Below are positions 1 to 64,000 of a stretch of 64,000 nucleotides of DNA, one piece after another (the stretch's first letter is position 1; each line of letters opens with the position of its first letter). The translations under genes and the position numbers were made by a program. The stretch comes from an uncultured Aquimarina sp. (GTDB lineage: Bacteria > Bacteroidota > Bacteroidia > Flavobacteriales > Flavobacteriaceae): contig NZ_CANLOZ010000002.1 in NCBI RefSeq assembly GCF_947492965.1, positions 310,001-374,000 of the forward strand, read 5' to 3'. The notes under the pieces were generated by a model that saw nothing but the letters and a program-made list of their open reading frames with translations, did not search any database and was not told the DNA's origin.

Positions 1-1
1 T

Positions 2-412
2 TTCTTTACCAGTTGTCCAGGAATTTGTCCTAAAATGACTACCAACATGTTAGTATTACAAAAAGAATTCGAAAATGATGAAGAAGTTTTGTTGTTATCA
101 CATTCGGTAACACCTGAAAGAGATTCTATAAATGTTCTTAAAGATTATGCAGATGCCAAAGGTGTGATGAATGATAAATGGCATCTGGTAACAGGTAAAA
201 GAGATGATATTTATAATCTAGGTAGGAACTATTATTTTGTAGAAGAAGATTTAGGAGAAACCAAAGCAAATGATGATTTTCTGCATACAGAGAATTTTGT
301 ATTAGTAGATAAAAACAAACATATAAGAGGTATTTATAATGGATTGAATAAGACTTCAATTAAGCAACTTATCGCAGATATTCATACCTTAAAATCTGAA
401 AAATATTTTTAA
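2..412 (+). CDS. SCO1/SenC-type copper chaperone (5' end outside the window)
   Basis: This is the C-terminal part of a SCO-family thioredoxin-fold protein, which delivers copper to the CuA site of cytochrome c oxidase or acts as a membrane thiol redox protein. The frame is open to the left edge. It begins with F-F-T-S-C-P-G-I-C-P-K, which is the family's CxxxC copper site, so the ATG at 35 is internal and not the start. The third copper ligand is the His in DDFLHTENFVLVD near the C terminus. The gene ends at a TAA followed by a hairpin with a T-rich tail. It converges on the minus-strand genes that follow. Family assignment is firm; the N-terminal membrane anchor cannot be seen. Confidence 0.9.
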   Translation, partial: FFTSCPGICPKMTTNMLVLQKEFENDEEVLLLSHSVTPERDSINVLKDYADAKGVMNDKWHLVTGKRDDIYNLGRNYYFVEEDLGETKANDDFLHTENFVLVDKNKHIRGIYNGLNKTSIKQLIADIHTLKSEKYF

Positions 413-485
413 AATAGAAACTACCCCAGAACTTTAGAAACGTACCACATGGTTGTTTTTTGTATCTATAGATAGATTGTGTTCA

Positions 486-525
486 AATTCCCGGTAACTG
501 GAGAGTTACTGGGGATTTGTTTTTA
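486..525 (+). terminator. Rho-independent terminator of the SCO-like gene
   Basis: Arms 486-499 and 504-517 pair over 14 positions (two of them G-T wobbles) around a 4-nt loop. They are followed by a T-rich run. Confidence 0.7.
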
Positions 526-532
526 TTCTAGA

Positions 533-570
533 ACCAAAAAAAAGGCTGAATTTCATAAAAATCCAGCCTT
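533..570 (-). terminator. Terminator for the minus-strand operon ending at 658
   Basis: Arms 542-553 and 559-570 form a 12-bp stem with one mismatch. On the minus strand the stem is followed by a run of nine T residues. Confidence 0.7.
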
Positions 571-657
571 CATAAACAACCAATTATCTAACATAAACCA
601 TTTATCATAGCAATTTTATCCCCTGTTTCTATAGTAATTAGTTCTGTTGAAAATTGA

Positions 658-1059
658 TTAATAACTGACATTGATAATTTTATTTTTGTTCATCATTGCA
701 TTATCAAAATCAAGAAAATGTGTATTTGCCATAACACATAATTCATTATTCGAATTAAAAAATCGACTTTTCATTTCTATTTTTTTCAAGTTTTTATCCG
801 AACAAATAAGCTCTAAGTTGATACAAAATTCTTGTAAAAACATTAGTGGCTTAATTAAAACTAATGAGTTTAATGATGTCACTGGTGTATAATCTATTTT
901 TTTTGAGGTTTTGTTTTTAAGACCATTTTCAAAAAGGAAAGTTTTAAATATTGATGCAACATATTTTTGATAGGCAGAGGTTTCCATTACCATAAAATCG
1001 TCAACATCTTCTCCTTTTACTTTGTACTCTTTTTTAAAAATTTTAGTTTGTAATAACAT
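658..1059 (-). CDS. Hotdog-fold thioesterase-like protein
   Basis: A 133-residue cytoplasmic protein whose layout resembles the 4HBT/YbgC acyl-CoA thioesterase family. An early D-V-D-D-F segment sits where the family has its DxDxxGHVNN catalytic loop. It is followed by a Y-x-x-Y-V-A-S-I helix and later strands resembling the family's (LVLIKPLMF, then MKSRFFNS and CVMANTHFLDF). The usual H-V-N after the Asp is not present, so it may be divergent in specificity or inactive. It lies 26 nt behind the DUF5777 gene and may be the last gene of that operon. The fold call rests on pattern resemblance only; the substrate is unknown. Confidence 0.5.
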   Translation of the reverse strand: MLLQTKIFKKEYKVKGEDVDDFMVMETSAYQKYVASIFKTFLFENGLKNKTSKKIDYTPVTSLNSLVLIKPLMFLQEFCINLELICSDKNLKKIEMKSRFFNSNNELCVMANTHFLDFDNAMMNKNKIINVSY

Positions 1060-1085
1060 AAATATCAGAGTTTTATTAGAAGCTG

Positions 1086-2000
1086 TTAAATACCAGAGTT
1101 TTTTATCTGCTTAAGTTTTTTCTTTTTCTTATTGCCCACTTGGAATGCTCTGGATATATTGAATCCTAAATGTATATCACCTTCGAAAAAATTATCCGTG
1201 GATTCCGTAATAAAGCTTTTTTCTATCATCGTTATAGAATTAGAAAGAATAATCTGGAAAACATGTCCACCTGTTTCGATATCCACACCAAATGCTAAAG
1301 AATTGGATGCGTCTATAGACTGTAGAGGATTCGCAGTATAATAGTATTCTCCGTTTATAGAAATTCTTTTAGTTATCTTGACTCTACTGCCTATCCCTAC
1401 TGCAAAAATTCCGTGTGGATCATCATTAATCGCTACTGAGTTTCTATGTACATAAGTAGGCGTGATTTGTAATGAAAAAGCAGGACTGAACTTTCGTGCT
1501 ATTAAAATTTGAGAAACATAAGATAATTTTTGGCTAAAAGTAGGTTCATCTTCAGGGTCAAAATCTTTTAATGTTCTGTAAGCAATACTAGAAAATATAG
1601 TAGCTGTGAAAGGAAAAGACTTTTTACCAGTACTTTGTTTTAAAAACTTATATTTTATAAATCCATCATACGTTTTATCAAAACTACTTCTTCCAACACC
1701 TAGCATTATATTATCAGTTAATCCATATTCGAATGCGAATCGAATATTGGATTGATCTAGTCCATATAATTCATCGGCCCCAAGATTAACTCTTCCAAAT
1801 CGATGAGATATCAAAAACTCTAGAGTTCCTTTTTTTCTATTCTCTACCGAATGACCATTTAAAATTCTGGTTCCTTTAAATGTAGCAGTGGTATAGTTTT
1901 TTGCTTCTGTAGTCTCTTCTTCTAAAATATCCATTAGATCTTGAGCGAATGCTTGGATATTAATGGCTAGCAAAAAGACAATAACTGTCAATTTTTTCAT
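1086..2000 (-). CDS. DUF5777 family outer-membrane beta-barrel protein, copy 1
   Basis: The product has a signal peptide (MKKLTVIVFLLAINIQAFAQ) and then alternating hydrophobic strands ending in a Lys-rich tail. It matches the flavobacterial DUF5777 beta-barrel family in features such as F-K-G-T-R-I-x-N-G-H-S-V-E-N-R-K-K-G and Y-Y-Y-x-A-N-P-x-Q-S. The ATG at 2000 is chosen because it starts the signal peptide and lies 1 nt after the stop of the YceI gene. A longer frame from 2033 would overlap that gene. The role is unknown. It is probably cotranscribed with the OB-fold and YceI genes upstream, and a paralogue lies at 6874-7785 in an identically ordered triad. Confidence 0.85.
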   Translation of the reverse strand: MKKLTVIVFLLAINIQAFAQDLMDILEEETTEAKNYTTATFKGTRILNGHSVENRKKGTLEFLISHRFGRVNLGADELYGLDQSNIRFAFEYGLTDNIMLGVGRSSFDKTYDGFIKYKFLKQSTGKKSFPFTATIFSSIAYRTLKDFDPEDEPTFSQKLSYVSQILIARKFSPAFSLQITPTYVHRNSVAINDDPHGIFAVGIGSRVKITKRISINGEYYYTANPLQSIDASNSLAFGVDIETGGHVFQIILSNSITMIEKSFITESTDNFFEGDIHLGFNISRAFQVGNKKKKKLKQIKNSGI

Positions 2001-2001
2001 G

Positions 2002-2547
2002 TTATTTTTGATAAGGTTTGTGATCAAATTCATACGTTACCTTTATAGTTTTAGCAATATTATTGGCTACTACAGAAGGTATTTTAATTCCAAAGTCTGC
2101 TACTTCGATTTCAAAATCTCCCTTTAGTGAGATATCTTTTTCTGTAGAATTGATATTACCTTGTATTTCCATCTTCTTAGTTACACCATGAATTGTTAGG
2201 TCACCTATAATATTAACTTTGGTTTCTTTGTTTGTTAAGGTTTCGAAGTCTAAGATTTTTCCTTTGAAAGTAGCTTTTGGATAACGATCTGATTCTACAT
2301 AATTTTCATTAAAATGTTCTTGCATCAAGGCTTTTTCAAATGAAAAAGATTTCATTAAAATGGCTATAGCTATAGTACCCGAAGAAGTGTCAATAATGCT
2401 AAGTACTTGATTATTATCTGCTTTTATATCTTCTATTGGAGTGGAAGAATAAAAGGATGTATAGCCTTGTTTGGTTAAGAATTTACCTTGTCCTACTACA
2501 GTAATAGATGATAATAGGAAGGTGAATATTATAAGTATGGTTTTCAT
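2002..2547 (-). CDS. YceI family lipid-binding periplasmic protein, copy 1
   Basis: After a signal peptide (MKTILIIFTFLLSSITVVGQ) the protein shows the YceI lipocalin-like pattern: F-Y-S-S-T-P-I-E-D-I-K-A near the N terminus, F-N-E-N-Y-V-E-S-D-R-Y-P-K-A-T-F-K-G in the middle, and a G-D-L-T-I-H-G-V-T-K strand. YceI proteins bind isoprenoid or fatty-acyl lipids in the periplasm. The ATG at 2547 opens the signal peptide, 14 nt after the OB-fold gene; the longer frame to 2580 would overlap it. The paralogue is at 6336-6884. Confidence 0.9.
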   Translation of the reverse strand: MKTILIIFTFLLSSITVVGQGKFLTKQGYTSFYSSTPIEDIKADNNQVLSIIDTSSGTIAIAILMKSFSFEKALMQEHFNENYVESDRYPKATFKGKILDFETLTNKETKVNIIGDLTIHGVTKKMEIQGNINSTEKDISLKGDFEIEVADFGIKIPSVVANNIAKTIKVTYEFDHKPYQK

Positions 2548-2561
2548 TTTGTTAGTGTTGT

Positions 2562-2978
2562 TTATGGTACGATTACACATTTTACGAGTATGACATCCAT
2601 TAAATATCCTGTACAGATGCCTTTAATGCTTATTTCTTGACCTGTTTTTAAGTTTTTTTCATTTTTTGAAAGATGACAAATGATACTACCTATAGTATTT
2701 TCATTGCCTAGTGTTATAATATCATTACCATCTTTTCCTTTCTCTATTGCTGTAATAGTTCCATTAACTTGTATTAGTTCTTCTAAATACATTGTGTTTG
2801 CAGTACTTTCATCATTGATAAAGTCCGACAGTAGTGCTTCTGAAGCTAATGACAAACTAGGTTTGGATTCAGCAATATTTATAAATGGTTTGTTGTATAT
2901 TTTTACAGTAATGATAGAAACTACCAGTATCGCTGCGAAAAAATAGAGTATTAAGAGTTTTTTTGTCTTTTTAGTCAT
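2562..2978 (-). CDS. Membrane-anchored OB-fold (tRNA_anti-like) protein, copy 1
   Basis: One N-terminal membrane segment (about residues 8-25) is followed by a single OB-fold domain of the tRNA_anti-like type: L-I-Q-V-N-G-T-I, then I-C-H-L, then I-S-I-K-G-I-C-T-G-Y-L-M-D-V-I-L. Such small flavobacterial proteins often lie beside YceI genes; their ligand is not known. The paralogue at 5906-6343 has the same start (M-T-K-K) and the same G-x-C-x-G-Y-L-x-D-V-I-L end. It lies 10 nt behind the cytochrome-like gene, suggesting one operon from 4295 to about 1086. Confidence 0.75.
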   Translation of the reverse strand: MTKKTKKLLILYFFAAILVVSIITVKIYNKPFINIAESKPSLSLASEALLSDFINDESTANTMYLEELIQVNGTITAIEKGKDGNDIITLGNENTIGSIICHLSKNEKNLKTGQEISIKGICTGYLMDVILVKCVIVP

Positions 2979-2988
2979 ATCGAACGAT

Positions 2989-3333
2989 TTAGTTGTTTAA
3001 AGCTCCATTGTCTATCCAGCAACGTATAAGCTCAATTTCGTTGTTACTTAAACTACCTCCTAAAGGCATCGTTCTGTTTACAACTTCTCTTCGTACTCTG
3101 TTTGCATTATTACTAATATTTTCAAAAGTTGTTAAGTCTGGCGCCTGATTACCGCTACCTCCATGACATCGTATACAGTCGTTATTAATGATTGGTTTTA
3201 TATCAGATGAAAAAGAGATTTCATCATCGCAGACTTCAATTGCTACAGTTTCTTCTTCAACATTTGTTTCGCAAGAGTAAAATATACTTACAGCTAGAAG
3301 ACATATTAATTTGATTTTGGAAAATGATTTCAT
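2989..3333 (-). CDS. Cytochrome c-like lipoprotein (CxxCH)
   Basis: A 114-residue lipoprotein with lipobox Cys at about residue 21 (IFYSC). It has a single haem-binding C-I-R-C-H at about 53-57 and a candidate distal Met ligand in R-T-M-P-L-G-G at about 89. The layout (D-I-K-P-I-I-N-N-D-C-I-R-C-H) is that of small mono-haem cytochromes or planctomycete-type cytochrome C domains that begin after 'FSSDIKPI'. The ATG at 3333 starts the signal peptide; a longer frame to 3405 has no signal. It probably shuttles electrons in the periplasm, consistent with the SCO-like gene nearby. Confidence 0.85.
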   Translation of the reverse strand: MKSFSKIKLICLLAVSIFYSCETNVEEETVAIEVCDDEISFSSDIKPIINNDCIRCHGGSGNQAPDLTTFENISNNANRVRREVVNRTMPLGGSLSNNEIELIRCWIDNGALNN

Positions 3334-3446
3334 TGTTTTTTGTGAATTTAGAATAAGAGGAAGCTTAACTTCATAAGTAAAGTACCGTCTTCCTCTTATG
3401 ACCAACTAACTACTTAATGATTATAAAAATGAATCAAACTAAAATG

Positions 3447-4295
3447 TTATAATGCTGTTGTATCGGTATTAACTATTGGCCAGATTCCAGGCGTAGGAAC
3501 ACTGATTCCGTAATTATCTCCTCTTTCTACATCTTGACCAAAATAATACAGAGGTCTTCCTTTGTAGGTTACTTGAGTTCTTCCGAATACATCTATAGTT
3601 CCAAAGTCGTTACGATCTAGGATACTTGGTATGTTATTAATATCTAGGCTTATGATTGGCCAGATTGGATCATTAGAGAAATCATCTGCTGTGTAATTGT
3701 TCGTGTCTTTAGTATCATTTACAAAAGCATAGATTGTTCTTCCAGTACTGTTAGTGATGTAAAATGTAAGTCCATCTCCTTCAGTATAATCACTAGTAAA
3801 GTTTAGATCGTTTCCATCAGCGTCTCTTCCTACCAATTGTGCTTCTGCATACATTAAAGAATAATCTGGTTTTGCGATATACCAGTTGTTTCCAACTTTA
3901 TCCCCATTTGTGTCTCCTGCAGCATTGTCATTTACAAAATAATATAATGGCCAACCTTTGTATGTGTTTTGTCTTTCTCCATCAGCTCTGGTAATTACTC
4001 CAAAGTCTGCAGCATCTAATCCTGCATCAAGTGTTAAATCAGCTTCATAAAATATAGGCCACGCAGTTTTACAATCACCGTTACATTCAGATTGTCCTTT
4101 TGTATCTCTTGAAAAGAAATATAGAGACATTCCTTCAGAATCTGTAAGGATGTTTCCAAAGGTAGCATCGTTTGCAAGTTGTACTGCATTAGCTGTCGTT
4201 GGTGGATTAGGATCAATAATATTTTCTACGTCGTCGCTACTACAGCTAGTTAATATTGCTATTGATGTTAGTAATAGATAAAATGATTTTTTCAT
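3447..4295 (-). CDS. Lipoprotein_15-type secreted-repeat lipoprotein
   Basis: A lipoprotein (lipobox ...ILTSC, Cys about 18) containing two copies of the secreted repeat of unknown function (PF03640 type). Each copy has a G-x-x-L-Y-x-F or G-R-x-I-Y-A-F strand, a W-P-I-x segment, and Y-K-G-[WR]-P-L-Y-Y-F. The first copy has the C-N-G-D-C-K-T-A-W-P-I motif typical of the family; the second lacks the Cys pair. Such proteins are often neighbours of cytochrome and YceI genes and a redox role has been suspected, but none is established. It is the first gene of the minus-strand operon and is preceded by the A/G-tract element at 4368-4407. Confidence 0.85.
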   Translation of the reverse strand: MKKSFYLLLTSIAILTSCSSDDVENIIDPNPPTTANAVQLANDATFGNILTDSEGMSLYFFSRDTKGQSECNGDCKTAWPIFYEADLTLDAGLDAADFGVITRADGERQNTYKGWPLYYFVNDNAAGDTNGDKVGNNWYIAKPDYSLMYAEAQLVGRDADGNDLNFTSDYTEGDGLTFYITNSTGRTIYAFVNDTKDTNNYTADDFSNDPIWPIISLDINNIPSILDRNDFGTIDVFGRTQVTYKGRPLYYFGQDVERGDNYGISVPTPGIWPIVNTDTTAL

Positions 4296-4367
4296 TGTAA
4301 TAAGTTATTTATGATTTATGCCACAAATAACCGTCAACACTGGGCTCAGAAACAAAATAAAATGTAT

Positions 4368-4407
4368 GAGAGGGAAAAAAAAGGGTTAAAAAGGAAAAAA
4401 AAGAGGG
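4368..4407 (+). promoter_or_regulatory. Shared A/G-tract element, copy 1 (candidate operator)
   Basis: This 40-nt element contains GGAAAAAAAAG at 4373-4383 and again at 4393-4403, 20 nt apart. It matches the reverse complement of 5783-5822 at 30 of 40 positions without gaps. It lies 72 nt upstream of the minus-strand operon start at 4295. Binding by the LytTR regulator encoded between the copies is inference. Confidence 0.5.
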
Positions 4408-4540
4408 TGAAATAATTACGATTTTTGAATAAATTCAAGAATCACATCTGAGTTAAAATGAAATTAGAATTCATCTTATCTATAATATCAAAAAGTTAGT
4501 ATGTAGATATTTTGGAATCTAAAAAACGAATAAAACTTTA

Positions 4541-5668
4541 TTAAATATTTAGCCATTGTCTAAATTCTGATGCTTTGTTTTTACTAATAATAATTTCGAC
4601 ATCAGCGTTGTTAATTAAAATTTTAAGCTGGCTATTTCCGTATTTAATAATTTTTGCAATGGCACTTATGCTAATTATAAATTGTCTATTTGCTCTAAAA
4701 AATACCGAAGGATCTAAACTAGTGAGCATATCATCAAGACTCACGTTACTAGTTGATTTTTTTCCATCAAAACAAACTACATATGTTATACTATTCTCTG
4801 TATATATATATGCTATTTGATCGATTGAAACAGGAACTAATTCGTTTCGGATATAGGTAAGTATTCTTTTTTTACTCGGGTCATTAGCTAAATCGGAAGA
4901 AGAGTCATTTGGCTCGACTACTTCATCCTCAGTTTTATCTACAATCCTTTGTTGGTATGCAATGAGATCTGTATTCAATTTGGAAAGGTTGAGTAATTCA
5001 CTTTCTAAGTCAGTGTTTTTCTGTTCCAATTGTTTTTCGTAGTAACTACCTATAATGCGAACTACAATAAATGAGGAGAGAATAATTAATCCACCCATTA
5101 ATATAAATATGGTATAAAAACTAGTCTTTAATTTCCGGACTTGTCCTTTTACTTTATTAAGATTAATTTGTGCTGCAACAATAAGATCAGAATCTTTAAC
5201 AGGAGCAATGTAAACAATCTCCGTCTCTAGCTCATTATTAGGAATACTATCATTTTGTTTCCTTTCGCCTAAAAGTAAATCATATAATTTATCAGAACTG
5301 TTTTCTTCGTTAAGTGAGGTTAGGAGAGATTGATCAGAATTTACTTTTTGTCCAACCTTTGTAATATCAGGATTACAAACTTCTTTACCAGACCAATCAA
5401 ATACACAGACAAAAGAGGTCCCATTATGCGTGTTTTCAATTACTTTCTGAAGATTGCTTATTATTTTTTGTCTCTCAATACCATCATTGATTTGGTAATG
5501 CGTAAGTTTAGAAATTTCATCAGCTTCACGCTTACTGGATTCTAATTGTATTTCTATTAATTGATTAGCGCTTACTTTTACAAAATACTTTACTCCAAAA
5601 GAAGCAATAATTAGGAATATTACGGCAATAGAAACAAAAGTTAAAAAATATAATCTGTCTTTTCTCAT
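4541..5668 (-). CDS. Membrane-bound Cache-like sensor with LytTR DNA-binding domain
   Basis: A one-protein transcription regulator. A first membrane segment (about residues 8-29) is followed by a periplasmic domain of about 145 residues with Cache/PAS-like features (F-V-C-V-F-D-W-S-G-K-E-V-C-N-P). Then come a second membrane segment (about 183-205), a coiled coil (about 210-245) and a C-terminal LytTR DNA-binding domain (about 265-375; I-A-Y-I-Y-T-E-N-S-I-T-Y-V and F-F-R-A-N-R-Q-F-I-I-S). No receiver or kinase domain is present, so sensing and DNA binding are coupled directly. It sits between the two duplicated modules and their shared upstream elements, so it is the obvious candidate regulator of both. 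Confidence 0.85.
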   Translation of the reverse strand: MRKDRLYFLTFVSIAVIFLIIASFGVKYFVKVSANQLIEIQLESSKREADEISKLTHYQINDGIERQKIISNLQKVIENTHNGTSFVCVFDWSGKEVCNPDITKVGQKVNSDQSLLTSLNEENSSDKLYDLLLGERKQNDSIPNNELETEIVYIAPVKDSDLIVAAQINLNKVKGQVRKLKTSFYTIFILMGGLIILSSFIVVRIIGSYYEKQLEQKNTDLESELLNLSKLNTDLIAYQQRIVDKTEDEVVEPNDSSSDLANDPSKKRILTYIRNELVPVSIDQIAYIYTENSITYVVCFDGKKSTSNVSLDDMLTSLDPSVFFRANRQFIISISAIAKIIKYGNSQLKILINNADVEIIISKNKASEFRQWLNI

Positions 5669-5782
5669 TATTGCTTAGGGGTATCGTATCGTTTAGCCGG
5701 GTATTTCTCCAAATTTAAAACGAAAATACAATATTTTATAACTAGTTAGTTTTAGATAAAAGAATTATTGATATTTGGCTTA

Positions 5783-5822
5783 CTGCCTTTTTTTTCCTTT
5801 TCAACTCCTATTTTTCTTTTTC
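5783..5822 (-). promoter_or_regulatory. Shared A/G-tract element, copy 2 (candidate operator)
   Basis: The mirror-image copy of the element at 4368-4407. It is pyrimidine-rich on the plus strand, with CC-T8-CC at 5786-5797. It ends 83 nt before the GTG of the plus-strand triad, so position and orientation relative to the downstream gene match the first copy. Confidence 0.5.
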
Positions 5823-5905
5823 AGAAACTTTTTCTTTTGATACTCTATGATTTCCTATTACTTTGTTTTTCAAATCTACAGTGTCCATAAACTTTGATAT
5901 TCTAA

Positions 5906-6343
5906 GTGACTAAGAAAATTAAAATAGCAATGTTCCTTTTCATTTCCGTATGCTTCCTGAGTATATCTGTGTATTATCTGATTTTTGGTGGAGAATATAT
6001 AAATGTTGTAGCAACTGAGCCAGAATTACATTTGAGCTCTACATCGCTAGTTGCATCGTTTAGTAGAGATGAGCAAACTGCCAACGATAATTATAAGAAT
6101 AAAGTAGTAGAAGTAACTGGCAGCATCAAAGAAATTAGCTATTTAAATAATAGAAGCACATTGATATTAGAGGGAAATACAAAAAGCTCAAGTATCATAT
6201 GTGATATACAACCAAACCACAAAATGAAATTAAAAAAACTTAAAGAAGGTGATACAATTACCATTAAAGGAGTCTGTAAAGGGTACCTTAAAGATGTTAT
6301 TTTATTAAATTGCGTGCTTACTAATCAAAATACTAATGAATAA
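5906..6343 (+). CDS. Membrane-anchored OB-fold (tRNA_anti-like) protein, copy 2
   Basis: A paralogue of the protein at 2562-2978, with one N-terminal membrane segment, E-V-T-G-S-I-K-E-I, S-I-I-C-D-I and T-I-K-G-V-C-K-G-Y-L-K-D-V-I-L-L-N-C. The start is a GTG at 5906; the encoded M-T-K-K-I-K aligns with the ATG-initiated M-T-K-K-T-K of copy 1, which supports this start. It overlaps the next gene by 8 nt and opens the plus-strand triad. Confidence 0.75.
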   Translation: MTKKIKIAMFLFISVCFLSISVYYLIFGGEYINVVATEPELHLSSTSLVASFSRDEQTANDNYKNKVVEVTGSIKEISYLNNRSTLILEGNTKSSSIICDIQPNHKMKLKKLKEGDTITIKGVCKGYLKDVILLNCVLTNQNTNE

Positions 6344-6884
6344 AATTCTTATTCAACTATTTTTCTTGCTCAATTTTGTGCCATCAGACAGTATATCTGA
6401 GCAAGTGATTACGCGTCAGGGACAAGTCTCGTTCTTTTCGTATACCTCTGTAGAGAATATAGAGGCTAAAAATAATCAAGTATTAAGTATTATCGATTTA
6501 TCCAAACAAGAGATTGCCATTAGTATGCTAATGAATGCTTTTGTTTTTAAGAAATCTTTGATGCATGAACATTTTAATGAAAGTTATATCGAATCTGACT
6601 TGTATCCGAAAGCTACTTTTAAAGGTAACTTTATAGATTTTGATCCGAATATTGAAGGATCTCAAACCAAGTTTGTAAAAGGTACTCTCACGATAAGAAA
6701 CATCTCCAAGGAAATGGAGATTAAAACTAATATAGAAAATATAGACGGTAAATTTATAATTACCGGAGATTTTGAACTAACCGTTAAAGATTTCGAAATT
6801 AAAATTCCACCCATTCTTAGACCTAACATAGCCAAAGTTATATCTGTTACATTTAGATTTGAATATCAGCCTTATGAAGAATAA
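6336..6884 (+). CDS. YceI family lipid-binding periplasmic protein, copy 2
   Basis: A YceI-type protein with signal peptide and the same landmarks as copy 1: S-F-F-S-Y-T-S-V-E-N-I-E-A-K-N-N-Q-V-L-S-I-I-D, then H-F-N-E-S-Y-I-E-S-D-L-Y-P-K-A-T-F-K-G, then F-E-I-K-I-P-P. It overlaps the OB-fold gene by 8 nt and the DUF5777 gene by 11 nt, so the three are translationally coupled. The signal peptide is less canonical than in copy 1 (F-F-L-L-N-F-V-P-S-D-S-I-S). Confidence 0.9.
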   Translation: MNKILIQLFFLLNFVPSDSISEQVITRQGQVSFFSYTSVENIEAKNNQVLSIIDLSKQEIAISMLMNAFVFKKSLMHEHFNESYIESDLYPKATFKGNFIDFDPNIEGSQTKFVKGTLTIRNISKEMEIKTNIENIDGKFIITGDFELTVKDFEIKIPPILRPNIAKVISVTFRFEYQPYEE

Positions 6885-7785
6885 TATATTTTTTCTCTTA
6901 TTAATTATATGTGTTGGTTTTAATAACATGGCACAAGCTCAGGATTTACTGGAAACCTTGGAAAAAGAATATCCGGATACTCCGCAATATGAAATAGCAA
7001 CTTTTAAATCTACAAGAATTGCGATAGGACATTCAATAGAAAATAGAAAAAAGGGAGTTTTACAGATAATGGCAATGAATAGATGGTGGAATGTTCCTAA
7101 TCATCAAGGACAAAGTTTTGTAGCTGATAAATGGAGTGCAAGACTTGCTTTAGAATATGGTATTTCGGATAGACTGTCTACTGGTTTTGGTTGGACAACT
7201 TTAGAAGATGTTTACGACGGATTTTTAAAATATAACCTAATTAGACAACGAAAAAAGTCTAAAAAGTCTTTTTTGAGTATCACATTATTTCAAAATGCTT
7301 CTTATCGAAGTGAATCTAACGGAAGATCGGCAATCTATGGAGGTTTTGAAGACACTTCGTTCCAGGATCGTTTGGCTTTTACAAGTCAGGTGTTAATTGC
7401 CCGTAAGTTTACACCACAGTTTTCGGCACAAATTTCTCCAACGTTTATTCATAGAGGATCATCATTATCTGATGAAGATCCAAATAATCATTTTGCTGTT
7501 GGTATTGGAGGAAGATATAAAGTAGGAGGGCATGTGTCTATAGTGTCAGAATATTATTATGTAGCAAATCCTATTCAATCTGTGGATACTTTTGGTGCTT
7601 TTGCTTTAGGAGTTAATTGGGAGTTAAGTGATTTAATGTTACAATTTCATATGACCAATGCATGGAGCACTGTAGAAGATGTGTTTATTACCCAAACTCC
7701 TAATAACTTTAATTTACAAGACGGTAATTTTACTTTTGGATTTACGGCTACTTTTGCATTGCATCTTAGCCAAAAAAAACCTTAA
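6874..7785 (+). CDS. DUF5777 family outer-membrane beta-barrel protein, copy 2
   Basis: A signal peptide (MKNNIFFLLLIICVGFNNMA, cleavage near AQAQ) is followed by a DUF5777 beta-barrel matching copy 1: A-T-F-K-S-T-R-I-A-I-G-H-S-I-E-N-R-K-K-G, L-I-A-R-K-F-T-P-Q-F-S, and Y-Y-Y-V-A-N-P-I-Q-S. The ATG at 6874, inside the end of the YceI gene, is chosen over the in-frame 6859 codon because it starts the signal peptide. The Lys-rich tail of copy 1 is absent. It is the last gene of the plus-strand triad, before a bidirectional terminator. Confidence 0.85.
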   Translation: MKNNIFFLLLIICVGFNNMAQAQDLLETLEKEYPDTPQYEIATFKSTRIAIGHSIENRKKGVLQIMAMNRWWNVPNHQGQSFVADKWSARLALEYGISDRLSTGFGWTTLEDVYDGFLKYNLIRQRKKSKKSFLSITLFQNASYRSESNGRSAIYGGFEDTSFQDRLAFTSQVLIARKFTPQFSAQISPTFIHRGSSLSDEDPNNHFAVGIGGRYKVGGHVSIVSEYYYVANPIQSVDTFGAFALGVNWELSDLMLQFHMTNAWSTVEDVFITQTPNNFNLQDGNFTFGFTATFALHLSQKKP

Positions 7786-7792
7786 AATAAAA

Positions 7793-7823
7793 AAGAGGCT
7801 TGATGATGTTATTCAAGCCTCTT
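7793..7823. terminator. Bidirectional terminator
   Basis: An 11-bp perfect stem (7793-7803 with 7813-7823) lies between convergent genes. It has an A-run on the left and T residues on the right, so it can serve both strands. Confidence 0.8.
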
Positions 7824-7844
7824 CTTTAAATTAAAACGTAAATT

Positions 7845-9410
7845 TTAATTGGTCTTTTCTACTGCTTTGTCAACAATGATACGATTTTCTCTATTAGCTA
7901 GTTCCCAAGCGGTATAGAATATTAATCGTGTTCTATTTTCTAATAAATCATATTCGATTTTATCTGGAGTATCACTTGGCTGGTGATAATCATCGTGAGT
8001 TCCATTAAAATAGAATATAACAGGGATATTGTTCTTTGCAAAATTATAATGATCTGACCTGTAATAAAAACGATTAGGATCATTTTCATCGTTGTAAGTA
8101 TAATCCAATTCTACATTCGTGTATTTTTGATTTACTTCTTCTGATATAGTATGAAGTTCGGTACTTAATTTATCACTTCCGATTAAGTATATATAATTTC
8201 TTTTTCCTTCTTTTCTTTTAGGATCTGTTCTTCCTATCATGTCTATATTAAGATCGGCAACTGTATTTTCTAAAGGAAAAATAGGATCTATATCCGTATA
8301 ATAGCGAGAACCCAAAAGACCTTTTTCCTCACCAGTAACATTTAAGAACACGATAGAGCGTTTAGGTCCATTGCCATCTTTCACTGCTTTGGAGAAAGCT
8401 TCGGCAATTTCAACGATAGCTACAGTACCAGATCCATCATCATCCGCACCATTGTATACCTTACCATCTTTTACACCTTCATGATCTAAATGAGCCGAGA
8501 TTACGATAAACTCATCTGGTTTTTCAGAACCTTTAATGTAAGCTGCTACATTCTCGGATGTTATTTTTTCAGAAACATTTTTATAATCTACTGTTATATT
8601 GGTTTTCAACGTAGTAGATTTTTCATTAGATTCAATATCACCAACAAAAGCTTTGGCTAAATCTGTATTGATAAGAAAGAAATAAGGTTCTTCTTCATTT
8701 CCTACTAGTGACATTCTGCCAGATGAGCCGCTAAACTGAGCAACTGCCATTTGATATACTTCTGGGAAATAGAATAAAATAGCTTTTGCTCCCTTTTCTT
8801 GTGCAGCAGCACTTTTAGCAGCAAATTGTTGTCTCATATTAGACCATTTAGATCCTTCTGACGTGCCAGTAACGATATAAGTACCATCTGCATTTTTAGG
8901 TTCTCCAGACTTTATCAATACAAATTTGTCTTTTACATCAACATCTTTATAATTAGAGTATTTCTCATCATCTATACCATATCCTGCGTATACAATCTGA
9001 TCTAAAGAAAATTTATCTGTTTTACCTGATGTAAGTGATATGAAATCATCTTTATACGAAAATGGTTTCTCATTTACTGTTATTGTCACCTTTGGAGTAC
9101 TTGATACTTCTAAAGGAACTTCCTGGAAATAATTTCCATCGCTTTTAGCAGCTTGCACTCCATGTTTGATATATTGGTCCTTTAGATAATTTACAGCTAA
9201 TTTTTGTCCAGGTTCGCCAGTTTCTCTTCCTTGAAATTCATCGGAAGCATAGGTGTATAGCGCGGTTTTTAGATCTTCGGAAGTAATAGTTTTTGCATAA
9301 ATAGATGGATCATTAGCAACTTTAGTTGTACTCTTGGTAGTTGCTGTTTTTTTTGTTCCACATGCCACAACGAACAGCGCTATGGCTAAAACGGAAAATA
9401 ACTTTTTCAT
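7845..9410 (-). CDS. M28 family zinc aminopeptidase lipoprotein with PA domain
   Basis: A lipoprotein (FVVACG, Cys 17) with a protease-associated insertion at about residues 125-260 and an M28 catalytic domain after it. The co-catalytic zinc ligands are visible: His in I-S-A-H-L-D-H (about 307), Asp in N-G-A-D-D-D-G-S-G (about 323-325), Glu in T-G-E-E-K-G (361-362), Asp in N-I-D-M-I-G-R (390) and His in Y-R-S-D-H-Y-N-F (454). It is expected to release N-terminal residues from peptides at the cell surface or in the periplasm. The ATG at 9410 starts the lipoprotein signal; the longer frame to 9446 adds an unlikely extension. Confidence 0.93.
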   Translation of the reverse strand: MKKLFSVLAIALFVVACGTKKTATTKSTTKVANDPSIYAKTITSEDLKTALYTYASDEFQGRETGEPGQKLAVNYLKDQYIKHGVQAAKSDGNYFQEVPLEVSSTPKVTITVNEKPFSYKDDFISLTSGKTDKFSLDQIVYAGYGIDDEKYSNYKDVDVKDKFVLIKSGEPKNADGTYIVTGTSEGSKWSNMRQQFAAKSAAAQEKGAKAILFYFPEVYQMAVAQFSGSSGRMSLVGNEEEPYFFLINTDLAKAFVGDIESNEKSTTLKTNITVDYKNVSEKITSENVAAYIKGSEKPDEFIVISAHLDHEGVKDGKVYNGADDDGSGTVAIVEIAEAFSKAVKDGNGPKRSIVFLNVTGEEKGLLGSRYYTDIDPIFPLENTVADLNIDMIGRTDPKRKEGKRNYIYLIGSDKLSTELHTISEEVNQKYTNVELDYTYNDENDPNRFYYRSDHYNFAKNNIPVIFYFNGTHDDYHQPSDTPDKIEYDLLENRTRLIFYTAWELANRENRIIVDKAVEKTN

Positions 9411-9701
9411 AAAAGATGTGCGAATTTTAAATTTTTGATGTCCCAAAAATACAAGAAATTCTAAATGATTTTGTTAATGCAGTACCAAAATAACTGTACT
9501 ATAGAAGGGTGTTTACGATTTTGATAATTTTGTTATGCTCGAAACTTTACTGGATTTAGAATTGAATTATATTCGTAAATTCGTCATATTGAGCTAAACA
9601 TCCTTAATTCACACAATATAGGTTGTTTACTTAAAATTATAATATTTAGGGAAAAGTTCAGAAATCTTTAATTCTGGATAACTGATCAAAAAAAGGGGAG
9701 C
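9411..9701. other. Intergenic region between divergent genes
   Basis: This stretch of 291 nt lies between the M28 peptidase (minus) and the DUF3667 gene (plus). It is AT-rich and must hold both promoters. TAATTTTG at about 9524-9531 fits the TAnnTTTG pattern of Bacteroidota promoters, but no partner element is clear. I see no small gene or RNA. Confidence 0.4.
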
Positions 9702-10751
9702 ATGTCTAAAACTACTCAGTGTAAAAATTGTGAAAAACACTTTGATGAATCATTCGATTACTGTCCGTATTGTGGTCAGGAATCTGCGGATAAATTAACT
9801 TTTGGTGTATTATTTAGCAACACTATTGGTAACTATTTTGCGGTAGATGCACGTTTTTTTAAGAGTTTTATTCCATTAATGGTTAAACCGGGTATTCTAG
9901 CTAGACGATTTGTAGATGGGAAACGTCTTTCTTATTTGCATCCTGCACAATTTTATTTATTCATATCTGTAGTTTTCTTTTTTATTTTTTCTTTTACCGT
10001 TAGAAAAGCCGATAATGATTTAACTCAAAAGTTTCAAAAAGAGTTTAGAGGAGAAATAGCGATAGACTCTTTAGATTTTAAAAAAGACTCAATCGGTATA
10101 GAAATTGCTAAAAAAGCGCTTAAAGAAAACGCTGTTCTTACCAATATTGCTAAAGAAGATCTTAATGTTATAGATTCTGTACTTACTGCAGAGCAAAAGA
10201 ATCCAAAATCAACTTTTAGTTTTTCACAAAAAAAATTGGACTCTTTAATTAGATCTGGTGCTCCCTTAGAAGAGAAGCTTGCGCATATGGGATTGAATGA
10301 AGGAGATAGTTTAATTAAAAGGAAGTTTTTTACACAAATCCTAAAGCTTTATGAGCAAAAAGGTGGTGGAATCTTAAAAACTTTATATGATACGATTCCT
10401 ATTACTATGTTTTTAATGCTTCCTTTATTCGCGTTTTTATTAAAGATATTTTATTGGAAAAAAGGAACTTTTGCTCATCATATGGTCTTTAGTTTCTACT
10501 TCTTTACTTTTATTTTCACCTCTTTATGTTTCCTGATTTTAGGAAATATGATATTCGAAATTCCTGTTTGGTTAAAACTACTCTTTTTCTTTTCGTTTAT
10601 TATATATCTGATGATTGCGCTAAGAAATTTTTACAAGAGTAGTCGGATATCTACATTTTTCAAAGGAATCTTAGTTACCTATGTTTATGTTATGATTATT
10701 GTACCAATTGCTTTTACTGGAATTATTCTTGTTTCTATATTTTTATATTAA
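9702..10751 (+). CDS. DUF3667 family zinc-ribbon membrane protein
   Basis: An N-terminal zinc ribbon (C-K-N-C near residue 7 and C-P-Y-C near residue 21) is followed by the DUF3667 signature: N-Y-F-A-V-D-A-R-F-F-K-S, P-G-I-L-A-R-R-F-V-D-G-K-R, and Y-L-H-P-A-Q-F-Y-L-F. A membrane segment at about 88-102, a charged cytoplasmic or periplasmic stretch, and four more C-terminal membrane segments follow. The function of the family is unknown. It is 12 nt upstream of selO and probably cotranscribed. Confidence 0.85.
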   Translation: MSKTTQCKNCEKHFDESFDYCPYCGQESADKLTFGVLFSNTIGNYFAVDARFFKSFIPLMVKPGILARRFVDGKRLSYLHPAQFYLFISVVFFFIFSFTVRKADNDLTQKFQKEFRGEIAIDSLDFKKDSIGIEIAKKALKENAVLTNIAKEDLNVIDSVLTAEQKNPKSTFSFSQKKLDSLIRSGAPLEEKLAHMGLNEGDSLIKRKFFTQILKLYEQKGGGILKTLYDTIPITMFLMLPLFAFLLKIFYWKKGTFAHHMVFSFYFFTFIFTSLCFLILGNMIFEIPVWLKLLFFFSFIIYLMIALRNFYKSSRISTFFKGILVTYVYVMIIVPIAFTGIILVSIFLY

Positions 10752-10763
10752 TTATTTGGTTAT

Positions 10764-12326
10764 ATGGAGTTTACTATAAAAAATACTTTTTCAGAAGAAC
10801 TACCAGCAGATCCTGTTCAGGAAAATTACCGTAGACAGGTCAGAAATGCCTGTTTCTCATATGTAACTCCTAAAAAGACAAGCAATCCAAAGATTCTACA
10901 CGTTTCTGATGAAATGATGAAAGAATTAGGATTTTCTAAGGAAGATATAAAATCTGAGAAGTTTTTAAAGCTTATGACAGGTAATGAAATTTTGGAAAAC
11001 TCAAGACCCTATTCCATGCATTATGGAGGGCATCAATTTGGTAACTGGGCTGGTCAGCTGGGTGATGGACGCGCCATTAATCTAGCAGAAATTGAATATA
11101 ATTCTAAGCGTTGGGCAATACAATTAAAAGGAGCAGGAGAGACCCCTTATTCTAGAAATGCAGACGGATTAGCAGTTTTGCGTTCGTCTATCAGAGAGTA
11201 TTTATGTAGTGAAGCAATGTTTCACCTTGGTGTTCCAACTACCAGAGCATTATCATTAGCAACAACTGGTGATCAGGTATTAAGAGACATCATGTATAAT
11301 GGGAATGCTGCCTATGAGAAAGGAGCTATTGTATCTAGAGTTGCACCTTCTTTCATTCGTTTTGGAAATTTTGAAATTTTGGCAGCTCATAAAGATGAAT
11401 CCACTTTAAAAGCGTTGACAGATTACACCATAAAGCACTTTTTTCCTGAAATAGAAGCTGGAACTAAGGATGGATATATCTCATTTTTAAAAGAGGTGAG
11501 TAATAGAAGTTTAAAAATGGTAATAGATTGGCAACGAGTAGGCTTTGTTCACGGAGTGATGAATACTGATAATATGTCAATCCTCGGTCTAACGATAGAT
11601 TATGGGCCATATGGTTGGTTAGAAGGATATGATCATGGTTGGACTCCTAATACTACCGATAGGCAATTTAAACGATACCGATATGGAACACAGCCGGAAA
11701 TTGTTCTCTGGAATCTGTATCAATTGGCAAATGCTATATATCCTTTAATAGAAGAAATAGAACCCATAGAAGAAATCTTACATGATTATCAATACACTTA
11801 TAAAAAAGTATACCATGATATGATGTCTTCTAAAATAGGATTGTACAATCCACAAGCGGGAGATGAATTATTGATAAAAGATTTGGAAGAAATTTTACAG
11901 CTAACAGAAACGGATATGACTATTTTCTTTAGAAATATTGGTGATTATGCCAAAGGTGATGCTAATAATTATATGAAAGTTATAAAAGATGCTTTTTATA
12001 ATATAGTAGAAGTAGAAGGAACTATTCTGGAACGTTGGAATGATTGGTTTTCGAGATATGATCAAAGACTAATTATAGAATCTTTGGATGATTCGGAAAG
12101 AAAAAATAAAATGAATGCCATAAATCCTAAATACGTTTTACGGAATTATATGGCTCAACTGGCTATTGATGATGCCGATAAAGGAAATTATGATTTGATA
12201 GAAGAGTTGTATCAAATGCTAAAAAAGCCCTATAGCGAACAACCTGAATATGAGAAATGGTTTGCCAAGCGTCCTGATTGGGCAAGAAATAAAGTAGGAT
12301 GTTCTATGTTATCCTGTAGTTCATAG
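10764..12326 (+). CDS. selO: SelO/YdiU protein adenylyltransferase (AMPylator)
   Basis: A pseudokinase-fold enzyme that transfers AMP from ATP to Ser, Thr or Tyr of target proteins, in bacteria linked to oxidative stress. The family landmarks are intact: H-Y-G-G-H-Q-F-G-N-W-A-G-Q-L-G-D-G-R, L-K-G-A-G-E-T-P-Y-S-R-N-A-D-G, R-S-S-I-R-E-Y-L-C-S-E-A, and H-G-V-M-N-T-D-N-M-S-I-L-G-L-T-I-D-Y-G-P. The length of 520 is normal. The protein ends in C-S-S, the position where vertebrate SelO carries selenocysteine; here it is a normal TGT Cys followed by TAG. Confidence 0.96.
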   Translation: MEFTIKNTFSEELPADPVQENYRRQVRNACFSYVTPKKTSNPKILHVSDEMMKELGFSKEDIKSEKFLKLMTGNEILENSRPYSMHYGGHQFGNWAGQLGDGRAINLAEIEYNSKRWAIQLKGAGETPYSRNADGLAVLRSSIREYLCSEAMFHLGVPTTRALSLATTGDQVLRDIMYNGNAAYEKGAIVSRVAPSFIRFGNFEILAAHKDESTLKALTDYTIKHFFPEIEAGTKDGYISFLKEVSNRSLKMVIDWQRVGFVHGVMNTDNMSILGLTIDYGPYGWLEGYDHGWTPNTTDRQFKRYRYGTQPEIVLWNLYQLANAIYPLIEEIEPIEEILHDYQYTYKKVYHDMMSSKIGLYNPQAGDELLIKDLEEILQLTETDMTIFFRNIGDYAKGDANNYMKVIKDAFYNIVEVEGTILERWNDWFSRYDQRLIIESLDDSERKNKMNAINPKYVLRNYMAQLAIDDADKGNYDLIEELYQMLKKPYSEQPEYEKWFAKRPDWARNKVGCSMLSCSS

Positions 12327-12333
12327 TTCGCGT

Positions 12334-12582
12334 ATGTTGTTAGATGCTATTAACAGAATTCCAGAAGGATATTCAGAAGTTTTATATAAAAAGAAAAAAT
12401 ATAGCGTTACAAAAGATATCTATAATAATGGAAAATCTTTTAAGATCTACGCAAAAGAATTACAAGGAAATGATTTTATAAGTCTAAATTACTACATCAC
12501 TTCAACAGCAGAATTATTAAAACCATGTGAAATGTCTGATCAAAAAGTAATTAGCTTTTTAATGCAATTGAAACCAGTATAA
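12334..12582 (+). CDS. Small conserved protein following selO
   Basis: An 82-residue soluble protein without signal peptide or membrane segment, starting 7 nt after the selO stop. It contains G-Y-S-E-V-L-Y-K-K-K-K-Y-S-V-T-K and D-F-I-S-L-N-Y-Y-I-T. I recall similar short flavobacterial proteins next to selO or carrying a doubtful methionine sulfoxide reductase label, but no MsrA or MsrB catalytic motif is present here. A role linked to SelO is inferred from position only. Confidence 0.7.
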   Translation: MLLDAINRIPEGYSEVLYKKKKYSVTKDIYNNGKSFKIYAKELQGNDFISLNYYITSTAELLKPCEMSDQKVISFLMQLKPV

Positions 12583-12632
12583 ACATCTGTTTTATAATTT
12601 ATTGTGTCTGTTAATGTAAACTTATACTTTAT

Positions 12633-14831
12633 TTATTTTTCTCCTGGATGATAGGTTTTTTTAGCGCGTTTTAATACATCTTCTTTATAATAAGCAGCTT
12701 CTTTAAACTGTACATCTACATACGGTTGTATTTGATCATCGAAATGTACTGAAGTAGGATCACCGCTTTGTCCACCAGCTAAACTTGTTTTTGCTCTCAC
12801 CTTATCACCAAATTCTACTACCGCTACAAAACTGTTACCTCTAGTACCGTATATTTTTTTTGTATTATTCGTATAACGAACTCCGTAGGCTGCCAAGGCA
12901 CCCCAACGTCCAGAAGCAAAACCAACCGCAGTACTTGGTTTATTATCATCAAATGGTTGTCTTATATCTCCATTAATACGTTGAAAACGATTTACTTCGC
13001 CCCAGGGCAATATATCTCCAAAATCATTTTTAAGCTGCGCTACCGTTTCCTTAAATATGGCAATTCTTTCTTCCAAAGGAGATTTAGTACCAAAATAGGT
13101 GAGGAGTTGCATATCACTAATGCGTTCTTCCGGTCTTTTTCCGTGTCTTGCATAATTAGTCCCATAAAAATGTGCCAAAGTCATCGCTTTAGATTCTTTG
13201 GAAGTTTTGTAATCCCAATTTCTCAACATCTCTATATAGCTACCCAAATCTTTTGTTTTGTCAACTTTGTCATAAGCTTCTACAAGACCAGGAATCAACT
13301 TAGAAAAAGCTGGAAGGTAAGGATCATATGCTAATTTTATAAGACTATCAATAGTGTAATCTTTTTTATTTTTTAATAATTCAATAGCGTGTACTCCTCT
13401 AAAATTTTCACGATCGATTGACATATACCTTGGATAATCTTGTTTTTTAGGACTAAACTCTAAAGCAGCGGTATAAGGAGTAGAATTACAGTTTTGTAAC
13501 CAACCATTTTTAGGATTAAGAAGTGTAATGGTTTCATCTACTGTATGTAAACCGTTCCAATCTGTTTTTGGATTACTACCATCCACAGGTTTCGTATAAT
13601 CAAACGAAGTATCTCTAACTGGGATAAAATTACCATGGAAATATGCAATATTACCTTCAGCATCTGCATAGACAGTATTATTGGATGAATTGGTTCGTAT
13701 ATCCATCATGTCTCTAAAGCCTTTATACCCATCCTGTTTGGTTCTAATATATGACTGTTCTAATGCTTTGACAGGTTCCCACATTAATGCAGAAGCTACC
13801 CATTTACCGTCTTTCATATGGGTAATAGGTCCATGATGTGTACGATATGCAGGAAATACTTTTTCTACTAAAGAATCTCCTTCTTTATATTTTAGTGTAA
13901 TATCATATTGTTCTACAGGTTTCCATTCTTCACCATATTTATAAACAGGTTTGCCATCTTTTTTATTGGTTGTTTCAACAAATTCATCGATTACATCTGT
14001 ATACGTAGAAGTATGCATCCAACCAGTTTTTTCATTAAATCCTTGATACACAAAAAACTGCCCCCAAGTTACTGCGCCATAAGCGTTTAACCCTTCTTCG
14101 CTTACTACATGTACTTCTCCTCTAAAATAAAATGAGGTATGTGGATTAATTAAAAGCATTGCGTTGCCAGATTGTGTAAGTGCTCCAGAAATTGCAATAC
14201 CATTGGATCCTTGCGGTTCCAACATTTCTTTTTCCTTCGCTATTTCAGTTTCTTCTGAAATTGGTATTTCTATACCTTTTTCATACATCGCCTTAATTTT
14301 GCGAGTAGAAACACGTTCGATATCACCACCGATAGATCCTTCACTAAAATACATAGGCATCCATGGTTCAAATTTCGTTAATAATCTAGGTTTAACCTCT
14401 GGATGGGTTTTGAGGTAGTAGTTGATACCATCTGCAAAAGCAATACACAACTCTTTTAACCATTCAGGGCTTCTTTCAAAATTAGCAATTGCTTCTTCCT
14501 CAGTCATGAACAATTTAGCTCTAATGTCACTATAAATTGCTTTTTCACCTTCTATCTCAGCAAGTCTTCCTGTTGCCCAGATATAATTTTGTTCTACACG
14601 ATTAAAATCATCCTCGCACTGTGCATATAATAATCCAAAAACTGCATCTGCATCTGTTTTTCCATAAATATGTGGTACTCCAAAATCATCTCTCATGATT
14701 GTAGTATTTGTAGCATAGTTTTGCCAACGTTGCTCTTCTTCAGTGAGTTCTAAATTTGTATTTTTTGTTTCTGTTTTACAGGAAACTAATAAAAGTGTAA
14801 GACTAAAGATGACGAACTTAAATTGTCTCAT
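12633..14831 (-). CDS. Penicillin acylase family lipoprotein (Ntn hydrolase)
   Basis: A 732-residue member of peptidase family S45, which hydrolyses amide bonds of acylated compounds such as penicillins, acyl-homoserine lactones or lipopeptides. A lipobox lies at Cys 18 (LLVSC). The alpha-chain motif R-D-D-F-G-V-P-H-I-Y-G precedes a spacer and the self-processing site P-Q-G-S-N-G, with Ser 209 expected to become the N-terminal nucleophile of the beta chain. G-F-N-E-K-T-G-W-M-H-T follows as in the family. The substrate cannot be read from sequence. It follows the LamG lipoprotein gene by 36 nt on the same strand. Confidence 0.93.
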   Translation of the reverse strand: MRQFKFVIFSLTLLLVSCKTETKNTNLELTEEEQRWQNYATNTTIMRDDFGVPHIYGKTDADAVFGLLYAQCEDDFNRVEQNYIWATGRLAEIEGEKAIYSDIRAKLFMTEEEAIANFERSPEWLKELCIAFADGINYYLKTHPEVKPRLLTKFEPWMPMYFSEGSIGGDIERVSTRKIKAMYEKGIEIPISEETEIAKEKEMLEPQGSNGIAISGALTQSGNAMLLINPHTSFYFRGEVHVVSEEGLNAYGAVTWGQFFVYQGFNEKTGWMHTSTYTDVIDEFVETTNKKDGKPVYKYGEEWKPVEQYDITLKYKEGDSLVEKVFPAYRTHHGPITHMKDGKWVASALMWEPVKALEQSYIRTKQDGYKGFRDMMDIRTNSSNNTVYADAEGNIAYFHGNFIPVRDTSFDYTKPVDGSNPKTDWNGLHTVDETITLLNPKNGWLQNCNSTPYTAALEFSPKKQDYPRYMSIDRENFRGVHAIELLKNKKDYTIDSLIKLAYDPYLPAFSKLIPGLVEAYDKVDKTKDLGSYIEMLRNWDYKTSKESKAMTLAHFYGTNYARHGKRPEERISDMQLLTYFGTKSPLEERIAIFKETVAQLKNDFGDILPWGEVNRFQRINGDIRQPFDDNKPSTAVGFASGRWGALAAYGVRYTNNTKKIYGTRGNSFVAVVEFGDKVRAKTSLAGGQSGDPTSVHFDDQIQPYVDVQFKEAAYYKEDVLKRAKKTYHPGEK

Positions 14832-14867
14832 TTTCGATGGTTTTATAAATATGTAGTAGGAAATTTT

Positions 14868-15794
14868 TTATTGTAAAAGCGTGTGTACACCATTTTCTAG
14901 ACTAAAAAGAGCATCAATTTCTTTTTGGGTTAGATTTTTGTTAAAAATAGAAAGCTCATCCATAAGACCAATATAGCCTAATCCCAAATAAATGTTTGAT
15001 TTTTCTAATTCCCAAGTAAATGGATCTGTAATTCCGTTTCTTTTACCTTGTAGTTTTCCATTCAGATATAAAGACGTCTGTCCATTATCAGAATTTAGAT
15101 TTGTAAAATTGATGAAGACATGAGTCCAAGATCCAGTTGCAAAAGGAGGATTGGTCACTGGAACTAATTGACTTAAAAAGTCCCTGTCATCATTATCTGA
15201 TAATGTCGTATCCTTTTTCCAGGAGGTTTTATCTCCAATTACTCCAAGTCTAAAGTCTCGCGGATTTTCTTTGGTAAAATCAACCCAGATAGAAGCATCA
15301 TTATAACTTACATCTGTAATCTGAATTGGGTCGCAATATCCAGGTTTTAAGTCTGTTGCTGGATCTAATTGCAACCAAAATGAAATTGCTCCGCTCCAGT
15401 TTTTATTAGTAAAATTTATATTGTTTTTACTAGGGTAATAGATGTATCCTTTAGTTCTATCTTTATAAAGAAGAGCATTTCCTTTCAAACCTTTATTTTC
15501 TGCTATTGAAATTCCTTCTTTATGTATACCTGCCTGTGCAGAATCTATGGCTTTTCGAGAAGGTACTGTGTATAATTTAGGATCTCCTAAAGCAAAATCG
15601 GCATCTACACCATTATCAAAAGAAGCATAAAAGGTAAGTGCTTGCTTCAATACTATGTTAGTGCTATCTATTTTAACCTCTTCTTTTATAGATTCTTCCT
15701 TTTTGGAAGTGTTTTTCCCGCATGAAAAGAATATAAAAGATAAAACAAGAGTTATAATAGTACTGTAGCGAAGATTAGTCTTTAGAGTATTCAT
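14868..15794 (-). CDS. LamG/concanavalin A-like lipoprotein
   Basis: A lipoprotein (IFFSCG, Cys 25) with a jelly-roll LamG-like domain over about residues 55-300. Typical strands are Y-A-S-F-D-N-G-V-D-A-D-F, G-A-I-S-F-W-L-Q-L-D, S-W-T-H-V-F-I-N-F, L-Y-L-N-G-K-L-Q-G-K, and a final G-L-M-D-E-L-S-I-F-N-K-N-L-T-Q-K-E-I-D-A-L. Such domains bind carbohydrate or protein at the surface. It probably forms a transcription unit with the acylase that follows. Confidence 0.85.
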   Translation of the reverse strand: MNTLKTNLRYSTIITLVLSFIFFSCGKNTSKKEESIKEEVKIDSTNIVLKQALTFYASFDNGVDADFALGDPKLYTVPSRKAIDSAQAGIHKEGISIAENKGLKGNALLYKDRTKGYIYYPSKNNINFTNKNWSGAISFWLQLDPATDLKPGYCDPIQITDVSYNDASIWVDFTKENPRDFRLGVIGDKTSWKKDTTLSDNDDRDFLSQLVPVTNPPFATGSWTHVFINFTNLNSDNGQTSLYLNGKLQGKRNGITDPFTWELEKSNIYLGLGYIGLMDELSIFNKNLTQKEIDALFSLENGVHTLLQ

Positions 15795-15833
15795 GAGATG
15801 ATTTATGTATATGGTTCTAAATATATAAAATAA

Positions 15834-15858
15834 TACCCATCAAATAAATTGATGGGTA
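15834..15858 (-). terminator. Probable terminator of the ABC/peptide operon
   Basis: A 10-bp perfect stem (15834-15843 with 15849-15858) with a 5-nt loop. On the minus strand it is followed by a T-rich stretch. It lies 124 nt behind the permease stop. Confidence 0.5.
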
Positions 15859-15981
15859 GGGTAAGAGTACGTTTTATGGAAATTTTATGAAATTGAATTA
15901 TAGGCAGAATTACAATAGTCGAAATGAATATTGATATGTCTATGTTAATCCACCTGTTTTAAAAGACACATTCTAATTCTA

Positions 15982-17535
15982 TTAATTTCTTAATTGTTGT
16001 ATTCTCATGATTAGTCCAATACTTCCAATTATTATTGAACTTATAATGAGCGTAAATATGTACAAAGAGTTATGCTGTAATCCTCCAAAGTAATCCATGA
16101 ACGGGATTTGATTTATATTTCCATAAGTGATAATAAAAAATACAATTTCGAATAGTTTTTTCCCTTTCGTCAAAATACCAGATGTAATTGCTATTAAAAC
16201 AATAAAAATTGCACCAATAATAAGATGTAGTACAGATTGTACGTCCAGTACTATCATATGCTTTATAAGTAAAGGAAGTGCTAATAGTATCATCATTAAT
16301 GCTCCAGCCAATACTTGTGAAACCAGTAGTCTTTTTATGGGTTTATATGAAGTAAAGGCGAAATACTGTACATTATGATGCATTTCTTTAGATGATATTT
16401 CTGATAATCTATGTACTTGTAAAAACCAAAGAATAGGTAACACTATGGTATGTGCAATGGAAATAGGTAATACTGCAAGCAATGTTATACCGATTAAATT
16501 AAGTATCCATAACCATTTTTTGCCTTTGCGATATAGCAGTAGTAGTTCTGTTTTTATCAAAGAATAAATACCATAATTGCTTGTTGATTTTACTAATAAT
16601 GTATGCTTTATTTCATGAGAATTATTTTCTTGTTTATATGAAGAAAATATAGCTTTCTTATTAATCTTATTAGTGGTACGAAATCTATCAAAAAATGGTG
16701 ATATAATGCAAAGCACTAGAAATGCTAATGCACACCATCCGATTCTACTTATTATAAAGGTATTAGGAAATTCAATTCCGTTAAACTCGAATTTTTTATT
16801 TTCAGTTATGTTTCCTAAAACATAGCCTATATTTAGTTCGGTATCATGATCAACAGGTAATAACTCTCTAACGCTCATTTCCATTTGATCCATTACTATT
16901 TTGGTTCCAAAGGGATCTAATAAATATGTATAAGAAGAGCTATCCGAAAACGAAGGGAAAGCCAAATAAGAAAACAAAAAGAAGAATCCTATATTTTGGA
17001 TTATAGAGTATTTCTTAAAAATAACTTCGAAAACTACCGCAATAACTGAAATGCAAAATATTGCTGGGATCGGAATCAATATATATGGAATTATAAATTG
17101 TAAGATTTCAAATGAATACCCTTCATTATATAGAATAAATAATAATATACTCATCAAAAATATAATCACAATAATCGTACTTAGAATTAGAAAATTACTT
17201 ACGAACTTAGAAACTAAATATTTGAAATTAGTAATCGGTGTAGCAGCTGTAATATGCCCAATTTTGGTAATAGTGTCTGTTTTAATTGCACTATTGACCA
17301 AGTAAAATCCAATTAAGGATAAAAAAATACTGGTCATTATTGCAGTAACATATCCAAACCAAGCCGAATTATAAAATCCAACGTAATCTGCTATTCTAAT
17401 TGTAGAATAAGAGGCATTTGGCTCAGGAACAAAAGTGTATGCTATTGCTAAACTAATACAAAGAGTAATTAGAAAGCTATAACTTCTAGTACGCTGTAAA
17501 TAATCGTATTTTATAATATTAATAAATGTTTTCAT
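15982..17535 (-). CDS. ABC transporter permease (ABC-2 type-like)
   Basis: A hydrophobic protein of about 517 residues with roughly a dozen membrane segments in two halves, separated by a charged cytoplasmic segment (about 290-325). The N terminus (M-K-T-F-I-N-I-I-K-Y-D-Y-L-Q-R-T-R-S-Y) is typical of ABC-2 type exporter permeases, with a first helix followed by a large loop. The ATG at 17535 is chosen; the frame can be extended only to a TTG at 17544. It begins 11 nt after the second small peptide gene and shares the operon with the ATPase, so the two should form the transporter. Confidence 0.85.
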   Translation of the reverse strand: MKTFINIIKYDYLQRTRSYSFLITLCISLAIAYTFVPEPNASYSTIRIADYVGFYNSAWFGYVTAIMTSIFLSLIGFYLVNSAIKTDTITKIGHITAATPITNFKYLVSKFVSNFLILSTIIVIIFLMSILLFILYNEGYSFEILQFIIPYILIPIPAIFCISVIAVVFEVIFKKYSIIQNIGFFFLFSYLAFPSFSDSSSYTYLLDPFGTKIVMDQMEMSVRELLPVDHDTELNIGYVLGNITENKKFEFNGIEFPNTFIISRIGWCALAFLVLCIISPFFDRFRTTNKINKKAIFSSYKQENNSHEIKHTLLVKSTSNYGIYSLIKTELLLLYRKGKKWLWILNLIGITLLAVLPISIAHTIVLPILWFLQVHRLSEISSKEMHHNVQYFAFTSYKPIKRLLVSQVLAGALMMILLALPLLIKHMIVLDVQSVLHLIIGAIFIVLIAITSGILTKGKKLFEIVFFIITYGNINQIPFMDYFGGLQHNSLYIFTLIISSIIIGSIGLIMRIQQLRN

Positions 17536-17546
17536 GAGATACAATC

Positions 17547-17666
17547 TTAGTAAGCGTAATGAACTCCTATGTGTACGTTACTGAAAACGATAGACATAAT
17601 TATGAGTATCATAATAGCTACAAGGGTTAATAGTATTGTTGTTTTTTTCTGTGATGATTTTTTCAT
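17547..17666 (-). CDS. 39-residue single-span membrane peptide, copy B
   Basis: An ATG-started frame of 39 codons plus TAA. A basic N terminus (M-K-K-S-S-Q-K-K-T-T) leads into a hydrophobic span of about 18 residues (I-L-L-T-L-V-A-I-M-I-L-I-I-M-S-I-V-F) and a short tail, S-N-V-H-I-G-V-H-Y-A-Y. By the positive-inside rule the tail should face the periplasm. It is identical to the neighbouring peptide at 21 of 39 positions with no gap, and is 11 nt upstream of the permease. Conservation between the copies argues for real coding; the function is unknown (exported signal, bacteriocin-like peptide or transporter subunit are all possible). Confidence 0.75.
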   Translation of the reverse strand: MKKSSQKKTTILLTLVAIMILIIMSIVFSNVHIGVHYAY

Positions 17667-17729
17667 TTTACTAAGTTCTTATTAAGTATAATTGTAGTTT
17701 TATAGATTAAGTATTCTAGGTATTTAATG

Positions 17730-17849
17730 TTAGTAAGCATAATATACTCCTACATGTACGTTCTTTAATATTATAGCGATGATGACTAGAATCATTATGG
17801 TTGTTATTATTATTGATTCGGTCTTTTTTTTGTTTGATGAATTTTTCAT
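17730..17849 (-). CDS. 39-residue single-span membrane peptide, copy A
   Basis: The same length and plan as the next peptide: basic start (M-K-N-S-S-N-K-K-K-T), hydrophobic span (I-I-I-T-T-I-M-I-L-V-I-I-A-I-I-L) and tail K-N-V-H-V-G-V-Y-Y-A-Y. It lies 20 nt behind the ABC ATPase stop and 63 nt ahead of copy B on the same strand. At the DNA level the last ten codons of the two copies are especially similar. This gene and its twin fill what would otherwise look like a 334-nt empty gap inside an operon. Confidence 0.75.
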   Translation of the reverse strand: MKNSSNKKKTESIIITTIMILVIIAIILKNVHVGVYYAY

Positions 17850-17869
17850 TTGCTTATGTGTATTAATTT

Positions 17870-18733
17870 TTAGTTGATTTTTGTTAAGTATAAATAGGCG
17901 TCTTCTAGATTTGGTGTTTGGGCTATAGAATCCTTGATAGGAATTTCAGAAATGTATCTAACAGCTATTTTTTGTTCTTTTCTAGCGGTGCTAACCACGA
18001 TATTATTTTTCTTAAAGTTATCCAGTTGTTCTTTTGGAATAAGCACTTCAAAAACCTTTTGATCTACTAGTTGAATAAGCTTTTCTTGTGTGTCAAAAGA
18101 CAACAATGATCCGTTTTTCATGATAGCAACCTGATCTGCTATAGTATCTATATCAGATACGATGTGTGATGACAGGATAACAATACATTCTTGTGATAAA
18201 TCAGATATCAAATTTCTAAAACGTACTCTTTCTTCAGGATCTAGTCCAACTGTTGGTTCATCAAAAATGACAACTTTTGGATCATTCAATAAGGTTTGAG
18301 CGATTCCTATTCGTTGTTTCATACCTCCAGAGTAACTTCCAATGGGTTTTTTGGCAGCATCTAATAAGTTTAGACCATACAATAGTTGTTCTATTTTTAG
18401 CTTAATATTTTGATCCGAAATCCCTTTTAATGCAGCTATGTATTGCAAAAATTCAAAAGCATTTAGATTAGGGTATACTCCAAAATCTTGCGGTAAAAAA
18501 CCTAGTTGCTTTCTCATATAATTTGCATCTTTTATAATGTTGTTTTTATTAAGTATGATCACACCTTCGGTAGGTTTGCTGGCAGTCGCAATCATTTTTA
18601 ATAGGGTAGATTTTCCCGCTCCATTAGGTCCTAATAGCCCCAGTATTCCTTTTTCGATATTTATGGAGAAATCTTTTAACCCATATTTGTTTCTACCATA
18701 TTTTTTGGAAACATTCTTTACTTCTAGTCTCAT
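17870..18733 (-). CDS. ABC transporter ATP-binding protein
   Basis: A 287-residue ATPase with Walker A G-P-N-G-A-G-K-S-T at 35-43, Q-loop in L-P-Q-D-F (about 80-84), signature Y-S-G-G-M-K-Q (134-140), Walker B V-V-I-F-D-E-P (154-160) and switch His 190. A C-terminal extension of about 60 residues after the core is usual in CcmA/drug-export type ATPases that pair with ABC-2 permeases. It lies 11 nt after the serine hydrolase and upstream of the two small peptides and the permease. Confidence 0.93.
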   Translation of the reverse strand: MRLEVKNVSKKYGRNKYGLKDFSINIEKGILGLLGPNGAGKSTLLKMIATASKPTEGVIILNKNNIIKDANYMRKQLGFLPQDFGVYPNLNAFEFLQYIAALKGISDQNIKLKIEQLLYGLNLLDAAKKPIGSYSGGMKQRIGIAQTLLNDPKVVIFDEPTVGLDPEERVRFRNLISDLSQECIVILSSHIVSDIDTIADQVAIMKNGSLLSFDTQEKLIQLVDQKVFEVLIPKEQLDNFKKNNIVVSTARKEQKIAVRYISEIPIKDSIAQTPNLEDAYLYLTKIN

Positions 18734-18744
18734 GATCTTTCCGT

Positions 18745-20070
18745 TTATTTGTTTAAACTTACTTTACTGATTGTAGTTGTAAAGCCATTTTGACTAAAAG
18801 ACAAACTATCATGGTTATTCTCTATTTGGGTTAAAACAACTCCTACAGTAGTATCATAGAGTGATGTTTCATCCTTTTGTGATAGTTCGCTTGTAACCCC
18901 TTGTTCTTCGGATACCAAATACATTTTATTATCCTCCAATGTTATTTTTAAGGTTAAATTCGCTTCTTTAAGTAAATACGTACCTGTATATTTTTTGAAA
19001 TTATCAAGATTGATACTTTTAAAATTTTCTATGGGAGTATCGTTTATATAAGCTAGTAAATCATTTGTTATCGCTTTTTTGAATGGAATTGTTTTACAAT
19101 TAGTAAATGCTAAGTATAGATCTTTGGTATTCGGATTATATTGATTTCTAAATGCATATCCTATATTATTTCCTCCATGTCCGTAATAGGTAACGCCATC
19201 AACATTGAATTTAAATAATCCTAAACCATATTGTTCATTTCCAGATTCCATCATCATTTTCAGAGTTTCTTTTTTTAGTAATTTTTCTGTTTCAAAAAGA
19301 GATTCATAGAATATCTGCATATCGTTTAATGTTGAAGCAATACTACCAGCAGCATAGGCGATATTTGCAAAATAGCGATAGTCCAAATATTCGGTTACAT
19401 CCTTGTCTTGAAAATATGGTGTTGCCAAATTTGGAAGATGTTTGTGTACATATGGATAGGAATTTTTCATCTGTAAAGGAGTGAAAATTCGCTCTCTTAA
19501 TAAGTCAAAATAATTCTGGTCTGTTACTTTTTCTATAATTTTTCCTAATAAAAAATAATTCGTATTACAGTAATCAAACGAACCAATCATTTTTGGATCA
19601 TTCTTTTCTACCTGATCTAGTAAATTTGCGTTGTATAATTCATCATTTTTTCCATAGAAAATATCTACAACGTTTTTGCCTATTACTTCATCTAAACCAC
19701 TTTCATGAGTTAGTAAGGACTTTATTGTTAATGAACCATCTACATTTTTAATGGGAGTGAGATATGTTCCAATACTATCAGTAATTTTTAGATTTCCCTT
19801 CTCATATTCCTGAAGTATCAATATCGCAGTAAAGGTTTTGGTAGCACTACCAATATTAAAAACACTATTTGCAGTAAGGTTATAGTCACCAAGACTTAAG
19901 GTTTCAGTTTTATTCTTCTTATTGGTAAGAATTGCAATTCCTTTATGCTGTTCTTTTAAAATAGTATCATACTTTGTAGAAATTACCTTGATATCATTTG
20001 TTTGACTATATCCGATGTGTTTGATAAAGAAGAGAGCTAATAGAATTATTAAGTACTGTAAAGTTTTCAT
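18745..20070 (-). CDS. Serine hydrolase (class C beta-lactamase-like fold)
   Basis: A secreted or membrane-anchored hydrolase with N-terminal signal (about 1-22). It has the active-site triad motifs of family S12: S-A-T-K at 75-78, Y-C-N at 167-169, and H-G-G-N at 298-301. About 100 residues follow as a small C-terminal beta domain of the kind found in D-aminopeptidase/esterase-type members. The activity is probably on a peptide or ester rather than beta-lactams. It opens the operon with the ABC transporter and the two 39-residue peptides and is divergent from a LytS/LytTR pair, so processing of a small peptide is a tempting but untested idea. Confidence 0.9.
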   Translation of the reverse strand: MKTLQYLIILLALFFIKHIGYSQTNDIKVISTKYDTILKEQHKGIAILTNKKNKTETLSLGDYNLTANSVFNIGSATKTFTAILILQEYEKGNLKITDSIGTYLTPIKNVDGSLTIKSLLTHESGLDEVIGKNVVDIFYGKNDELYNANLLDQVEKNDPKMIGSFDYCNTNYFLLGKIIEKVTDQNYFDLLRERIFTPLQMKNSYPYVHKHLPNLATPYFQDKDVTEYLDYRYFANIAYAAGSIASTLNDMQIFYESLFETEKLLKKETLKMMMESGNEQYGLGLFKFNVDGVTYYGHGGNNIGYAFRNQYNPNTKDLYLAFTNCKTIPFKKAITNDLLAYINDTPIENFKSINLDNFKKYTGTYLLKEANLTLKITLEDNKMYLVSEEQGVTSELSQKDETSLYDTTVGVVLTQIENNHDSLSFSQNGFTTTISKVSLNK

Positions 20071-20286
20071 GTTTCTTAAATTTTATATTTGTTCACATCA
20101 AAACTCATTTAATTTGTGCTGATACTGAAAAAAGAATGATGAAAGGTCTTCGAAACGTGATCTTAGGAGAAAAGTCATCTCACCCTTAAAATGAGACAAC
20201 TTAAACTGAAAATGATATATTACATCATGAAAATATGTTGTTTCAACCTTTAAAACATATTTTTGAGTACTAATTTTTAAAGGAAT

Positions 20287-21270
20287 ATGGTAACAAAATT
20301 TGATGCTTGGATAGACAATAAAATAATACAGAACATTATTATATGGTTGTTTTTATTGATCATCTTTATCATGGTCATTCAAGCAGATAATAGATTCTTA
20401 GTATCTATTGTACTTATTGGCTTTATAATGCCACCGATATATTTAAACAATCTAAAAATCTTACCTTTATTTTTTACTAAGAAACGTTCTTTAGGAATTA
20501 CATTTTTTATATTAAATATTTTAGTTTTTACACTTTTGGGAGTATCCCTTTTAAGTGATTTCTTCGAAAAGTTTCAATGGAAAATGTTGTTGAATGTATT
20601 TGGTGCGGTTTTATTAATAATTCTGTTTGGTACCGCATTAAAACTGGCAAGAGATAGTTTTTATAGAAGACAAGAAGAAAAAGAAGCAGAATTAAAGTTA
20701 TTAAAAGCACAACTAAACCCACATTTTTTATTCAATACACTTAACAATCTATATGGGTTGTCGGTAATAAAATCAGAAAAGCTTCCAGATTTAATGTTGC
20801 AACTTTCAGATTTATTACGATATAGTCTTTATGAAACTAAAGAGACCTTTGTTCCGTTAGACAAGGAGATTCAATATCTTAGAAATTACATATCACTAGA
20901 ACAGATTAGATTAGAAGATAAGGCAGATATTCAATTAGATATAAAAGGATATGACTCGGCTAACAGAATAATTGCTCCGATGTTATTAATAGTTTTTGTA
21001 GAAAACGCATTTAAGCATTTAGGAGTATTAGAAGATACAAAGAGTATCGTTTCCGTTTCTATAGAAATAGAGGAGAACTCTATTGTTTTTAAATGTTCAA
21101 ATACAATAGATACCATAATCGTTCCGGAAACCGATATAGAAAAAGGCAAAAGTGGTATTGGTTTACAGAATGCAAAAAAACGTTTAGATTTGATATATCC
21201 AGAAAAGCATGCATTACAAATTAAGCAGGATAACGGTTTTTATATTGTTGAATTAACCCTAGATGTATAG
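20287..21270 (+). CDS. LytS/YpdA-type sensor histidine kinase (first pair)
   Basis: A 327-residue kinase of the His_kinase (PF06580) type. Four membrane segments occupy about residues 14-117, followed by a helix. The phospho-acceptor region Q-L-N-P-H-F-L-F-N-T-L-N-N-L has His 146, and a short ATPase domain carries F-V-E-N-A-F-K-H and G-I-G-L-Q-N-A-K-K-R-L. The sensing part is only membrane helices with very short loops, which suits a hydrophobic ligand or a membrane protein partner. It is transcribed divergently from the serine hydrolase/ABC/peptide operon, with 216 nt between, and its regulator follows. Confidence 0.92.
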   Translation: MVTKFDAWIDNKIIQNIIIWLFLLIIFIMVIQADNRFLVSIVLIGFIMPPIYLNNLKILPLFFTKKRSLGITFFILNILVFTLLGVSLLSDFFEKFQWKMLLNVFGAVLLIILFGTALKLARDSFYRRQEEKEAELKLLKAQLNPHFLFNTLNNLYGLSVIKSEKLPDLMLQLSDLLRYSLYETKETFVPLDKEIQYLRNYISLEQIRLEDKADIQLDIKGYDSANRIIAPMLLIVFVENAFKHLGVLEDTKSIVSVSIEIEENSIVFKCSNTIDTIIVPETDIEKGKSGIGLQNAKKRLDLIYPEKHALQIKQDNGFYIVELTLDV

Positions 21271-21362
21271 CGAAATCATCTGAATAAAGCTGTTAATTAT
21301 AATTCGTAAGTGTTTCCGTAAAATGATTAAACAATAAATTGTAAAGAGAATAAAATAAATAC

Positions 21363-22070
21363 ATGAAAACATTACAATGTTTAATAGCAGATGATGAACC
21401 GATTGCGCGCCAGATAATAGAAAGCTATATCAAAGAAATACCCTATTTAGAGCTTGTTGCTACTTGCAAGAATGCTTTCGAAGTAATGAGCTATTTACAA
21501 AGTAATTCTGTAGATATATTGTTCTTAGATATCAATATGCCAAAACTTTCTGGTATTAGTCTGTTAAAGACAATGCAACAAAAACCTAATGTTATTATCA
21601 CAACTGCTTATCCAGAATATGCTGTAGAAGGATTCACTCTTTCGGTTACTGATTATCTGCTAAAACCATTTTCATTAGAACGATTTTTACAAGCTGTTGG
21701 CAAAGTAGTGCAAGCTACACCTATTCAACAAGATACTATCGTAGTAGAGAAGGAGAAAAAAGCAAGTGTTGTTTATGTAAAAAGTGATAAAAAGATTATT
21801 AAATTAGATGTAGACAGTATCTATTATATTGAAGCTTACGGTAATTATATAAAGATCTATACGGATCAAATGATTTTAACACCAGTGACATTATCTGATT
21901 TTTTAGAAAAGTTGTCAGGTGATTTTGTAAGAACACATAAATCATTCGTAGTAAATTTTAACAAGTTAAAAATGATTGATGGGAATCAAATAATACTGCA
22001 GAATGATAGTAAATTACCGATTAGTAAGTCATATAGGAAATCGGTTTTAAGCAAAATTGATGAAGTATAA
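21363..22070 (+). CDS. LytTR response regulator (first pair)
   Basis: A receiver domain (about 4-120; acidic pocket D10/D11, phospho-acceptor D56 in F-L-D-I-N-M-P, K-P-F near 105) is followed by a LytTR DNA-binding domain (about 137-235; Y-Y-I-E-A-Y-G-N-Y-I-K-I-Y and F-V-R-T-H-K-S-F-V-V-N). It lies 92 nt behind the kinase. LytTR regulators bind paired direct repeats; no such pair is obvious in the divergent gap at 20071-20286. The likely target is the neighbouring minus-strand operon. Confidence 0.93.
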   Translation: MKTLQCLIADDEPIARQIIESYIKEIPYLELVATCKNAFEVMSYLQSNSVDILFLDINMPKLSGISLLKTMQQKPNVIITTAYPEYAVEGFTLSVTDYLLKPFSLERFLQAVGKVVQATPIQQDTIVVEKEKKASVVYVKSDKKIIKLDVDSIYYIEAYGNYIKIYTDQMILTPVTLSDFLEKLSGDFVRTHKSFVVNFNKLKMIDGNQIILQNDSKLPISKSYRKSVLSKIDEV

Positions 22071-22180
22071 TCCCAATATTACTTATTTTAAAGTATCCTA
22101 ATTAGTAACCTTTTAGGGGAATTATATAAATTTAAAATATTACTAGTACATTTACTTTTTCAACTATAAATTCTCATTTA

Positions 22181-24361
22181 ATGAAAACAAAAATCATCAA
22201 TCTATTTCTTTTAAGTTCTGCGCTTTTTATAGGCTGTAAAACTGAACAGAAAGAAGAAACGAAATTAAAACCTCATGAATCTTTAACAGCTCCAACTGCT
22301 AAAAAAATCGCAGAAGAATTAACTGCACATGGCGATACTCGAATAGACCATTATTTTTGGATGCGTCTAAGTGATGAGCAGAAAAATGCAGAAACTCCTG
22401 ATGCACAAACACAGGATGTTCTAGATTACCTGAATGCAGAGAATGATTACAAAGATGCTGCAATGAAACATACAGATAGCTTGCAGAAAACATTGTTTGA
22501 TGAGATTGTGGGAAGAATTAAAAAAGATGATTCATCAGTTCCTTACAATGATAATGGGTATTCTTATTATACCAGATTTGAAAAAGGAATGGATTATGCC
22601 TTGTATTGTCGTAAAAAATTAGAAGATGATGCCAAAGAAGAAATTATGCTTAATGGTCCAGAAATGGCAAAAGGACTGGCATATTTTGCATTAGGAGGAT
22701 TATCCGTCAGCCCAAATAATGAAATGATATCCTATGGAATTGATACAGTATCAAGACGTCGATATACTATTCATTTTAAAAGCTTAGTAGATGATCAAAT
22801 CCTTTCAGATAAATTGGTAAACACTACAGGAAGTGTTGCTTGGGCTAATGATAATAAAACAGTATTCTATACTTCTAAAGATTCGATTACGCTACGAGCA
22901 AATAAAATTTACAAACATGTTTTAGGCACGGATCAATCTCAGGATGTATTGGTATTTGATGAAAAAGATGATACCTTCAGTACGTTTGTATATAAATCCA
23001 GATCAGACAAATATATTATCAGTGGTAGTTATCAAACTTTATCTACAGAATACAGATATTTAGATGCTGATACTCCGAATGGAGAGTGGAAAATAATACA
23101 GCCAAGAGAAAGAGATTTAGAATATGGTGTAGCACATTTTGGAGATCATTTTTATATAAGAACGAATTTAGATGCAAAAAACTTCAAGTTGGTAAAAACC
23201 CCAGTTAATGCCACTACAAAAGATAATTGGGTAGATGTGATTCCTCATAGAGATGATGTGCTGTTACAAGGTTTTACTCCTTTTAAAAACCATTTGGTAC
23301 TAAGTGAACGTAAAAATGGTCTTAGTACTATTCGAATTAGAAAATGGGATGGAAATGACGATCATTATATCTCTTTTAATGATCCAGCTTACGTAGCATA
23401 TCCATCTACAAATTTAGATTTTGATACCAATATTGTACGATATAGTTATACTTCTTTAACAACTCCTAGTAGTGTTATTGATTATAATATGGATACCAAA
23501 GAGCAAACTGTTTTAAAAGAGCAGGAAGTATTAGATCCTAATTTTTCAAAAGATAATTACGTATCCGAAAGACTATATGCCACAGCAAGAGATGGTGTAA
23601 AAGTGCCAATATCTTTGGTGTATAAAAAAGGAACACAAAAAAATGCTAGCACACCACTTTTACTGTATTCTTATGGTTCTTATGGAAGTAGTACGGAACC
23701 AAGGTTTAGTTCTACTAGATTAAGTTTATTAGATAGAGGTTTTGTATATGCGTTAGCTCACATTAGAGGAGGAGAAGAAATGGGACGCCATTGGTATGAG
23801 GACGGAAAATTACTTAAAAAGAAAAATACTTTTACCGATTTTATCGATGTTGGAGATTTCTTAGTAAAAGAAGGATACACTAGTGCTGATCATATGTATG
23901 CTTATGGAGGTAGTGCTGGTGGTCTATTAATGGGAGCAGTACTTAATATGAAACCAGAACTTTGGAATGGAGTAGTAGCTGCCGTACCATTTGTAGATGT
24001 GGTTTCTACTATGATGGATGAAACAATACCTTTAACCACATTTGAATTTGATGAGTGGGGAAATCCTAAGAATAAAGAATATTACGAATATATGAAGTCA
24101 TATTCTCCATATGATAATGTAGAAGCAAAAGAATATCCAAATATTTTGATCACAACTGGGTATTGGGATAGTCAGGTGCAATACTGGGAACCAGCTAAAT
24201 GGATCGCTAAATTAAGAGAGTTAAAAACGGATAACAATCTATTAATTATGGATTGCGATATGGAAACTGGTCATGGAGGAGCTTCAGGACGTTTTGAACG
24301 TTATAAACGTACCGCTTTAAACTATGCCTTTATGCTAGACTTAGAAGGAATTAATAAGTAG
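22181..24361 (+). CDS. Oligopeptidase B-like S9A prolyl oligopeptidase, lipoprotein
   Basis: A two-domain serine peptidase. A lipobox lies at Cys 19 (FIGCK). The N-terminal beta-propeller (about 60-460) precedes an alpha/beta-hydrolase domain. Catalytic Ser 578 is in Y-G-G-S-A-G-G, Asp 663 in T-G-Y-W-D-S-Q, and His 698 in E-T-G-H-G-G-A-S-G-R. The H-I-R-G-G-E-E-M-G-R-H-W-Y-E-D-G-K motif is typical of oligopeptidase B, which cuts short peptides after basic residues. The lipid anchor places it in the cell envelope, as is common in Bacteroidota. Confidence 0.93.
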   Translation: MKTKIINLFLLSSALFIGCKTEQKEETKLKPHESLTAPTAKKIAEELTAHGDTRIDHYFWMRLSDEQKNAETPDAQTQDVLDYLNAENDYKDAAMKHTDSLQKTLFDEIVGRIKKDDSSVPYNDNGYSYYTRFEKGMDYALYCRKKLEDDAKEEIMLNGPEMAKGLAYFALGGLSVSPNNEMISYGIDTVSRRRYTIHFKSLVDDQILSDKLVNTTGSVAWANDNKTVFYTSKDSITLRANKIYKHVLGTDQSQDVLVFDEKDDTFSTFVYKSRSDKYIISGSYQTLSTEYRYLDADTPNGEWKIIQPRERDLEYGVAHFGDHFYIRTNLDAKNFKLVKTPVNATTKDNWVDVIPHRDDVLLQGFTPFKNHLVLSERKNGLSTIRIRKWDGNDDHYISFNDPAYVAYPSTNLDFDTNIVRYSYTSLTTPSSVIDYNMDTKEQTVLKEQEVLDPNFSKDNYVSERLYATARDGVKVPISLVYKKGTQKNASTPLLLYSYGSYGSSTEPRFSSTRLSLLDRGFVYALAHIRGGEEMGRHWYEDGKLLKKKNTFTDFIDVGDFLVKEGYTSADHMYAYGGSAGGLLMGAVLNMKPELWNGVVAAVPFVDVVSTMMDETIPLTTFEFDEWGNPKNKEYYEYMKSYSPYDNVEAKEYPNILITTGYWDSQVQYWEPAKWIAKLRELKTDNNLLIMDCDMETGHGGASGRFERYKRTALNYAFMLDLEGINK

Positions 24362-24386
24362 TATATTTGTTCATCTTTTTATAAAG

Positions 24387-24420
24387 AAACCAGCAGGGAT
24401 ATATTCTTGCTGGTTTTTTT
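24387..24420 (+). terminator. Terminator of the S9A oligopeptidase gene
   Basis: A 9-bp perfect stem (24387-24395 with 24408-24416) followed by a T-run. Confidence 0.75.
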
Positions 24421-24428
24421 ATCAATTA

Positions 24429-25391
24429 ATGATTTTGTCCAATAATAAACTATATTTTTTGAAACCATTCCAAACATCTAAAGAGTATACAAGATTTTTT
24501 ACAAAGGTTTTATTGATAAATCTATTAGTATTATCGTTCCCTTCTTGTTTTAGTCAAACCAACGCTAAAGATTATCAAGGAAGCTTATCTAAGCGATGGT
24601 TCATACAAAGCGATAGTATTAAACGTTTTAAAATTGAACCGTACAAACCTGTGTATTTTTTGGGTGCAAATTATACAACAGATATCAATAACTTTCCTAC
24701 TAGCGATAATCCGCTTAATATTGCGGAAGAACCATCCGATTTTTCTGATACTGAATTGAAATTTCAATTAAGTTTTAAGACAAGAGCTGTTAGAGATATA
24801 TTAGGAAAGAAAATAGGTGGTGATGTGTGGATAGGATATACTCAATCGTCTAGATGGCAACTATATAGTGCCAATATTTCCAGGCCGTTCCGTGAAACAA
24901 ATTATGAACCCGAAGTAATGTTGGTATTTCCTACCAAATATAGAATTTTTGGATTAAATGGTGTACTTGCAGGAGTTGGTATAAATCATCAGAGTAATGG
25001 AAGATCAAATCCTTTATCTAGAAGTTGGAACAGAATAATATTACAGTTTGGTTGGGAAACCCCTTCTTGGAGTTTTGTTTTAAGACCTTGGTGGCGCTTG
25101 CCCGAAAATGCTGCGGAAGATGATAATCCAGGTATAGAAAATTATGTAGGAAGAACGGAATTTTTAACTGTCTTCTCAAAAGGTAGACATGATCTAAGTA
25201 TTTTGGCTAAACATTCGCTGAGAGGAGGTAGTAATAGTAGAGGTAGTATAAGACTTGATTATGCAATTAAAGTTTTGGGCCAATTACAGGTACACGCACA
25301 GATATTTCATGGGTATGGGGAAAGTTTAATAGATTTTAACCATAAACAGACTACTTTTGGAATAGGGTTGTCTCTTTTACAGTGGCGATGA
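24429..25391 (+). CDS. pldA: Outer-membrane phospholipase A (PldA/OMPLA)
   Basis: The beta-barrel phospholipase that hydrolyses acyl chains of phospholipids in the outer leaflet. The signature N-H-Q-S-N-G-R-S-x-P-L-S-R-S-W-N-R places His 187, Ser 189 and Asn 201. These have the same spacing as the catalytic His, Ser and Asn of E. coli PldA (142, 144, 156). The N-terminal hydrophobic stretch (about 24-42) with S-C-F-S-Q is a signal, preceded by an unusually long basic segment. The start at 24429 follows directly on the terminator, so an internal start cannot be excluded. Confidence 0.9.
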   Translation: MILSNNKLYFLKPFQTSKEYTRFFTKVLLINLLVLSFPSCFSQTNAKDYQGSLSKRWFIQSDSIKRFKIEPYKPVYFLGANYTTDINNFPTSDNPLNIAEEPSDFSDTELKFQLSFKTRAVRDILGKKIGGDVWIGYTQSSRWQLYSANISRPFRETNYEPEVMLVFPTKYRIFGLNGVLAGVGINHQSNGRSNPLSRSWNRIILQFGWETPSWSFVLRPWWRLPENAAEDDNPGIENYVGRTEFLTVFSKGRHDLSILAKHSLRGGSNSRGSIRLDYAIKVLGQLQVHAQIFHGYGESLIDFNHKQTTFGIGLSLLQWR

Positions 25392-25425
25392 TATCATCAA
25401 GTTTTTAGATTTTCCAAATATATAA

Positions 25426-25456
25426 AAAGGCTGTTCACACTACATGAACAGCCTTT
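25426..25456. terminator. Bidirectional terminator
   Basis: A 12-bp perfect stem (25426-25437 with 25445-25456) and a 7-nt loop lie between the convergent pldA and GEVED genes. Confidence 0.8.
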
Positions 25457-25489
25457 CAAACATACTTAATAGCTGACTAAATATATTTT

Positions 25490-28400
25490 TTACTTATTGA
25501 TTACAAATCTCTTTGTGATCGCAAATCCGTTAGGACTCGTAAATCTTGCGAAATACATTCCGGATGCTAGTTGCGAAACATCGATAGATAAAGAATCTAC
25601 ATTTGGATTAATTTTCTTGGCTACTGCACCAGTAGAAGAGAAAATTTCTATTTGCGTAAAACTACCTCCCACAATTTCAATGTTTAATTGAGAACTTGCT
25701 GGATTTGGATATAAACTAATGTTGCTATCCGCCTCCTCAGTGAAGGTTAATAGCTGTTCACGACTGGATCCTAAAATCACTACATAATCTTCAACTTCTC
25801 CATATGTAAATGATTCGCAAGGATCAGGAATGTCATTATATTTCATGGATACACGCATACGAGTAGCACCAGAAGATGCGCTTGCAGGAACTGTAAAAGA
25901 TCCAGTATTACTAGTATCTGTTGATGGCGCTTTACTAAATACCAACTCACCAGCATCATTAAAATCTCCATCTCTATTATAATCAATCCAAACAGCATAG
26001 GCTTCATTATAAATTGTTCCTGTCCATGTTGGAGTAATGGTAATTGTATTTGTACCGCTTAGGCTTGTAGTTAAAGAAGTATAATCTCCATATCCTCCAG
26101 ATTCTGCACCTGTAGCATTATCAATACTTCCTATTTGTACTCTGGAAATAAACTCATCAGATGTAATTCTACCATTGGAATCACAATATCCTGTTGGAGG
26201 ATCGGTATCTCCTGATCCTTCCGCTAGATTAATAGTGTAATCTTCAACTTCTCCATATGTGAATGTTTCACAAGAAGTAGGAATGTCATTATATTTCATA
26301 GAAACCCTCATTCTAACAGCAGTTAATGAAGTGCCAGTAGGAACAGTAAAAGATCCAGTATTCGTAGCATCTGTGGATGGTGCTTTGCTGAATACCAATT
26401 CTCCTGCATCATCAAAATCGCCATTATTATTATAATCTATCCAAACAGCATAGGCTTCTGCATATATAGTACCTGTCCAAGTAGGAACAATAGTAATATC
26501 ATAGGATTGACCTTCATTTAAAGTGGTAGCTATACCAGTAAAATCTGAATAAAACTGTGCTCCAGATGTGTTATTAATAGTATTTAACTCTACTCGGCTG
26601 ATAAATTCATCATTTACATTAGTACTTGCAGAGTCACAATAGGTAACACCACTTGAATCATTGGTAGTAAAGGTTGCTGTTGCGGCTCCAGATACATTTC
26701 CAGCAGCATCTTCTGCAGTAACGGAAGCATTGTAAGATGTTAATGGAGATAAACCAGTTACATCAAAACTTGTTGTGGTAGATGTTCCTATGGACGTACC
26801 ATCAATCGAAATGTTATAACGTGCTACCGCTACATTATCAGTAGACGCTGTCCAGTTTAAAGTTGCTCCTGATGATGTAATATTAGAAGCTGTGAGATTC
26901 GTTGGATTTGATGGTGCTTGCGTGTCAGGAACTCCTGGTTCTATTTCGAATCTACCAACAACACCTCTTCGGCTATTATTAATATATTCATTAATAAACC
27001 AGAATGAAGAATCATCAGAAGGGTCAACATCGATTTTACTATAATCTCCATATCGGATACTTGTAGTAAAGTTTCCATTTCCATTAGCGATTAAACCTTC
27101 TGCACTAGTCATTGTTCCAAGTGGATCAGAGCTTAATCTTCCTGTAAAATAAGAGCTTACTCTTACTGTGGTTGGAGTAGTAGGTCCAGACATAGAAGTA
27201 TATCCCATTCCAATATTTCCTTGACCATCCATTGCTAAACTAGCATTCCAAGCATGTCTACCATCTGGTGCTGTATAGGTACCTTCTTGGTACAGCGACC
27301 AAGGTTGATTATCACCACTTTGTCTAAATTCGTACCAACGAATACCAGCTAATTCTCCAGCACTAGCATCAGTATCTACTACAAAATTAAATACTGCCGA
27401 ATTGTGTGTTGGGAACTTTCTAAATTGTGCCTGATTCATAATAGTAGCTTGTAACGCATCAATGGATATCCCACCGCCAGGCTGTGCTAAATTAGAAAAA
27501 CTTCCTCCATCGAAAACACTAATAAAAGGAGTTGTAGTGATTTCTTGAGGACTGGATACAGTGGAGCTTCCAGGATTATTCCAGTTTACATCGGCTGTCC
27601 AAACTTTTATATGATCTACAGAAACCCCGCTCCAGGCGTTGTCTTGTAAATATACTATTGTTGCTCCACCAGGAGCTGGTAAGTCTCCGTTAGTTACATT
27701 TAATGCCTGAGGGCTAAAAAAACCACTAGTTACGATTCCAGGAAGATTAAAACCAATAATTTGTGCACCTGGATCACCTGCTAACATAGCATCTCTTTCT
27801 AAAGCCCATAATTTGTTAGTTCCTCCAGTATTTTCTGTGATATAATATCCATCACTCCAAACAGAAAGTTTTTGATAATCCTGAATTCCAGAAATATTGT
27901 AAACGAACCATCCAGCAGTAAGTGGATTTGGACCATCAGAAACAGCTACCTGAGCGCCAGATCCCAAGAAAGAAAGTACCCATCTATCCGCAGCATTGTC
28001 ATAAGATACTGTTAGATCACAGCATCCTCCAGATGGAAATATAGCAGGATTCGGAGCTGTTTGTCCTAGTAGTTGATTACCTGATTTATCGAAAATCATA
28101 AATCCCGTATTATAAACTACAAATACATGATTAGGGCCAACTGCTAATGATGGATCTGTTGGATTAGATCCAGAAGTATAAGAGTCGAAAACTAAATTAG
28201 CAGGAGCTCTTTGTACACTCTGTTCTTGTTGGTGTTTGTTTAAAACAAAATAATCATTTTTGGATTGAGGATCTTTTCCTGCCACAATCTGATTGCCCAA
28301 AGATCTTTTGTCTTTTGCTTCTTTTACAGAATCGTCAGATGGACGTAAGTCTTGAGGTCTGGATTGCATGGGAGCTACGTATTCTACGGAGGAGACTTTT

Positions 28401-28492
28401 CCATGATAGAATGCTTTAGTTTTTCCTTGTTGCGCCTCGACAGTTACTGTGGCGACAACAAACATAATTACGAATGCAAGTTTTAATTTCAT
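25490..28492 (-). CDS. Large secreted protein with FN3, two GEVED domains and T9SS sorting domain
   Basis: A 1000-residue exported protein. It has a signal peptide (about 1-20) and a long N-terminal region (about 90-520) that reads like a beta-propeller or sialidase-type fold. An FN3 domain follows (about 525-610, D-T-Q-A-P-S-N-P-T-N-L-T-A-S), then two GEVED domains ending in Y-G-E-V-E-D-Y. The C-terminal type A sorting domain contains N-I-S-L-Y-P-N-P-A-S-S and G-M-Y-F-A-R-F. The sorting domain marks it for secretion through the outer membrane by T9SS. GEVED domains are found in adhesins and secreted enzymes; no catalytic motif is evident. Confidence 0.88.
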   Translation of the reverse strand: MKLKLAFVIMFVVATVTVEAQQGKTKAFYHGKVSSVEYVAPMQSRPQDLRPSDDSVKEAKDKRSLGNQIVAGKDPQSKNDYFVLNKHQQEQSVQRAPANLVFDSYTSGSNPTDPSLAVGPNHVFVVYNTGFMIFDKSGNQLLGQTAPNPAIFPSGGCCDLTVSYDNAADRWVLSFLGSGAQVAVSDGPNPLTAGWFVYNISGIQDYQKLSVWSDGYYITENTGGTNKLWALERDAMLAGDPGAQIIGFNLPGIVTSGFFSPQALNVTNGDLPAPGGATIVYLQDNAWSGVSVDHIKVWTADVNWNNPGSSTVSSPQEITTTPFISVFDGGSFSNLAQPGGGISIDALQATIMNQAQFRKFPTHNSAVFNFVVDTDASAGELAGIRWYEFRQSGDNQPWSLYQEGTYTAPDGRHAWNASLAMDGQGNIGMGYTSMSGPTTPTTVRVSSYFTGRLSSDPLGTMTSAEGLIANGNGNFTTSIRYGDYSKIDVDPSDDSSFWFINEYINNSRRGVVGRFEIEPGVPDTQAPSNPTNLTASNITSSGATLNWTASTDNVAVARYNISIDGTSIGTSTTTSFDVTGLSPLTSYNASVTAEDAAGNVSGAATATFTTNDSSGVTYCDSASTNVNDEFISRVELNTINNTSGAQFYSDFTGIATTLNEGQSYDITIVPTWTGTIYAEAYAVWIDYNNNGDFDDAGELVFSKAPSTDATNTGSFTVPTGTSLTAVRMRVSMKYNDIPTSCETFTYGEVEDYTINLAEGSGDTDPPTGYCDSNGRITSDEFISRVQIGSIDNATGAESGGYGDYTSLTTSLSGTNTITITPTWTGTIYNEAYAVWIDYNRDGDFNDAGELVFSKAPSTDTSNTGSFTVPASASSGATRMRVSMKYNDIPDPCESFTYGEVEDYVVILGSSREQLLTFTEEADSNISLYPNPASSQLNIEIVGGSFTQIEIFSSTGAVAKKINPNVDSLSIDVSQLASGMYFARFTSPNGFAITKRFVINK

Positions 28493-28670
28493 TTGTGTAA
28501 AATTTAAGTAGTTAATTACCCTAAAGTTAGCACAAAAGATATTGTTATTTTAACATTATTTTATCTTTTTTAAGTACCTAATGGTTAGACCATAAGGAGG
28601 TTGAGTAATAACCTTTTTTTTGCTTAACAAATTAATTTTGTAACCTTTTTTTAATTCGTTTTGTCCAATA

Positions 28671-28686
28671 ATTGTGAATTCACAAT
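28671..28686. promoter_or_regulatory. 16-bp perfect palindrome, candidate operator
   Basis: ATTGTGAATTCACAAT is self-complementary over its full length. It ends 32 nt before the ATG of the serine hydrolase that opens the sigma-factor operon, a position suited to a dimeric repressor. Confidence 0.4.
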
Positions 28687-28718
28687 CAAATAATTATTCA
28701 TATTCAAAATCAAAAAAA

Positions 28719-29831
28719 ATGAATCAATCAAAACGAACAATCAAAATATTATTAGTACTCTTTTTTGGATTCTATATGCATCTAAATTGGGCACAAAATG
28801 CAAAAGCATCTTTTAGGATTCCTGATGGTCGACGTATAAAAACTTCAATTTTAGATGCTCATATTCAGAAAGCTATAGATTCTATCAAACTTCCTGGGCT
28901 TTCTATTGCAATTGTAAATGACGGAAACATTGTATATCATAATGTTTTTGGAGTAAAAAGTTACAAAACGAATGAGCCAGTTACCAAACAAACTACTTTT
29001 GAAGGAGCTTCTCTTTCTAAACCATTATTCGCATATTTTATCATGAAAATGGTCGAAAAAGGAGAATTAGATTTGGATAAACCTATATATCCATATTTAA
29101 AACCTATTTTTCCAGAAGGAGTTATTGCAAAAGACTCTTTTGAAGCGTATAAAACATTGACCCCAAGGATTATATTGTCACATGGTACAGGGATTCCTAA
29201 TTGGGTAAAAGGAAAACCTATCTCCATTGCATTTAAACCAGGAACTGATTTCTCTTATTCAGGAGAAGCCTATCAACATTTAGGAGCTGCTTTTGGAACA
29301 AAATTAGGAATTGGATGGGGAACTGAATTAGATTCTTTAATTATAAAAGAAGCTTTAGCCCCAATAGGAATAAATAGAAGTCTTTATACTTGGAATACAA
29401 TCTATGATAAAGATGTGGCTTACGGACATATGAAAGGAAAAACCAATCCTGAAATTAATAGATATAAAAAGGTTGGACCAGGTTTTAGTCTACACTCTGA
29501 TGCAAAGGATTATGCCATGTTTCTAATAGAAATGATGAACCCTAAAAATATAAGTACGAAAACCAGAGATGAGATGCTCAAAGAGCATAATCATTTTAAG
29601 TTAAATAATAAAATTTTAAAGGAGACTGGACAAACCGGATGGGGACTAGGTTTTTCACAAAAGCCTACTCCCAATGGGCTTATGCATTTACATACTGGAA
29701 ATAATCAAGATTTTCAAGCATATGCTATGTTTATACCAAAACAAAATTATGGTTTCGTAATGTTTGGAAACTCGGATAATTTGTTTCCTTTATTAGAAAC
29801 GATCGAAAAGATATTAGGAGAACATTTTTAA
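28719..29831 (+). CDS. Serine hydrolase (class C beta-lactamase-like), sigma operon
   Basis: An exported S12-type hydrolase of 370 residues. A signal segment is at about 8-25, the nucleophile motif S-L-S-K at 98-101, a Y-S-G-E-A-Y second motif in the middle, and H-T-G-N near the end in place of K-T-G. The ATG at 28719 is preferred to an in-frame GTG at 28674. It is a paralogue of the enzyme at 47172-48266 (shared L-P-G-L-S-I-A-I-V-N and P-G-T-D-x-x-Y-S-G-E-A-Y). It lies 11 nt ahead of a membrane protein, an ECF sigma factor and a small membrane protein, which looks like one operon. Confidence 0.9.
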   Translation: MNQSKRTIKILLVLFFGFYMHLNWAQNAKASFRIPDGRRIKTSILDAHIQKAIDSIKLPGLSIAIVNDGNIVYHNVFGVKSYKTNEPVTKQTTFEGASLSKPLFAYFIMKMVEKGELDLDKPIYPYLKPIFPEGVIAKDSFEAYKTLTPRIILSHGTGIPNWVKGKPISIAFKPGTDFSYSGEAYQHLGAAFGTKLGIGWGTELDSLIIKEALAPIGINRSLYTWNTIYDKDVAYGHMKGKTNPEINRYKKVGPGFSLHSDAKDYAMFLIEMMNPKNISTKTRDEMLKEHNHFKLNNKILKETGQTGWGLGFSQKPTPNGLMHLHTGNNQDFQAYAMFIPKQNYGFVMFGNSDNLFPLLETIEKILGEHF

Positions 29832-29842
29832 ATTTAAAAATT

Positions 29843-30172
29843 ATGAAAGATTTAAATGAAGTATTTGTGTTTATTACAATGATAGTTGCCATTGTAGTAA
29901 TTGTATTTATAATCGCTAGATATACATATTTGGTCAAGAAAATACTTATTGAAAAAGGTGTCTACCAAGAACATAGAAATAATAAATTGAAGTATTTGGA
30001 TCTAGGATGTATTGTTTTTGGATTAGGAATTGGACTCCTGATTTCATCAGTTTTTACAACTTTTGGATTGTCCGAGGATGCTACAGATTTATTGGTATGG
30101 GGGACTATTCTTGTTTTTGGCGCTACAGGCTTAGTTGTCGCACATTTTATAAGAAAGCGACTTGAAGAATAG
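29843..30172 (+). CDS. Small membrane protein of a sigma-factor operon (DUF6249-like)
   Basis: A 109-residue protein with three membrane segments (about 7-27, 50-70 and 80-100), a basic loop after the first and a basic C terminus. The general form recalls small DUF6249 membrane proteins that precede ECF sigma genes in Bacteroidota, but this is an impression. Its stop overlaps the sigma-factor start by 11 nt. Confidence 0.65.
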   Translation: MKDLNEVFVFITMIVAIVVIVFIIARYTYLVKKILIEKGVYQEHRNNKLKYLDLGCIVFGLGIGLLISSVFTTFGLSEDATDLLVWGTILVFGATGLVVAHFIRKRLEE

Positions 30173-30734
30173 TCAAATACAAAGAGATTATAATCTTATC
30201 CGCAAGGTTATCGATGGTGATACATCCGCTTTTAGACAACTTATTTTTGCCTACAAAGATGTATCACTATCACTTGCTATATCAATTCTAAAAGATGCTG
30301 TAGTTGCAGAAGATGTTTTACAAGAGGTTTTTATAAAGGTATATGATAAGTTACATACCTTTAAATTTAAAGCATCTTTTGCAACCTGGTTATATAGGAT
30401 AGTAGTGAATACAAGCTACAATGAGTTGAAGAAAAGAAAAAATATGGTTAGTATTGATAATACGTCAGAAGTAGATTCAATGGTTCATCGTCAAAAAGAA
30501 TATTTAAAAGATGCTGATCAAAAAAAGTATATTAATATGACGTTGGAAAAATTAAAACCTGATGAAGCATTGGTACTAAGACTTTTTTATTTATGCGAAT
30601 ATAAAATAAAGGAGATAGAAGAGATTACGGGGTTTAGGAGTTCTAAAATAAAAGTAAACCTGCATAGGGGAAGAGATAATTTTGAATTCCATTTAAAGCA
30701 AATACTAGGAGACGATTTAAACAATTTGTTATGA
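30162..30734 (+). CDS. ECF-type RNA polymerase sigma factor
   Basis: A sigma-70 family factor with region 2 (about 20-95; A-E-D-V-L-Q-E-V-F-I-K-V-Y and A-S-F-A-T-W-L-Y-R-I-V-V-N) and region 4.2 (about 125-180; L-K-P-D-E-A-L-V-L-R-L-F-Y, then G-F-R-S-S-K-I-K-V-N-L-H-R-G-R). The start is a TTG inside the end of the preceding gene; no ATG lies before region 2. It overlaps the next gene by 4 nt, a sign of translational coupling to a likely regulator. Confidence 0.9.
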   Translation: MKNSQIQRDYNLIRKVIDGDTSAFRQLIFAYKDVSLSLAISILKDAVVAEDVLQEVFIKVYDKLHTFKFKASFATWLYRIVVNTSYNELKKRKNMVSIDNTSEVDSMVHRQKEYLKDADQKKYINMTLEKLKPDEALVLRLFYLCEYKIKEIEEITGFRSSKIKVNLHRGRDNFEFHLKQILGDDLNNLL

Positions 30735-31042
30735 AAGAAGAAAAATTTAAAGAATTAATCAGTAAAAGTACTATTGAAACTTCTGATGATTTTGTAAATA
30801 AAGTAATGCAGGGTATTCAATTACAAAAAGAAGTGAAAAAACAATCACTTTTTTGGTCTTTTCCAGTGATCATAATAGTTTGTAGTGCATTAATTTTAAC
30901 GATTTTAGGGATGCTGTTTTATACATTCAATACAGAGTATGCAATATTTAGTTCGATTCCTAAAACACCAATATTTTTAGTTATTATTGGGATTGGACTT
31001 TATTATATAAATCAATTAATAAGATTTCAACATTACAAATAG
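30731..31042 (+). CDS. Putative anti-sigma-like small membrane protein
   Basis: A 103-residue protein with a soluble N terminus (about 1-38, with T-S-D-D-F-V-N-K-V-M-Q-G-I) and two membrane segments (about 42-66 and 78-95). Placement 4 nt into the end of a sigma gene and this topology fit a short anti-sigma factor. There is no zinc-binding HxxxCxxC motif, so assignment is from context. Confidence 0.65.
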   Translation: MKEEKFKELISKSTIETSDDFVNKVMQGIQLQKEVKKQSLFWSFPVIIIVCSALILTILGMLFYTFNTEYAIFSSIPKTPIFLVIIGIGLYYINQLIRFQHYK

Positions 31043-31062
31043 AATGTTTGATCATAAAATAA

Positions 31063-31100
31063 AAAAGCCTTGCTAGTAATACTATGCAAGGCTTTTGTTA
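31063..31100. terminator. Bidirectional terminator
   Basis: An 11-bp perfect stem (31063-31073 with 31086-31096) between the sigma operon and the convergent alcohol dehydrogenase gene, with an A-run on the left and T residues on the right. Confidence 0.8.
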
Positions 31101-31114
31101 ATAAATTTGATATG

Positions 31115-32275
31115 TTAGTATGCCATTTCTACAATTTCGGCAGCAACTTCTGGCGTGATATCCTGATGCTCTCCTAGAGCAGTCATTCCATGATCCTTTA
31201 AATTCTTAGCTACTTTTTGTGAGAAACCGTCATAATCATCGGTATAGGCACTTAATTTGGTTTCGATTCCTAATGATTGAAAGAATTCCTCTGTTTTTTG
31301 AATAGCCTTTTTCGCTTTCTCTTCAGTAGTCCCTTCGGATATATTAAAGATTCGTTCAGCATATTGTGCAAGTTTTTCCTTTTTTTGATCAAACTTCTTA
31401 GTGTATGCACTTGGTAAAATTACAGCCAATGTGCGTGCATGATCTATTCCATAAAATGCAGTAAGCTCATGAGCAATCATATGAACACTCCAATCCGTTG
31501 GTACTCCTTTTTGTATATATCCGTTTAGAGCCATAGTGCAACACCACATAAAATTAGAAGCTGCTTTGTAGTTACTAGGATCTTTAATGATTTCAGGAGC
31601 AATTTCTATTAATGTTTGTAGAATTCCTTCAGAAAAACGATCCTGTAGTGGAGCATCAGCAGGGTACGTCATATATTGCTCCAAAACATGTGTGTATGCA
31701 TCTGCAACGCCATTTGCTAATTGTCTTTTGGGTATACTATGCACAACCGTTGGATCACAGATAGAGAATTGTGGAAATAATCCTGGTCCACCCATTACCA
31801 TTTTTTGATTTGTCTCTGATCTACTTACTACAGCACCGCTATTCATCTCGCTTCCTGTAGCTGGTAACGTAAGTACTGTCCCAAATGGTAATCCTTCGAA
31901 TGTACGAATTCTTTTAGCCAAGATATCCCAAGGATTATCACCTTTATATAATGCTGCAGAGGATAAAAACTTTGTTCCATCAATCACGGATCCACCACCA
32001 ACTGCCAGCATATAACCGATATCTTCGTTTTTAATTATTTCTAAGGCCTTTAATAAGGTTGTATACTCAGGATTTGCTTCGATACCAGAAAACTCAATAA
32101 CTTCATGATCTTTGAGCGCCTCTGTTACTTGTTCATAAATTCCATTTTTTTTAATGCTTCCTCCACCATATAATAGTAATATCTTTTTGTCTTTAGGTAC
32201 TTCGGTAGTTAATTTCTTAATTTCTCCTTTACCAAAAATTATTTTGGTAGGAACGTATAATTCAAAATTTCTCAT
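31115..32275 (-). CDS. YqhD-type iron/zinc-containing alcohol dehydrogenase
   Basis: A group III metal-dependent alcohol dehydrogenase that reduces aldehydes with NADPH. It has 386 residues, about the length of E. coli YqhD. G-G-G-S at 93-96 binds the cofactor phosphates. The metal ligands are Asp 192 and His 196 (N-G-V-A-D-A-Y-T-H), and His 265 and His 279 (W-S-V-H-M-I-A-H-E-L and Y-G-I-D-H-A). These match the YqhD ligand spacing. It is probably a detoxifying aldehyde reductase. It stands alone. Confidence 0.93.
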   Translation of the reverse strand: MRNFELYVPTKIIFGKGEIKKLTTEVPKDKKILLLYGGGSIKKNGIYEQVTEALKDHEVIEFSGIEANPEYTTLLKALEIIKNEDIGYMLAVGGGSVIDGTKFLSSAALYKGDNPWDILAKRIRTFEGLPFGTVLTLPATGSEMNSGAVVSRSETNQKMVMGGPGLFPQFSICDPTVVHSIPKRQLANGVADAYTHVLEQYMTYPADAPLQDRFSEGILQTLIEIAPEIIKDPSNYKAASNFMWCCTMALNGYIQKGVPTDWSVHMIAHELTAFYGIDHARTLAVILPSAYTKKFDQKKEKLAQYAERIFNISEGTTEEKAKKAIQKTEEFFQSLGIETKLSAYTDDYDGFSQKVAKNLKDHGMTALGEHQDITPEVAAEIVEMAY

Positions 32276-32462
32276 GTTTTTATTTTATTATGCTGATTAA
32301 TTATCGATTTCTATGTACTCTTACAAAGTTCGAAATAAATCTTCTTTAAATTATTGATCTATGGTAAGAAAAACTAAAAGAATGCGACAAATACTGTTAT
32401 AATTATGTAAATATTAAATAGTTTGTTAGTTGAACTAATTTAATAATTTTAGTTTTACCCCG

Positions 32463-33665
32463 ATGATAGCACCAGAAATACCAAAGAACGAAAAGTATAG
32501 ACAAATTGCCGTTGAGAAGTACGGATTACTAGATACATTATCAGAAGAAAATTTTGATAATATAACATCTATTATGGCATATGTTTGTGATGTTCCTATA
32601 TCTCTAATCACTCTTTTGGATAAAAAGCGTAATTTTCTAAAATCTCATTATGGAGTTCCGTTTAACGAGTCACCAAGAGAAATTTCTTTCTGTGGGCACG
32701 CAATTAACTCGGATGATCCTATAACGATCATAAAAGACTCTAGGGAAGACGAACGTTTTATTGGAAATCCATTGGTCACCGAACATAAAGCTATTTTTTA
32801 TGCTGGAGCGCCATTAATTGATGCTGATGGTTTTAAACTTGGCACTTTATGTGTGTACGACACAAAACCTAGAGAGTTAACTTCTGAGCAAAAAGAAGCT
32901 TTATTAGCTATGTCTAAACAGGTGGTTAATCTTTTTGAGCAACGTTATCAGAATTTAAAACTCAGGCAGCTTAGAGATAAACTAGAAAAAAGAAATGAAG
33001 ATTTAAAAAAGTTTGCTAGTGTAGTTTCTCATGATCTAAAATCTCCACTAGCAAATATTATTTCCCTTACAGAATTATTAGAAGATGATAATAAAGATAT
33101 ACTTAATGAAGAATCACTTCAGTATCTAGAATATCTGAGGACATCTTCATATTCTTTGAAAGATTATATCGATGGAATTTTAAACTTTTATAAAAGTGAT
33201 GATTTGGTTCAAAACAAAAAAGAAAACATCCATATAGATAATCTTTTAGAAGAATTAAAACAAATTACTGATTCTGAGCATAAAGCTACTTTTCATATAA
33301 GTGGAAATACGAACGAGTTACTGGTAAATAAATCTGCGTTAATGCAAGTATTGGTTAATTTGATCACTAATGGGATTAAATATAATTCAAAATCTGAAAT
33401 AGTAATTGATATAAGCATCGAAGAAACCAGTGACCAATATGAATTTTCTGTAACAGATAATGGGAATGGAATACCACAAGATTATTTAGAGAAAATTTTC
33501 GACCTATTTACTGTAGTAGGAGTGGAGGATCGAGATGGAAATGTAGGTACTGGAATTGGATTAGCGACCGTAAAAAAAATCGTTCAGAATCTTGGCGGAA
33601 ACATTGCTGTAAGTTCTACCGAAAAACAAGGAAGTACTTTTACTTTTACTATTCCTAAAAATTAA
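32463..33665 (+). CDS. GAF-domain sensor histidine kinase
   Basis: A soluble kinase with N-terminal GAF domain (about 25-160, with P-R-E-I-S-F-C-G-H-A-I and G-A-P-L-I-D-A-D-G-F-K-L-G-T-L-C), a short coiled coil, HisKA with His 190 in V-V-S-H-D-L-K-S-P-L, and HATPase_c with N, G1 and G2 boxes (N-L-I-T-N-G-I-K-Y, D-N-G-N-G-I-P, G-T-G-I-G-L-A). The GAF form with C-G-H-A-I is frequent in cytoplasmic or phytochrome-like sensors. No response regulator is adjacent, so the partner is elsewhere. Confidence 0.9.
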   Translation: MIAPEIPKNEKYRQIAVEKYGLLDTLSEENFDNITSIMAYVCDVPISLITLLDKKRNFLKSHYGVPFNESPREISFCGHAINSDDPITIIKDSREDERFIGNPLVTEHKAIFYAGAPLIDADGFKLGTLCVYDTKPRELTSEQKEALLAMSKQVVNLFEQRYQNLKLRQLRDKLEKRNEDLKKFASVVSHDLKSPLANIISLTELLEDDNKDILNEESLQYLEYLRTSSYSLKDYIDGILNFYKSDDLVQNKKENIHIDNLLEELKQITDSEHKATFHISGNTNELLVNKSALMQVLVNLITNGIKYNSKSEIVIDISIEETSDQYEFSVTDNGNGIPQDYLEKIFDLFTVVGVEDRDGNVGTGIGLATVKKIVQNLGGNIAVSSTEKQGSTFTFTIPKN

Positions 33666-33860
33666 AAAATACTTTATTCTTCAATAGACTAGATGATCTT
33701 CTTTTAGAACAGCTAACAATCATATACCGATAAGATACTTACTGAATAGAATAGCGGTTCCACAGAAGAAGGGTGTTATTTCATTGAGAATATTGAATTC
33801 GTTTTAAACTTATTTGATTTTCATCCGTCATTTAATGTGTAGTTTCTAAAGTTATCCACT

Positions 33861-34181
33861 ATGAAAAAGTACATATTAAAATCAATACACCCATTAACTA
33901 TAATAGCTTCTTTCACTTTTGTGTTGTTTTTCTTAGCGATAAGCAACAATAAAACCATTGGTTATTTAGAATTTTCAGTAGTGCAGTTTGATAAAATTAT
34001 GTCTACCAAATCGTTAGGCAATAACATTTCTTTAGGAAGCTGGACTAATAGAATTAAAGAGCTGTTTATTATTAATGATATGAGATCCATAGATAATGTC
34101 TATATGTTATTAGGGATGAGCTTACTATTAATACTAATACTGGTGTGGATATCTATATTTCCAACAGTCGAAAAATTTTAA
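33861..34181 (+). CDS. Hypothetical two-span membrane protein
   Basis: A 106-residue product with membrane segments at about 10-30 and 80-100 and a 48-residue loop between them. I do not recognise the family. It ends 20 nt before the next gene, with which it may be cotranscribed. Confidence 0.6.
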   Translation: MKKYILKSIHPLTIIASFTFVLFFLAISNNKTIGYLEFSVVQFDKIMSTKSLGNNISLGSWTNRIKELFIINDMRSIDNVYMLLGMSLLLILILVWISIFPTVEKF

Positions 34182-34201
34182 TCGTTAAAGCTTATTACGC
34201 C

Positions 34202-34990
34202 ATGATAAAAAGAATCCTTATTCTTATCTTCTTTGTTATACATATGAATAGTATGTATGCTAATATTTTGAATAATATACATTATGCAGACACCACTGTT
34301 GTTAATAAAGAGACTGAAACATATACTGTGTACAGAGGTGAAAAGAATTTATACATCTCCATTAAAACTTTTGATCATAAAATAGCTAGGTCAATTCTAC
34401 GCAGAGGAATTCATATATATTTTGATAATAAGGGAAAAAAGAAAAAAAATGTATCTATCACTTACCCTGTAATAAAAGAAAATAAACCGCCATTAAGAAA
34501 GAGTGAAGACTTTAACCATGAACGAGAAGAGATTCCTGATCCTGATGTTTTATTTGATCAAATATCTCATATGATAGATAAAGATCTTCCACAGAATGCT
34601 ATATATAGTTTTTACGACTACAAAAAAGAATTCAATATTCTCTTGAATAATGAAAAAATAACTATTGATATTTCTGTAAATAAAGAAGAAAATAGTTTTA
34701 ATTATGAAGTAGAAATTCCTAAGAAGCTAATTCATGAAGAATCAGACAAGAATTTAGATAAGCTGATGATTGGAATAGAAACAGTAAAAAATAAAAGGAA
34801 TAGAAATGATCAAGAAAGATCTTCCAGACAGTCTCAGAGAAATGTTCAAAGAAGAGGAGGGAATGGTGGTGGAGCGCTTGGAGGAAGACAAGGAAATGGT
34901 AGATCAAATAATAGAAATCAATCTCCAAGAACAGACGGTAATAATATTTCATCAGAAAATGGAATTGAAATATGGTTTAAGGCACTATAG
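34202..34990 (+). CDS. Hypothetical exported protein with Arg/Gly/Asn-rich tail
   Basis: The ATG at 34202 starts a signal peptide (MIKRILILIFFVIHMNSMYA). A folded-looking region (about 25-205) follows, with Y-R-G-E-K-N-L-Y-I-S-I-K-T and G-I-H-I-Y-F-D-N-K-G-K-K-K. From about 210 to 245 the protein is disordered and rich in Arg, Gly, Asn and Gln (R-R-G-G-N-G-G-G), then closes with G-I-E-I-W-F-K-A-L. The closing segment echoes an N-terminal strand, suggesting a beta-sandwich interrupted by a low-complexity loop. No family recognised. Confidence 0.65.
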   Translation: MIKRILILIFFVIHMNSMYANILNNIHYADTTVVNKETETYTVYRGEKNLYISIKTFDHKIARSILRRGIHIYFDNKGKKKKNVSITYPVIKENKPPLRKSEDFNHEREEIPDPDVLFDQISHMIDKDLPQNAIYSFYDYKKEFNILLNNEKITIDISVNKEENSFNYEVEIPKKLIHEESDKNLDKLMIGIETVKNKRNRNDQERSSRQSQRNVQRRGGNGGGALGGRQGNGRSNNRNQSPRTDGNNISSENGIEIWFKAL

Positions 34991-35063
34991 TTAAAAAAAA
35001 TATAAAGTTTTAGTATTTGTTTTAAGAATGCAAATGTGAGTTTTTATTAGTTAGTTTTGTTAC

Positions 35064-35094
35064 AAGCTTCGTAAGTGATTACGAAGCTTTTTTG
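35064..35094 (+). terminator. Terminator after the Arg/Gly-rich protein gene
   Basis: An 11-bp perfect stem (35064-35074 with 35079-35089) with a 4-nt loop, followed by a T-run. Confidence 0.8.
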
Positions 35095-35115
35095 GTTAAT
35101 AATTATCTTCCTATT

Positions 35116-35149
35116 TGATCATTTACTCTGACGGAATGATCATTTACTC
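35116..35149 (+). repeat. 13-bp direct repeat pair, candidate operator
   Basis: TGATCATTTACTC occurs at 35116-35128 and again at 35137-35149, 21 bp apart start to start (two helical turns). It lies 55 nt before the DJ-1-like gene. Paired direct repeats at this spacing suit AraC or LytTR regulators, and an AraC-type gene lies just downstream at 36387. Confidence 0.55.
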
Positions 35150-35204
35150 ATTGTTTGAGCTATGTTTTCAATTATTTAGCGGCATGAACTTAAAAATATA
35201 GAAC

Positions 35205-36302
35205 ATGTCTAAGAAATTTAAAATTTTAAAATGGTCACTGGGAATTTTAGGAAGTTTGTTTATCGCGTTATTTCTTTTTGGTTGGTGGTTTATGAGTCTT
35301 ATACCGTCTTCTGAAGATAAAATCGATATTACATCTTCTACCATGTCTGATTTACCATATTTATCCAAGAATATTGTACCAAACCGAGGTAAAATTCTAG
35401 CGATTGTAACTAGTACTAATGTTATGGGTAGTACAGATAAAGATACAGGATACGAACTTACTGAATTAGCAAGAGCATATTACGTTTTTTTAGCCAATGG
35501 TTTTGAAGTGGATATTGCGAGTCCTCTTGGCGGAGAACCTCCCGTAGTTATTGATGATGAAGATATGGGAGCGTATGATTATGCTTTTTTAAATGATACT
35601 AATGCACAGAATAAAGTAAAAAACTCTCTTCCTGTGGATAAAATTGACCCTACGATGTATGAAGCTGTATTTTTTGCAGGAGGAAAGGGAGCAATGTATG
35701 ATTTTCCAGAAAATAAAAGTATTCAGAATATTATAAAAACTTTATATCAGTCTAATAAGGTTATTGGAGCAGTGTGTCATGGACCTGCAGCATTGGTAAA
35801 TGTTACTTTAGATTCTGGAAAATCATTGATAAATAATAAGAAAGTGTCTGGTTTTACAAATGATGAAGAATTGTTGTTGATATCAGATGCTAAAGAAATT
35901 TTTCCATTTCTTTTACAAGACAAATTACAAGAACAAGGAGCTACCTTTTCGGAAGGAGAGATGTATTTAGAAAATGTAAGCCATCATGAGAATTTAATTA
36001 CAGGACAAAACCCTTGGTCTACTTGGAAATTAGCTGAAACAATGATTGTACAAATGGGATACGTACCTAAATACAGAGAAATTACTGCCGAAGAAAACGC
36101 AGTAAAGATTTTGAAAACGTATCACACTCAAGGATCTGAAGAAGCCAAAGAATTGATTGATCAATTATATGATAATGATAAAAAGAATATTGAGAGAGTG
36201 TTAATCGCAAAACATGGTGTTATTGCGGCAATGCAGGGAAAATTAGGAGGTTTTTTTAGTCTTACAGGATTAACTTCTTATATCAAATCTAAAGAAAACT
36301 AA
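35205..36302 (+). CDS. Membrane-anchored DJ-1/PfpI (Hsp31-like) protein
   Basis: A single N-terminal membrane anchor (about 10-32) is followed by a DJ-1/PfpI domain. It has catalytic-type Glu 84 (T-G-Y-E-L-T-E-L), nucleophile Cys 191 with His 192 in G-A-V-C-H-G-P-A-A-L, and F-F-A-G-G-K-G-A-M-Y-D. The arrangement is that of the Hsp31/glyoxalase III group. About 75 residues follow the domain, beyond the usual end. The membrane anchor is unusual for DJ-1 proteins in general. It is followed by an AraC-type regulator. Confidence 0.9.
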   Translation: MSKKFKILKWSLGILGSLFIALFLFGWWFMSLIPSSEDKIDITSSTMSDLPYLSKNIVPNRGKILAIVTSTNVMGSTDKDTGYELTELARAYYVFLANGFEVDIASPLGGEPPVVIDDEDMGAYDYAFLNDTNAQNKVKNSLPVDKIDPTMYEAVFFAGGKGAMYDFPENKSIQNIIKTLYQSNKVIGAVCHGPAALVNVTLDSGKSLINNKKVSGFTNDEELLLISDAKEIFPFLLQDKLQEQGATFSEGEMYLENVSHHENLITGQNPWSTWKLAETMIVQMGYVPKYREITAEENAVKILKTYHTQGSEEAKELIDQLYDNDKKNIERVLIAKHGVIAAMQGKLGGFFSLTGLTSYIKSKEN

Positions 36303-36386
36303 TATTATAGTGATAAAAAGATCACTTTCGTGATATAGTATTTTCTAGGAAGTTTAATATAACCTAAATTTGAAAAAAGCGATTTA

Positions 36387-37442
36387 TTGGATTTTTCGGA
36401 TATCTTATTAGTCATTATCAGTAGTGCAGGATTATTGCATGGGATCTTGTTTGCTTTTTATTTAATATTCATAAAGAAAAAGAGAGCGTTAACAAACATT
36501 TTATTAGGGCTTATACTAATATTTATGGCTTTTAGAATTGGGAAATCAGTAATGCTTAATTTTGGCAATGATCTAGAGCCGATATTCATTTTTATTGGAT
36601 TAGCTTTTTTATTATTAATAGGTCCGATTTTAAGATGGTATGTGTTAGCAATGACAAATCCTGATTTTTCCTTAGACAGAATTTATTTTCTAGAATTAAT
36701 GCCGTTTGTTATGATTTTTGTCGCCAGCCTTTTCATTTCGACAGAGTGGTATGAAAATAGTCAAATGGCAATCGTAGTATTTGGGAGTGGACTTATTTTT
36801 ATATATCTGCATATTGCTTTTTATATAGGAAAATGTCTTCATATGGTTAAAACCAAAAAGAATGACTATAAGATAACTGTACAAACAAAGTCTCAAAAAA
36901 TTATATTTAATTGGTTATATCACTTGCTAATTGGATGCATACTTATTTGGATCACCTATGTTTTAAATATTTTAGATAATACAGTTCCCTATATTATAGG
37001 GCCAATTGTATATTCAATCGTAATCTATTATCTAAGTTACAAAGCTTTTCAAATGAAAGTAATTGAAATAGATGGAGATGCTTTCGCAGTGAATGAAAGT
37101 CTTTCTTTATTTAATAGAATTTCTCGACTTATGGTAGAAGAGAAGTTATACTTAGATCAAGAGTTGTCTTTAGTTAAATTAAGTGAGATAGTAGACAAAA
37201 CAAAACAACACACTTCGTCAGTGATAAATCAATATGCCGAAAAAAATTTTAATGATTATATTAATTATTATAGAATTCAGGATGCAAAAAGAATGTTTTT
37301 AGATGTCGTAAATAATAAGTTTACAATTTCTGCTATCGCTTTTGATGTTGGTTTCAGTAGTCTGTCCTCTTTTAACGCGGCGTTTAAAAAATTTGAAGGT
37401 ATAACACCTTCCAAATTTAGGGAAAGCAAGAATAGGAAATAA
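36387..37442 (+). CDS. Membrane-embedded AraC-type transcription regulator
   Basis: The N-terminal half has seven membrane segments (about 5-225) and the C-terminal 100 residues form an AraC double helix-turn-helix, with S-L-V-K-L-S-E-I-V, F-N-D-Y-I-N-Y-Y-R-I-Q-D-A-K-R and F-D-V-G-F-S-S-L-S-S-F-N-A-A-F-K-K-F-E-G. Such fusions sense at the membrane and bind DNA directly. The start is a TTG at 36387; no ATG lies upstream in frame near it. It lies 84 nt after the DJ-1-like gene and may control it through the direct repeats at 35116-35149. Confidence 0.88.
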   Translation: MDFSDILLVIISSAGLLHGILFAFYLIFIKKKRALTNILLGLILIFMAFRIGKSVMLNFGNDLEPIFIFIGLAFLLLIGPILRWYVLAMTNPDFSLDRIYFLELMPFVMIFVASLFISTEWYENSQMAIVVFGSGLIFIYLHIAFYIGKCLHMVKTKKNDYKITVQTKSQKIIFNWLYHLLIGCILIWITYVLNILDNTVPYIIGPIVYSIVIYYLSYKAFQMKVIEIDGDAFAVNESLSLFNRISRLMVEEKLYLDQELSLVKLSEIVDKTKQHTSSVINQYAEKNFNDYINYYRIQDAKRMFLDVVNNKFTISAIAFDVGFSSLSSFNAAFKKFEGITPSKFRESKNRK

Positions 37443-37448
37443 AAGGAA

Positions 37449-37952
37449 TTATTTTTTCCTTCTTTTACTTTTCTTTGGTTGTTTATTAGATCCCTTTCCT
37501 TTAGAGGTTGCTGAAAACGTTTTTTCTTTTTTTAATTCTCTAAAATGTTCGATGATTTTGGATTTAACTTTGAAATGTAAAACACTTGTTCTTTTAATAT
37601 AACTGTAATAAGAACCAATGATGAGTCCTAAGCCCAAAACTATTGGAATAGATCCATTTTCTATAAAAGGGAATTGTGTATATAGATTTATAGCAACTCT
37701 AGGTTCGAATGAAATCAATACATAAAGTCCATATGCCAATGCCAAAATTCCTAGGATTAAAAAAGTATAGATTTTGGAGTTAATAGCTTTTAAAATATCC
37801 TTTTCCATTTTCTGAATGTTAGTATCACTTAAAAATGGGTTATTACGTTCTTTTTCCTCTTTGATAAGTAATAAAAGGGCTTCATTATAAAAATCAAAAG
37901 AAACTCCATAACTTCTTTTATCTAAATCCTCTTCGGTTATATCATATTTCAT
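37449..37952 (-). CDS. Hypothetical two-span membrane protein with basic tail
   Basis: A 167-residue product with a soluble N terminus, membrane segments at about 62-82 and 100-116, and a Lys/Arg/Ser-rich C terminus (K-G-S-N-K-Q-P-K-K-S-K-R-R-K-K). I do not recognise a family. It converges on the AraC gene with 6 nt between stops. Confidence 0.65.
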   Translation of the reverse strand: MKYDITEEDLDKRSYGVSFDFYNEALLLLIKEEKERNNPFLSDTNIQKMEKDILKAINSKIYTFLILGILALAYGLYVLISFEPRVAINLYTQFPFIENGSIPIVLGLGLIIGSYYSYIKRTSVLHFKVKSKIIEHFRELKKEKTFSATSKGKGSNKQPKKSKRRKK

Positions 37953-37973
37953 ATGAGCGTAATATATCTATAA

Positions 37974-38010
37974 AATAATAGTCGATTATAATACATAATC
38001 GACTATTATT
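37974..38010 (-). terminator. Strong hairpin, terminator of the flavoprotein operon
   Basis: A 16-bp perfect inverted repeat (37974-37989 with 37995-38010) with a 5-nt loop and T-rich sequence after it on the minus strand. It lies 16 nt behind the flavoprotein stop. Confidence 0.65.
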
Positions 38011-38026
38011 ATCTATTGTTAAGGTT

Positions 38027-40264
38027 TTATTTCAACGTTACACCACTAAAAATAGGTGTTTCGCTTGGTAAACCAAGTTTATTTCTAACAACCTGACCAG
38101 CTTGAAGTCCAGATACAATGGCACCTTCATAATATCCAACATTCACTCCAAAATTAATCCAATCACCAGTAATTATTAAATTATCAAAACCTGATTCATC
38201 AGCTTTTAAACGGTACTTATTGGATCCAGGAAGTGATAAAGTATATCTATCAGTAGGATTTACATTAGCTCTGAAAAACTGAGTTTTTAATCTTGCATAG
38301 TCTGTTTTAGCGGTTTTAGAAAAATCATGAATCACATCAAATTTCATTCCTTCTGGATATTCTAAAGTTGTTGCATTCTTAAAAAACCAACCCATTTTGT
38401 CTCGCAACCACTGTTCGGATATCCGCATTATGCGTTCTAATTGTTCATGCGGATAATTATGATCCGAAAAAGGAGGAATGACTTCAGGATCTAGGAAGGA
38501 ACCAGTATAATATATTAAAACTCCTGGTTTTTGATCACCCCAATCTTCGTAAGGTAATACCTGTGACATATCAATAAACGAATATTGAGGATCCGCATAG
38601 GTTATAAGATTAGGAAGCGCCCCCTCAGGAAAGCCCCAATCTGGTAAGTGCATCCCTAATTCTTTTAAATTAGGTGTAATCCATAATTGCATAGACATGG
38701 TTGGAATACTCTTAACATGCGTATACATATTATTCCAAGCAGTATTATTAGCTATAATTTCTTTACAAATCCCTTCATTTCCACCAAGTACATCGATTGG
38801 TATACCTAAAACCGTATAATCAAAATCTTTACCTTTTTCTAGGGAGAATTCTTTTACATTTTTCCATCCGCACCAGGATTCTTCAAGATCAAATTTACCT
38901 TCTTTTAAAGCTTTAGCTTGCTCATCATCTATCTGATCATACAATGGTTCTCCAGGCCAAACATCTAGTCCTTTCAATTTGTATGTTGGGGTATATGTTC
39001 CATCTTTTAGGGTAACTTGCTCTGCCATAGATATTTTCTCTATGGATCCAGTATCGGAATAATGAACTTGTTCAACTTTATGGAAAAACTTAAATTTCAC
39101 ACCTCTATTTTTCAATACCAAATAAATAGGAGTAATCATGGTATCTGCTGTACCAGCTTTAAATTTCCACACAAAAGATCCTTTATATCCTGCAGAGTTT
39201 GTTAAAAAATGAAGTCCAACACCAGCAGCTAAACTTCCTTGCTGATCAGCTCCAGTAAGGTTATGGAAAGTTCCTGTGTATAAAAATCGAACCATCGCAG
39301 AACTCAATAGTCGATCACTAGCGCCATGACTTTTTAGCCACTCACGATAATCCAAATCATTAATTTTTTCATAATCTAATTCATGAGTTTCTGGATTATA
39401 CACATCAGCAAAAGTACCTTTCATATTTACCATGCCAAATTCTACGAAAACTGCCAGCCAATAAAAGTATTCGTTATGATCTGCAATAGAATCAATTAAT
39501 TTAGTAACCCATTTAGCAAGTACATGGAATATTTCATTTATTATAGAATGATGATCTTTTCTTGTCGCATGATCATGACCTTCTTTTACTAAATTATCTA
39601 CTAATTCTGAAACATAGTGTAATAATTTTTCTCCTTCATGTTTAAATACTTTTTCTTTTACAAAAGCTTCAAATTTGGATTTGAAATCAGACCATAATGA
39701 ATGATGTTCTGGAGCATTAATGTTATGTAAAGAGGCATCTGCTTTTTTAATAATACTATCTTTATTAGGATCAGTACCAAAAAGAATTTCAGCGACGAGT
39801 CCGATAGCCTTTTTTACGATTGCAGAAAATGGTAATGGACCACCTTGTCCTGGAATGTATTCGTTTGATGGGAAAATGATATTTTTTTTAATCCATTGAT
39901 TAGTTTTAGGATCGAAATGAGTAAGTAGGGTAGTATCCTCACGATCAAAAGCCTCATCCCACGATTTAAATGGACTATCAGGCATTAAATTATGTTTCTC
40001 ACATTCTTTGTAAGAATCCTGAATTAAGCGAAAAGCATTTTCGTACCATCCTTGAGCTATATGGATTCCATGTTCTTGGATTCTTTCATTTTGACCTCTA
40101 CCAGTGGCTGTTTTACCTCCTAAGCGCCAACCCATTTGATAAATAGTTATTTCATAGCGATCTTGCCAATTTTCATAACTACTTAATTCATAGGCAGCTG
40201 TTAGGGATGACATACCACTACCTAAGATGGCGATTTTCTTTTTAGATGATTCTGTGTTTTGCAT
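38027..40264 (-). CDS. FAD-dependent amine-oxidase/phytoene-desaturase-like oxidoreductase
   Basis: A 745-residue flavoprotein with the N-terminal dinucleotide-binding motif I-A-I-L-G-S-G-M-S-S-L-T-A-A-Y-E-L (about 10-26), the following Y-Q-M-G-W-R-L-G-G-K-T-A-T-G motif, and a C-terminal FAD motif N-L-I-I-T-G-D-W-I-N-F-G-V-N-V-G-Y-Y-E-G-A-I-V-S-G. These place it in the amine oxidase/phytoene desaturase/hydroxysqualene dehydroxylase superfamily. It is much longer than phytoene desaturases because of a large insertion at about 130-290. The substrate is unknown. An unrecognised gene 7 nt upstream is its likely partner. Confidence 0.85.
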   Translation of the reverse strand: MQNTESSKKKIAILGSGMSSLTAAYELSSYENWQDRYEITIYQMGWRLGGKTATGRGQNERIQEHGIHIAQGWYENAFRLIQDSYKECEKHNLMPDSPFKSWDEAFDREDTTLLTHFDPKTNQWIKKNIIFPSNEYIPGQGGPLPFSAIVKKAIGLVAEILFGTDPNKDSIIKKADASLHNINAPEHHSLWSDFKSKFEAFVKEKVFKHEGEKLLHYVSELVDNLVKEGHDHATRKDHHSIINEIFHVLAKWVTKLIDSIADHNEYFYWLAVFVEFGMVNMKGTFADVYNPETHELDYEKINDLDYREWLKSHGASDRLLSSAMVRFLYTGTFHNLTGADQQGSLAAGVGLHFLTNSAGYKGSFVWKFKAGTADTMITPIYLVLKNRGVKFKFFHKVEQVHYSDTGSIEKISMAEQVTLKDGTYTPTYKLKGLDVWPGEPLYDQIDDEQAKALKEGKFDLEESWCGWKNVKEFSLEKGKDFDYTVLGIPIDVLGGNEGICKEIIANNTAWNNMYTHVKSIPTMSMQLWITPNLKELGMHLPDWGFPEGALPNLITYADPQYSFIDMSQVLPYEDWGDQKPGVLIYYTGSFLDPEVIPPFSDHNYPHEQLERIMRISEQWLRDKMGWFFKNATTLEYPEGMKFDVIHDFSKTAKTDYARLKTQFFRANVNPTDRYTLSLPGSNKYRLKADESGFDNLIITGDWINFGVNVGYYEGAIVSGLQAGQVVRNKLGLPSETPIFSGVTLK

Positions 40265-40271
40265 TAGTTTA

Positions 40272-41138
40272 TTAGTTTTTAGGAATATGGATTTTTTTGG
40301 TTGTTAACTTATCATTGAAATGTGTTTCATTCAATTCATTTTCACTTATTGGGTAAATAGGTTTACCGTTTTCTATAAACTTGGTAACAATGGGAGAGTT
40401 ATTCCATTGAGCTGCTTCCTCGTATAATTCATCAAGATGTGGCAGTATAAATATTTTATCAAATATTGTTTCTACGATTCCAAAGAAGTTATGAGCTTTA
40501 TGAGTAACGTATTTAATATCCTCTCTAGATAATGGATAATGACTAGGATAAAAAGCTTCTATATCCGTAATTAAGGAAACGGCACAACCTCTTGGATTGC
40601 CAAAGATTTTTCCTAATATTCCAAAACTTACTCCTTCTACCATCGATTGTGCATATAATAATCTGTAGAGCACTATATTCACAAAATATTGTTCGTATAT
40701 ATTCTCTTGAAAAGCGATCTCATCAGCTTCTTTATAACCAGAAATGATGCTAGAATTATGCGCTCTGTACCATGTACATTCATTAGGTAATTGAATATAA
40801 TCTAACCAAAAGGTAACTGGAACAGGTAGATCTTCAAATGTATCTCCAGATTCTTTGATCAATTGAGCTAGTGTCGCCAAATATAAAAAATGACTATTCA
40901 CGGCTCTCCACCATGGACTTCCGGATGGCTTACCATCAATGGGATTAAGAGTGCCCCGATTTATTTCCCATTTTATAAAAGCTAATTCAGAGTTTCCTAA
41001 ACCTTCTTTTCCTTTTATAATGGGGTGACCATATTTCTGATAAAATTCATATCGTAATTGGTAGCGACCTTGTGGATTATCAGATACATTATCTACAATC
41101 CTTTTGGCATTATCCTTTAGTATTTCTAACTTGTTCAT
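40272..41138 (-). CDS. Unrecognised protein paired with the flavoprotein
   Basis: A 288-residue soluble protein without signal peptide, rich in aromatic residues. Segments that stand out are S-G-S-P-W-W-R-A-V-N-S-H-F-L-Y, F-W-L-D-Y-I-Q-L-P, W-Y-R-A-H-N-S-S-I-I-S-G-Y and F-F-G-I-V-E-T-I-F. I do not recognise the family. The 7-nt gap to the flavoprotein suggests a joint enzyme or pathway. Confidence 0.7.
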   Translation of the reverse strand: MNKLEILKDNAKRIVDNVSDNPQGRYQLRYEFYQKYGHPIIKGKEGLGNSELAFIKWEINRGTLNPIDGKPSGSPWWRAVNSHFLYLATLAQLIKESGDTFEDLPVPVTFWLDYIQLPNECTWYRAHNSSIISGYKEADEIAFQENIYEQYFVNIVLYRLLYAQSMVEGVSFGILGKIFGNPRGCAVSLITDIEAFYPSHYPLSREDIKYVTHKAHNFFGIVETIFDKIFILPHLDELYEEAAQWNNSPIVTKFIENGKPIYPISENELNETHFNDKLTTKKIHIPKN

Positions 41139-41251
41139 ATATTCGCAAAAAAAGCTTTATAAACTTACAAGTTAAATTGTTAAAAACAAGAAATAATTTA
41201 GTAAATTAAACAAGTAATTTTTATACAAATTCCCCATACCCACAATTAGGA

Positions 41252-43285
41252 ATGATGATAAAATTAAAATATTGTTCAGGGATAATACTATTGCTATTAT
41301 TCTTACCGTTGATTTCATTGAGTCAATCTACTGTGTCCCTTAAGGATACAAAAGAACTAATAGATATTGGTAAAAAAACGGATTACTTGGAGGACCCTAA
41401 TTCTGATTTCACCATATCAGAAATAGTTTCAAGTGAATTTAGAGATAAATTTAAACCAAATTCTCAGGAAACTATTAATTTTTCTAGTACAGCTTCTTCC
41501 TATTGGTTACGATTTAAAGTTACTAATGAGACATTAGAGACATTTTATCTTAATATTGGTTCGGCATATATTGATTCTATTTCTCTATTTGAATTTGATG
41601 AAAAGGGAACATTACTTTCTTCTAGATACACTGGTGATGATTTACCTTTTTCAACTAGGGAGGTTGAAGTTGGAAATTACCTATTTAAACTAGATATCAA
41701 TAAAGATACTACCCATATATTTTATCTAAAGGTAAAATGTGATCAGCCTTTATTCTTTTTATTACGAGTGGGTACACTACCAAGTTTTGCTGCATATGAG
41801 CATGATCTAGATTTTTTGCAAGGAATCTATTTTGGTTTCATGTTACTGATATTCTTGTATAACTTGTTTTTATACATATCTATCAGAGAAAGAATTTATC
41901 TTTATTATATCGCTTATGTATTGAGTATTACTTGGTTTGGTGCATCTGTTTTTGGTTATTTCTTCGAATATTTTTGGGCGGATTATCCATTTTTAAACAA
42001 GTGGGTAGTAATAAGTGCAGGATTAACCATGATTACAGCTACTTTATTTACCCAACAATTTTTAAATACTAAAGAATCTGGTTCTCGTTTACATAAAATA
42101 TCTATGATCTTTTTGATTATTGGTTTTTTGGTCTGTGCTCTTGTTGTTTTAGGATTTAAAATAGAAGGATTGAAACTGTCGCAAGTAGGACTTTTGGCCA
42201 TGGCTGCATATTTCTTGGTTTTAGGTATTCGTTTTAAGTTAAAGGGATTTCGACCAGCGATTTACTATTTACTAGCTTGGGGAGCACTAATTATGGGCAT
42301 TTGTTTTGCGATTTTGGAGTCTTTAAATATTACTCCTGTAATGACTTATTTAAATGCAATGCAAATCGGTTCGGCATTTGAAGTATTACTACTTTCATTT
42401 GCTTTAGGAGATAGAATCAATATGTATAAAAAGCAAAAAGAAAAAGCTCAACTAAAAGCTTTAATCTCTGCAAAAGAAAATGAAAAACTTATTCAGGAAC
42501 AAAATTTCATATTAGAACAAAAAGTAGAGGAAAGAACAGCTGTTATTGCATTAAGAAATAAAGAACTTGTAGATCTTAATAAAGAAAAGGATATGCTGGT
42601 GAGTATGGTAGCTCACGATCTTAGTACACCCTTACATCAAATGAAAGGTTCTATCTGGCTTTTAGATATTCCTAATATGACATTATCTGGAGATCAAGAA
42701 ATGTATCTCAATGAAATTAATAATTCAGTTGATCGTTTGACAACGATGATCGGACGTATTCTAGATACGCAAGCGTTAGAAACGAAGACCATTAAATTGG
42801 TAAAAGAGACTTTAGATATTGTGGAATTAGTTGAATATGTAGGAAAATGTTTTGATCTTATCGCTAAGGATAAGCAAATTACCATAGAGGTAGAGGCGAT
42901 GATGGGTACTCATCTCGTAGAAATCGATAAAAATTATATGATACAAGTATTAGAAAATCTGCTTTCTAATGCTATTAAGTTTTCAAATAAAGAAAAAGTT
43001 GTTGTTTTAAAGGTTCATTCGTTCGATGGAAAAACTTATGTTACCGTAGAAGATAACGGGCCAGGAATAAGTGAAGAAGATCAAAAGAAACTTTTTGGTA
43101 AATTTCAAAAACTTACTGCCCAACCCACAGCTGGAGAATCATCAACGGGGTTAGGATTGTCTATTGTTAAGAAGTATGTAGAAGCTATGGGAGCAACTAT
43201 ACATTGCGAAAGTACTCTGGGCAAAGGTTCTCAGTTTATCATCACACTCGAATCTAAAAATGGTTTATTAAAAGTCGGAGGATAG
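41252..43285 (+). CDS. 7TMR-DISM sensor histidine kinase
   Basis: A signal peptide (about 1-24) precedes a 7TMR-DISMED2-type periplasmic beta domain (about 30-170; S-S-Y-W-L-R-F-K-V-T-N). Seven membrane segments follow (about 190-390), then a coiled coil (390-445), HisKA with His 455 in M-V-A-H-D-L-S-T-P-L, and HATPase_c with N-L-L-S-N-A-I-K-F, D-N-G-P-G-I and G-L-G-L-S-I-V-K-K. DISM receptors are thought to sense carbohydrates or other small ligands. No response regulator is adjacent. Five plus-strand genes run on from here. Confidence 0.92.
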   Translation: MMIKLKYCSGIILLLLFLPLISLSQSTVSLKDTKELIDIGKKTDYLEDPNSDFTISEIVSSEFRDKFKPNSQETINFSSTASSYWLRFKVTNETLETFYLNIGSAYIDSISLFEFDEKGTLLSSRYTGDDLPFSTREVEVGNYLFKLDINKDTTHIFYLKVKCDQPLFFLLRVGTLPSFAAYEHDLDFLQGIYFGFMLLIFLYNLFLYISIRERIYLYYIAYVLSITWFGASVFGYFFEYFWADYPFLNKWVVISAGLTMITATLFTQQFLNTKESGSRLHKISMIFLIIGFLVCALVVLGFKIEGLKLSQVGLLAMAAYFLVLGIRFKLKGFRPAIYYLLAWGALIMGICFAILESLNITPVMTYLNAMQIGSAFEVLLLSFALGDRINMYKKQKEKAQLKALISAKENEKLIQEQNFILEQKVEERTAVIALRNKELVDLNKEKDMLVSMVAHDLSTPLHQMKGSIWLLDIPNMTLSGDQEMYLNEINNSVDRLTTMIGRILDTQALETKTIKLVKETLDIVELVEYVGKCFDLIAKDKQITIEVEAMMGTHLVEIDKNYMIQVLENLLSNAIKFSNKEKVVVLKVHSFDGKTYVTVEDNGPGISEEDQKKLFGKFQKLTAQPTAGESSTGLGLSIVKKYVEAMGATIHCESTLGKGSQFIITLESKNGLLKVGG

Positions 43286-43493
43286 TTTCTAGAACTATAT
43301 TTTTCTTTTATAACTTTATTTTTAGACTGGATAAATTGTTTATCTATTAATAAATCAGACATAATATAGTTTTACTGTAATAAATGATTATAAAATTAGT
43401 TAATTGCTTGTTAGCTTAATTTTTATTCTATTTTTGTATCCATTATACATCTTTCTTATTAAATCTGAGATAGTAAAAGAAAGAACTATAATT

Positions 43494-45416
43494 ATGAGCC
43501 ACAGAAACCTACTATATACTTGGATTATAGGATGTTTGTTAATTCTTCCTTTTAATTTATTTTCTCAGGAATTATATACGTATTCCGGAAAATTTGAACT
43601 AGGATCTTATAAAGGAGATGCTAACTTTTCTTATAACATTATCGAAAATGACACAGTTCTCAATGGGGTCTTTCAATTTAGTAGTGCCAGCTTAAAGGAT
43701 TTGTTAGAAAATAAAGATTCTTCATTTTCAATTACCGGAAATTTCGAAAATGATTATGCTACAGGTCCATGGAAATTTTCGTTTAATCTATTTGAAACAG
43801 AGAGTAAAAGTAGTGTCGAAGATCTACAATATGTTGTAAATGTTAGTGGAGAGCAGCGGTTAGCACAAGGTAATCTTATCGAAGGAAAACCTGATGGTAC
43901 ATGGATCTATACTGCTCAAGAAATTCAAGATTCTAAAGTCGATAAGGTAACTTTTAAAAGTACAATCGATTTTGATAATGGAATCCCTCAGCGTAGTTTT
44001 CGTATTGAAGATGAGGAAAAAGAACTTGTAGGTAGATTTTTAAGAAACGGTATTGCGCACGATCAATGGACCTTATATTCCGATCAAGAAATAGACGATG
44101 CAGAATCTTGGTTTTTTAGTGAAGGGATTCTCGAACGTATTCGGATTACGTCCAGAGGACAAACTATCAATATAGAGATTTATCCCAATACAAATATTAC
44201 AGGAAAAACAATCACATTAGATAATACCTATCTCGAAATTTTAAAGTTGAAATTGGGGGCTGATAATGCTTCCAAAATTACCGATAGTGGTATTCTCTCA
44301 TTGCTTCAGAAAAATGATTTGTATTATCAGGAGATTGATACCATTGTATCCGGAATCAGTAAAGCTCCATTTACTCCTCAATTTAAGGTTAGAATACCAT
44401 ATTTTCCGTTGAATAATAAGGAAACAAAGAGTTTAGACTTAATTGCAGATTACTACAAAAAGGCCAATGCTATTTGCGTTTCTCTGATAGAGGACACTCA
44501 AATCTCTATTCTAAAATTGTCTGATGAACAGGTTTTTAAACTAGATGAAGAGGTACATCTAATTTCAAACAAAATTGTAAAACCTTTAGGGCAGGTCTTA
44601 GAATACAATACCAAATCTTTACTACCATTTTTCTCTAGGAGTGAAATTATCAATAAGGTTTGGGAAAGAGGACTTCCATCTCTTAATTCTCAAAATACTC
44701 CAATAGTAAACCAGATAGAGAGTTCAAAAGCTAGAACTATATTGGAAGTAGAACAGTTAGCTAAAGAAACGTTTACATACTTAAGTACTGTAGAAGAGAT
44801 ATTAGCAAAGAAAATTAATAGACAAAGAAGAGAACAAAAGGCAATTGACTTAGAGAAAAAAATGATTAGTCAATTACAGTATTTAGAGGTATTGGAAAAA
44901 TCTTTTGAGACAGATACGATTCCTGAAGCTTATATAAATACACTAAGCACTATAAAAAGTAATGCGAGAAGTAAGCTGAATAGGTATGCTTCTATGGAAG
45001 ATCTCGAGGAAAAATTAAAATATGCCGAAGAGCTAGTAGTTTGTTTTGATGCTTTGGATAATATAGGAGAAACTATTTTAAAATTACCAAATCAACAAAA
45101 TGAGATAAAGAAAAAGTATCAAGATGATGTTTGGAATCCGTTTACTTCTACTGTAATGACAGAAATGGTAAAAAAACGTATTACCCAAGCGTATGAGAAT
45201 GTCTTGATACCGTATTTTCTGGAAAAGGTAGAACAAGATATTAGTTGTGATGATTCTATAAAATGGATACAGACTGTTCATAAAACGCATCAACGTATGC
45301 ATGAAATGCGTGAGGAAAACACAAGAAAATTAGAAAAAAAACTAAGGAAAGAAAAAGATCCTTTAATAATTCTGGAACGTTTTCAAGTATATCCTATTAA
45401 TAAAGAGAAAGAATAG
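43494..45416 (+). CDS. Exported MORN-like/coiled-coil protein of unknown function
   Basis: The ATG at 43494 begins a signal segment (M-S-H-R-N-L-L-Y-T-W-I-I-G-C, cleavage near F-S-Q); an in-frame TTG at 43404 is less likely. The N-terminal third carries degenerate MORN-variant repeats (Y-S-G-K-F-E-L-G-S-Y-K-G, G-K-P-D-G-T-W-I-Y, N-G-I-A-H-D-Q-W-T-L-Y). The C-terminal half is charged and helical, with likely coiled coils (about 420-530 and 590-640). No enzyme motif is present. The stop abuts the next gene's ATG, so these genes are coupled. Confidence 0.7.
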   Translation: MSHRNLLYTWIIGCLLILPFNLFSQELYTYSGKFELGSYKGDANFSYNIIENDTVLNGVFQFSSASLKDLLENKDSSFSITGNFENDYATGPWKFSFNLFETESKSSVEDLQYVVNVSGEQRLAQGNLIEGKPDGTWIYTAQEIQDSKVDKVTFKSTIDFDNGIPQRSFRIEDEEKELVGRFLRNGIAHDQWTLYSDQEIDDAESWFFSEGILERIRITSRGQTINIEIYPNTNITGKTITLDNTYLEILKLKLGADNASKITDSGILSLLQKNDLYYQEIDTIVSGISKAPFTPQFKVRIPYFPLNNKETKSLDLIADYYKKANAICVSLIEDTQISILKLSDEQVFKLDEEVHLISNKIVKPLGQVLEYNTKSLLPFFSRSEIINKVWERGLPSLNSQNTPIVNQIESSKARTILEVEQLAKETFTYLSTVEEILAKKINRQRREQKAIDLEKKMISQLQYLEVLEKSFETDTIPEAYINTLSTIKSNARSKLNRYASMEDLEEKLKYAEELVVCFDALDNIGETILKLPNQQNEIKKKYQDDVWNPFTSTVMTEMVKKRITQAYENVLIPYFLEKVEQDISCDDSIKWIQTVHKTHQRMHEMREENTRKLEKKLRKEKDPLIILERFQVYPINKEKE

Positions 45417-46232
45417 ATGAAAGGAAACTTACGTATATATCTTGTTTTTATTCTTCTCTGTAGTTATTCAGTTCAGATAAATGCGCAAGAAGATCCACCG
45501 ACAGAATCAGAATTTAAGGAACCTGTTACAAAGTTATGGATCAATACCTATGGTAATATTAGGATCGCTAAACGTTTCTTTTGGGTAGCACAGACTCATT
45601 TTAGATTTGAAGAAACGGAACAGACTCCTTTTGTTGGACAAGTTGCTCAAATTTATAATCGTCATGCTATTGGTTATATCTATTCTAAAAAGTTTAATTT
45701 TAGTCTAGGAGGTGTTTTAAGATTGAATTTTAATACAGATCCTTCCTCTCCAGATCGAAATTTGGTACCAGAATGGCGTATTTGGCATCAATATATGTTT
45801 GCGATGCCACTTTCTAATATGATGTTTTATCATCGTATAAGGATAGAGCATCGTTGGACTCAGGATTTTGCCGAGGGAAGTAATTACGATTTTAGAAATA
45901 GATGGAGATATATGTTTAAAGCGAAAATTCCTTTAAATTCTCCAACATTAGCTCCCAAAACATTTTATCTTTCTCCAGAGGCTGAGCTAATTATGCAAAG
46001 TGGAAAACCAGTAGTTGGAAGTCCTTTCGAAGATCTTAGACTACATGCTTCATTTGGTTATATATTAACTCCAAGAATGACCGTAGCAGCAGGAATTATG
46101 TATTCTCAAGGACAAACTTTGAGCGACGGGACAGCGTATAAACAAAACTGGACAGCGAGATTGCATTTATATTTCTCTCCAGATTTTAGAAAAGTAAAAA
46201 ATAAGCTTCCTTCGATACATTTGGATGATTAA
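45417..46232 (+). CDS. DUF2490 outer-membrane beta-barrel protein
   Basis: After a signal peptide (cleavage near N-A-Q-E) the 271-residue protein alternates aromatic and polar residues as in an outer-membrane barrel. It shows the DUF2490 pattern, including W-I-N-T-Y-G-N-I-R, E-W-R-I-W-H-Q-Y and H-R-I-R-I-E-H-R-W, with a final aromatic strand. The function of the family is unknown. It starts directly after the preceding stop. Confidence 0.85.
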   Translation: MKGNLRIYLVFILLCSYSVQINAQEDPPTESEFKEPVTKLWINTYGNIRIAKRFFWVAQTHFRFEETEQTPFVGQVAQIYNRHAIGYIYSKKFNFSLGGVLRLNFNTDPSSPDRNLVPEWRIWHQYMFAMPLSNMMFYHRIRIEHRWTQDFAEGSNYDFRNRWRYMFKAKIPLNSPTLAPKTFYLSPEAELIMQSGKPVVGSPFEDLRLHASFGYILTPRMTVAAGIMYSQGQTLSDGTAYKQNWTARLHLYFSPDFRKVKNKLPSIHLDD

Positions 46233-46263
46233 TATTTATATTTATAGATAAAGCTTCTGCAAT

Positions 46264-47118
46264 ATGAAATTAAAAAAGACAACATTAGTTTTATATGGTT
46301 TACTACTAACAGCAGTTATTGTAGCAGTGAGTGGAAAGTTTAAGGAACAAAAACTACTTAAAGAGCTTAAGGAAACTCAAGAAAAAGAATTACAGATTTC
46401 TGAACAGATTGATTCTCGAAACGATTTATTAGAAATAGACTCCTTATTAATTAAGGGCAATTATGTTGCCGCATTAAAAGCTTATAAGAATAAAACTATT
46501 AACAATAATAGTGAACATCTTCAATTACGGATACAACTAGCAGAAAGATTTATTGCTTTATCTCAGGCAAGTACCGTTCAAGATTCATCTGTTGTAGAAT
46601 CTATAGAGGAATCAGAAGCAGTAATACAAACAGATTCACCTTATGAAATTAGAAAATATGATTCTTTAAGTTTTGTATTAGCCAAAGTAAAGGCACAACT
46701 AAATCGAGTAAAAAAGAAACAACAAAAGAAGTCGTATGGTGAGTATTTAACTTTTACCAATAGAAAAAAGCACAAGGTTCATTATGTGGGTCAGGTAAAA
46801 AACGATAAGGCAAGTGGATATGGGATTGCATTTTTTGATACTGGAAGTAGATATGAAGGAGAGTGGAAAGAAAATCTAAGACATGGTGAAGGAGCTTTTT
46901 ATTGGACGGATGGTCAGTCTTATGAAGGACAATATTTAAATGATCGTCGTAATGGAAAGGGAACGTATTCTTGGCCTAATGGTGAAAAATATATTGGGTT
47001 ATGGAAAGATGATCAAAGAAATGGAGCAGGGATATTTTATGGAAAGAATAATAAAGTAATTACCGAAGGTGTTTGGAAAAATGATAAACTGGTAGAAGAA
47101 AATAAAAGTAAAAAGTAA
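46264..47118 (+). CDS. MORN-repeat membrane-anchored protein
   Basis: An N-terminal membrane segment (about 8-24), a helical charged region (about 30-155), then four to five MORN repeats: Y-V-G-Q-V-K-N-D-K-A-S-G-Y-G, Y-E-G-E-W-K-E-N-L-R-H-G-E-G, Y-E-G-Q-Y-L-N-D-R-R-N-G-K-G and Y-I-G-L-W-K-D-D-Q-R-N-G-A-G. MORN repeats mediate lipid or protein contacts. The lone N-terminal segment may be an anchor or signal. It lies 31 nt after the DUF2490 gene, within the same run of genes. Confidence 0.85.
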   Translation: MKLKKTTLVLYGLLLTAVIVAVSGKFKEQKLLKELKETQEKELQISEQIDSRNDLLEIDSLLIKGNYVAALKAYKNKTINNNSEHLQLRIQLAERFIALSQASTVQDSSVVESIEESEAVIQTDSPYEIRKYDSLSFVLAKVKAQLNRVKKKQQKKSYGEYLTFTNRKKHKVHYVGQVKNDKASGYGIAFFDTGSRYEGEWKENLRHGEGAFYWTDGQSYEGQYLNDRRNGKGTYSWPNGEKYIGLWKDDQRNGAGIFYGKNNKVITEGVWKNDKLVEENKSKK

Positions 47119-47171
47119 TGCTTATGTAAAAGAAAAAATCGTTCATCAAATCAATAATCAATAATCAAAAA

Positions 47172-48266
47172 ATGAGAACAAAAATGTTATTACAACTGGC
47201 AATAATCTTATTGTCAAGTCGGTCTGTTTGTCAATCCCAGAAAAGTATTAAAAATGTAAACAACATTGATCTTACTACTGAAATGTTGAATTCTTTTTTG
47301 GTTTCTCAAATGGATTCATTAAAAATTCCCGGACTTTCTATAGCAATTATTAATAATGCAGAAGTAGTACATCATAAAACTTTTGGGTATGCAAACTTGG
47401 AAAAGAAAATTCCTGTAACGAAAACAACTATTTTCGAAGCGGCTTCCATGTCTAAATCTGTATTTGCCACCTTTGTAATGACTTTTGTAGAAGAAGGTAA
47501 ATTGGATCTAGACCAACCATTATACCAATATTTACCTTATGATGATATTGCATATGATGAACGGTATAAGCAAATAACAGCCCGTATTGTATTAAGTCAT
47601 CGATCCGGGTTTCCTAATTGGAGAGAAAATGAGGATGATAAAAAGCTAAAAATAAAATTTGATCCTGGTACAGATTATGGATATTCTGGAGAGGCTTACC
47701 ATTATTTAGCAATGGTTTTGAAGCATATTGAAAATACAGATTGGGATGGATTAGAAAAAGCATTCCAAGAAAGAATAGCCATACCCTTAGAACTAGAGCA
47801 TACTACATTTATAGAAGATGCATATGCGTTAAAACATAAAGCTGAACCCTATAATAGCGATGGTAAATGGATCAATTGGAAAGAAGACTATTGGTATAAA
47901 AAAGATAAAGGTGTTTTTGTGGCACCAGCTTCTATTAGATCAGAACCTCTGGATTTCTCTAAATGGATGATAGGGATTATGAATAAAAAGATTCTTAAAG
48001 AAGAAAGTTATCAGGAGTTGTTAAAACCTCATTCTACCATCACTACTTTACCTAGTGGAATTAAGTTATATTATAGTTTAGGTTTTATGACTGCAGGTGG
48101 TACTTATCAAAATAGCTTTTTTCATGGCGGTTCTAATGATGGATTCACTTCTTGGTATATGATGGATGTTGAAAAGAAATTTGGCTACGTTTTATTTACA
48201 AACTCCATGTTTGGAGAAACATTAGGTAATATACTCTTGGATTATTTCGAGAAAGCATCTTATTAA
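47172..48266 (+). CDS. Serine hydrolase (class C beta-lactamase-like)
   Basis: A 364-residue exported S12-type hydrolase with signal peptide, S-M-S-K at 92-95, Y-S-G-E-A-Y in the middle and H-G-G-S-N-D-G-F near the C terminus. It is closely related to the enzyme at 28719-29831. It lacks features of true beta-lactamases such as the K-T-G box, so a peptidase or esterase role is more likely. It is the last gene of the plus-strand run, 53 nt behind the MORN gene. Confidence 0.9.
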   Translation: MRTKMLLQLAIILLSSRSVCQSQKSIKNVNNIDLTTEMLNSFLVSQMDSLKIPGLSIAIINNAEVVHHKTFGYANLEKKIPVTKTTIFEAASMSKSVFATFVMTFVEEGKLDLDQPLYQYLPYDDIAYDERYKQITARIVLSHRSGFPNWRENEDDKKLKIKFDPGTDYGYSGEAYHYLAMVLKHIENTDWDGLEKAFQERIAIPLELEHTTFIEDAYALKHKAEPYNSDGKWINWKEDYWYKKDKGVFVAPASIRSEPLDFSKWMIGIMNKKILKEESYQELLKPHSTITTLPSGIKLYYSLGFMTAGGTYQNSFFHGGSNDGFTSWYMMDVEKKFGYVLFTNSMFGETLGNILLDYFEKASY

Positions 48267-48289
48267 ATGTGTAAAACTAAAATATATAG

Positions 48290-48329
48290 TTCAAATATTA
48301 ATTGGGTTTATTCTGATTTAATATTTGAA
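48290..48329. terminator. AT-rich hairpin between convergent genes
   Basis: A 12-bp perfect inverted repeat (48290-48301 with 48318-48329) overlaps the stop codon of the esterase gene. It may end both transcripts but lacks a clear T-run. Confidence 0.35.
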
Positions 48330-49347
48330 TTATTTGGTGTAACGATTGCTTAGCTTCTTTCATCACAGGAAGTAATGGCCAAATATGTGGCATTCCTTTT
48401 CCTTCAAATGCTTGTATATCAATCGAAGCTTGTTTCATTTTTTCTAATGCCAATTTTTCATCAGGGTACATGATATCATATTCTCCAAGAAACAACACAG
48501 TTTTAGGAAAACCTACAAAGCTGCCGTATAATGGAGAAATCATGGTGTCTTTAAGATCTACATTTCTTGCACACATCTTTTTTGAACTTAAAATACCAAC
48601 TTTAGAAAGCATAGGATCCATCGGATCAATTATATCAATTTCGGGATTAGACATCGTGGCATCCATAACCGGAGATATTAAAAGAATCTGGTAGGGTAGT
48701 GGTAACTGTTTAGAAATTAATCTTTGTATTAATGATGTTATTAAGGTTCCACCCACGGAATCACCAATAAAGGAGATTTGATTAGCTTTGTGATCTTGTA
48801 GTGCAGTATCGTAAACAGCGTCTATATTGTGGGATATTTCTATAATATCAGATTCTGGAGCTTTCGGATAATTACACATCCATATTTTGTAATCTGTCTT
48901 TTGTACAATAGTTTTTATTGAATCCCAATGATGCTTCGCTGGACCAGAAACAAATGCGCCACCATGAATAAATATAAGTAGCTTATTAGGATTACTATTA
49001 CAGGTGATCTCAGTGATAGTCGAATTAGAAACTTTAAATTGTTTCGTAATATTTTTTTTAAAAAAACTTCCTTTCGGATTATAAACATCCTCTTTTCTAA
49101 TTGTTTGATACGCGACTGGATCTTGACTAAAGCTTTTCTTGATGCCTTTTAGTTTTAAAACTGCAATTGTTAGATAATATGTCAGGCTTTTTTTCACAAA
49201 TCTTAATTTTTCAAAAGATAGGAAAAATCGTGTAAATCTTATAGCATCATTCCATTTGGAATCATAAATTGAGAACAGCGAGTGACTTTGTTTTGCTTTA
49301 TCTTCTTCTACCAGAATAAGTGATAGCTTCTCCTTTTCCAAATGCAT
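48298..49347 (-). CDS. Alpha/beta hydrolase (HSL-type esterase/lipase)
   Basis: A cytoplasmic-looking hydrolase of 349 residues from the alpha/beta-hydrolase-3 family: oxyanion motif I-F-I-H-G-G-A-F (about 126-133), nucleophile Ser 197 in G-D-S-V-G-G, Asp in L-G-E-Y-D-I-M-Y-P-D-E, and His in M-P-H-I-W-P. The start at 49347 overlaps the end of the TonB receptor gene by 50 nt; no later ATG precedes the oxyanion motif, so this start, or a non-ATG start slightly inside, is required. Confidence 0.88.
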   Translation of the reverse strand: MHLEKEKLSLILVEEDKAKQSHSLFSIYDSKWNDAIRFTRFFLSFEKLRFVKKSLTYYLTIAVLKLKGIKKSFSQDPVAYQTIRKEDVYNPKGSFFKKNITKQFKVSNSTITEITCNSNPNKLLIFIHGGAFVSGPAKHHWDSIKTIVQKTDYKIWMCNYPKAPESDIIEISHNIDAVYDTALQDHKANQISFIGDSVGGTLITSLIQRLISKQLPLPYQILLISPVMDATMSNPEIDIIDPMDPMLSKVGILSSKKMCARNVDLKDTMISPLYGSFVGFPKTVLFLGEYDIMYPDEKLALEKMKQASIDIQAFEGKGMPHIWPLLPVMKEAKQSLHQIIQILNQNKPN

Positions 49348-51673
49348 AGCTTAGTCCGAAAGTAAAGAAACGTCCACGTTGCCCAAAGTTATAAGTTTCA
49401 AAAGTAGGTTGGTTTACGAAACGCTCCTGAATTCTGGAAGCAAATACATCTCTTATGCCAAGATTAGCCACTATTTTTCCCTTTAGTATTTTCTTACGTA
49501 TTCCTATATCCATAAAAGCAAATCCACTTTGTTTTCCTTGTACAGTTTCAAAACCAGATCTGTAATTTCCATTAAGCTCTAAATCAATATCAGCAGGAAA
49601 TCCAATTTTTGAACCTAATCGAGTGGACCACTGATTTCCTGTAAAATCAAAAACTTGTCCTTCAAAAGATCCTTGACGATCAAAATAATTAAAATTGAAA
49701 TCTCCTGTAAAGGTTAACCATTTGGTAGGACTATATTTTCCATTAGTTTCAAAACCTATAGATGAATTAGTACCAATATTTTCAGGTGTAGTAAAGTTTA
49801 CATTATCGATAAAAGTAGATACACGTTCTACCACGTCTGTTGTATAACGATGGTACAAACTAGAACTCATACTGGCTTTACCAATTTTATAAATACTCGT
49901 TAATTCATACGAATTGGTAAACTCTGGTTGTAGGTTTGGATTACCGGTTCTTATATTAAAATTGTTTCTAATATTAAAAAAAGGATTTAAGTCCCACAGA
50001 CGAGGTCTAAAGATCCGTTTGGAGTAACCCGCTTGTAATGAAAACTTTTCGCTAAACGTATAGGACGTATGAAAACTAGGAAAATAGTTTGTGAAGTTTT
50101 GTGAATTACTCTCATTGGTATTGGCTAATAAGGTTCCTATGTCTGTATTTTCTACTCGTAAACCCGCTTTTACACCCCAATTTTCATTTTCGTAAGCACC
50201 AGTAGCATAAACCCCCAATACCTTTTGATTCCATTCAAAATCATTGGTTAAGCTCTCATTTATGACATAGGTTCCATCTATTAGATCTTCTACTTCAAAA
50301 TCGTTCCCAACATCATTTATTACATATTGTGCACCAGCTTCGATAGTATATTCTTTGCTTAATGGGTTGGTATAGTCTGCTTTGAAAGTGAAATCAGCCT
50401 GTTGAAAATTAGTTGACGTTCGTTGATTACTGTCTACATCCGAACCTTCGAGCGTAGTATCTACAAATAGTGAAGATTGATCTTTTCCAAAGAAACTTCC
50501 TAGCGCACTTAATTGGAAAGTGTGGTCTTTATTATTTTTAAACTGTTTTTTCCAATTAAATTCATATTGCCACTTGGGGTTTGTGGCTTCTGTATCTTCA
50601 TTTCGTATCCAGCGAGATACTAAATCATTATTGGTATCAAAAAAGCTAAAATTGGTTTCCGATGGTTGATCTTCTATCTCATAAGCAAAATTTCCTGATA
50701 ATGTGAGTACATTGTACTTATTTAAATGATAATCAGTTCCTAGTGTAACATTAAAAAAGGTTTCATTTCTAAAATTTTCTCCATCACTAAATATTACTTC
50801 ATTATTTTCTAAATTTCTATTGATCGCTTCATTTTCTCTCGGTAATGAACGATAACCAGCACCTATTTGAGTAAACAAATTAAATTTTTCGGTTCTACGA
50901 TTTAAACTAACACCTACATTATGATTATCGGGAACACCAGTATTAAGAGATATGGATCCATTCCATCCTTTTTTCTCTTCTTTCTTTAAAATAATATTTA
51001 AAATTCCCGAAGTACCAGAGGCTTCGTATTTAGCCGAAGGGTTGGTAATCACCTCAATACTTTGAATCATATCTGCAGTAATAGTTCCCAATGCATTACT
51101 AGATTCATCTGCTAACACCGAAGGTTTACCATTAATAAGTATTTGAACTCCGCCACTACCACGAAGACTAATTTCTCCTTCTATGTTCACATTTACAGAA
51201 GGTACATTATTAAGTACTTCCAAGGCGCTTGCACCAGCTGTACTTAAATCTTTTCCTACGTTAAAGACACGTTTATCTAGTTTAAATTCGGTTTTAGAAA
51301 CCTCACCTCTTACCACAACTTCATCTAGCATTTGACTATCTTGATAAAGCTTTATAGTACCAAAATCTACTTTATTTTCTGATACTGTATAATTTCTTAC
51401 TTGAAGGGTTTTAAAACCAATAAAGCTGATCTCGAGATAAAAATCATTTTCTACCGTTTTTAGGTTAAAATAACCATCATCATTCGTTATTGCACCCGTA
51501 ATGGTAGATTTACTGCTTTTAGAATTTAAAACAACAGTAGCGTATGGAATAGGTTGTCCAGTTTCTGCTTCTACTAGTAAACCGGTAATTTGGATTTCAC
51601 TATTTTGAGACCAACTAACACCAGTATATAACATTAAAATAAGAACAAACTTTATTTTTCTTTCTAATAGCAT
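49298..51673 (-). CDS. TonB-dependent receptor, outer-membrane beta-barrel family
   Basis: A receptor of about 791 residues. A signal peptide (cleavage near W-S-Q-N) precedes a carboxypeptidase regulatory-like domain (about 25-110; G-L-L-V-E-A-E-T-G-Q-P-I-P-Y-A-T-V), a plug domain (about 120-220; L-N-N-V-P-S-V-N-V and G-G-V-Q-I-L-I-N-G-K-P) and a large C-terminal barrel with R-G-R-F-F-T-F-G-L-S-Y-A-F. This form imports unknown substrates; no SusD partner is adjacent, so it is not a typical polysaccharide-locus receptor. The ATG at 51673 is chosen as start of the signal peptide. Confidence 0.92.
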   Translation of the reverse strand: MLLERKIKFVLILMLYTGVSWSQNSEIQITGLLVEAETGQPIPYATVVLNSKSSKSTITGAITNDDGYFNLKTVENDFYLEISFIGFKTLQVRNYTVSENKVDFGTIKLYQDSQMLDEVVVRGEVSKTEFKLDKRVFNVGKDLSTAGASALEVLNNVPSVNVNIEGEISLRGSGGVQILINGKPSVLADESSNALGTITADMIQSIEVITNPSAKYEASGTSGILNIILKKEEKKGWNGSISLNTGVPDNHNVGVSLNRRTEKFNLFTQIGAGYRSLPRENEAINRNLENNEVIFSDGENFRNETFFNVTLGTDYHLNKYNVLTLSGNFAYEIEDQPSETNFSFFDTNNDLVSRWIRNEDTEATNPKWQYEFNWKKQFKNNKDHTFQLSALGSFFGKDQSSLFVDTTLEGSDVDSNQRTSTNFQQADFTFKADYTNPLSKEYTIEAGAQYVINDVGNDFEVEDLIDGTYVINESLTNDFEWNQKVLGVYATGAYENENWGVKAGLRVENTDIGTLLANTNESNSQNFTNYFPSFHTSYTFSEKFSLQAGYSKRIFRPRLWDLNPFFNIRNNFNIRTGNPNLQPEFTNSYELTSIYKIGKASMSSSLYHRYTTDVVERVSTFIDNVNFTTPENIGTNSSIGFETNGKYSPTKWLTFTGDFNFNYFDRQGSFEGQVFDFTGNQWSTRLGSKIGFPADIDLELNGNYRSGFETVQGKQSGFAFMDIGIRKKILKGKIVANLGIRDVFASRIQERFVNQPTFETYNFGQRGRFFTFGLSYAFGKGEAITYSGRRR

Positions 51674-51848
51674 TGTAATTTTTTTATCAAAGAAAGGGAG
51701 AAGTGAAAACTTATAAAAATCAATTTGGATAAACAACTGTTATAAGCCTGCAAACGACATGATATTCATTTATCTGTTAGGAATTGTTGTTTGTAGTATA
51801 CTTTAAGTGGGTTATAGTAGTTGGTCTTATGTTAGAGATACAAAAGGT

Positions 51849-51856
51849 TATATTTG
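51849..51856 (+). promoter_or_regulatory. Possible Bacteroidota -7 promoter element
   Basis: TATATTTG fits the TAnnTTTG consensus and sits 19 nt before the ATG of the kinase gene. No convincing -33 partner was found, so this is weak. Confidence 0.3.
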
Positions 51857-51875
51857 TTGGATTATCAATGACAAT

Positions 51876-52886
51876 ATGAAATGTATATTTTTGAATAAAG
51901 AAGTTTGGTTTCAGCTCATACTACACGTTGTCGTATTTACTTTTTATTCTTTCGATCGTCGTAATCCAGAAATTCAATTTTATCAGTATGTCTTTTTTCT
52001 AAATTTTGTGATTGCTGGTTTGATTATAAACTATATATTACTTCCGAAGTTCTTATACCCAAGAGCTTATTTAAAATTTGCTTTCTATGTTTCTTTAGTA
52101 GTAGCTAGCGTTATTTTTGTAGAAGAAGAGATTTTGGAAAAAATATATTTTCCAGATACGCGAGGAACTAGATTTTTGGGGATCGTTTTCAATCTTATGG
52201 GCACACTACCAACCTTATCTATTTTAGCAGGATTTAAATTTGGATGGGATGCGCTTATTAAACAGAAAGAGGTAAAAGAACTAAGAGATTCTGTTAAAGA
52301 AAGTGAGTTGCAATTTTTGAAATCTCAGATCAACCCTCATTTTCTGTTCAATAATTTGAATAATTTATATTCCTATGCTATTGAGAAGTCACCAAGAACA
52401 CCAGAAATTATCTTGGAATTATCGGGTGTATTACGATATATGTTATATGAATGTAAGTCTGAATATGTTTCGCTCTCAAAAGAAATAGAGCAATTAGAAA
52501 ACTTTATTAATCTTGGACGATTACAAATTGAAGGACGAGGAAGTGTTAGCTTTACAAAAGAAATAGCGCATTCAAATTTCAGAATTGCTCCATTGATATT
52601 GGTAGTTTTTGTTGAAAATGCATTTAAACATGGTAGTTCCAGTCAAACGGAGGGTATTGAAATAGATATCACCCTAAATATAACAGAAAAAGGAGTACTT
52701 CATTTTACCTGTGCGAATACTTTTAAATCCGACAGTAATACAAATAATTTGGATAGCGGTATTGGTTTAGAGAATGTTAAAAAAAGACTTGTGATTATGT
52801 ATCCAAAACTTCATACGTTGGTGATAAATTCCAATCAAGAAAAGTATAAAGTTGAATTAACTATTGATCTAAAAAACGCTAAATAA
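51876..52886 (+). CDS. LytS/YpdA-type sensor histidine kinase (second pair)
   Basis: A 336-residue kinase with four membrane segments (about 10-125), a linking helix, the His_kinase motif Q-I-N-P-H-F-L-F-N-N-L-N-N-L with His 155, and an ATPase end with F-V-E-N-A-F-K-H and G-I-G-L-E-N-V-K-K-R-L. The ATG at 51876 is preferred to a GTG at 51807 that lies before a promoter-like element. It is divergent from the TonB receptor and followed 2 nt later by its regulator. It is a paralogue of the kinase at 20287. Confidence 0.92.
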   Translation: MKCIFLNKEVWFQLILHVVVFTFYSFDRRNPEIQFYQYVFFLNFVIAGLIINYILLPKFLYPRAYLKFAFYVSLVVASVIFVEEEILEKIYFPDTRGTRFLGIVFNLMGTLPTLSILAGFKFGWDALIKQKEVKELRDSVKESELQFLKSQINPHFLFNNLNNLYSYAIEKSPRTPEIILELSGVLRYMLYECKSEYVSLSKEIEQLENFINLGRLQIEGRGSVSFTKEIAHSNFRIAPLILVVFVENAFKHGSSSQTEGIEIDITLNITEKGVLHFTCANTFKSDSNTNNLDSGIGLENVKKRLVIMYPKLHTLVINSNQEKYKVELTIDLKNAK

Positions 52887-52888
52887 CA

Positions 52889-53587
52889 ATGAATTGTATT
52901 ATCATAGAAGATCAATTACCAGCGCAACGTATCCTTAAAAAATACATTGAAGATATTGGCACTCTAAAATTAGTAGGTGCATTTACGGATGCAATAGAAG
53001 CTATGATTCTTATGAAGCCTCAAAAAATTGATCTTATATTTTTAGATATACATTTACCAAAAATCTCTGGAATAGATTTTCTTAAAACCCAAGTCAATCC
53101 TCCACAAGTTATATTAACTACAGCTTTTCCTGATTATGCCTTGGAAAGTTATGAGTTCGATGTAGTTGATTATTTATTAAAACCATTTTCATTCCAACGG
53201 TTTGTTAAAGCAGTAGCTAAGGTAAAATCTAACTATGATGATACAGTTTTGAATAATCAAAATTCTGAAACTGCGGATGCTCAAGAATTATATGTTAAAA
53301 TAGGATTCGATTACGTACGGATATTGATTGATGAAATTACACATATTATATCAGATGCAGATTATACAGAATTACATACAATCAATAAAAAACACGTTTC
53401 TTCAGAAACATTAAAGCACTGGGAAGAACTGTTACCAAATACTAAATTTATAAGAGTTCATAAATCTTACATTATCAATACTTCTAAAATTGAAAAGGTA
53501 TCTGGAAATCAAATCTTTTTATCAAATCATAGCATCATACCGTTAGGTAGAGCTTATAAAGAGAATTTTATAAAAAATATTTTATAA
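52889..53587 (+). CDS. LytTR response regulator (second pair)
   Basis: A receiver domain with phospho-acceptor Asp 53 (F-L-D-I-H-L-P) and K-P-F near residue 104, then a LytTR domain (about 130-232; F-I-R-V-H-K-S-Y-I-I-N). It starts 2 nt after the kinase stop. It is closely similar to the regulator at 21363 (both have D-Y-L-L-K-P-F-S and T-T-A-[YF]-P-[ED]-Y-A). Likely targets are the divergent TonB receptor and esterase genes. Confidence 0.93.
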   Translation: MNCIIIEDQLPAQRILKKYIEDIGTLKLVGAFTDAIEAMILMKPQKIDLIFLDIHLPKISGIDFLKTQVNPPQVILTTAFPDYALESYEFDVVDYLLKPFSFQRFVKAVAKVKSNYDDTVLNNQNSETADAQELYVKIGFDYVRILIDEITHIISDADYTELHTINKKHVSSETLKHWEELLPNTKFIRVHKSYIINTSKIEKVSGNQIFLSNHSIIPLGRAYKENFIKNIL

Positions 53588-53619
53588 GAACTACCTTTGG
53601 ATATATATATTCTAAACTT

Positions 53620-53982
53620 TTAGCTTACAGGAGTTAGTATAGCTATTTCCTCTTCAGTAAATATTCTTGATTTTATAACAAATCGGATTCCCAAGGGAAT
53701 TTCTAAAGAAAAACTAGATCCTCTTCCTTTTACAATATCGACAGTTAATTGTGTATGTTTCCAATACTCAAATTGATCTTTAGACATATAAAACTCACAA
53801 TTATGTATCGTTCCAAGATATACATCCGTATTATTCAGCATTAATTCTCCTTTTGGAAAACACATAGGAGAGGAGCCATCACAGCAACCGCCACTTTGGT
53901 GAAACATGAGCGGACCATGTTCGTCTCTCAAAGAGTTAATGATCCGCTTCGCTTCTTCTGTTATTAAAACACGCTCTACCAT
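53620..53982 (-). CDS. DUF779 protein
   Basis: A 120-residue soluble protein with the DUF779 core Q-S-G-G-C-C-D-G-S-S-P-M-C, then V-Y-L-G and Y-W-K-H-T-Q-L-T-V-D. The Cys cluster suggests metal binding. DUF779 genes are commonly next to aldehyde dehydrogenases, as here: its start is 1 nt behind the dehydrogenase stop, so the two are coupled. Confidence 0.9.
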   Translation of the reverse strand: MVERVLITEEAKRIINSLRDEHGPLMFHQSGGCCDGSSPMCFPKGELMLNNTDVYLGTIHNCEFYMSKDQFEYWKHTQLTVDIVKGRGSSFSLEIPLGIRFVIKSRIFTEEEIAILTPVS

Positions 53983-53983
53983 A

Positions 53984-55507
53984 TTAGAAAAATCCTAAAG
54001 CATTTTTGTCATGAGAAATAAGCATATTCTTTGTTTGTCTATAATGATCAAGCATCATTTTATGTGTTTCTCTACCGATTCCAGACTTTTTATAACCTCC
54101 AAATGGGGCATGCGCTGGATACAAATGATAACAATTTACCCAAATTCGTCCCGCTTGTACTTGTCTAGAAATCTGATATGCTTGATGTGTGTCTCTGGTC
54201 CATACACCAGCACCAAGGCCATACAAGGTATCATTAGCAATTTCTAATGCCTCCGCTTCATCTTTAAAAGTTGTTACACATGCAACTGGTCCAAAGATTT
54301 CTTCTTGGAATACGCGCATTTTATTATTTCCTTTTAGTAAAGTGGGTTGAATGTAGTAACCACCTTCTAAACCTTCATTATAAGCAGCCTCACCACCAGT
54401 TAGTATTTCACAACCTTCATCTTTACCAATATTTATATAGTTTAAGATTTTTTCATATTGATCATTAGACGCTTGTGCACCCATCATAGTGGTAGGATCA
54501 AGAGGGTGTCCTAGTTTTATAGCTTCTACGCGTTCAATGACACGTTCTATAAACTGATCATAAATACTTTCCTGAATTAATATTCTCGATGGGCAAGTAC
54601 ATACTTCTCCTTGATTCAGAGCAAACATAACCGCACCTTCTAAACATTTATCAAAAAATGCGTCATCTGCGTCCATGATACTTTCAAAAAAGATATTTGG
54701 ACTTTTACCACCCAATTCCAATGTTACAGGAATGATATTTTTACTCGCATATTGCATGATCAACTGTCCAGTTGTGGTTTCTCCTGTAAAAGCGATTTTA
54801 TTAATTCTCGAACTTGAGGCTAAAGGCTTACCAGCTTCTATTCCAAAACCATTAACCACATTAAGAACTCCAGGAGGTAGAATACCTTCTATAAGTTCTA
54901 GTAAAATCATAATACCTACCGGAGTTTGCTCTGCTGGTTTCAAAACAACACAATTACCTGCAGCCAAAGCAGGCGCAACTTTCCAGGTAGCCATAAGTAG
55001 TGGAAAATTCCATGGAATTATTTGACCAACTACTCCAAGAGGTTCTTTCACATTCATAGATATTGTAGAAGCATCTAACTCACTTACGGATCCTTCTTCT
55101 GCTCTAATAACTCCGGCGAAATATCTAAAGTGATCAACCGCTAGCGGTAAATCTGCAGCCATCGTTTCTCGTAATGCTTTTCCATTATCCCATGTTTCTG
55201 CTCTTGCTAATAACTCTAGATTTTGCTCCATTACATCAGCAATTTTAAGGAGCATATTGCTTCGCTCGGTAGCGGAATTGTTATTCCATGAAGGAGCGGC
55301 CTCCCATGCAGCATCGATGGCAAGATCGATATCTTCTTTTGTAGATCTAGCTACTTTTGTAAAACTATTGCCATCCACAGGAGAGATGTTTTCAAAATAT
55401 TCACCTTTAACAGGAGATGTCCATTTACCTCCAATATAATTGTCATATTGGTTTTTGAACTGAGGCTTCTTAAAAGCCATTTTTTCGTTAGTACTTACAG
55501 TGCCCAT
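53984..55507 (-). CDS. NAD-dependent aldehyde dehydrogenase (ExaC/AldB-like)
   Basis: A 507-residue aldehyde dehydrogenase with Rossmann motif I-P-W-N-F-P (164-169), F-T-G-E-T-T-T-G (240-247), general base Glu 264 in L-E-L-G-G-K-S-P and catalytic Cys 303 in G-E-V-C-T-C. The second Cys next to the catalytic one is typical of the ExaC/AldB acetaldehyde group. It may start at the ATG at 55507 or at Met 10. It is divergent from an AraC regulator, which probably controls it in response to an alcohol or aldehyde. Confidence 0.95.
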
Positions 55508-55694
55508 AGTAATAAATTAAGATTATTTGTTATGTGTTTTCAAGATACTTTGTTCATTGTCAAAATAGTTGAACAATTCTATGAACTATATGAACAATTC
55601 TATGAATAAGTAAATTATCATCAGAAAATCATTATCTTTAATATAGTATCATTAGAATTACTACAAAAATTTTGTTAAATCTATAATTTTAGCA

Positions 55695-56597
55695 ATGCAA
55701 TTGTCTGATTCCTTTTATAAATCTAGAAAGCTAGTGGATCTGGTAGAAAATCAAACCTCTTATATTTTAGAAGACTCTGCTATGCATATCTTCGAAACAC
55801 ATTCCCGAGCAGAAATGGTACAGCTTCAGTTTACTACTCCTGTTTTGGCAAGTATGTTTAGAGGAAAGAAGGTGATGCATTTACGAGATAAACCTTCTTT
55901 TGAGTTCTTGCCTGGTGAATCCTTAATACTACCTGCAAACGAATTGATGAGTATTGACTTTCCAGAAGCTCAGGAAGATAATCCAACCCGGTGCTTAGCT
56001 ATGGAAATAGGAGAGGAACGATTAAAGAGTGTTATTCGTTTAATGAATGAATGCATGACCAGACCGGATGGAAATGAATGGAACATATTAGATTATAATT
56101 TTCACTTCACAAATGATCAAAGTATTTATCAGATATTACAACGTTTAGTGTATTTGTATACCGAAAATCATCCTGCAAAAGATTCTTTCGTTTCCAATAT
56201 GATTCAAGAACTGATTATTAGAATATTGCAGGTAGACACGCGTAAGACCTTTCAAACAAAAACGAAAGAATTAGCAAGTGATTATAGATTGGCTTATGTT
56301 ATTCAGTATATTAGAGATAACATCTGTAATCCTCTAACTATAAAAGAGCTAAGTAAGGAAGCTTGTATGAGTGAAAGTCACTTCTATAAAGTGTTTAAAC
56401 AAGAAATGGGTATCTCACCAACAGATTTTATTAACGAAGAACGCATTCAAAAAGCCACACAGTTACTGGCAAATCCTATGTATAATCTAAAAGAAGTGTT
56501 TTTAGCATGTGGATTTACCAACCGTTCTTATTTTAATCGGATGTTTAAAAGAATAAAAGGAATCAATCCCAGTAAATATAGAAATAGATTTGCATAA
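55695..56597 (+). CDS. AraC-family transcription regulator
   Basis: A 300-residue regulator with an N-terminal ligand domain (about 25-170) of the AraC-N type (PF06719-like) and a C-terminal double helix-turn-helix (about 205-298; L-T-I-K-E-L-S-K-E-A-C-M-S-E-S-H-F-Y-K-V-F and F-L-A-C-G-F-T-N-R-S-Y-F). It is divergent from the aldehyde dehydrogenase/DUF779 pair with 187 nt between, which marks it as their probable regulator. Confidence 0.92.
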   Translation: MQLSDSFYKSRKLVDLVENQTSYILEDSAMHIFETHSRAEMVQLQFTTPVLASMFRGKKVMHLRDKPSFEFLPGESLILPANELMSIDFPEAQEDNPTRCLAMEIGEERLKSVIRLMNECMTRPDGNEWNILDYNFHFTNDQSIYQILQRLVYLYTENHPAKDSFVSNMIQELIIRILQVDTRKTFQTKTKELASDYRLAYVIQYIRDNICNPLTIKELSKEACMSESHFYKVFKQEMGISPTDFINEERIQKATQLLANPMYNLKEVFLACGFTNRSYFNRMFKRIKGINPSKYRNRFA

Positions 56598-56777
56598 GTT
56601 TATGGGCATTTATTTTGTTTTAATGTCTACAAGGCATTATGTTCTATTGGCATGTCTTTATTAGATATAATGTGTTTTAAAAAAATCATAAAATTCTCTT
56701 ACTGAGCTTTTAATCATCGCTTATTTAGTATTTTTCACATCATCATCTATTTACTCTTTAGAATAACACTAAAATTT

Positions 56778-58481
56778 ATGTTTGTGAAAAACGCTCTTTA
56801 CACGCTTCTCTTACTTTTTTTTATAACTCAAATTTCCACTGCTCAAGACCGAATTACTGGCGAACCTTTTGCTACACGGTCCGAAGTATTAGGCCAAAAT
56901 GGAATGGTTGCTACCAGTCATCCATTAGCAACTCAAATTGGTTTAGATATCCTTAAAAAAGGAGGTAATGCTATTGATGCAGCTATTGCTGCGAATGCTG
57001 CTTTAGGATTAATGGAACCTACTGGATGTGGTATTGGCGGTGATTTATTTGCAATTGTTTGGGACGGAAAAACTAAAAAACTATATGGATTAAATGCTAG
57101 TGGAAGATCGCCAAAAGGACTCACTTTAGAATATTTTGAGAAACAAAAGATGAGTAAAATTCCATCCCATGGAGCTTTGCCAGTAAGTGTTCCTGGTGCG
57201 GTAGATGGATGGTTCGAATTACATAATAAATTTGGATCTAAACCAATGTCAGAAATTTTGGCACCTGCAATTAGTTATGCAGAAAGTGGATTTCCCTTAA
57301 CAGAATTGATAGCTTGGTATCTGCAGAGAAGTATTCCATTCTTTGAATCCAAAGGTTTTCCAAATATAAAAGACACGTATATCAATCAAAACGGAGGAAG
57401 CCTACCTAACGAAGGCGAAATTTATAAAAATCCATATTTAGCAAATACCTATAGAAAAATTGCTGAAGGTGGTAGAGATGCTTTTTATAAAGGAGACATT
57501 GCAAAAACTATTGGTAAGTTCATTAAAGAACAAGGTGGATTTTTATCCGCAAAAGATCTAGCAGATCACAAATCGCAATGGGTAGATCCAGTATCTGTAA
57601 ATTATAGAGGTTATGATGTTTGGGAACTACCACCAAATGGACAAGGTATTGCTGCTCTTCAAATGTTACAGATTTTAAATGGATTTGATTTTTCAAACAT
57701 AGAATTCGGAAGTACGGAACATCTTCATTTATTTACAGAAGCAAAGAAGCTTGCTTTTGAAGATCGTGCGAAACATTATGCTGATATGGATTTTTATGAT
57801 GTACCTGTTTCGCAACTTTTATCAGAAGAGTATGCCAACAAAAGAAGAGAGGAGATTGGCAAACGTGCAGGAAAATATAACGCCGGTGAAATTTCGGCAG
57901 GAGAAACAATTTACATGACGGTTGCAGATAAAGATGGGACTATGATTTCTTTAATCCAAAGTAACTACAGAGGGATGGGATCTGGAATGGCTCCTCCGAA
58001 ATTAGGTTTCATGTTACAAGATAGAGGTGAGTTATTTAGTTTGAAACGTGGTCAGGCAAATACGTATGAGCCTGGAAAACGACCTTTTCATACTATTATT
58101 CCCGCTTTTATAACAAAAGATGGAAAACCATTTGTGAGTTTTGGTGTAATGGGAGGAGATTTTCAACCTATGGGGCATACACAAATCGTAATGAATCTTA
58201 TAGATTTTGGAATGAACTTGCAGGAAGCAGGTGATGCTCCTAGATGGGATCATACTGGTGGAGCAAGCCCAATGGGGCAAACTACAGAAAATACAGGAAC
58301 TATCCGAACAGAATCAGGAATACCATACACTACTATTAGAGGTCTAATGGATAAAGGACATAGAATAGGAACAGCAAGAGGTGTTTATGGAGGATATCAG
58401 GCAATTTTATGGGACGACAAAAATAAAGTGTATCATGGTGCTTCGGAAAGTCGGAAAGATGGTCAAGCAGCAGGATATTAA
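56778..58481 (+). CDS. Gamma-glutamyltransferase family protein
   Basis: An exported Ntn hydrolase of 567 residues with signal peptide (cleavage near S-T-A-Q). The large-subunit motif G-G-N-A-I-D-A-A-I-A and the G-C-G-I-G-G-D segment are present. The self-cleavage site is Thr 377 in A-G-E-T-I-Y-M-T-V-A-D-K-D-G, which becomes the nucleophile. The lid and glutamate-binding residues of classical enzymes are changed (E-T-I in place of H-T-T-H), so the donor may not be glutathione. It stands alone, ahead of the BNR protein. Confidence 0.9.
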   Translation: MFVKNALYTLLLLFFITQISTAQDRITGEPFATRSEVLGQNGMVATSHPLATQIGLDILKKGGNAIDAAIAANAALGLMEPTGCGIGGDLFAIVWDGKTKKLYGLNASGRSPKGLTLEYFEKQKMSKIPSHGALPVSVPGAVDGWFELHNKFGSKPMSEILAPAISYAESGFPLTELIAWYLQRSIPFFESKGFPNIKDTYINQNGGSLPNEGEIYKNPYLANTYRKIAEGGRDAFYKGDIAKTIGKFIKEQGGFLSAKDLADHKSQWVDPVSVNYRGYDVWELPPNGQGIAALQMLQILNGFDFSNIEFGSTEHLHLFTEAKKLAFEDRAKHYADMDFYDVPVSQLLSEEYANKRREEIGKRAGKYNAGEISAGETIYMTVADKDGTMISLIQSNYRGMGSGMAPPKLGFMLQDRGELFSLKRGQANTYEPGKRPFHTIIPAFITKDGKPFVSFGVMGGDFQPMGHTQIVMNLIDFGMNLQEAGDAPRWDHTGGASPMGQTTENTGTIRTESGIPYTTIRGLMDKGHRIGTARGVYGGYQAILWDDKNKVYHGASESRKDGQAAGY

Positions 58482-58629
58482 CCATTTTTATTGATAAATA
58501 TCTATCACAAACATTCCTTGTTTACACATAAGTCAGATCACACTAATCAAAAAGTATAAACAAGATATGTTTTAATAATAATATCATCATTTACGTATAG
58601 AAATCAACTTAATATACTAACTCTAAAAA

Positions 58630-61600
58630 ATGAATTCAATCTTTAAAATGGGCTTTATGCTCGGAGCAATGTTATTGTTATCTACATTACAAGCTCAGCA
58701 ATTAAATGACAAAACTTTTAACGGATTACAGTTTAGAAATATTGGACCAGCATTTACTTCTGGAAGAATCGCTGATATTGCAATTCATCCAAAAAATGAA
58801 AATATATGGTATATTGCTGTTGGATCTGGTGGTGTCTGGAAAACTACTAATTCTGGTACTACTTGGAAACCAATTTTTGACAAACAAAAATCTTTTTCTA
58901 TTGGAGCTATTACAATAGATCCTAATAACCCACACACCATTTGGGTAGGTACTGGAGAAAATGTAGGAGGACGCCATGTAGCTTTTGGTGATGGTATTTA
59001 TGTAAGTCATGATGATGGAGCTACTTGGAAAAATATGGGTTTAAAAAAATCAGAACATCTTTCTAAGATTGTAATTCATCCAGAAAACTCGAATATTATA
59101 TGGGCTGTTTCTCAAGGACCATTATGGACTGCTGGAGGTGAGCGTGGAGTATATAAGTCTACTGATGGTGGAGTTTCCTGGAAAAGAACATTAGGAGATA
59201 GCGAGTGGGTTGGAGCAACAGATTTAGTAATTGATCCAAGAAATCCAGATGTTTTATATGCTGCTACCTGGCAACGTCATCGAACAGTTGCTGGTTATTT
59301 AGGAGGTGGTCCTGGTTCTGGACTTCATAAAAGTACAGATGGAGGCGAAACCTGGACAAAGCTAACCAGTGGAATTCCTAGTTCTAATCTTGGTAAAATA
59401 GGTTTGGCAATTTCTCCATTTAACCCTGATGTAATTTATGCGGCAATAGAGTTGGATCGAAGAACAGGTGGTTTATTCATGTCTACAAATAGAGGTGCTT
59501 CTTGGACAAAGCAGTCTGATGCTATTTCAGGTGGTACAGGACCTCATTATTATCAAGAATTATATGCGTCACCACATCATGAAGGGAAGTTATTTCTTAT
59601 GAGTAATTATGTTCAGATTTCTGATGATCATGGAAAAACATTTTATAACATGAACGAGAAAAACAAACATGTAGATAGTCATGCAATGGCATTTAAATCA
59701 TCAGATCCTAACTACGTGTTATTTGGTACAGATGGAGGTTTATATGAAAGTTTTGATCTTACTAAAAGTTGGAAATTTATTAGAAATCTACCGATAACGC
59801 AATATTTTAAATTAGCGGTTGATGATTCAAAACCATTTTATAAAATTTATGGTGGTACTCAAGACAATGGCTCACATGGAGGACCTTCTCAAACCATGAG
59901 TTCTGATGGAATTGCTAATTCTGATTGGTGGAAAACACTAGGAGCGGACGGACACCAATCTGCTATAGAACCGGGTAATCCTAATATTACTTATGGAGAA
60001 TTTCAACAAGGAGCACTTTGGCGAATCGATCAAACCACCAAAGAAACTGTATTTATTCAACCGCAACCTGCTGAAGGAGATCCTTATGAACGTTTTAATT
60101 GGGATGCTCCAATTTTAGTAAGTCCTCATAATCCCAAGCGTTTGTATTTTGCATCTCAGCGTGTATGGCGCTCAGAGAATAGAGGAGATGATTGGACACC
60201 TATTTCTAAAGATTTAACTCTAAACCAAGAACGAATTACAATACCTTATTACGGAAAACAACAGAGTTGGGATAACGCGTGGGATGTTTTTGCAATGTCA
60301 AATTACAATACAATTACTTCCTTGGCAGAATCACCGAAACAAGAAGGCTTAATCTATGCTGGAACAGATGATGGTATGATACAAATTACTGAAAATGGAG
60401 GAGAGACTTGGAGAAAATTTAATTTGAATACAGTAAAAGGATTAGGTAATATTCCTTTTGTAAATGATGTTCGAGCGGATTTATTTGATGCTAATGTAGT
60501 GTATGCTGCCGTGGACAATCATAAATATGGCGATTATAAACCATACATACTTAAAAGTACTGACAAAGGTAAAACATGGAATTTAATCAACGGAGATTTA
60601 CCAAATCGTTTGCTAATCTGGAGATTAGTTCAAGATCATCTTGATAAAAACTTGTTATTCGCTGCTACTGAGTATGGTATTTACTTCACCTATAATGGCG
60701 GAACAAATTGGATACAATTAAAAGGTGGAGTTCCAACAATATCATTTAGAGATCTTACTATTCAAAGAAGAGAAAATGATCTTGTAGGAGCCTCTTTTGG
60801 TAGAGGATTCTTTATACTTGACGATATAACACCGTTGCGTAATTTCAATCCTTCTGTTGTCGCTGCTGAAGCTACTTTATTCCCTATAAAAGAAGCATTA
60901 TGGTATAAGCCTTCAAGTAGAGTAGGAAGTCAAGGAGATTCTGAATATATAGCTCCTAATCCTGCGTTTGGAGCACGTTTTACATATTATCTAAAAGATA
61001 AATTCAAGTCTTTAAAAGATGTTCGAAAAGAAAGAGAGAAGAAGAATACGGATTTTCCTGGTTGGGATACTTTAGAAAAAGAAAAGAATCAGGACGGACC
61101 TGCTGTTATGTTACTTATTAAGGATGCTGAAGGAAATTTAATCAATACCGTAAAAGGAACTAATAAAAAAGGATTTAATCGTGTTAACTGGAAGTTAGAT
61201 TACCCTAATAAGCGTGGAGAAAGGCTTCAGGAAAGAGGTAATAATAGAGGTTTTGGTAACAGAATTGGTGTTTTTGCCACGCCGGGAACATATACAGCAA
61301 CCTTGATAAAACGTGTAGATGGAGTAACCACAGTATTACAAGGCCCTAAAGAATTTGAGGTGATACCAATGCATAAAGGAGCATTGCCACGTAAGTCATT
61401 TGAAGAAATGAATCAATTTAGAGAGCAAGTTTTTGCTTTTCAACAAGATCTAACAGCAACCAATCTAGAAATGACAACACAACTTCGGAAAATAAAGGCT
61501 ATGAAACGAGCAGCTAATAAAACAAATACTTCCAACGATGCTTTGTTAGAACAAATCAATAAGGTTAGATTAAGCTTATTAGCTATTCAAAAAGAGTTAA

Positions 61601-61863
61601 ATGGTAATCCTGTAAAGAATGAAATAGGAGAACGCTCTAATCCAACACCAAACGATGCAAATCGTATTGCTTTTTCTGCTTTATCTAGTACTTATGGCCC
61701 TACAGGTAATCAAAAAGCTGCTTTTAATCGTGCGAATAAACAATTACAACAGATCAAATTAAAATTAAAATCAGTATTAAATAGTAGTATTCCAGATATA
61801 GAAAAAAGTTTAAAACAAGCTGGTGCTCCTTGGATCGAAGGTCAAGGATTAATTGATAATTAG
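58630..61863 (+). CDS. Sortilin/VPS10-like BNR-repeat exported protein
   Basis: A 1077-residue protein with signal peptide (cleavage near L-Q-A-Q), two beta-propeller-like halves built from BNR/Asp-box repeats and a C-terminal helical region. Repeats seen include T-N-S-G-T-T-W, D-D-G-A-T-W, T-D-G-G-V-S-W, T-D-G-G-E-T-W, T-N-R-G-A-S-W, E-N-G-G-E-T-W, T-D-K-G-K-T-W and Y-N-G-G-T-N-W. The family, called VPS10 or sialidase-like glycosyl hydrolase in databases, is common in Bacteroidota; function is not established. There is no T9SS sorting domain, so it may stay in the periplasm or outer membrane. Confidence 0.9.
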   Translation: MNSIFKMGFMLGAMLLLSTLQAQQLNDKTFNGLQFRNIGPAFTSGRIADIAIHPKNENIWYIAVGSGGVWKTTNSGTTWKPIFDKQKSFSIGAITIDPNNPHTIWVGTGENVGGRHVAFGDGIYVSHDDGATWKNMGLKKSEHLSKIVIHPENSNIIWAVSQGPLWTAGGERGVYKSTDGGVSWKRTLGDSEWVGATDLVIDPRNPDVLYAATWQRHRTVAGYLGGGPGSGLHKSTDGGETWTKLTSGIPSSNLGKIGLAISPFNPDVIYAAIELDRRTGGLFMSTNRGASWTKQSDAISGGTGPHYYQELYASPHHEGKLFLMSNYVQISDDHGKTFYNMNEKNKHVDSHAMAFKSSDPNYVLFGTDGGLYESFDLTKSWKFIRNLPITQYFKLAVDDSKPFYKIYGGTQDNGSHGGPSQTMSSDGIANSDWWKTLGADGHQSAIEPGNPNITYGEFQQGALWRIDQTTKETVFIQPQPAEGDPYERFNWDAPILVSPHNPKRLYFASQRVWRSENRGDDWTPISKDLTLNQERITIPYYGKQQSWDNAWDVFAMSNYNTITSLAESPKQEGLIYAGTDDGMIQITENGGETWRKFNLNTVKGLGNIPFVNDVRADLFDANVVYAAVDNHKYGDYKPYILKSTDKGKTWNLINGDLPNRLLIWRLVQDHLDKNLLFAATEYGIYFTYNGGTNWIQLKGGVPTISFRDLTIQRRENDLVGASFGRGFFILDDITPLRNFNPSVVAAEATLFPIKEALWYKPSSRVGSQGDSEYIAPNPAFGARFTYYLKDKFKSLKDVRKEREKKNTDFPGWDTLEKEKNQDGPAVMLLIKDAEGNLINTVKGTNKKGFNRVNWKLDYPNKRGERLQERGNNRGFGNRIGVFATPGTYTATLIKRVDGVTTVLQGPKEFEVIPMHKGALPRKSFEEMNQFREQVFAFQQDLTATNLEMTTQLRKIKAMKRAANKTNTSNDALLEQINKVRLSLLAIQKELNGNPVKNEIGERSNPTPNDANRIAFSALSSTYGPTGNQKAAFNRANKQLQQIKLKLKSVLNSSIPDIEKSLKQAGAPWIEGQGLIDN

Positions 61864-62198
61864 TATGACCAAAAAGTATTGAAAGTATAGGGAAAACTTA
61901 GTCTCGTAGCTACTAAAGAAAATCCTAAATAAAAAGCAACTCTCGTTTAATTGTAGAGTTGCTTTTTGTTTAAAGTAGATTTTGGTAAAGGAGATATTTT
62001 GAGGTAATTATAGACTTTGTAGTATTCGATTTTGTAATACCATTAACAATTTGTTAACAGGAAATGCTATTGTTTTTTTAATTCAACTTTAAAACTTTAT
62101 TAACTATAAAAATATTGTTAAAATTGAGGTTTAATCTTGGTTACCCAATTTTAAATTATCACCAAATCAATTACTTAAGAACTAACATATACTACAAA
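61864..62198. other. Intergenic region with terminator and leader
   Basis: A gene-free stretch of about 335 nt. It holds the hairpin at 61931, a short inverted repeat (TTAACA at 62043-62048 with TGTTAA at 62052-62057) and the leader of the LPMO gene. I see no small coding gene. Confidence 0.5.
61931..61972 (+). terminator. Terminator after the BNR-repeat gene
   Basis: A 13-bp perfect stem (61931-61943 with 61955-61967) that ends in a T-run. Confidence 0.85.
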
Positions 62199-63827
62199 AT
62201 GAATAATCTTAACAACTCCAATCGTTATTTACGAAAGTTCGAAAAGAACCTACAAAAATTCTTAAAACCAATACCTTGGCAAAGTATGTTACTTATTGCA
62301 ACTTTTTTTGTCCCTTTCCAATCTGTACTCACTCATGGTACCGTAACGTATCCTCCAAGTAGAGTTTATACTTGTTTTCAAGAAAACCCCGAAAGTCCCG
62401 ATTCCCCAGCTTGTCAGGATGCTGTTATTGGATGGGGAACGCAAGCATTATATGACTGGAATGAAGTAGCAAGGATGGATGCAGGCGGTATGCACATGGA
62501 TATTATTATGGATGGTAATTTAGCCAGTGCAGGACGTCCAGATAAATATGGAGGCTTAGATCAAGTACGTGATGATTGGGTAGCAACTCCTGTTACTCCA
62601 GGGCCATTAACCGTTACCTGGACCAATACTGCTCCGCATGAAACATTATATTATAGAGTTTATATTACTAAAAGTGATTGGAATCCTAATATGCCATTAA
62701 CTTGGGATAGTTTAGAGCTTTTAGTAGAAACTGGACCAAGACCAGCATCAGAAACAGATAACATCGATGTTGTTTTACCTGCACGAACGGGGAAACACGT
62801 TTTATATAGTATCTGGCAGCGATCTCTTACACCAGAAGCATTCTATTCTACTAGTGACATCGATTTTGGTGCTACTAATGAACCAACTCCTCCAGTGGCT
62901 ATTTTTACAAGTGATAATGGTCGTTGTGGTGGATCTGAAGTTAATTTTAGCGCAGCTGATTCTTATGATCCTAATGGTGATGCATTAACCTACACATGGG
63001 ATTTTGGAGATGGGACAACTGCACAAGGTGTTGAGGTATCACATACTTACAGTGGTTTAACGAGTGCCGATGTTACACTTACCGTAAGTGATGGATCTTT
63101 CAGTAGTGGTAATACTCAGACTATTGATTTAATAGAAGATCCAGATTGTGTAGGTGTTATTTGTCCTTTTGATACTCCAAATGCTGAAGCTTTACCGACT
63201 TTGATCGGTTCTTATAGAGATATTTTCGTTTTAGGTGAAAATGGACCAGATTTAAGTAATCATAAGTTTGATATTAACTGGAATCTTACAAATGATGGAC
63301 TATATCAGTTTTCTATTCAATCCCTTGGTGCAGTTAGTGTTTGGACGGATTTACGAGATAATTTAACACAAACATTTAAACAAGATGCTCCAGAAGCAAC
63401 GTTAAGTGGTACAGGAATTCAAGGCTTTGATGGAGATTATTATGTAACTACAGATGGTGATAATTTTGTGATGGTTTCGAAATCTGGTGACTTTACTATA
63501 TATTTTAGTACTACCGATACTGCACCTTCTTGTGCTTCGGTATTATCAGTGGATGAGTTTGATACTGGTGCAGTACTATTAAATAATTATCCTAATCCAT
63601 TTGCGGGTATTACTAATATTCAATACATATTACAAGAACAATCATCTGTAAGTTTAAAGGTGTATACACTAAGTGGACAGTTAGTAAAATCAATTAATGA
63701 AACTACTAAAACTCCAGGAAAATATGAATTCCAAATTAATTTAGAAGGAATGAGCAACGGTGTATATCTTTACAAATTACAAACAGATAAGGGAGTTCAG
63801 ACAAAACGAATGATTTTACAACAATAG
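62199..63827 (+). CDS. AA10 lytic polysaccharide monooxygenase with PKD and T9SS domains
   Basis: A secreted copper enzyme that oxidatively cleaves chitin or cellulose. The signal region ends just before His 46 in L-T-H-G-T-V-T-Y-P-P-S-R; this His becomes residue 1 of the mature enzyme and forms the histidine brace with the His in T-A-P-H-E-T-L-Y-Y-R. The AA10 domain (about 46-240) includes Y-I-T-K-S-D-W and closes with D-I-D-F. A PKD domain follows (about 245-335; Y-T-W-D-F-G-D-G-T), then an unknown domain and a C-terminal T9SS sorting domain (N-Y-P-N-P-F-A-G and G-V-Y-L-Y-K-L). The ATG at 62199 is chosen over a TTG at 62115. Confidence 0.92.
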   Translation: MNNLNNSNRYLRKFEKNLQKFLKPIPWQSMLLIATFFVPFQSVLTHGTVTYPPSRVYTCFQENPESPDSPACQDAVIGWGTQALYDWNEVARMDAGGMHMDIIMDGNLASAGRPDKYGGLDQVRDDWVATPVTPGPLTVTWTNTAPHETLYYRVYITKSDWNPNMPLTWDSLELLVETGPRPASETDNIDVVLPARTGKHVLYSIWQRSLTPEAFYSTSDIDFGATNEPTPPVAIFTSDNGRCGGSEVNFSAADSYDPNGDALTYTWDFGDGTTAQGVEVSHTYSGLTSADVTLTVSDGSFSSGNTQTIDLIEDPDCVGVICPFDTPNAEALPTLIGSYRDIFVLGENGPDLSNHKFDINWNLTNDGLYQFSIQSLGAVSVWTDLRDNLTQTFKQDAPEATLSGTGIQGFDGDYYVTTDGDNFVMVSKSGDFTIYFSTTDTAPSCASVLSVDEFDTGAVLLNNYPNPFAGITNIQYILQEQSSVSLKVYTLSGQLVKSINETTKTPGKYEFQINLEGMSNGVYLYKLQTDKGVQTKRMILQQ

Positions 63828-63851
63828 ATTCTTATTAGAACAAATAGTGAT

Positions 63852-63883
63852 AAAAAGCTGCATTTATTTATGCAGCTTTTTTT
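63852..63883 (+). terminator. Terminator of the LPMO gene
   Basis: A 12-bp perfect stem (63852-63863 with 63870-63881) with a 6-nt loop and a T-run. Confidence 0.85.
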
Positions 63884-64000
63884 ATTACTCCGAGGTAATT
63901 AAACTATTGCTTTCAACTTGTTGTATCCAAGCCTTTATTTAAGAATATGTTTATCAATAGCTTTGGAATTGTGTTAGTTTTAACTAAGTCTAACGTACTA

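What the first reader, a model, noticed from the sequence alone, without database searches (positions are those of the whole stretch)
17547..17849. Tandem pair of 39-residue membrane peptides hidden in an ABC transporter operon
The gap between the ABC ATPase and permease genes codes for two peptides of exactly 39 residues, identical at 21 positions without gaps. Each has a basic N terminus, one hydrophobic span and a C-terminal tail N-V-H-[IV]-G-V-[HY]-Y-A-Y. The tail is the best conserved part, in protein and DNA, while the span varies in a hydrophobic-preserving way, as expected for selected coding sequence. Tandem short peptides beside an exporter, a secreted hydrolase and a LytS/LytTR pair recall peptide pheromone or bacteriocin loci, but no leader of a known class (such as a double-glycine leader) is present.
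Basis: partly seen in the sequence, partly recalled or inferred. Interest (0 to 1): 0.85.

Follow-up and report, generated by a model that had tools for sequence, protein, structure and literature searches.

The report
Tiny membrane proteins in exporter operon
Two real 39-residue membrane proteins sit inside an exporter operon of a marine bacterium; related species keep the same protein at the same spot, so it is probably a small helper part of the exporter rather than a chance reading frame or a signalling peptide.

Summary
Between the ABC ATPase and permease genes lie two minus-strand ORFs of exactly 39 codons, identical at 21 of 39 positions. They are genes: a profile search finds the peptide in 13 of 66 genomes of the genus, Aquimarina. 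In 12 it lies between the orthologous ATPase and permease genes, always 39 codons without stops or indels; only the window has two copies. It is under purifying selection. No full-length relative was found outside the genus in the samples searched. The 16 peptide-less orthologous operons that I read and 23 distinct paralogous ABC modules lack it.

Best reading: a lineage-specific single-span membrane protein (N terminus in, conserved tail out) acting as accessory or regulatory subunit of this ABC-2 exporter, working like VraH or AcrZ. Conserved tail, no double-glycine leader and an optional hydrolase gene argue against a pheromone or bacteriocin locus. One genome carries a stand-alone copy, so the tie to the exporter is strong but not absolute. 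A weak likeness between the tail and an invariant permease loop is a lead only.

The parts
17730..17849 (-). pepA: 39-aa single-span membrane protein, first copy in operon order, 20 nt after the ATPase stop
   Evidence: 79% identical to the single copy of G015 (A. litoralis)
17547..17666 (-). pepB: second 39-aa copy, more diverged, 63 nt after pepA and 11 nt before the permease ATG
17870..18733 (-). ABC ATPase (PF00005), 287 aa
   Evidence: orthologues
15982..17535 (-). ABC-2 type permease, 517 aa, ATG at 17535; best Pfam match ABC2_membrane_3, 30.6 bits, just under its cut-off of 31.6
17359..17388 (-). codons of permease residues 50-59 (DYVGFYNSAW), in the first predicted outer loop; G53, Y55, N56 and W59 are invariant in 26 orthologues; the peptide tail resembles this segment
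18745..20070 (-). serine hydrolase of the PF00144 fold, with a signal-peptide-like N terminus (by eye); optional member of the operon
20287..21270 (+). membrane histidine kinase (PF06580), divergent
21363..22070 (+). LytTR response regulator

Best explanation
The interval encodes two copies of a genuine, lineage-specific small membrane protein. Shown: conserved length, frame, position and protein-level selection. Inferred: it sits in the inner membrane with the lysine-rich N terminus in the cytoplasm and the short C-terminal tail (VH[IV]G[VI]Y[YND]A[YH] in most copies) outside, and acts as an accessory or regulatory subunit of the ABC-2 exporter made from the same operon: its helix packs against the permease and its tail docks on the permease's outer face, tuning, stabilising or giving specificity to an exporter that the adjacent kinase/LytTR pair probably controls. 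The second copy in the window is a diverged duplicate that has kept the same features.
For: In 12 of the 13 genomes that have it, it lies between ATPase and permease, 2-20 nt after the ATPase stop; the peptide next to the permease ends 10-13 nt before its ATG in 11 operons and 103 nt in A. litoralis. Exactly 39 codons in all 13 operon copies. Purifying selection: pooled pN/pS 0.44, against 0.16 for the ATPase and 0.30 for the permease. Tied to the ATPase-permease pair and not to the hydrolase, not found in that place in 6 of 12 operons. Absent from 23 distinct paralogous ABC modules. All 12 hits of the tail's DNA pattern in the genus genomes are ends of this peptide (places as; G000 was not in that sample; the 5 hits outside the genus lie in frames unlike it). 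Net charge of the N side +3 to +6, of the C side 0 to +2, span mean hydropathy 2.6-3.2, which by the positive-inside rule fits N-in, C-out. AlphaFold gives one helix, 5-38. No RNA structure that would suggest a cis-acting role.
Against: G057 carries a stand-alone 38-aa copy with no ABC gene beside it (nearest about 4 kb away, distantly related) and no close ATPase orthologue. Sixteen orthologous operons, two of them from other genera, do without it, so the transporter as such does not need it. No interaction could be tested. The tree puts peptide operons in two groups (10 and 2); one clade is not rejected, p-AU 0.235. One close pair has dN/dS 1.07, and the peptide is less constrained than its neighbours.
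Confidence: 0.52

Rival explanations
1. Exported peptide: the small protein is the substrate of the neighbouring exporter (pheromone, bacteriocin, or a leaderless peptide like the phenol-soluble modulins exported by Pmt) and the kinase/LytTR pair senses it.
For: Gene inside an exporter operon next to a kinase/LytTR pair; the permease model's top fold matches include PmtCD, weakly (E 0.09), and the ATPase scores 105 bits against the PmtA model; tandem copies in the window; a stand-alone copy in G057.
Against: No double-glycine leader and no obvious signal-peptidase site (by eye, no predictor was run); ATPase without peptidase domain; PmtA score far under its cut-off of 350 and ranked 25th among ATPase models; span almost uniformly hydrophobic with a low moment of 0.13-0.61 per residue (no modulin run as yardstick); tail conserved across species; 16 orthologous exporters have no such peptide.
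Confidence: 0.15
2. Autonomous small hydrophobic peptide (toxin-like or membrane-stress peptide) that landed in this operon and is co-expressed with it without working on the transporter.
For: Stand-alone copy in G057 at a site that looks rearranged, beside a C-terminal piece of a molybdopterin oxidoreductase gene; size and hydrophobicity recall type I toxins (from memory, not tested).
Against: 12 of 13 genomes keep it in one operon slot over large divergence; G057 is a single case and may be a stranded copy.
Confidence: 0.13
3. Translation-arrest leader peptide: the conserved C terminus stalls the ribosome to control the permease gene just downstream.
For: N-terminal membrane signal, conserved C terminus next to the stop, membrane-protein gene 10-13 nt downstream in 11 of 12 operons.
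Against: Only about 11 residues follow the span, whereas the search for monitoring substrates in PMC7897499 required over 40 (passages); no consensus RNA structure in 9 operons and no fold beyond shuffles in 6 sequences; A. litoralis has 103 nt between peptide and permease; pepA of the window is followed by pepB; the G057 copy has no gene close downstream on its strand.
Confidence: 0.07
4. Chance ORFs in an intergenic gap.
For: Short, AT-rich, simple composition.
Against: Conserved frame and length in 12 operons, homologue in a 13th genome, protein-level selection.
Confidence: 0.01

Closest known systems
VraH of the Staphylococcus aureus VraDEH ABC transporter (passages of PMC5786555)
   Same: Small transmembrane protein that belongs to an ABC transporter controlled by a two-component system; reported there as needed for gallidermin but not nisin or bacitracin resistance.
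   Different: Different phylum and transporter; VraH has a positively charged C terminus with a YYKRREEKGK motif, which this peptide lacks.
AcrZ on AcrB (abstract and outline of PMC7267776; passages of PMC10710835)
   Same: Single-helix protein of 49 residues that binds and modulates an exporter.
   Different: RND pump, not ABC; sequence likeness was not tested.
MgtS, MgtR, MgtU, MntS (passages of PMC10710835)
   Same: Proteins of 28-42 residues that act on transporters, by inhibition or by changing their turnover.
   Different: Ion transporters of E. coli and Salmonella; homology not tested.
LucB of the Mce1 ABC lipid transporter (passages of PMC9882608)
   Same: Lineage-restricted accessory membrane subunit of an ABC transporter that had gone unnoticed.
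   Different: At least four transmembrane helices (TM2-TM4 are named) and a C-terminal extension, not one span.
Monitoring substrates SecM, MifM, VemP (passages of PMC7897499)
   Same: N-terminal localisation signal, conserved C terminus, gene upstream of a membrane-protein gene, narrow phylogenetic spread.
   Different: Search criteria there: 80-200 residues, over 40 residues after the signal, upstream of sec or yidC genes.

Membership tests
Small single-span accessory proteins of transporters (VraH/AcrZ kind) | Under about 50 residues with one membrane span | tested here: met
   39 residues (38 in G057), one hydrophobic span, one predicted helix
Small single-span accessory proteins of transporters (VraH/AcrZ kind) | Genetically tied to one transporter | tested here: met
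   12 of 13 genomes in the same ATPase-permease gap; exception G057
Small single-span accessory proteins of transporters (VraH/AcrZ kind) | Binds the transporter and changes its activity | not testable with these tools
   only single-chain predictions were possible
VraH itself | Positively charged C terminus with YYKRREEKGK motif | tested here: not met
   tail is [KNQEGS][KN][VAIM]H[IV]G[VI][YH][YND]A[YH], last residue missing in G057; VraH motif
Double-glycine bacteriocins/pheromones | GG leader | tested here: not met
   no GG in any of the 13 copies
Double-glycine bacteriocins/pheromones | ABC exporter with peptidase domain | tested here: not met
   ATPase matches ABC_tran and related ATPase models only
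Phenol-soluble modulins with Pmt exporter | Amphipathic helix | tested here: inconclusive
   moment 0.13-0.61 per residue over the span; low, but no modulin was run as yardstick
Phenol-soluble modulins with Pmt exporter | PmtA-type ATPase | tested here: not met
   105.1 bits against a cut-off of 350
Sec/YidC monitoring-substrate arrest peptides | Over 40 residues between signal and C terminus | tested here: not met
   about 11 residues; criterion
Sec/YidC monitoring-substrate arrest peptides | Ribosome stalling | not testable with these tools
   needs in vitro translation

The most novel reading that the evidence does not exclude
The tail is a molecular imitation of the partner permease's own invariant outer-loop segment ([DN][YH][VL]GxYN[SA]xW in most orthologues): the small protein would occupy or pair with the site that this loop uses, a detached copy of a transporter element that gates the transporter. 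The tail profile's best window in the permease profile is exactly this loop (score 7.8, next -2.9).
Probability: 0.1. Interest if true: 0.65.

Novelty: new member of a known kind. Interest (0 to 1): 0.42.

Why it matters
It adds a family of sub-40-residue proteins, without a match in NCBIfam (13 copies) or Pfam (3 copies), inside a Bacteroidota exporter operon with a kinase/LytTR pair. Because orthologous operons exist with none, one and two copies, plus one stand-alone copy, the genus is a ready-made natural comparison for what a small membrane protein adds to an ABC exporter.

Tried and rejected
Chance ORFs: rejected by conservation. RNA element instead of protein: RNAalifold finds no pairs in 9 operons; 6 single folds lie near their shuffles, z -0.75 to 1.30. 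Split-off piece of the permease: the permease aligns along its length in operons with and without the peptide (several of the fetched pieces are cut at the C-terminal end). Similar peptides in other ABC modules: none in 23 distinct paralogous modules (26 rows, of which one cut off by the locus end and two duplicates; one 29-codon ORF in L103 is unlike it). Wider family: 397 family, 296 order, 345 class and 60 further genomes (overlapping samples, few per genus) gave nothing full-length; best other E-values 0.0044, 0.0013 and 2.5e-4, all partial, some inside long frames or with stops (one search held no positive control). Genome contigs: 194 pattern stretches, 7 relatives, all Aquimarina; viral contigs: 133 stretches, none. 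PHROGs: 1 of 13 copies weakly matches an unnamed family, E 0.0041, not followed. Solved structures: no sequence match for peptide or permease. Order of duplication against the split from A. litoralis: unresolved. Tail mimicry: hhalign P-value 0.006, but probability only 6%; column-permuted tail profiles reach the score in 13 of 2000 and 41 of 5000. Against it: the kinase also gives 141 of 5000; single-sequence ranks are 9 to 24 of about 18,900 window positions; 697 of 2000 permuted profiles also score best in this loop; AlphaFold makes the peptide tail helical, while the permease segment is a short hairpin. So a lead only. Two script readings were set aside: one search read minus-strand loci on the wrong strand, and the window's own row is out of frame; window spacers are.

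Full report
What is there. On the minus strand the operon runs hydrolase (18745-20070), ABC ATPase (17870-18733), pepA (17730-17849), pepB (17547-17666), ABC-2 permease (15982-17535), with a kinase and a LytTR regulator divergent from it (20287-22070). pepA and pepB are both 39 residues and share 21, and 79 of 117 nucleotides.

Is it a gene. With pepA alone as query, 12 of 66 genus genomes match at E up to 0.01. With the 13-row profile A2, 21 of 66 match at E up to 0.02; 13 of these are at E below 1e-9 (the 12 and G057), and 8 genomes have only weak partial matches (E 0.0026 or worse) that I do not count. In the 12, the gene lies between the orthologous ATPase and permease and is 39 codons long without indel or stop. 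Invariant residues in A2 are M1, K2, K8, H32, G34, A38. Third-position excess: 1 of 20000 shuffles as high. Pooled pN/pS over all 78 pairs of 13 copies is 0.45 (N terminus 0.28, span 0.63, tail 0.32); over 66 pairs of one copy per genome 0.44, against 0.16 for the ATPase and 0.30 for the permease. Of ten close pairs nine gave dN/dS 0 to 0.41 and G049/G051 gave 1.07, on few synonymous differences.

Distribution. Twenty-nine genus genomes hold a close ATPase orthologue (56% identity or more): 12 with the peptide and 17 without. I read the gap in 14 of those 17 and in two orthologues from other genera, 16 in all, and in each the permease follows the ATPase directly; G009, G017 and G018 were not read there. 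On the ATPase+permease tree (28 rows) the peptide operons form groups of 10 and 2, two changes; one clade is not rejected (p-AU 0.235). Outside the genus no full-length relative turned up, with the limits that the samples take few genomes per genus and that the pattern scan would have missed a form such as that of G057.

The exception. G057 has a 38-residue copy ending HIGVYNA, alone: convergent with a DUF1569-like gene and divergent from a 118-residue frame with a molydopterin-binding domain. In the relatives G020 and G052 the DUF1569-like gene is followed by another gene and by what looks like the start of a molybdopterin oxidoreductase gene (that it is the same gene is my reading), so the G057 site seems rearranged. 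G057's best listed ABC ATPase match is 41% identical, and no relic of the operon's ATPase or permease adjoins the copy (the ABC match there is a distant one about 5 kb away). This is the strongest fact against a strict exporter subunit.

Anatomy and likely working. N side +3 to +6, an 18-residue span of mean hydropathy 2.6-3.2, C side 0 to +2: by the positive-inside rule N-in, C-out. AlphaFold gives a single helix 5-38 (mean pLDDT 81). The permease model (mean pLDDT 76) has helix 19-34, a small hairpin 46-48/51-53, helix 57-80, which I read as TM1, outer loop and TM2; its top fold matches, none at E below 0.001, include the ABC-2 permeases PmtCD and NosFY but also MATE transporters. G53, Y55, N56 and W59 of that loop are invariant in 26 orthologues. 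The peptide tail resembles the loop, with the reservations given under tried and rejected. I infer an accessory or regulatory subunit. The tie is to the ATPase-permease pair: the hydrolase gene is not found between kinase and ATPase in 6 of the 12 operons, and 23 distinct paralogous modules, several with their own kinase/regulator pair, have no such peptide.

Rivals. Export as a pheromone or bacteriocin lacks a double-glycine leader and a peptidase domain and is at odds with a conserved tail. An arrest leader fails the length criterion, shows no RNA structure and is separated from the permease by 103 nt in A. litoralis. An autonomous hydrophobic peptide that merely rides in the operon remains possible because of G057.

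Literature. In the rows shown by searches of an open-access library (several lists were capped) no title or abstract start describes this family; subscription papers are not held. I saw passages of PMC5786555, PMC10710835, PMC9882608 and PMC7897499, and the abstract and outline of PMC7267776; the rest only as search listings. The comparison with type I toxins is recalled.

Verdict. A real small-protein family of a known kind, most likely an exporter accessory protein; mechanism inferred, not shown.

Noticed in passing
L074:8132-8226 (A. litoralis, G015), L161-L177; not found in the window: The spacer between peptide and permease in A. litoralis is a dispersed element of about 95 bp that begins ATGAAATAAGCCATAACA (with variants) and ends at the start codon of the next gene: 10 places in G015 and 9 in G000 at E up to 1e-3; in 14 of 17 fetched copies, and in L074, it ends on or at the ATG of an ORF of at least 35 codons, by eye of unrelated functions. 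It looks like insertion at ATGAAA start codons with a duplicated target and a Met-Lys-stop mini-frame. No match to such an element in Rfam in 3 loci, no consensus RNA structure; a sequence model finds it in 2 of 48 sources, not in the window.
   Followed up: partly
L127:9357-9470 (G057): Stand-alone 38-residue copy of the peptide at a seemingly rearranged site beside a C-terminal piece of a molybdopterin oxidoreductase gene.
   Followed up: yes
window 17359-17388 and 25 orthologues: The first outer loop of the permease holds an invariant GxYNxxW segment, function unknown.
   Followed up: partly
L101, L102 (G091, G213): Two other genera of the family carry this operon (ATPase 71-72% identical) without peptide, and their rows fall among the Aquimarina rows of the tree, weakly supported in detail, which suggests transfer of the operon between genera.
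   Followed up: partly
window 18745-20070: The serine hydrolase is an optional operon member: present in 6 of 12 peptide operons, not found in that place in the other 6; 1 of 7 hydrolase pieces in relatives holds a stop sign.
   Followed up: partly
L173, downstream of the element: A dispersed-element copy precedes a 35-codon ORF for a hydrophobic peptide, by eye unlike the peptides of this finding.
   Followed up: no
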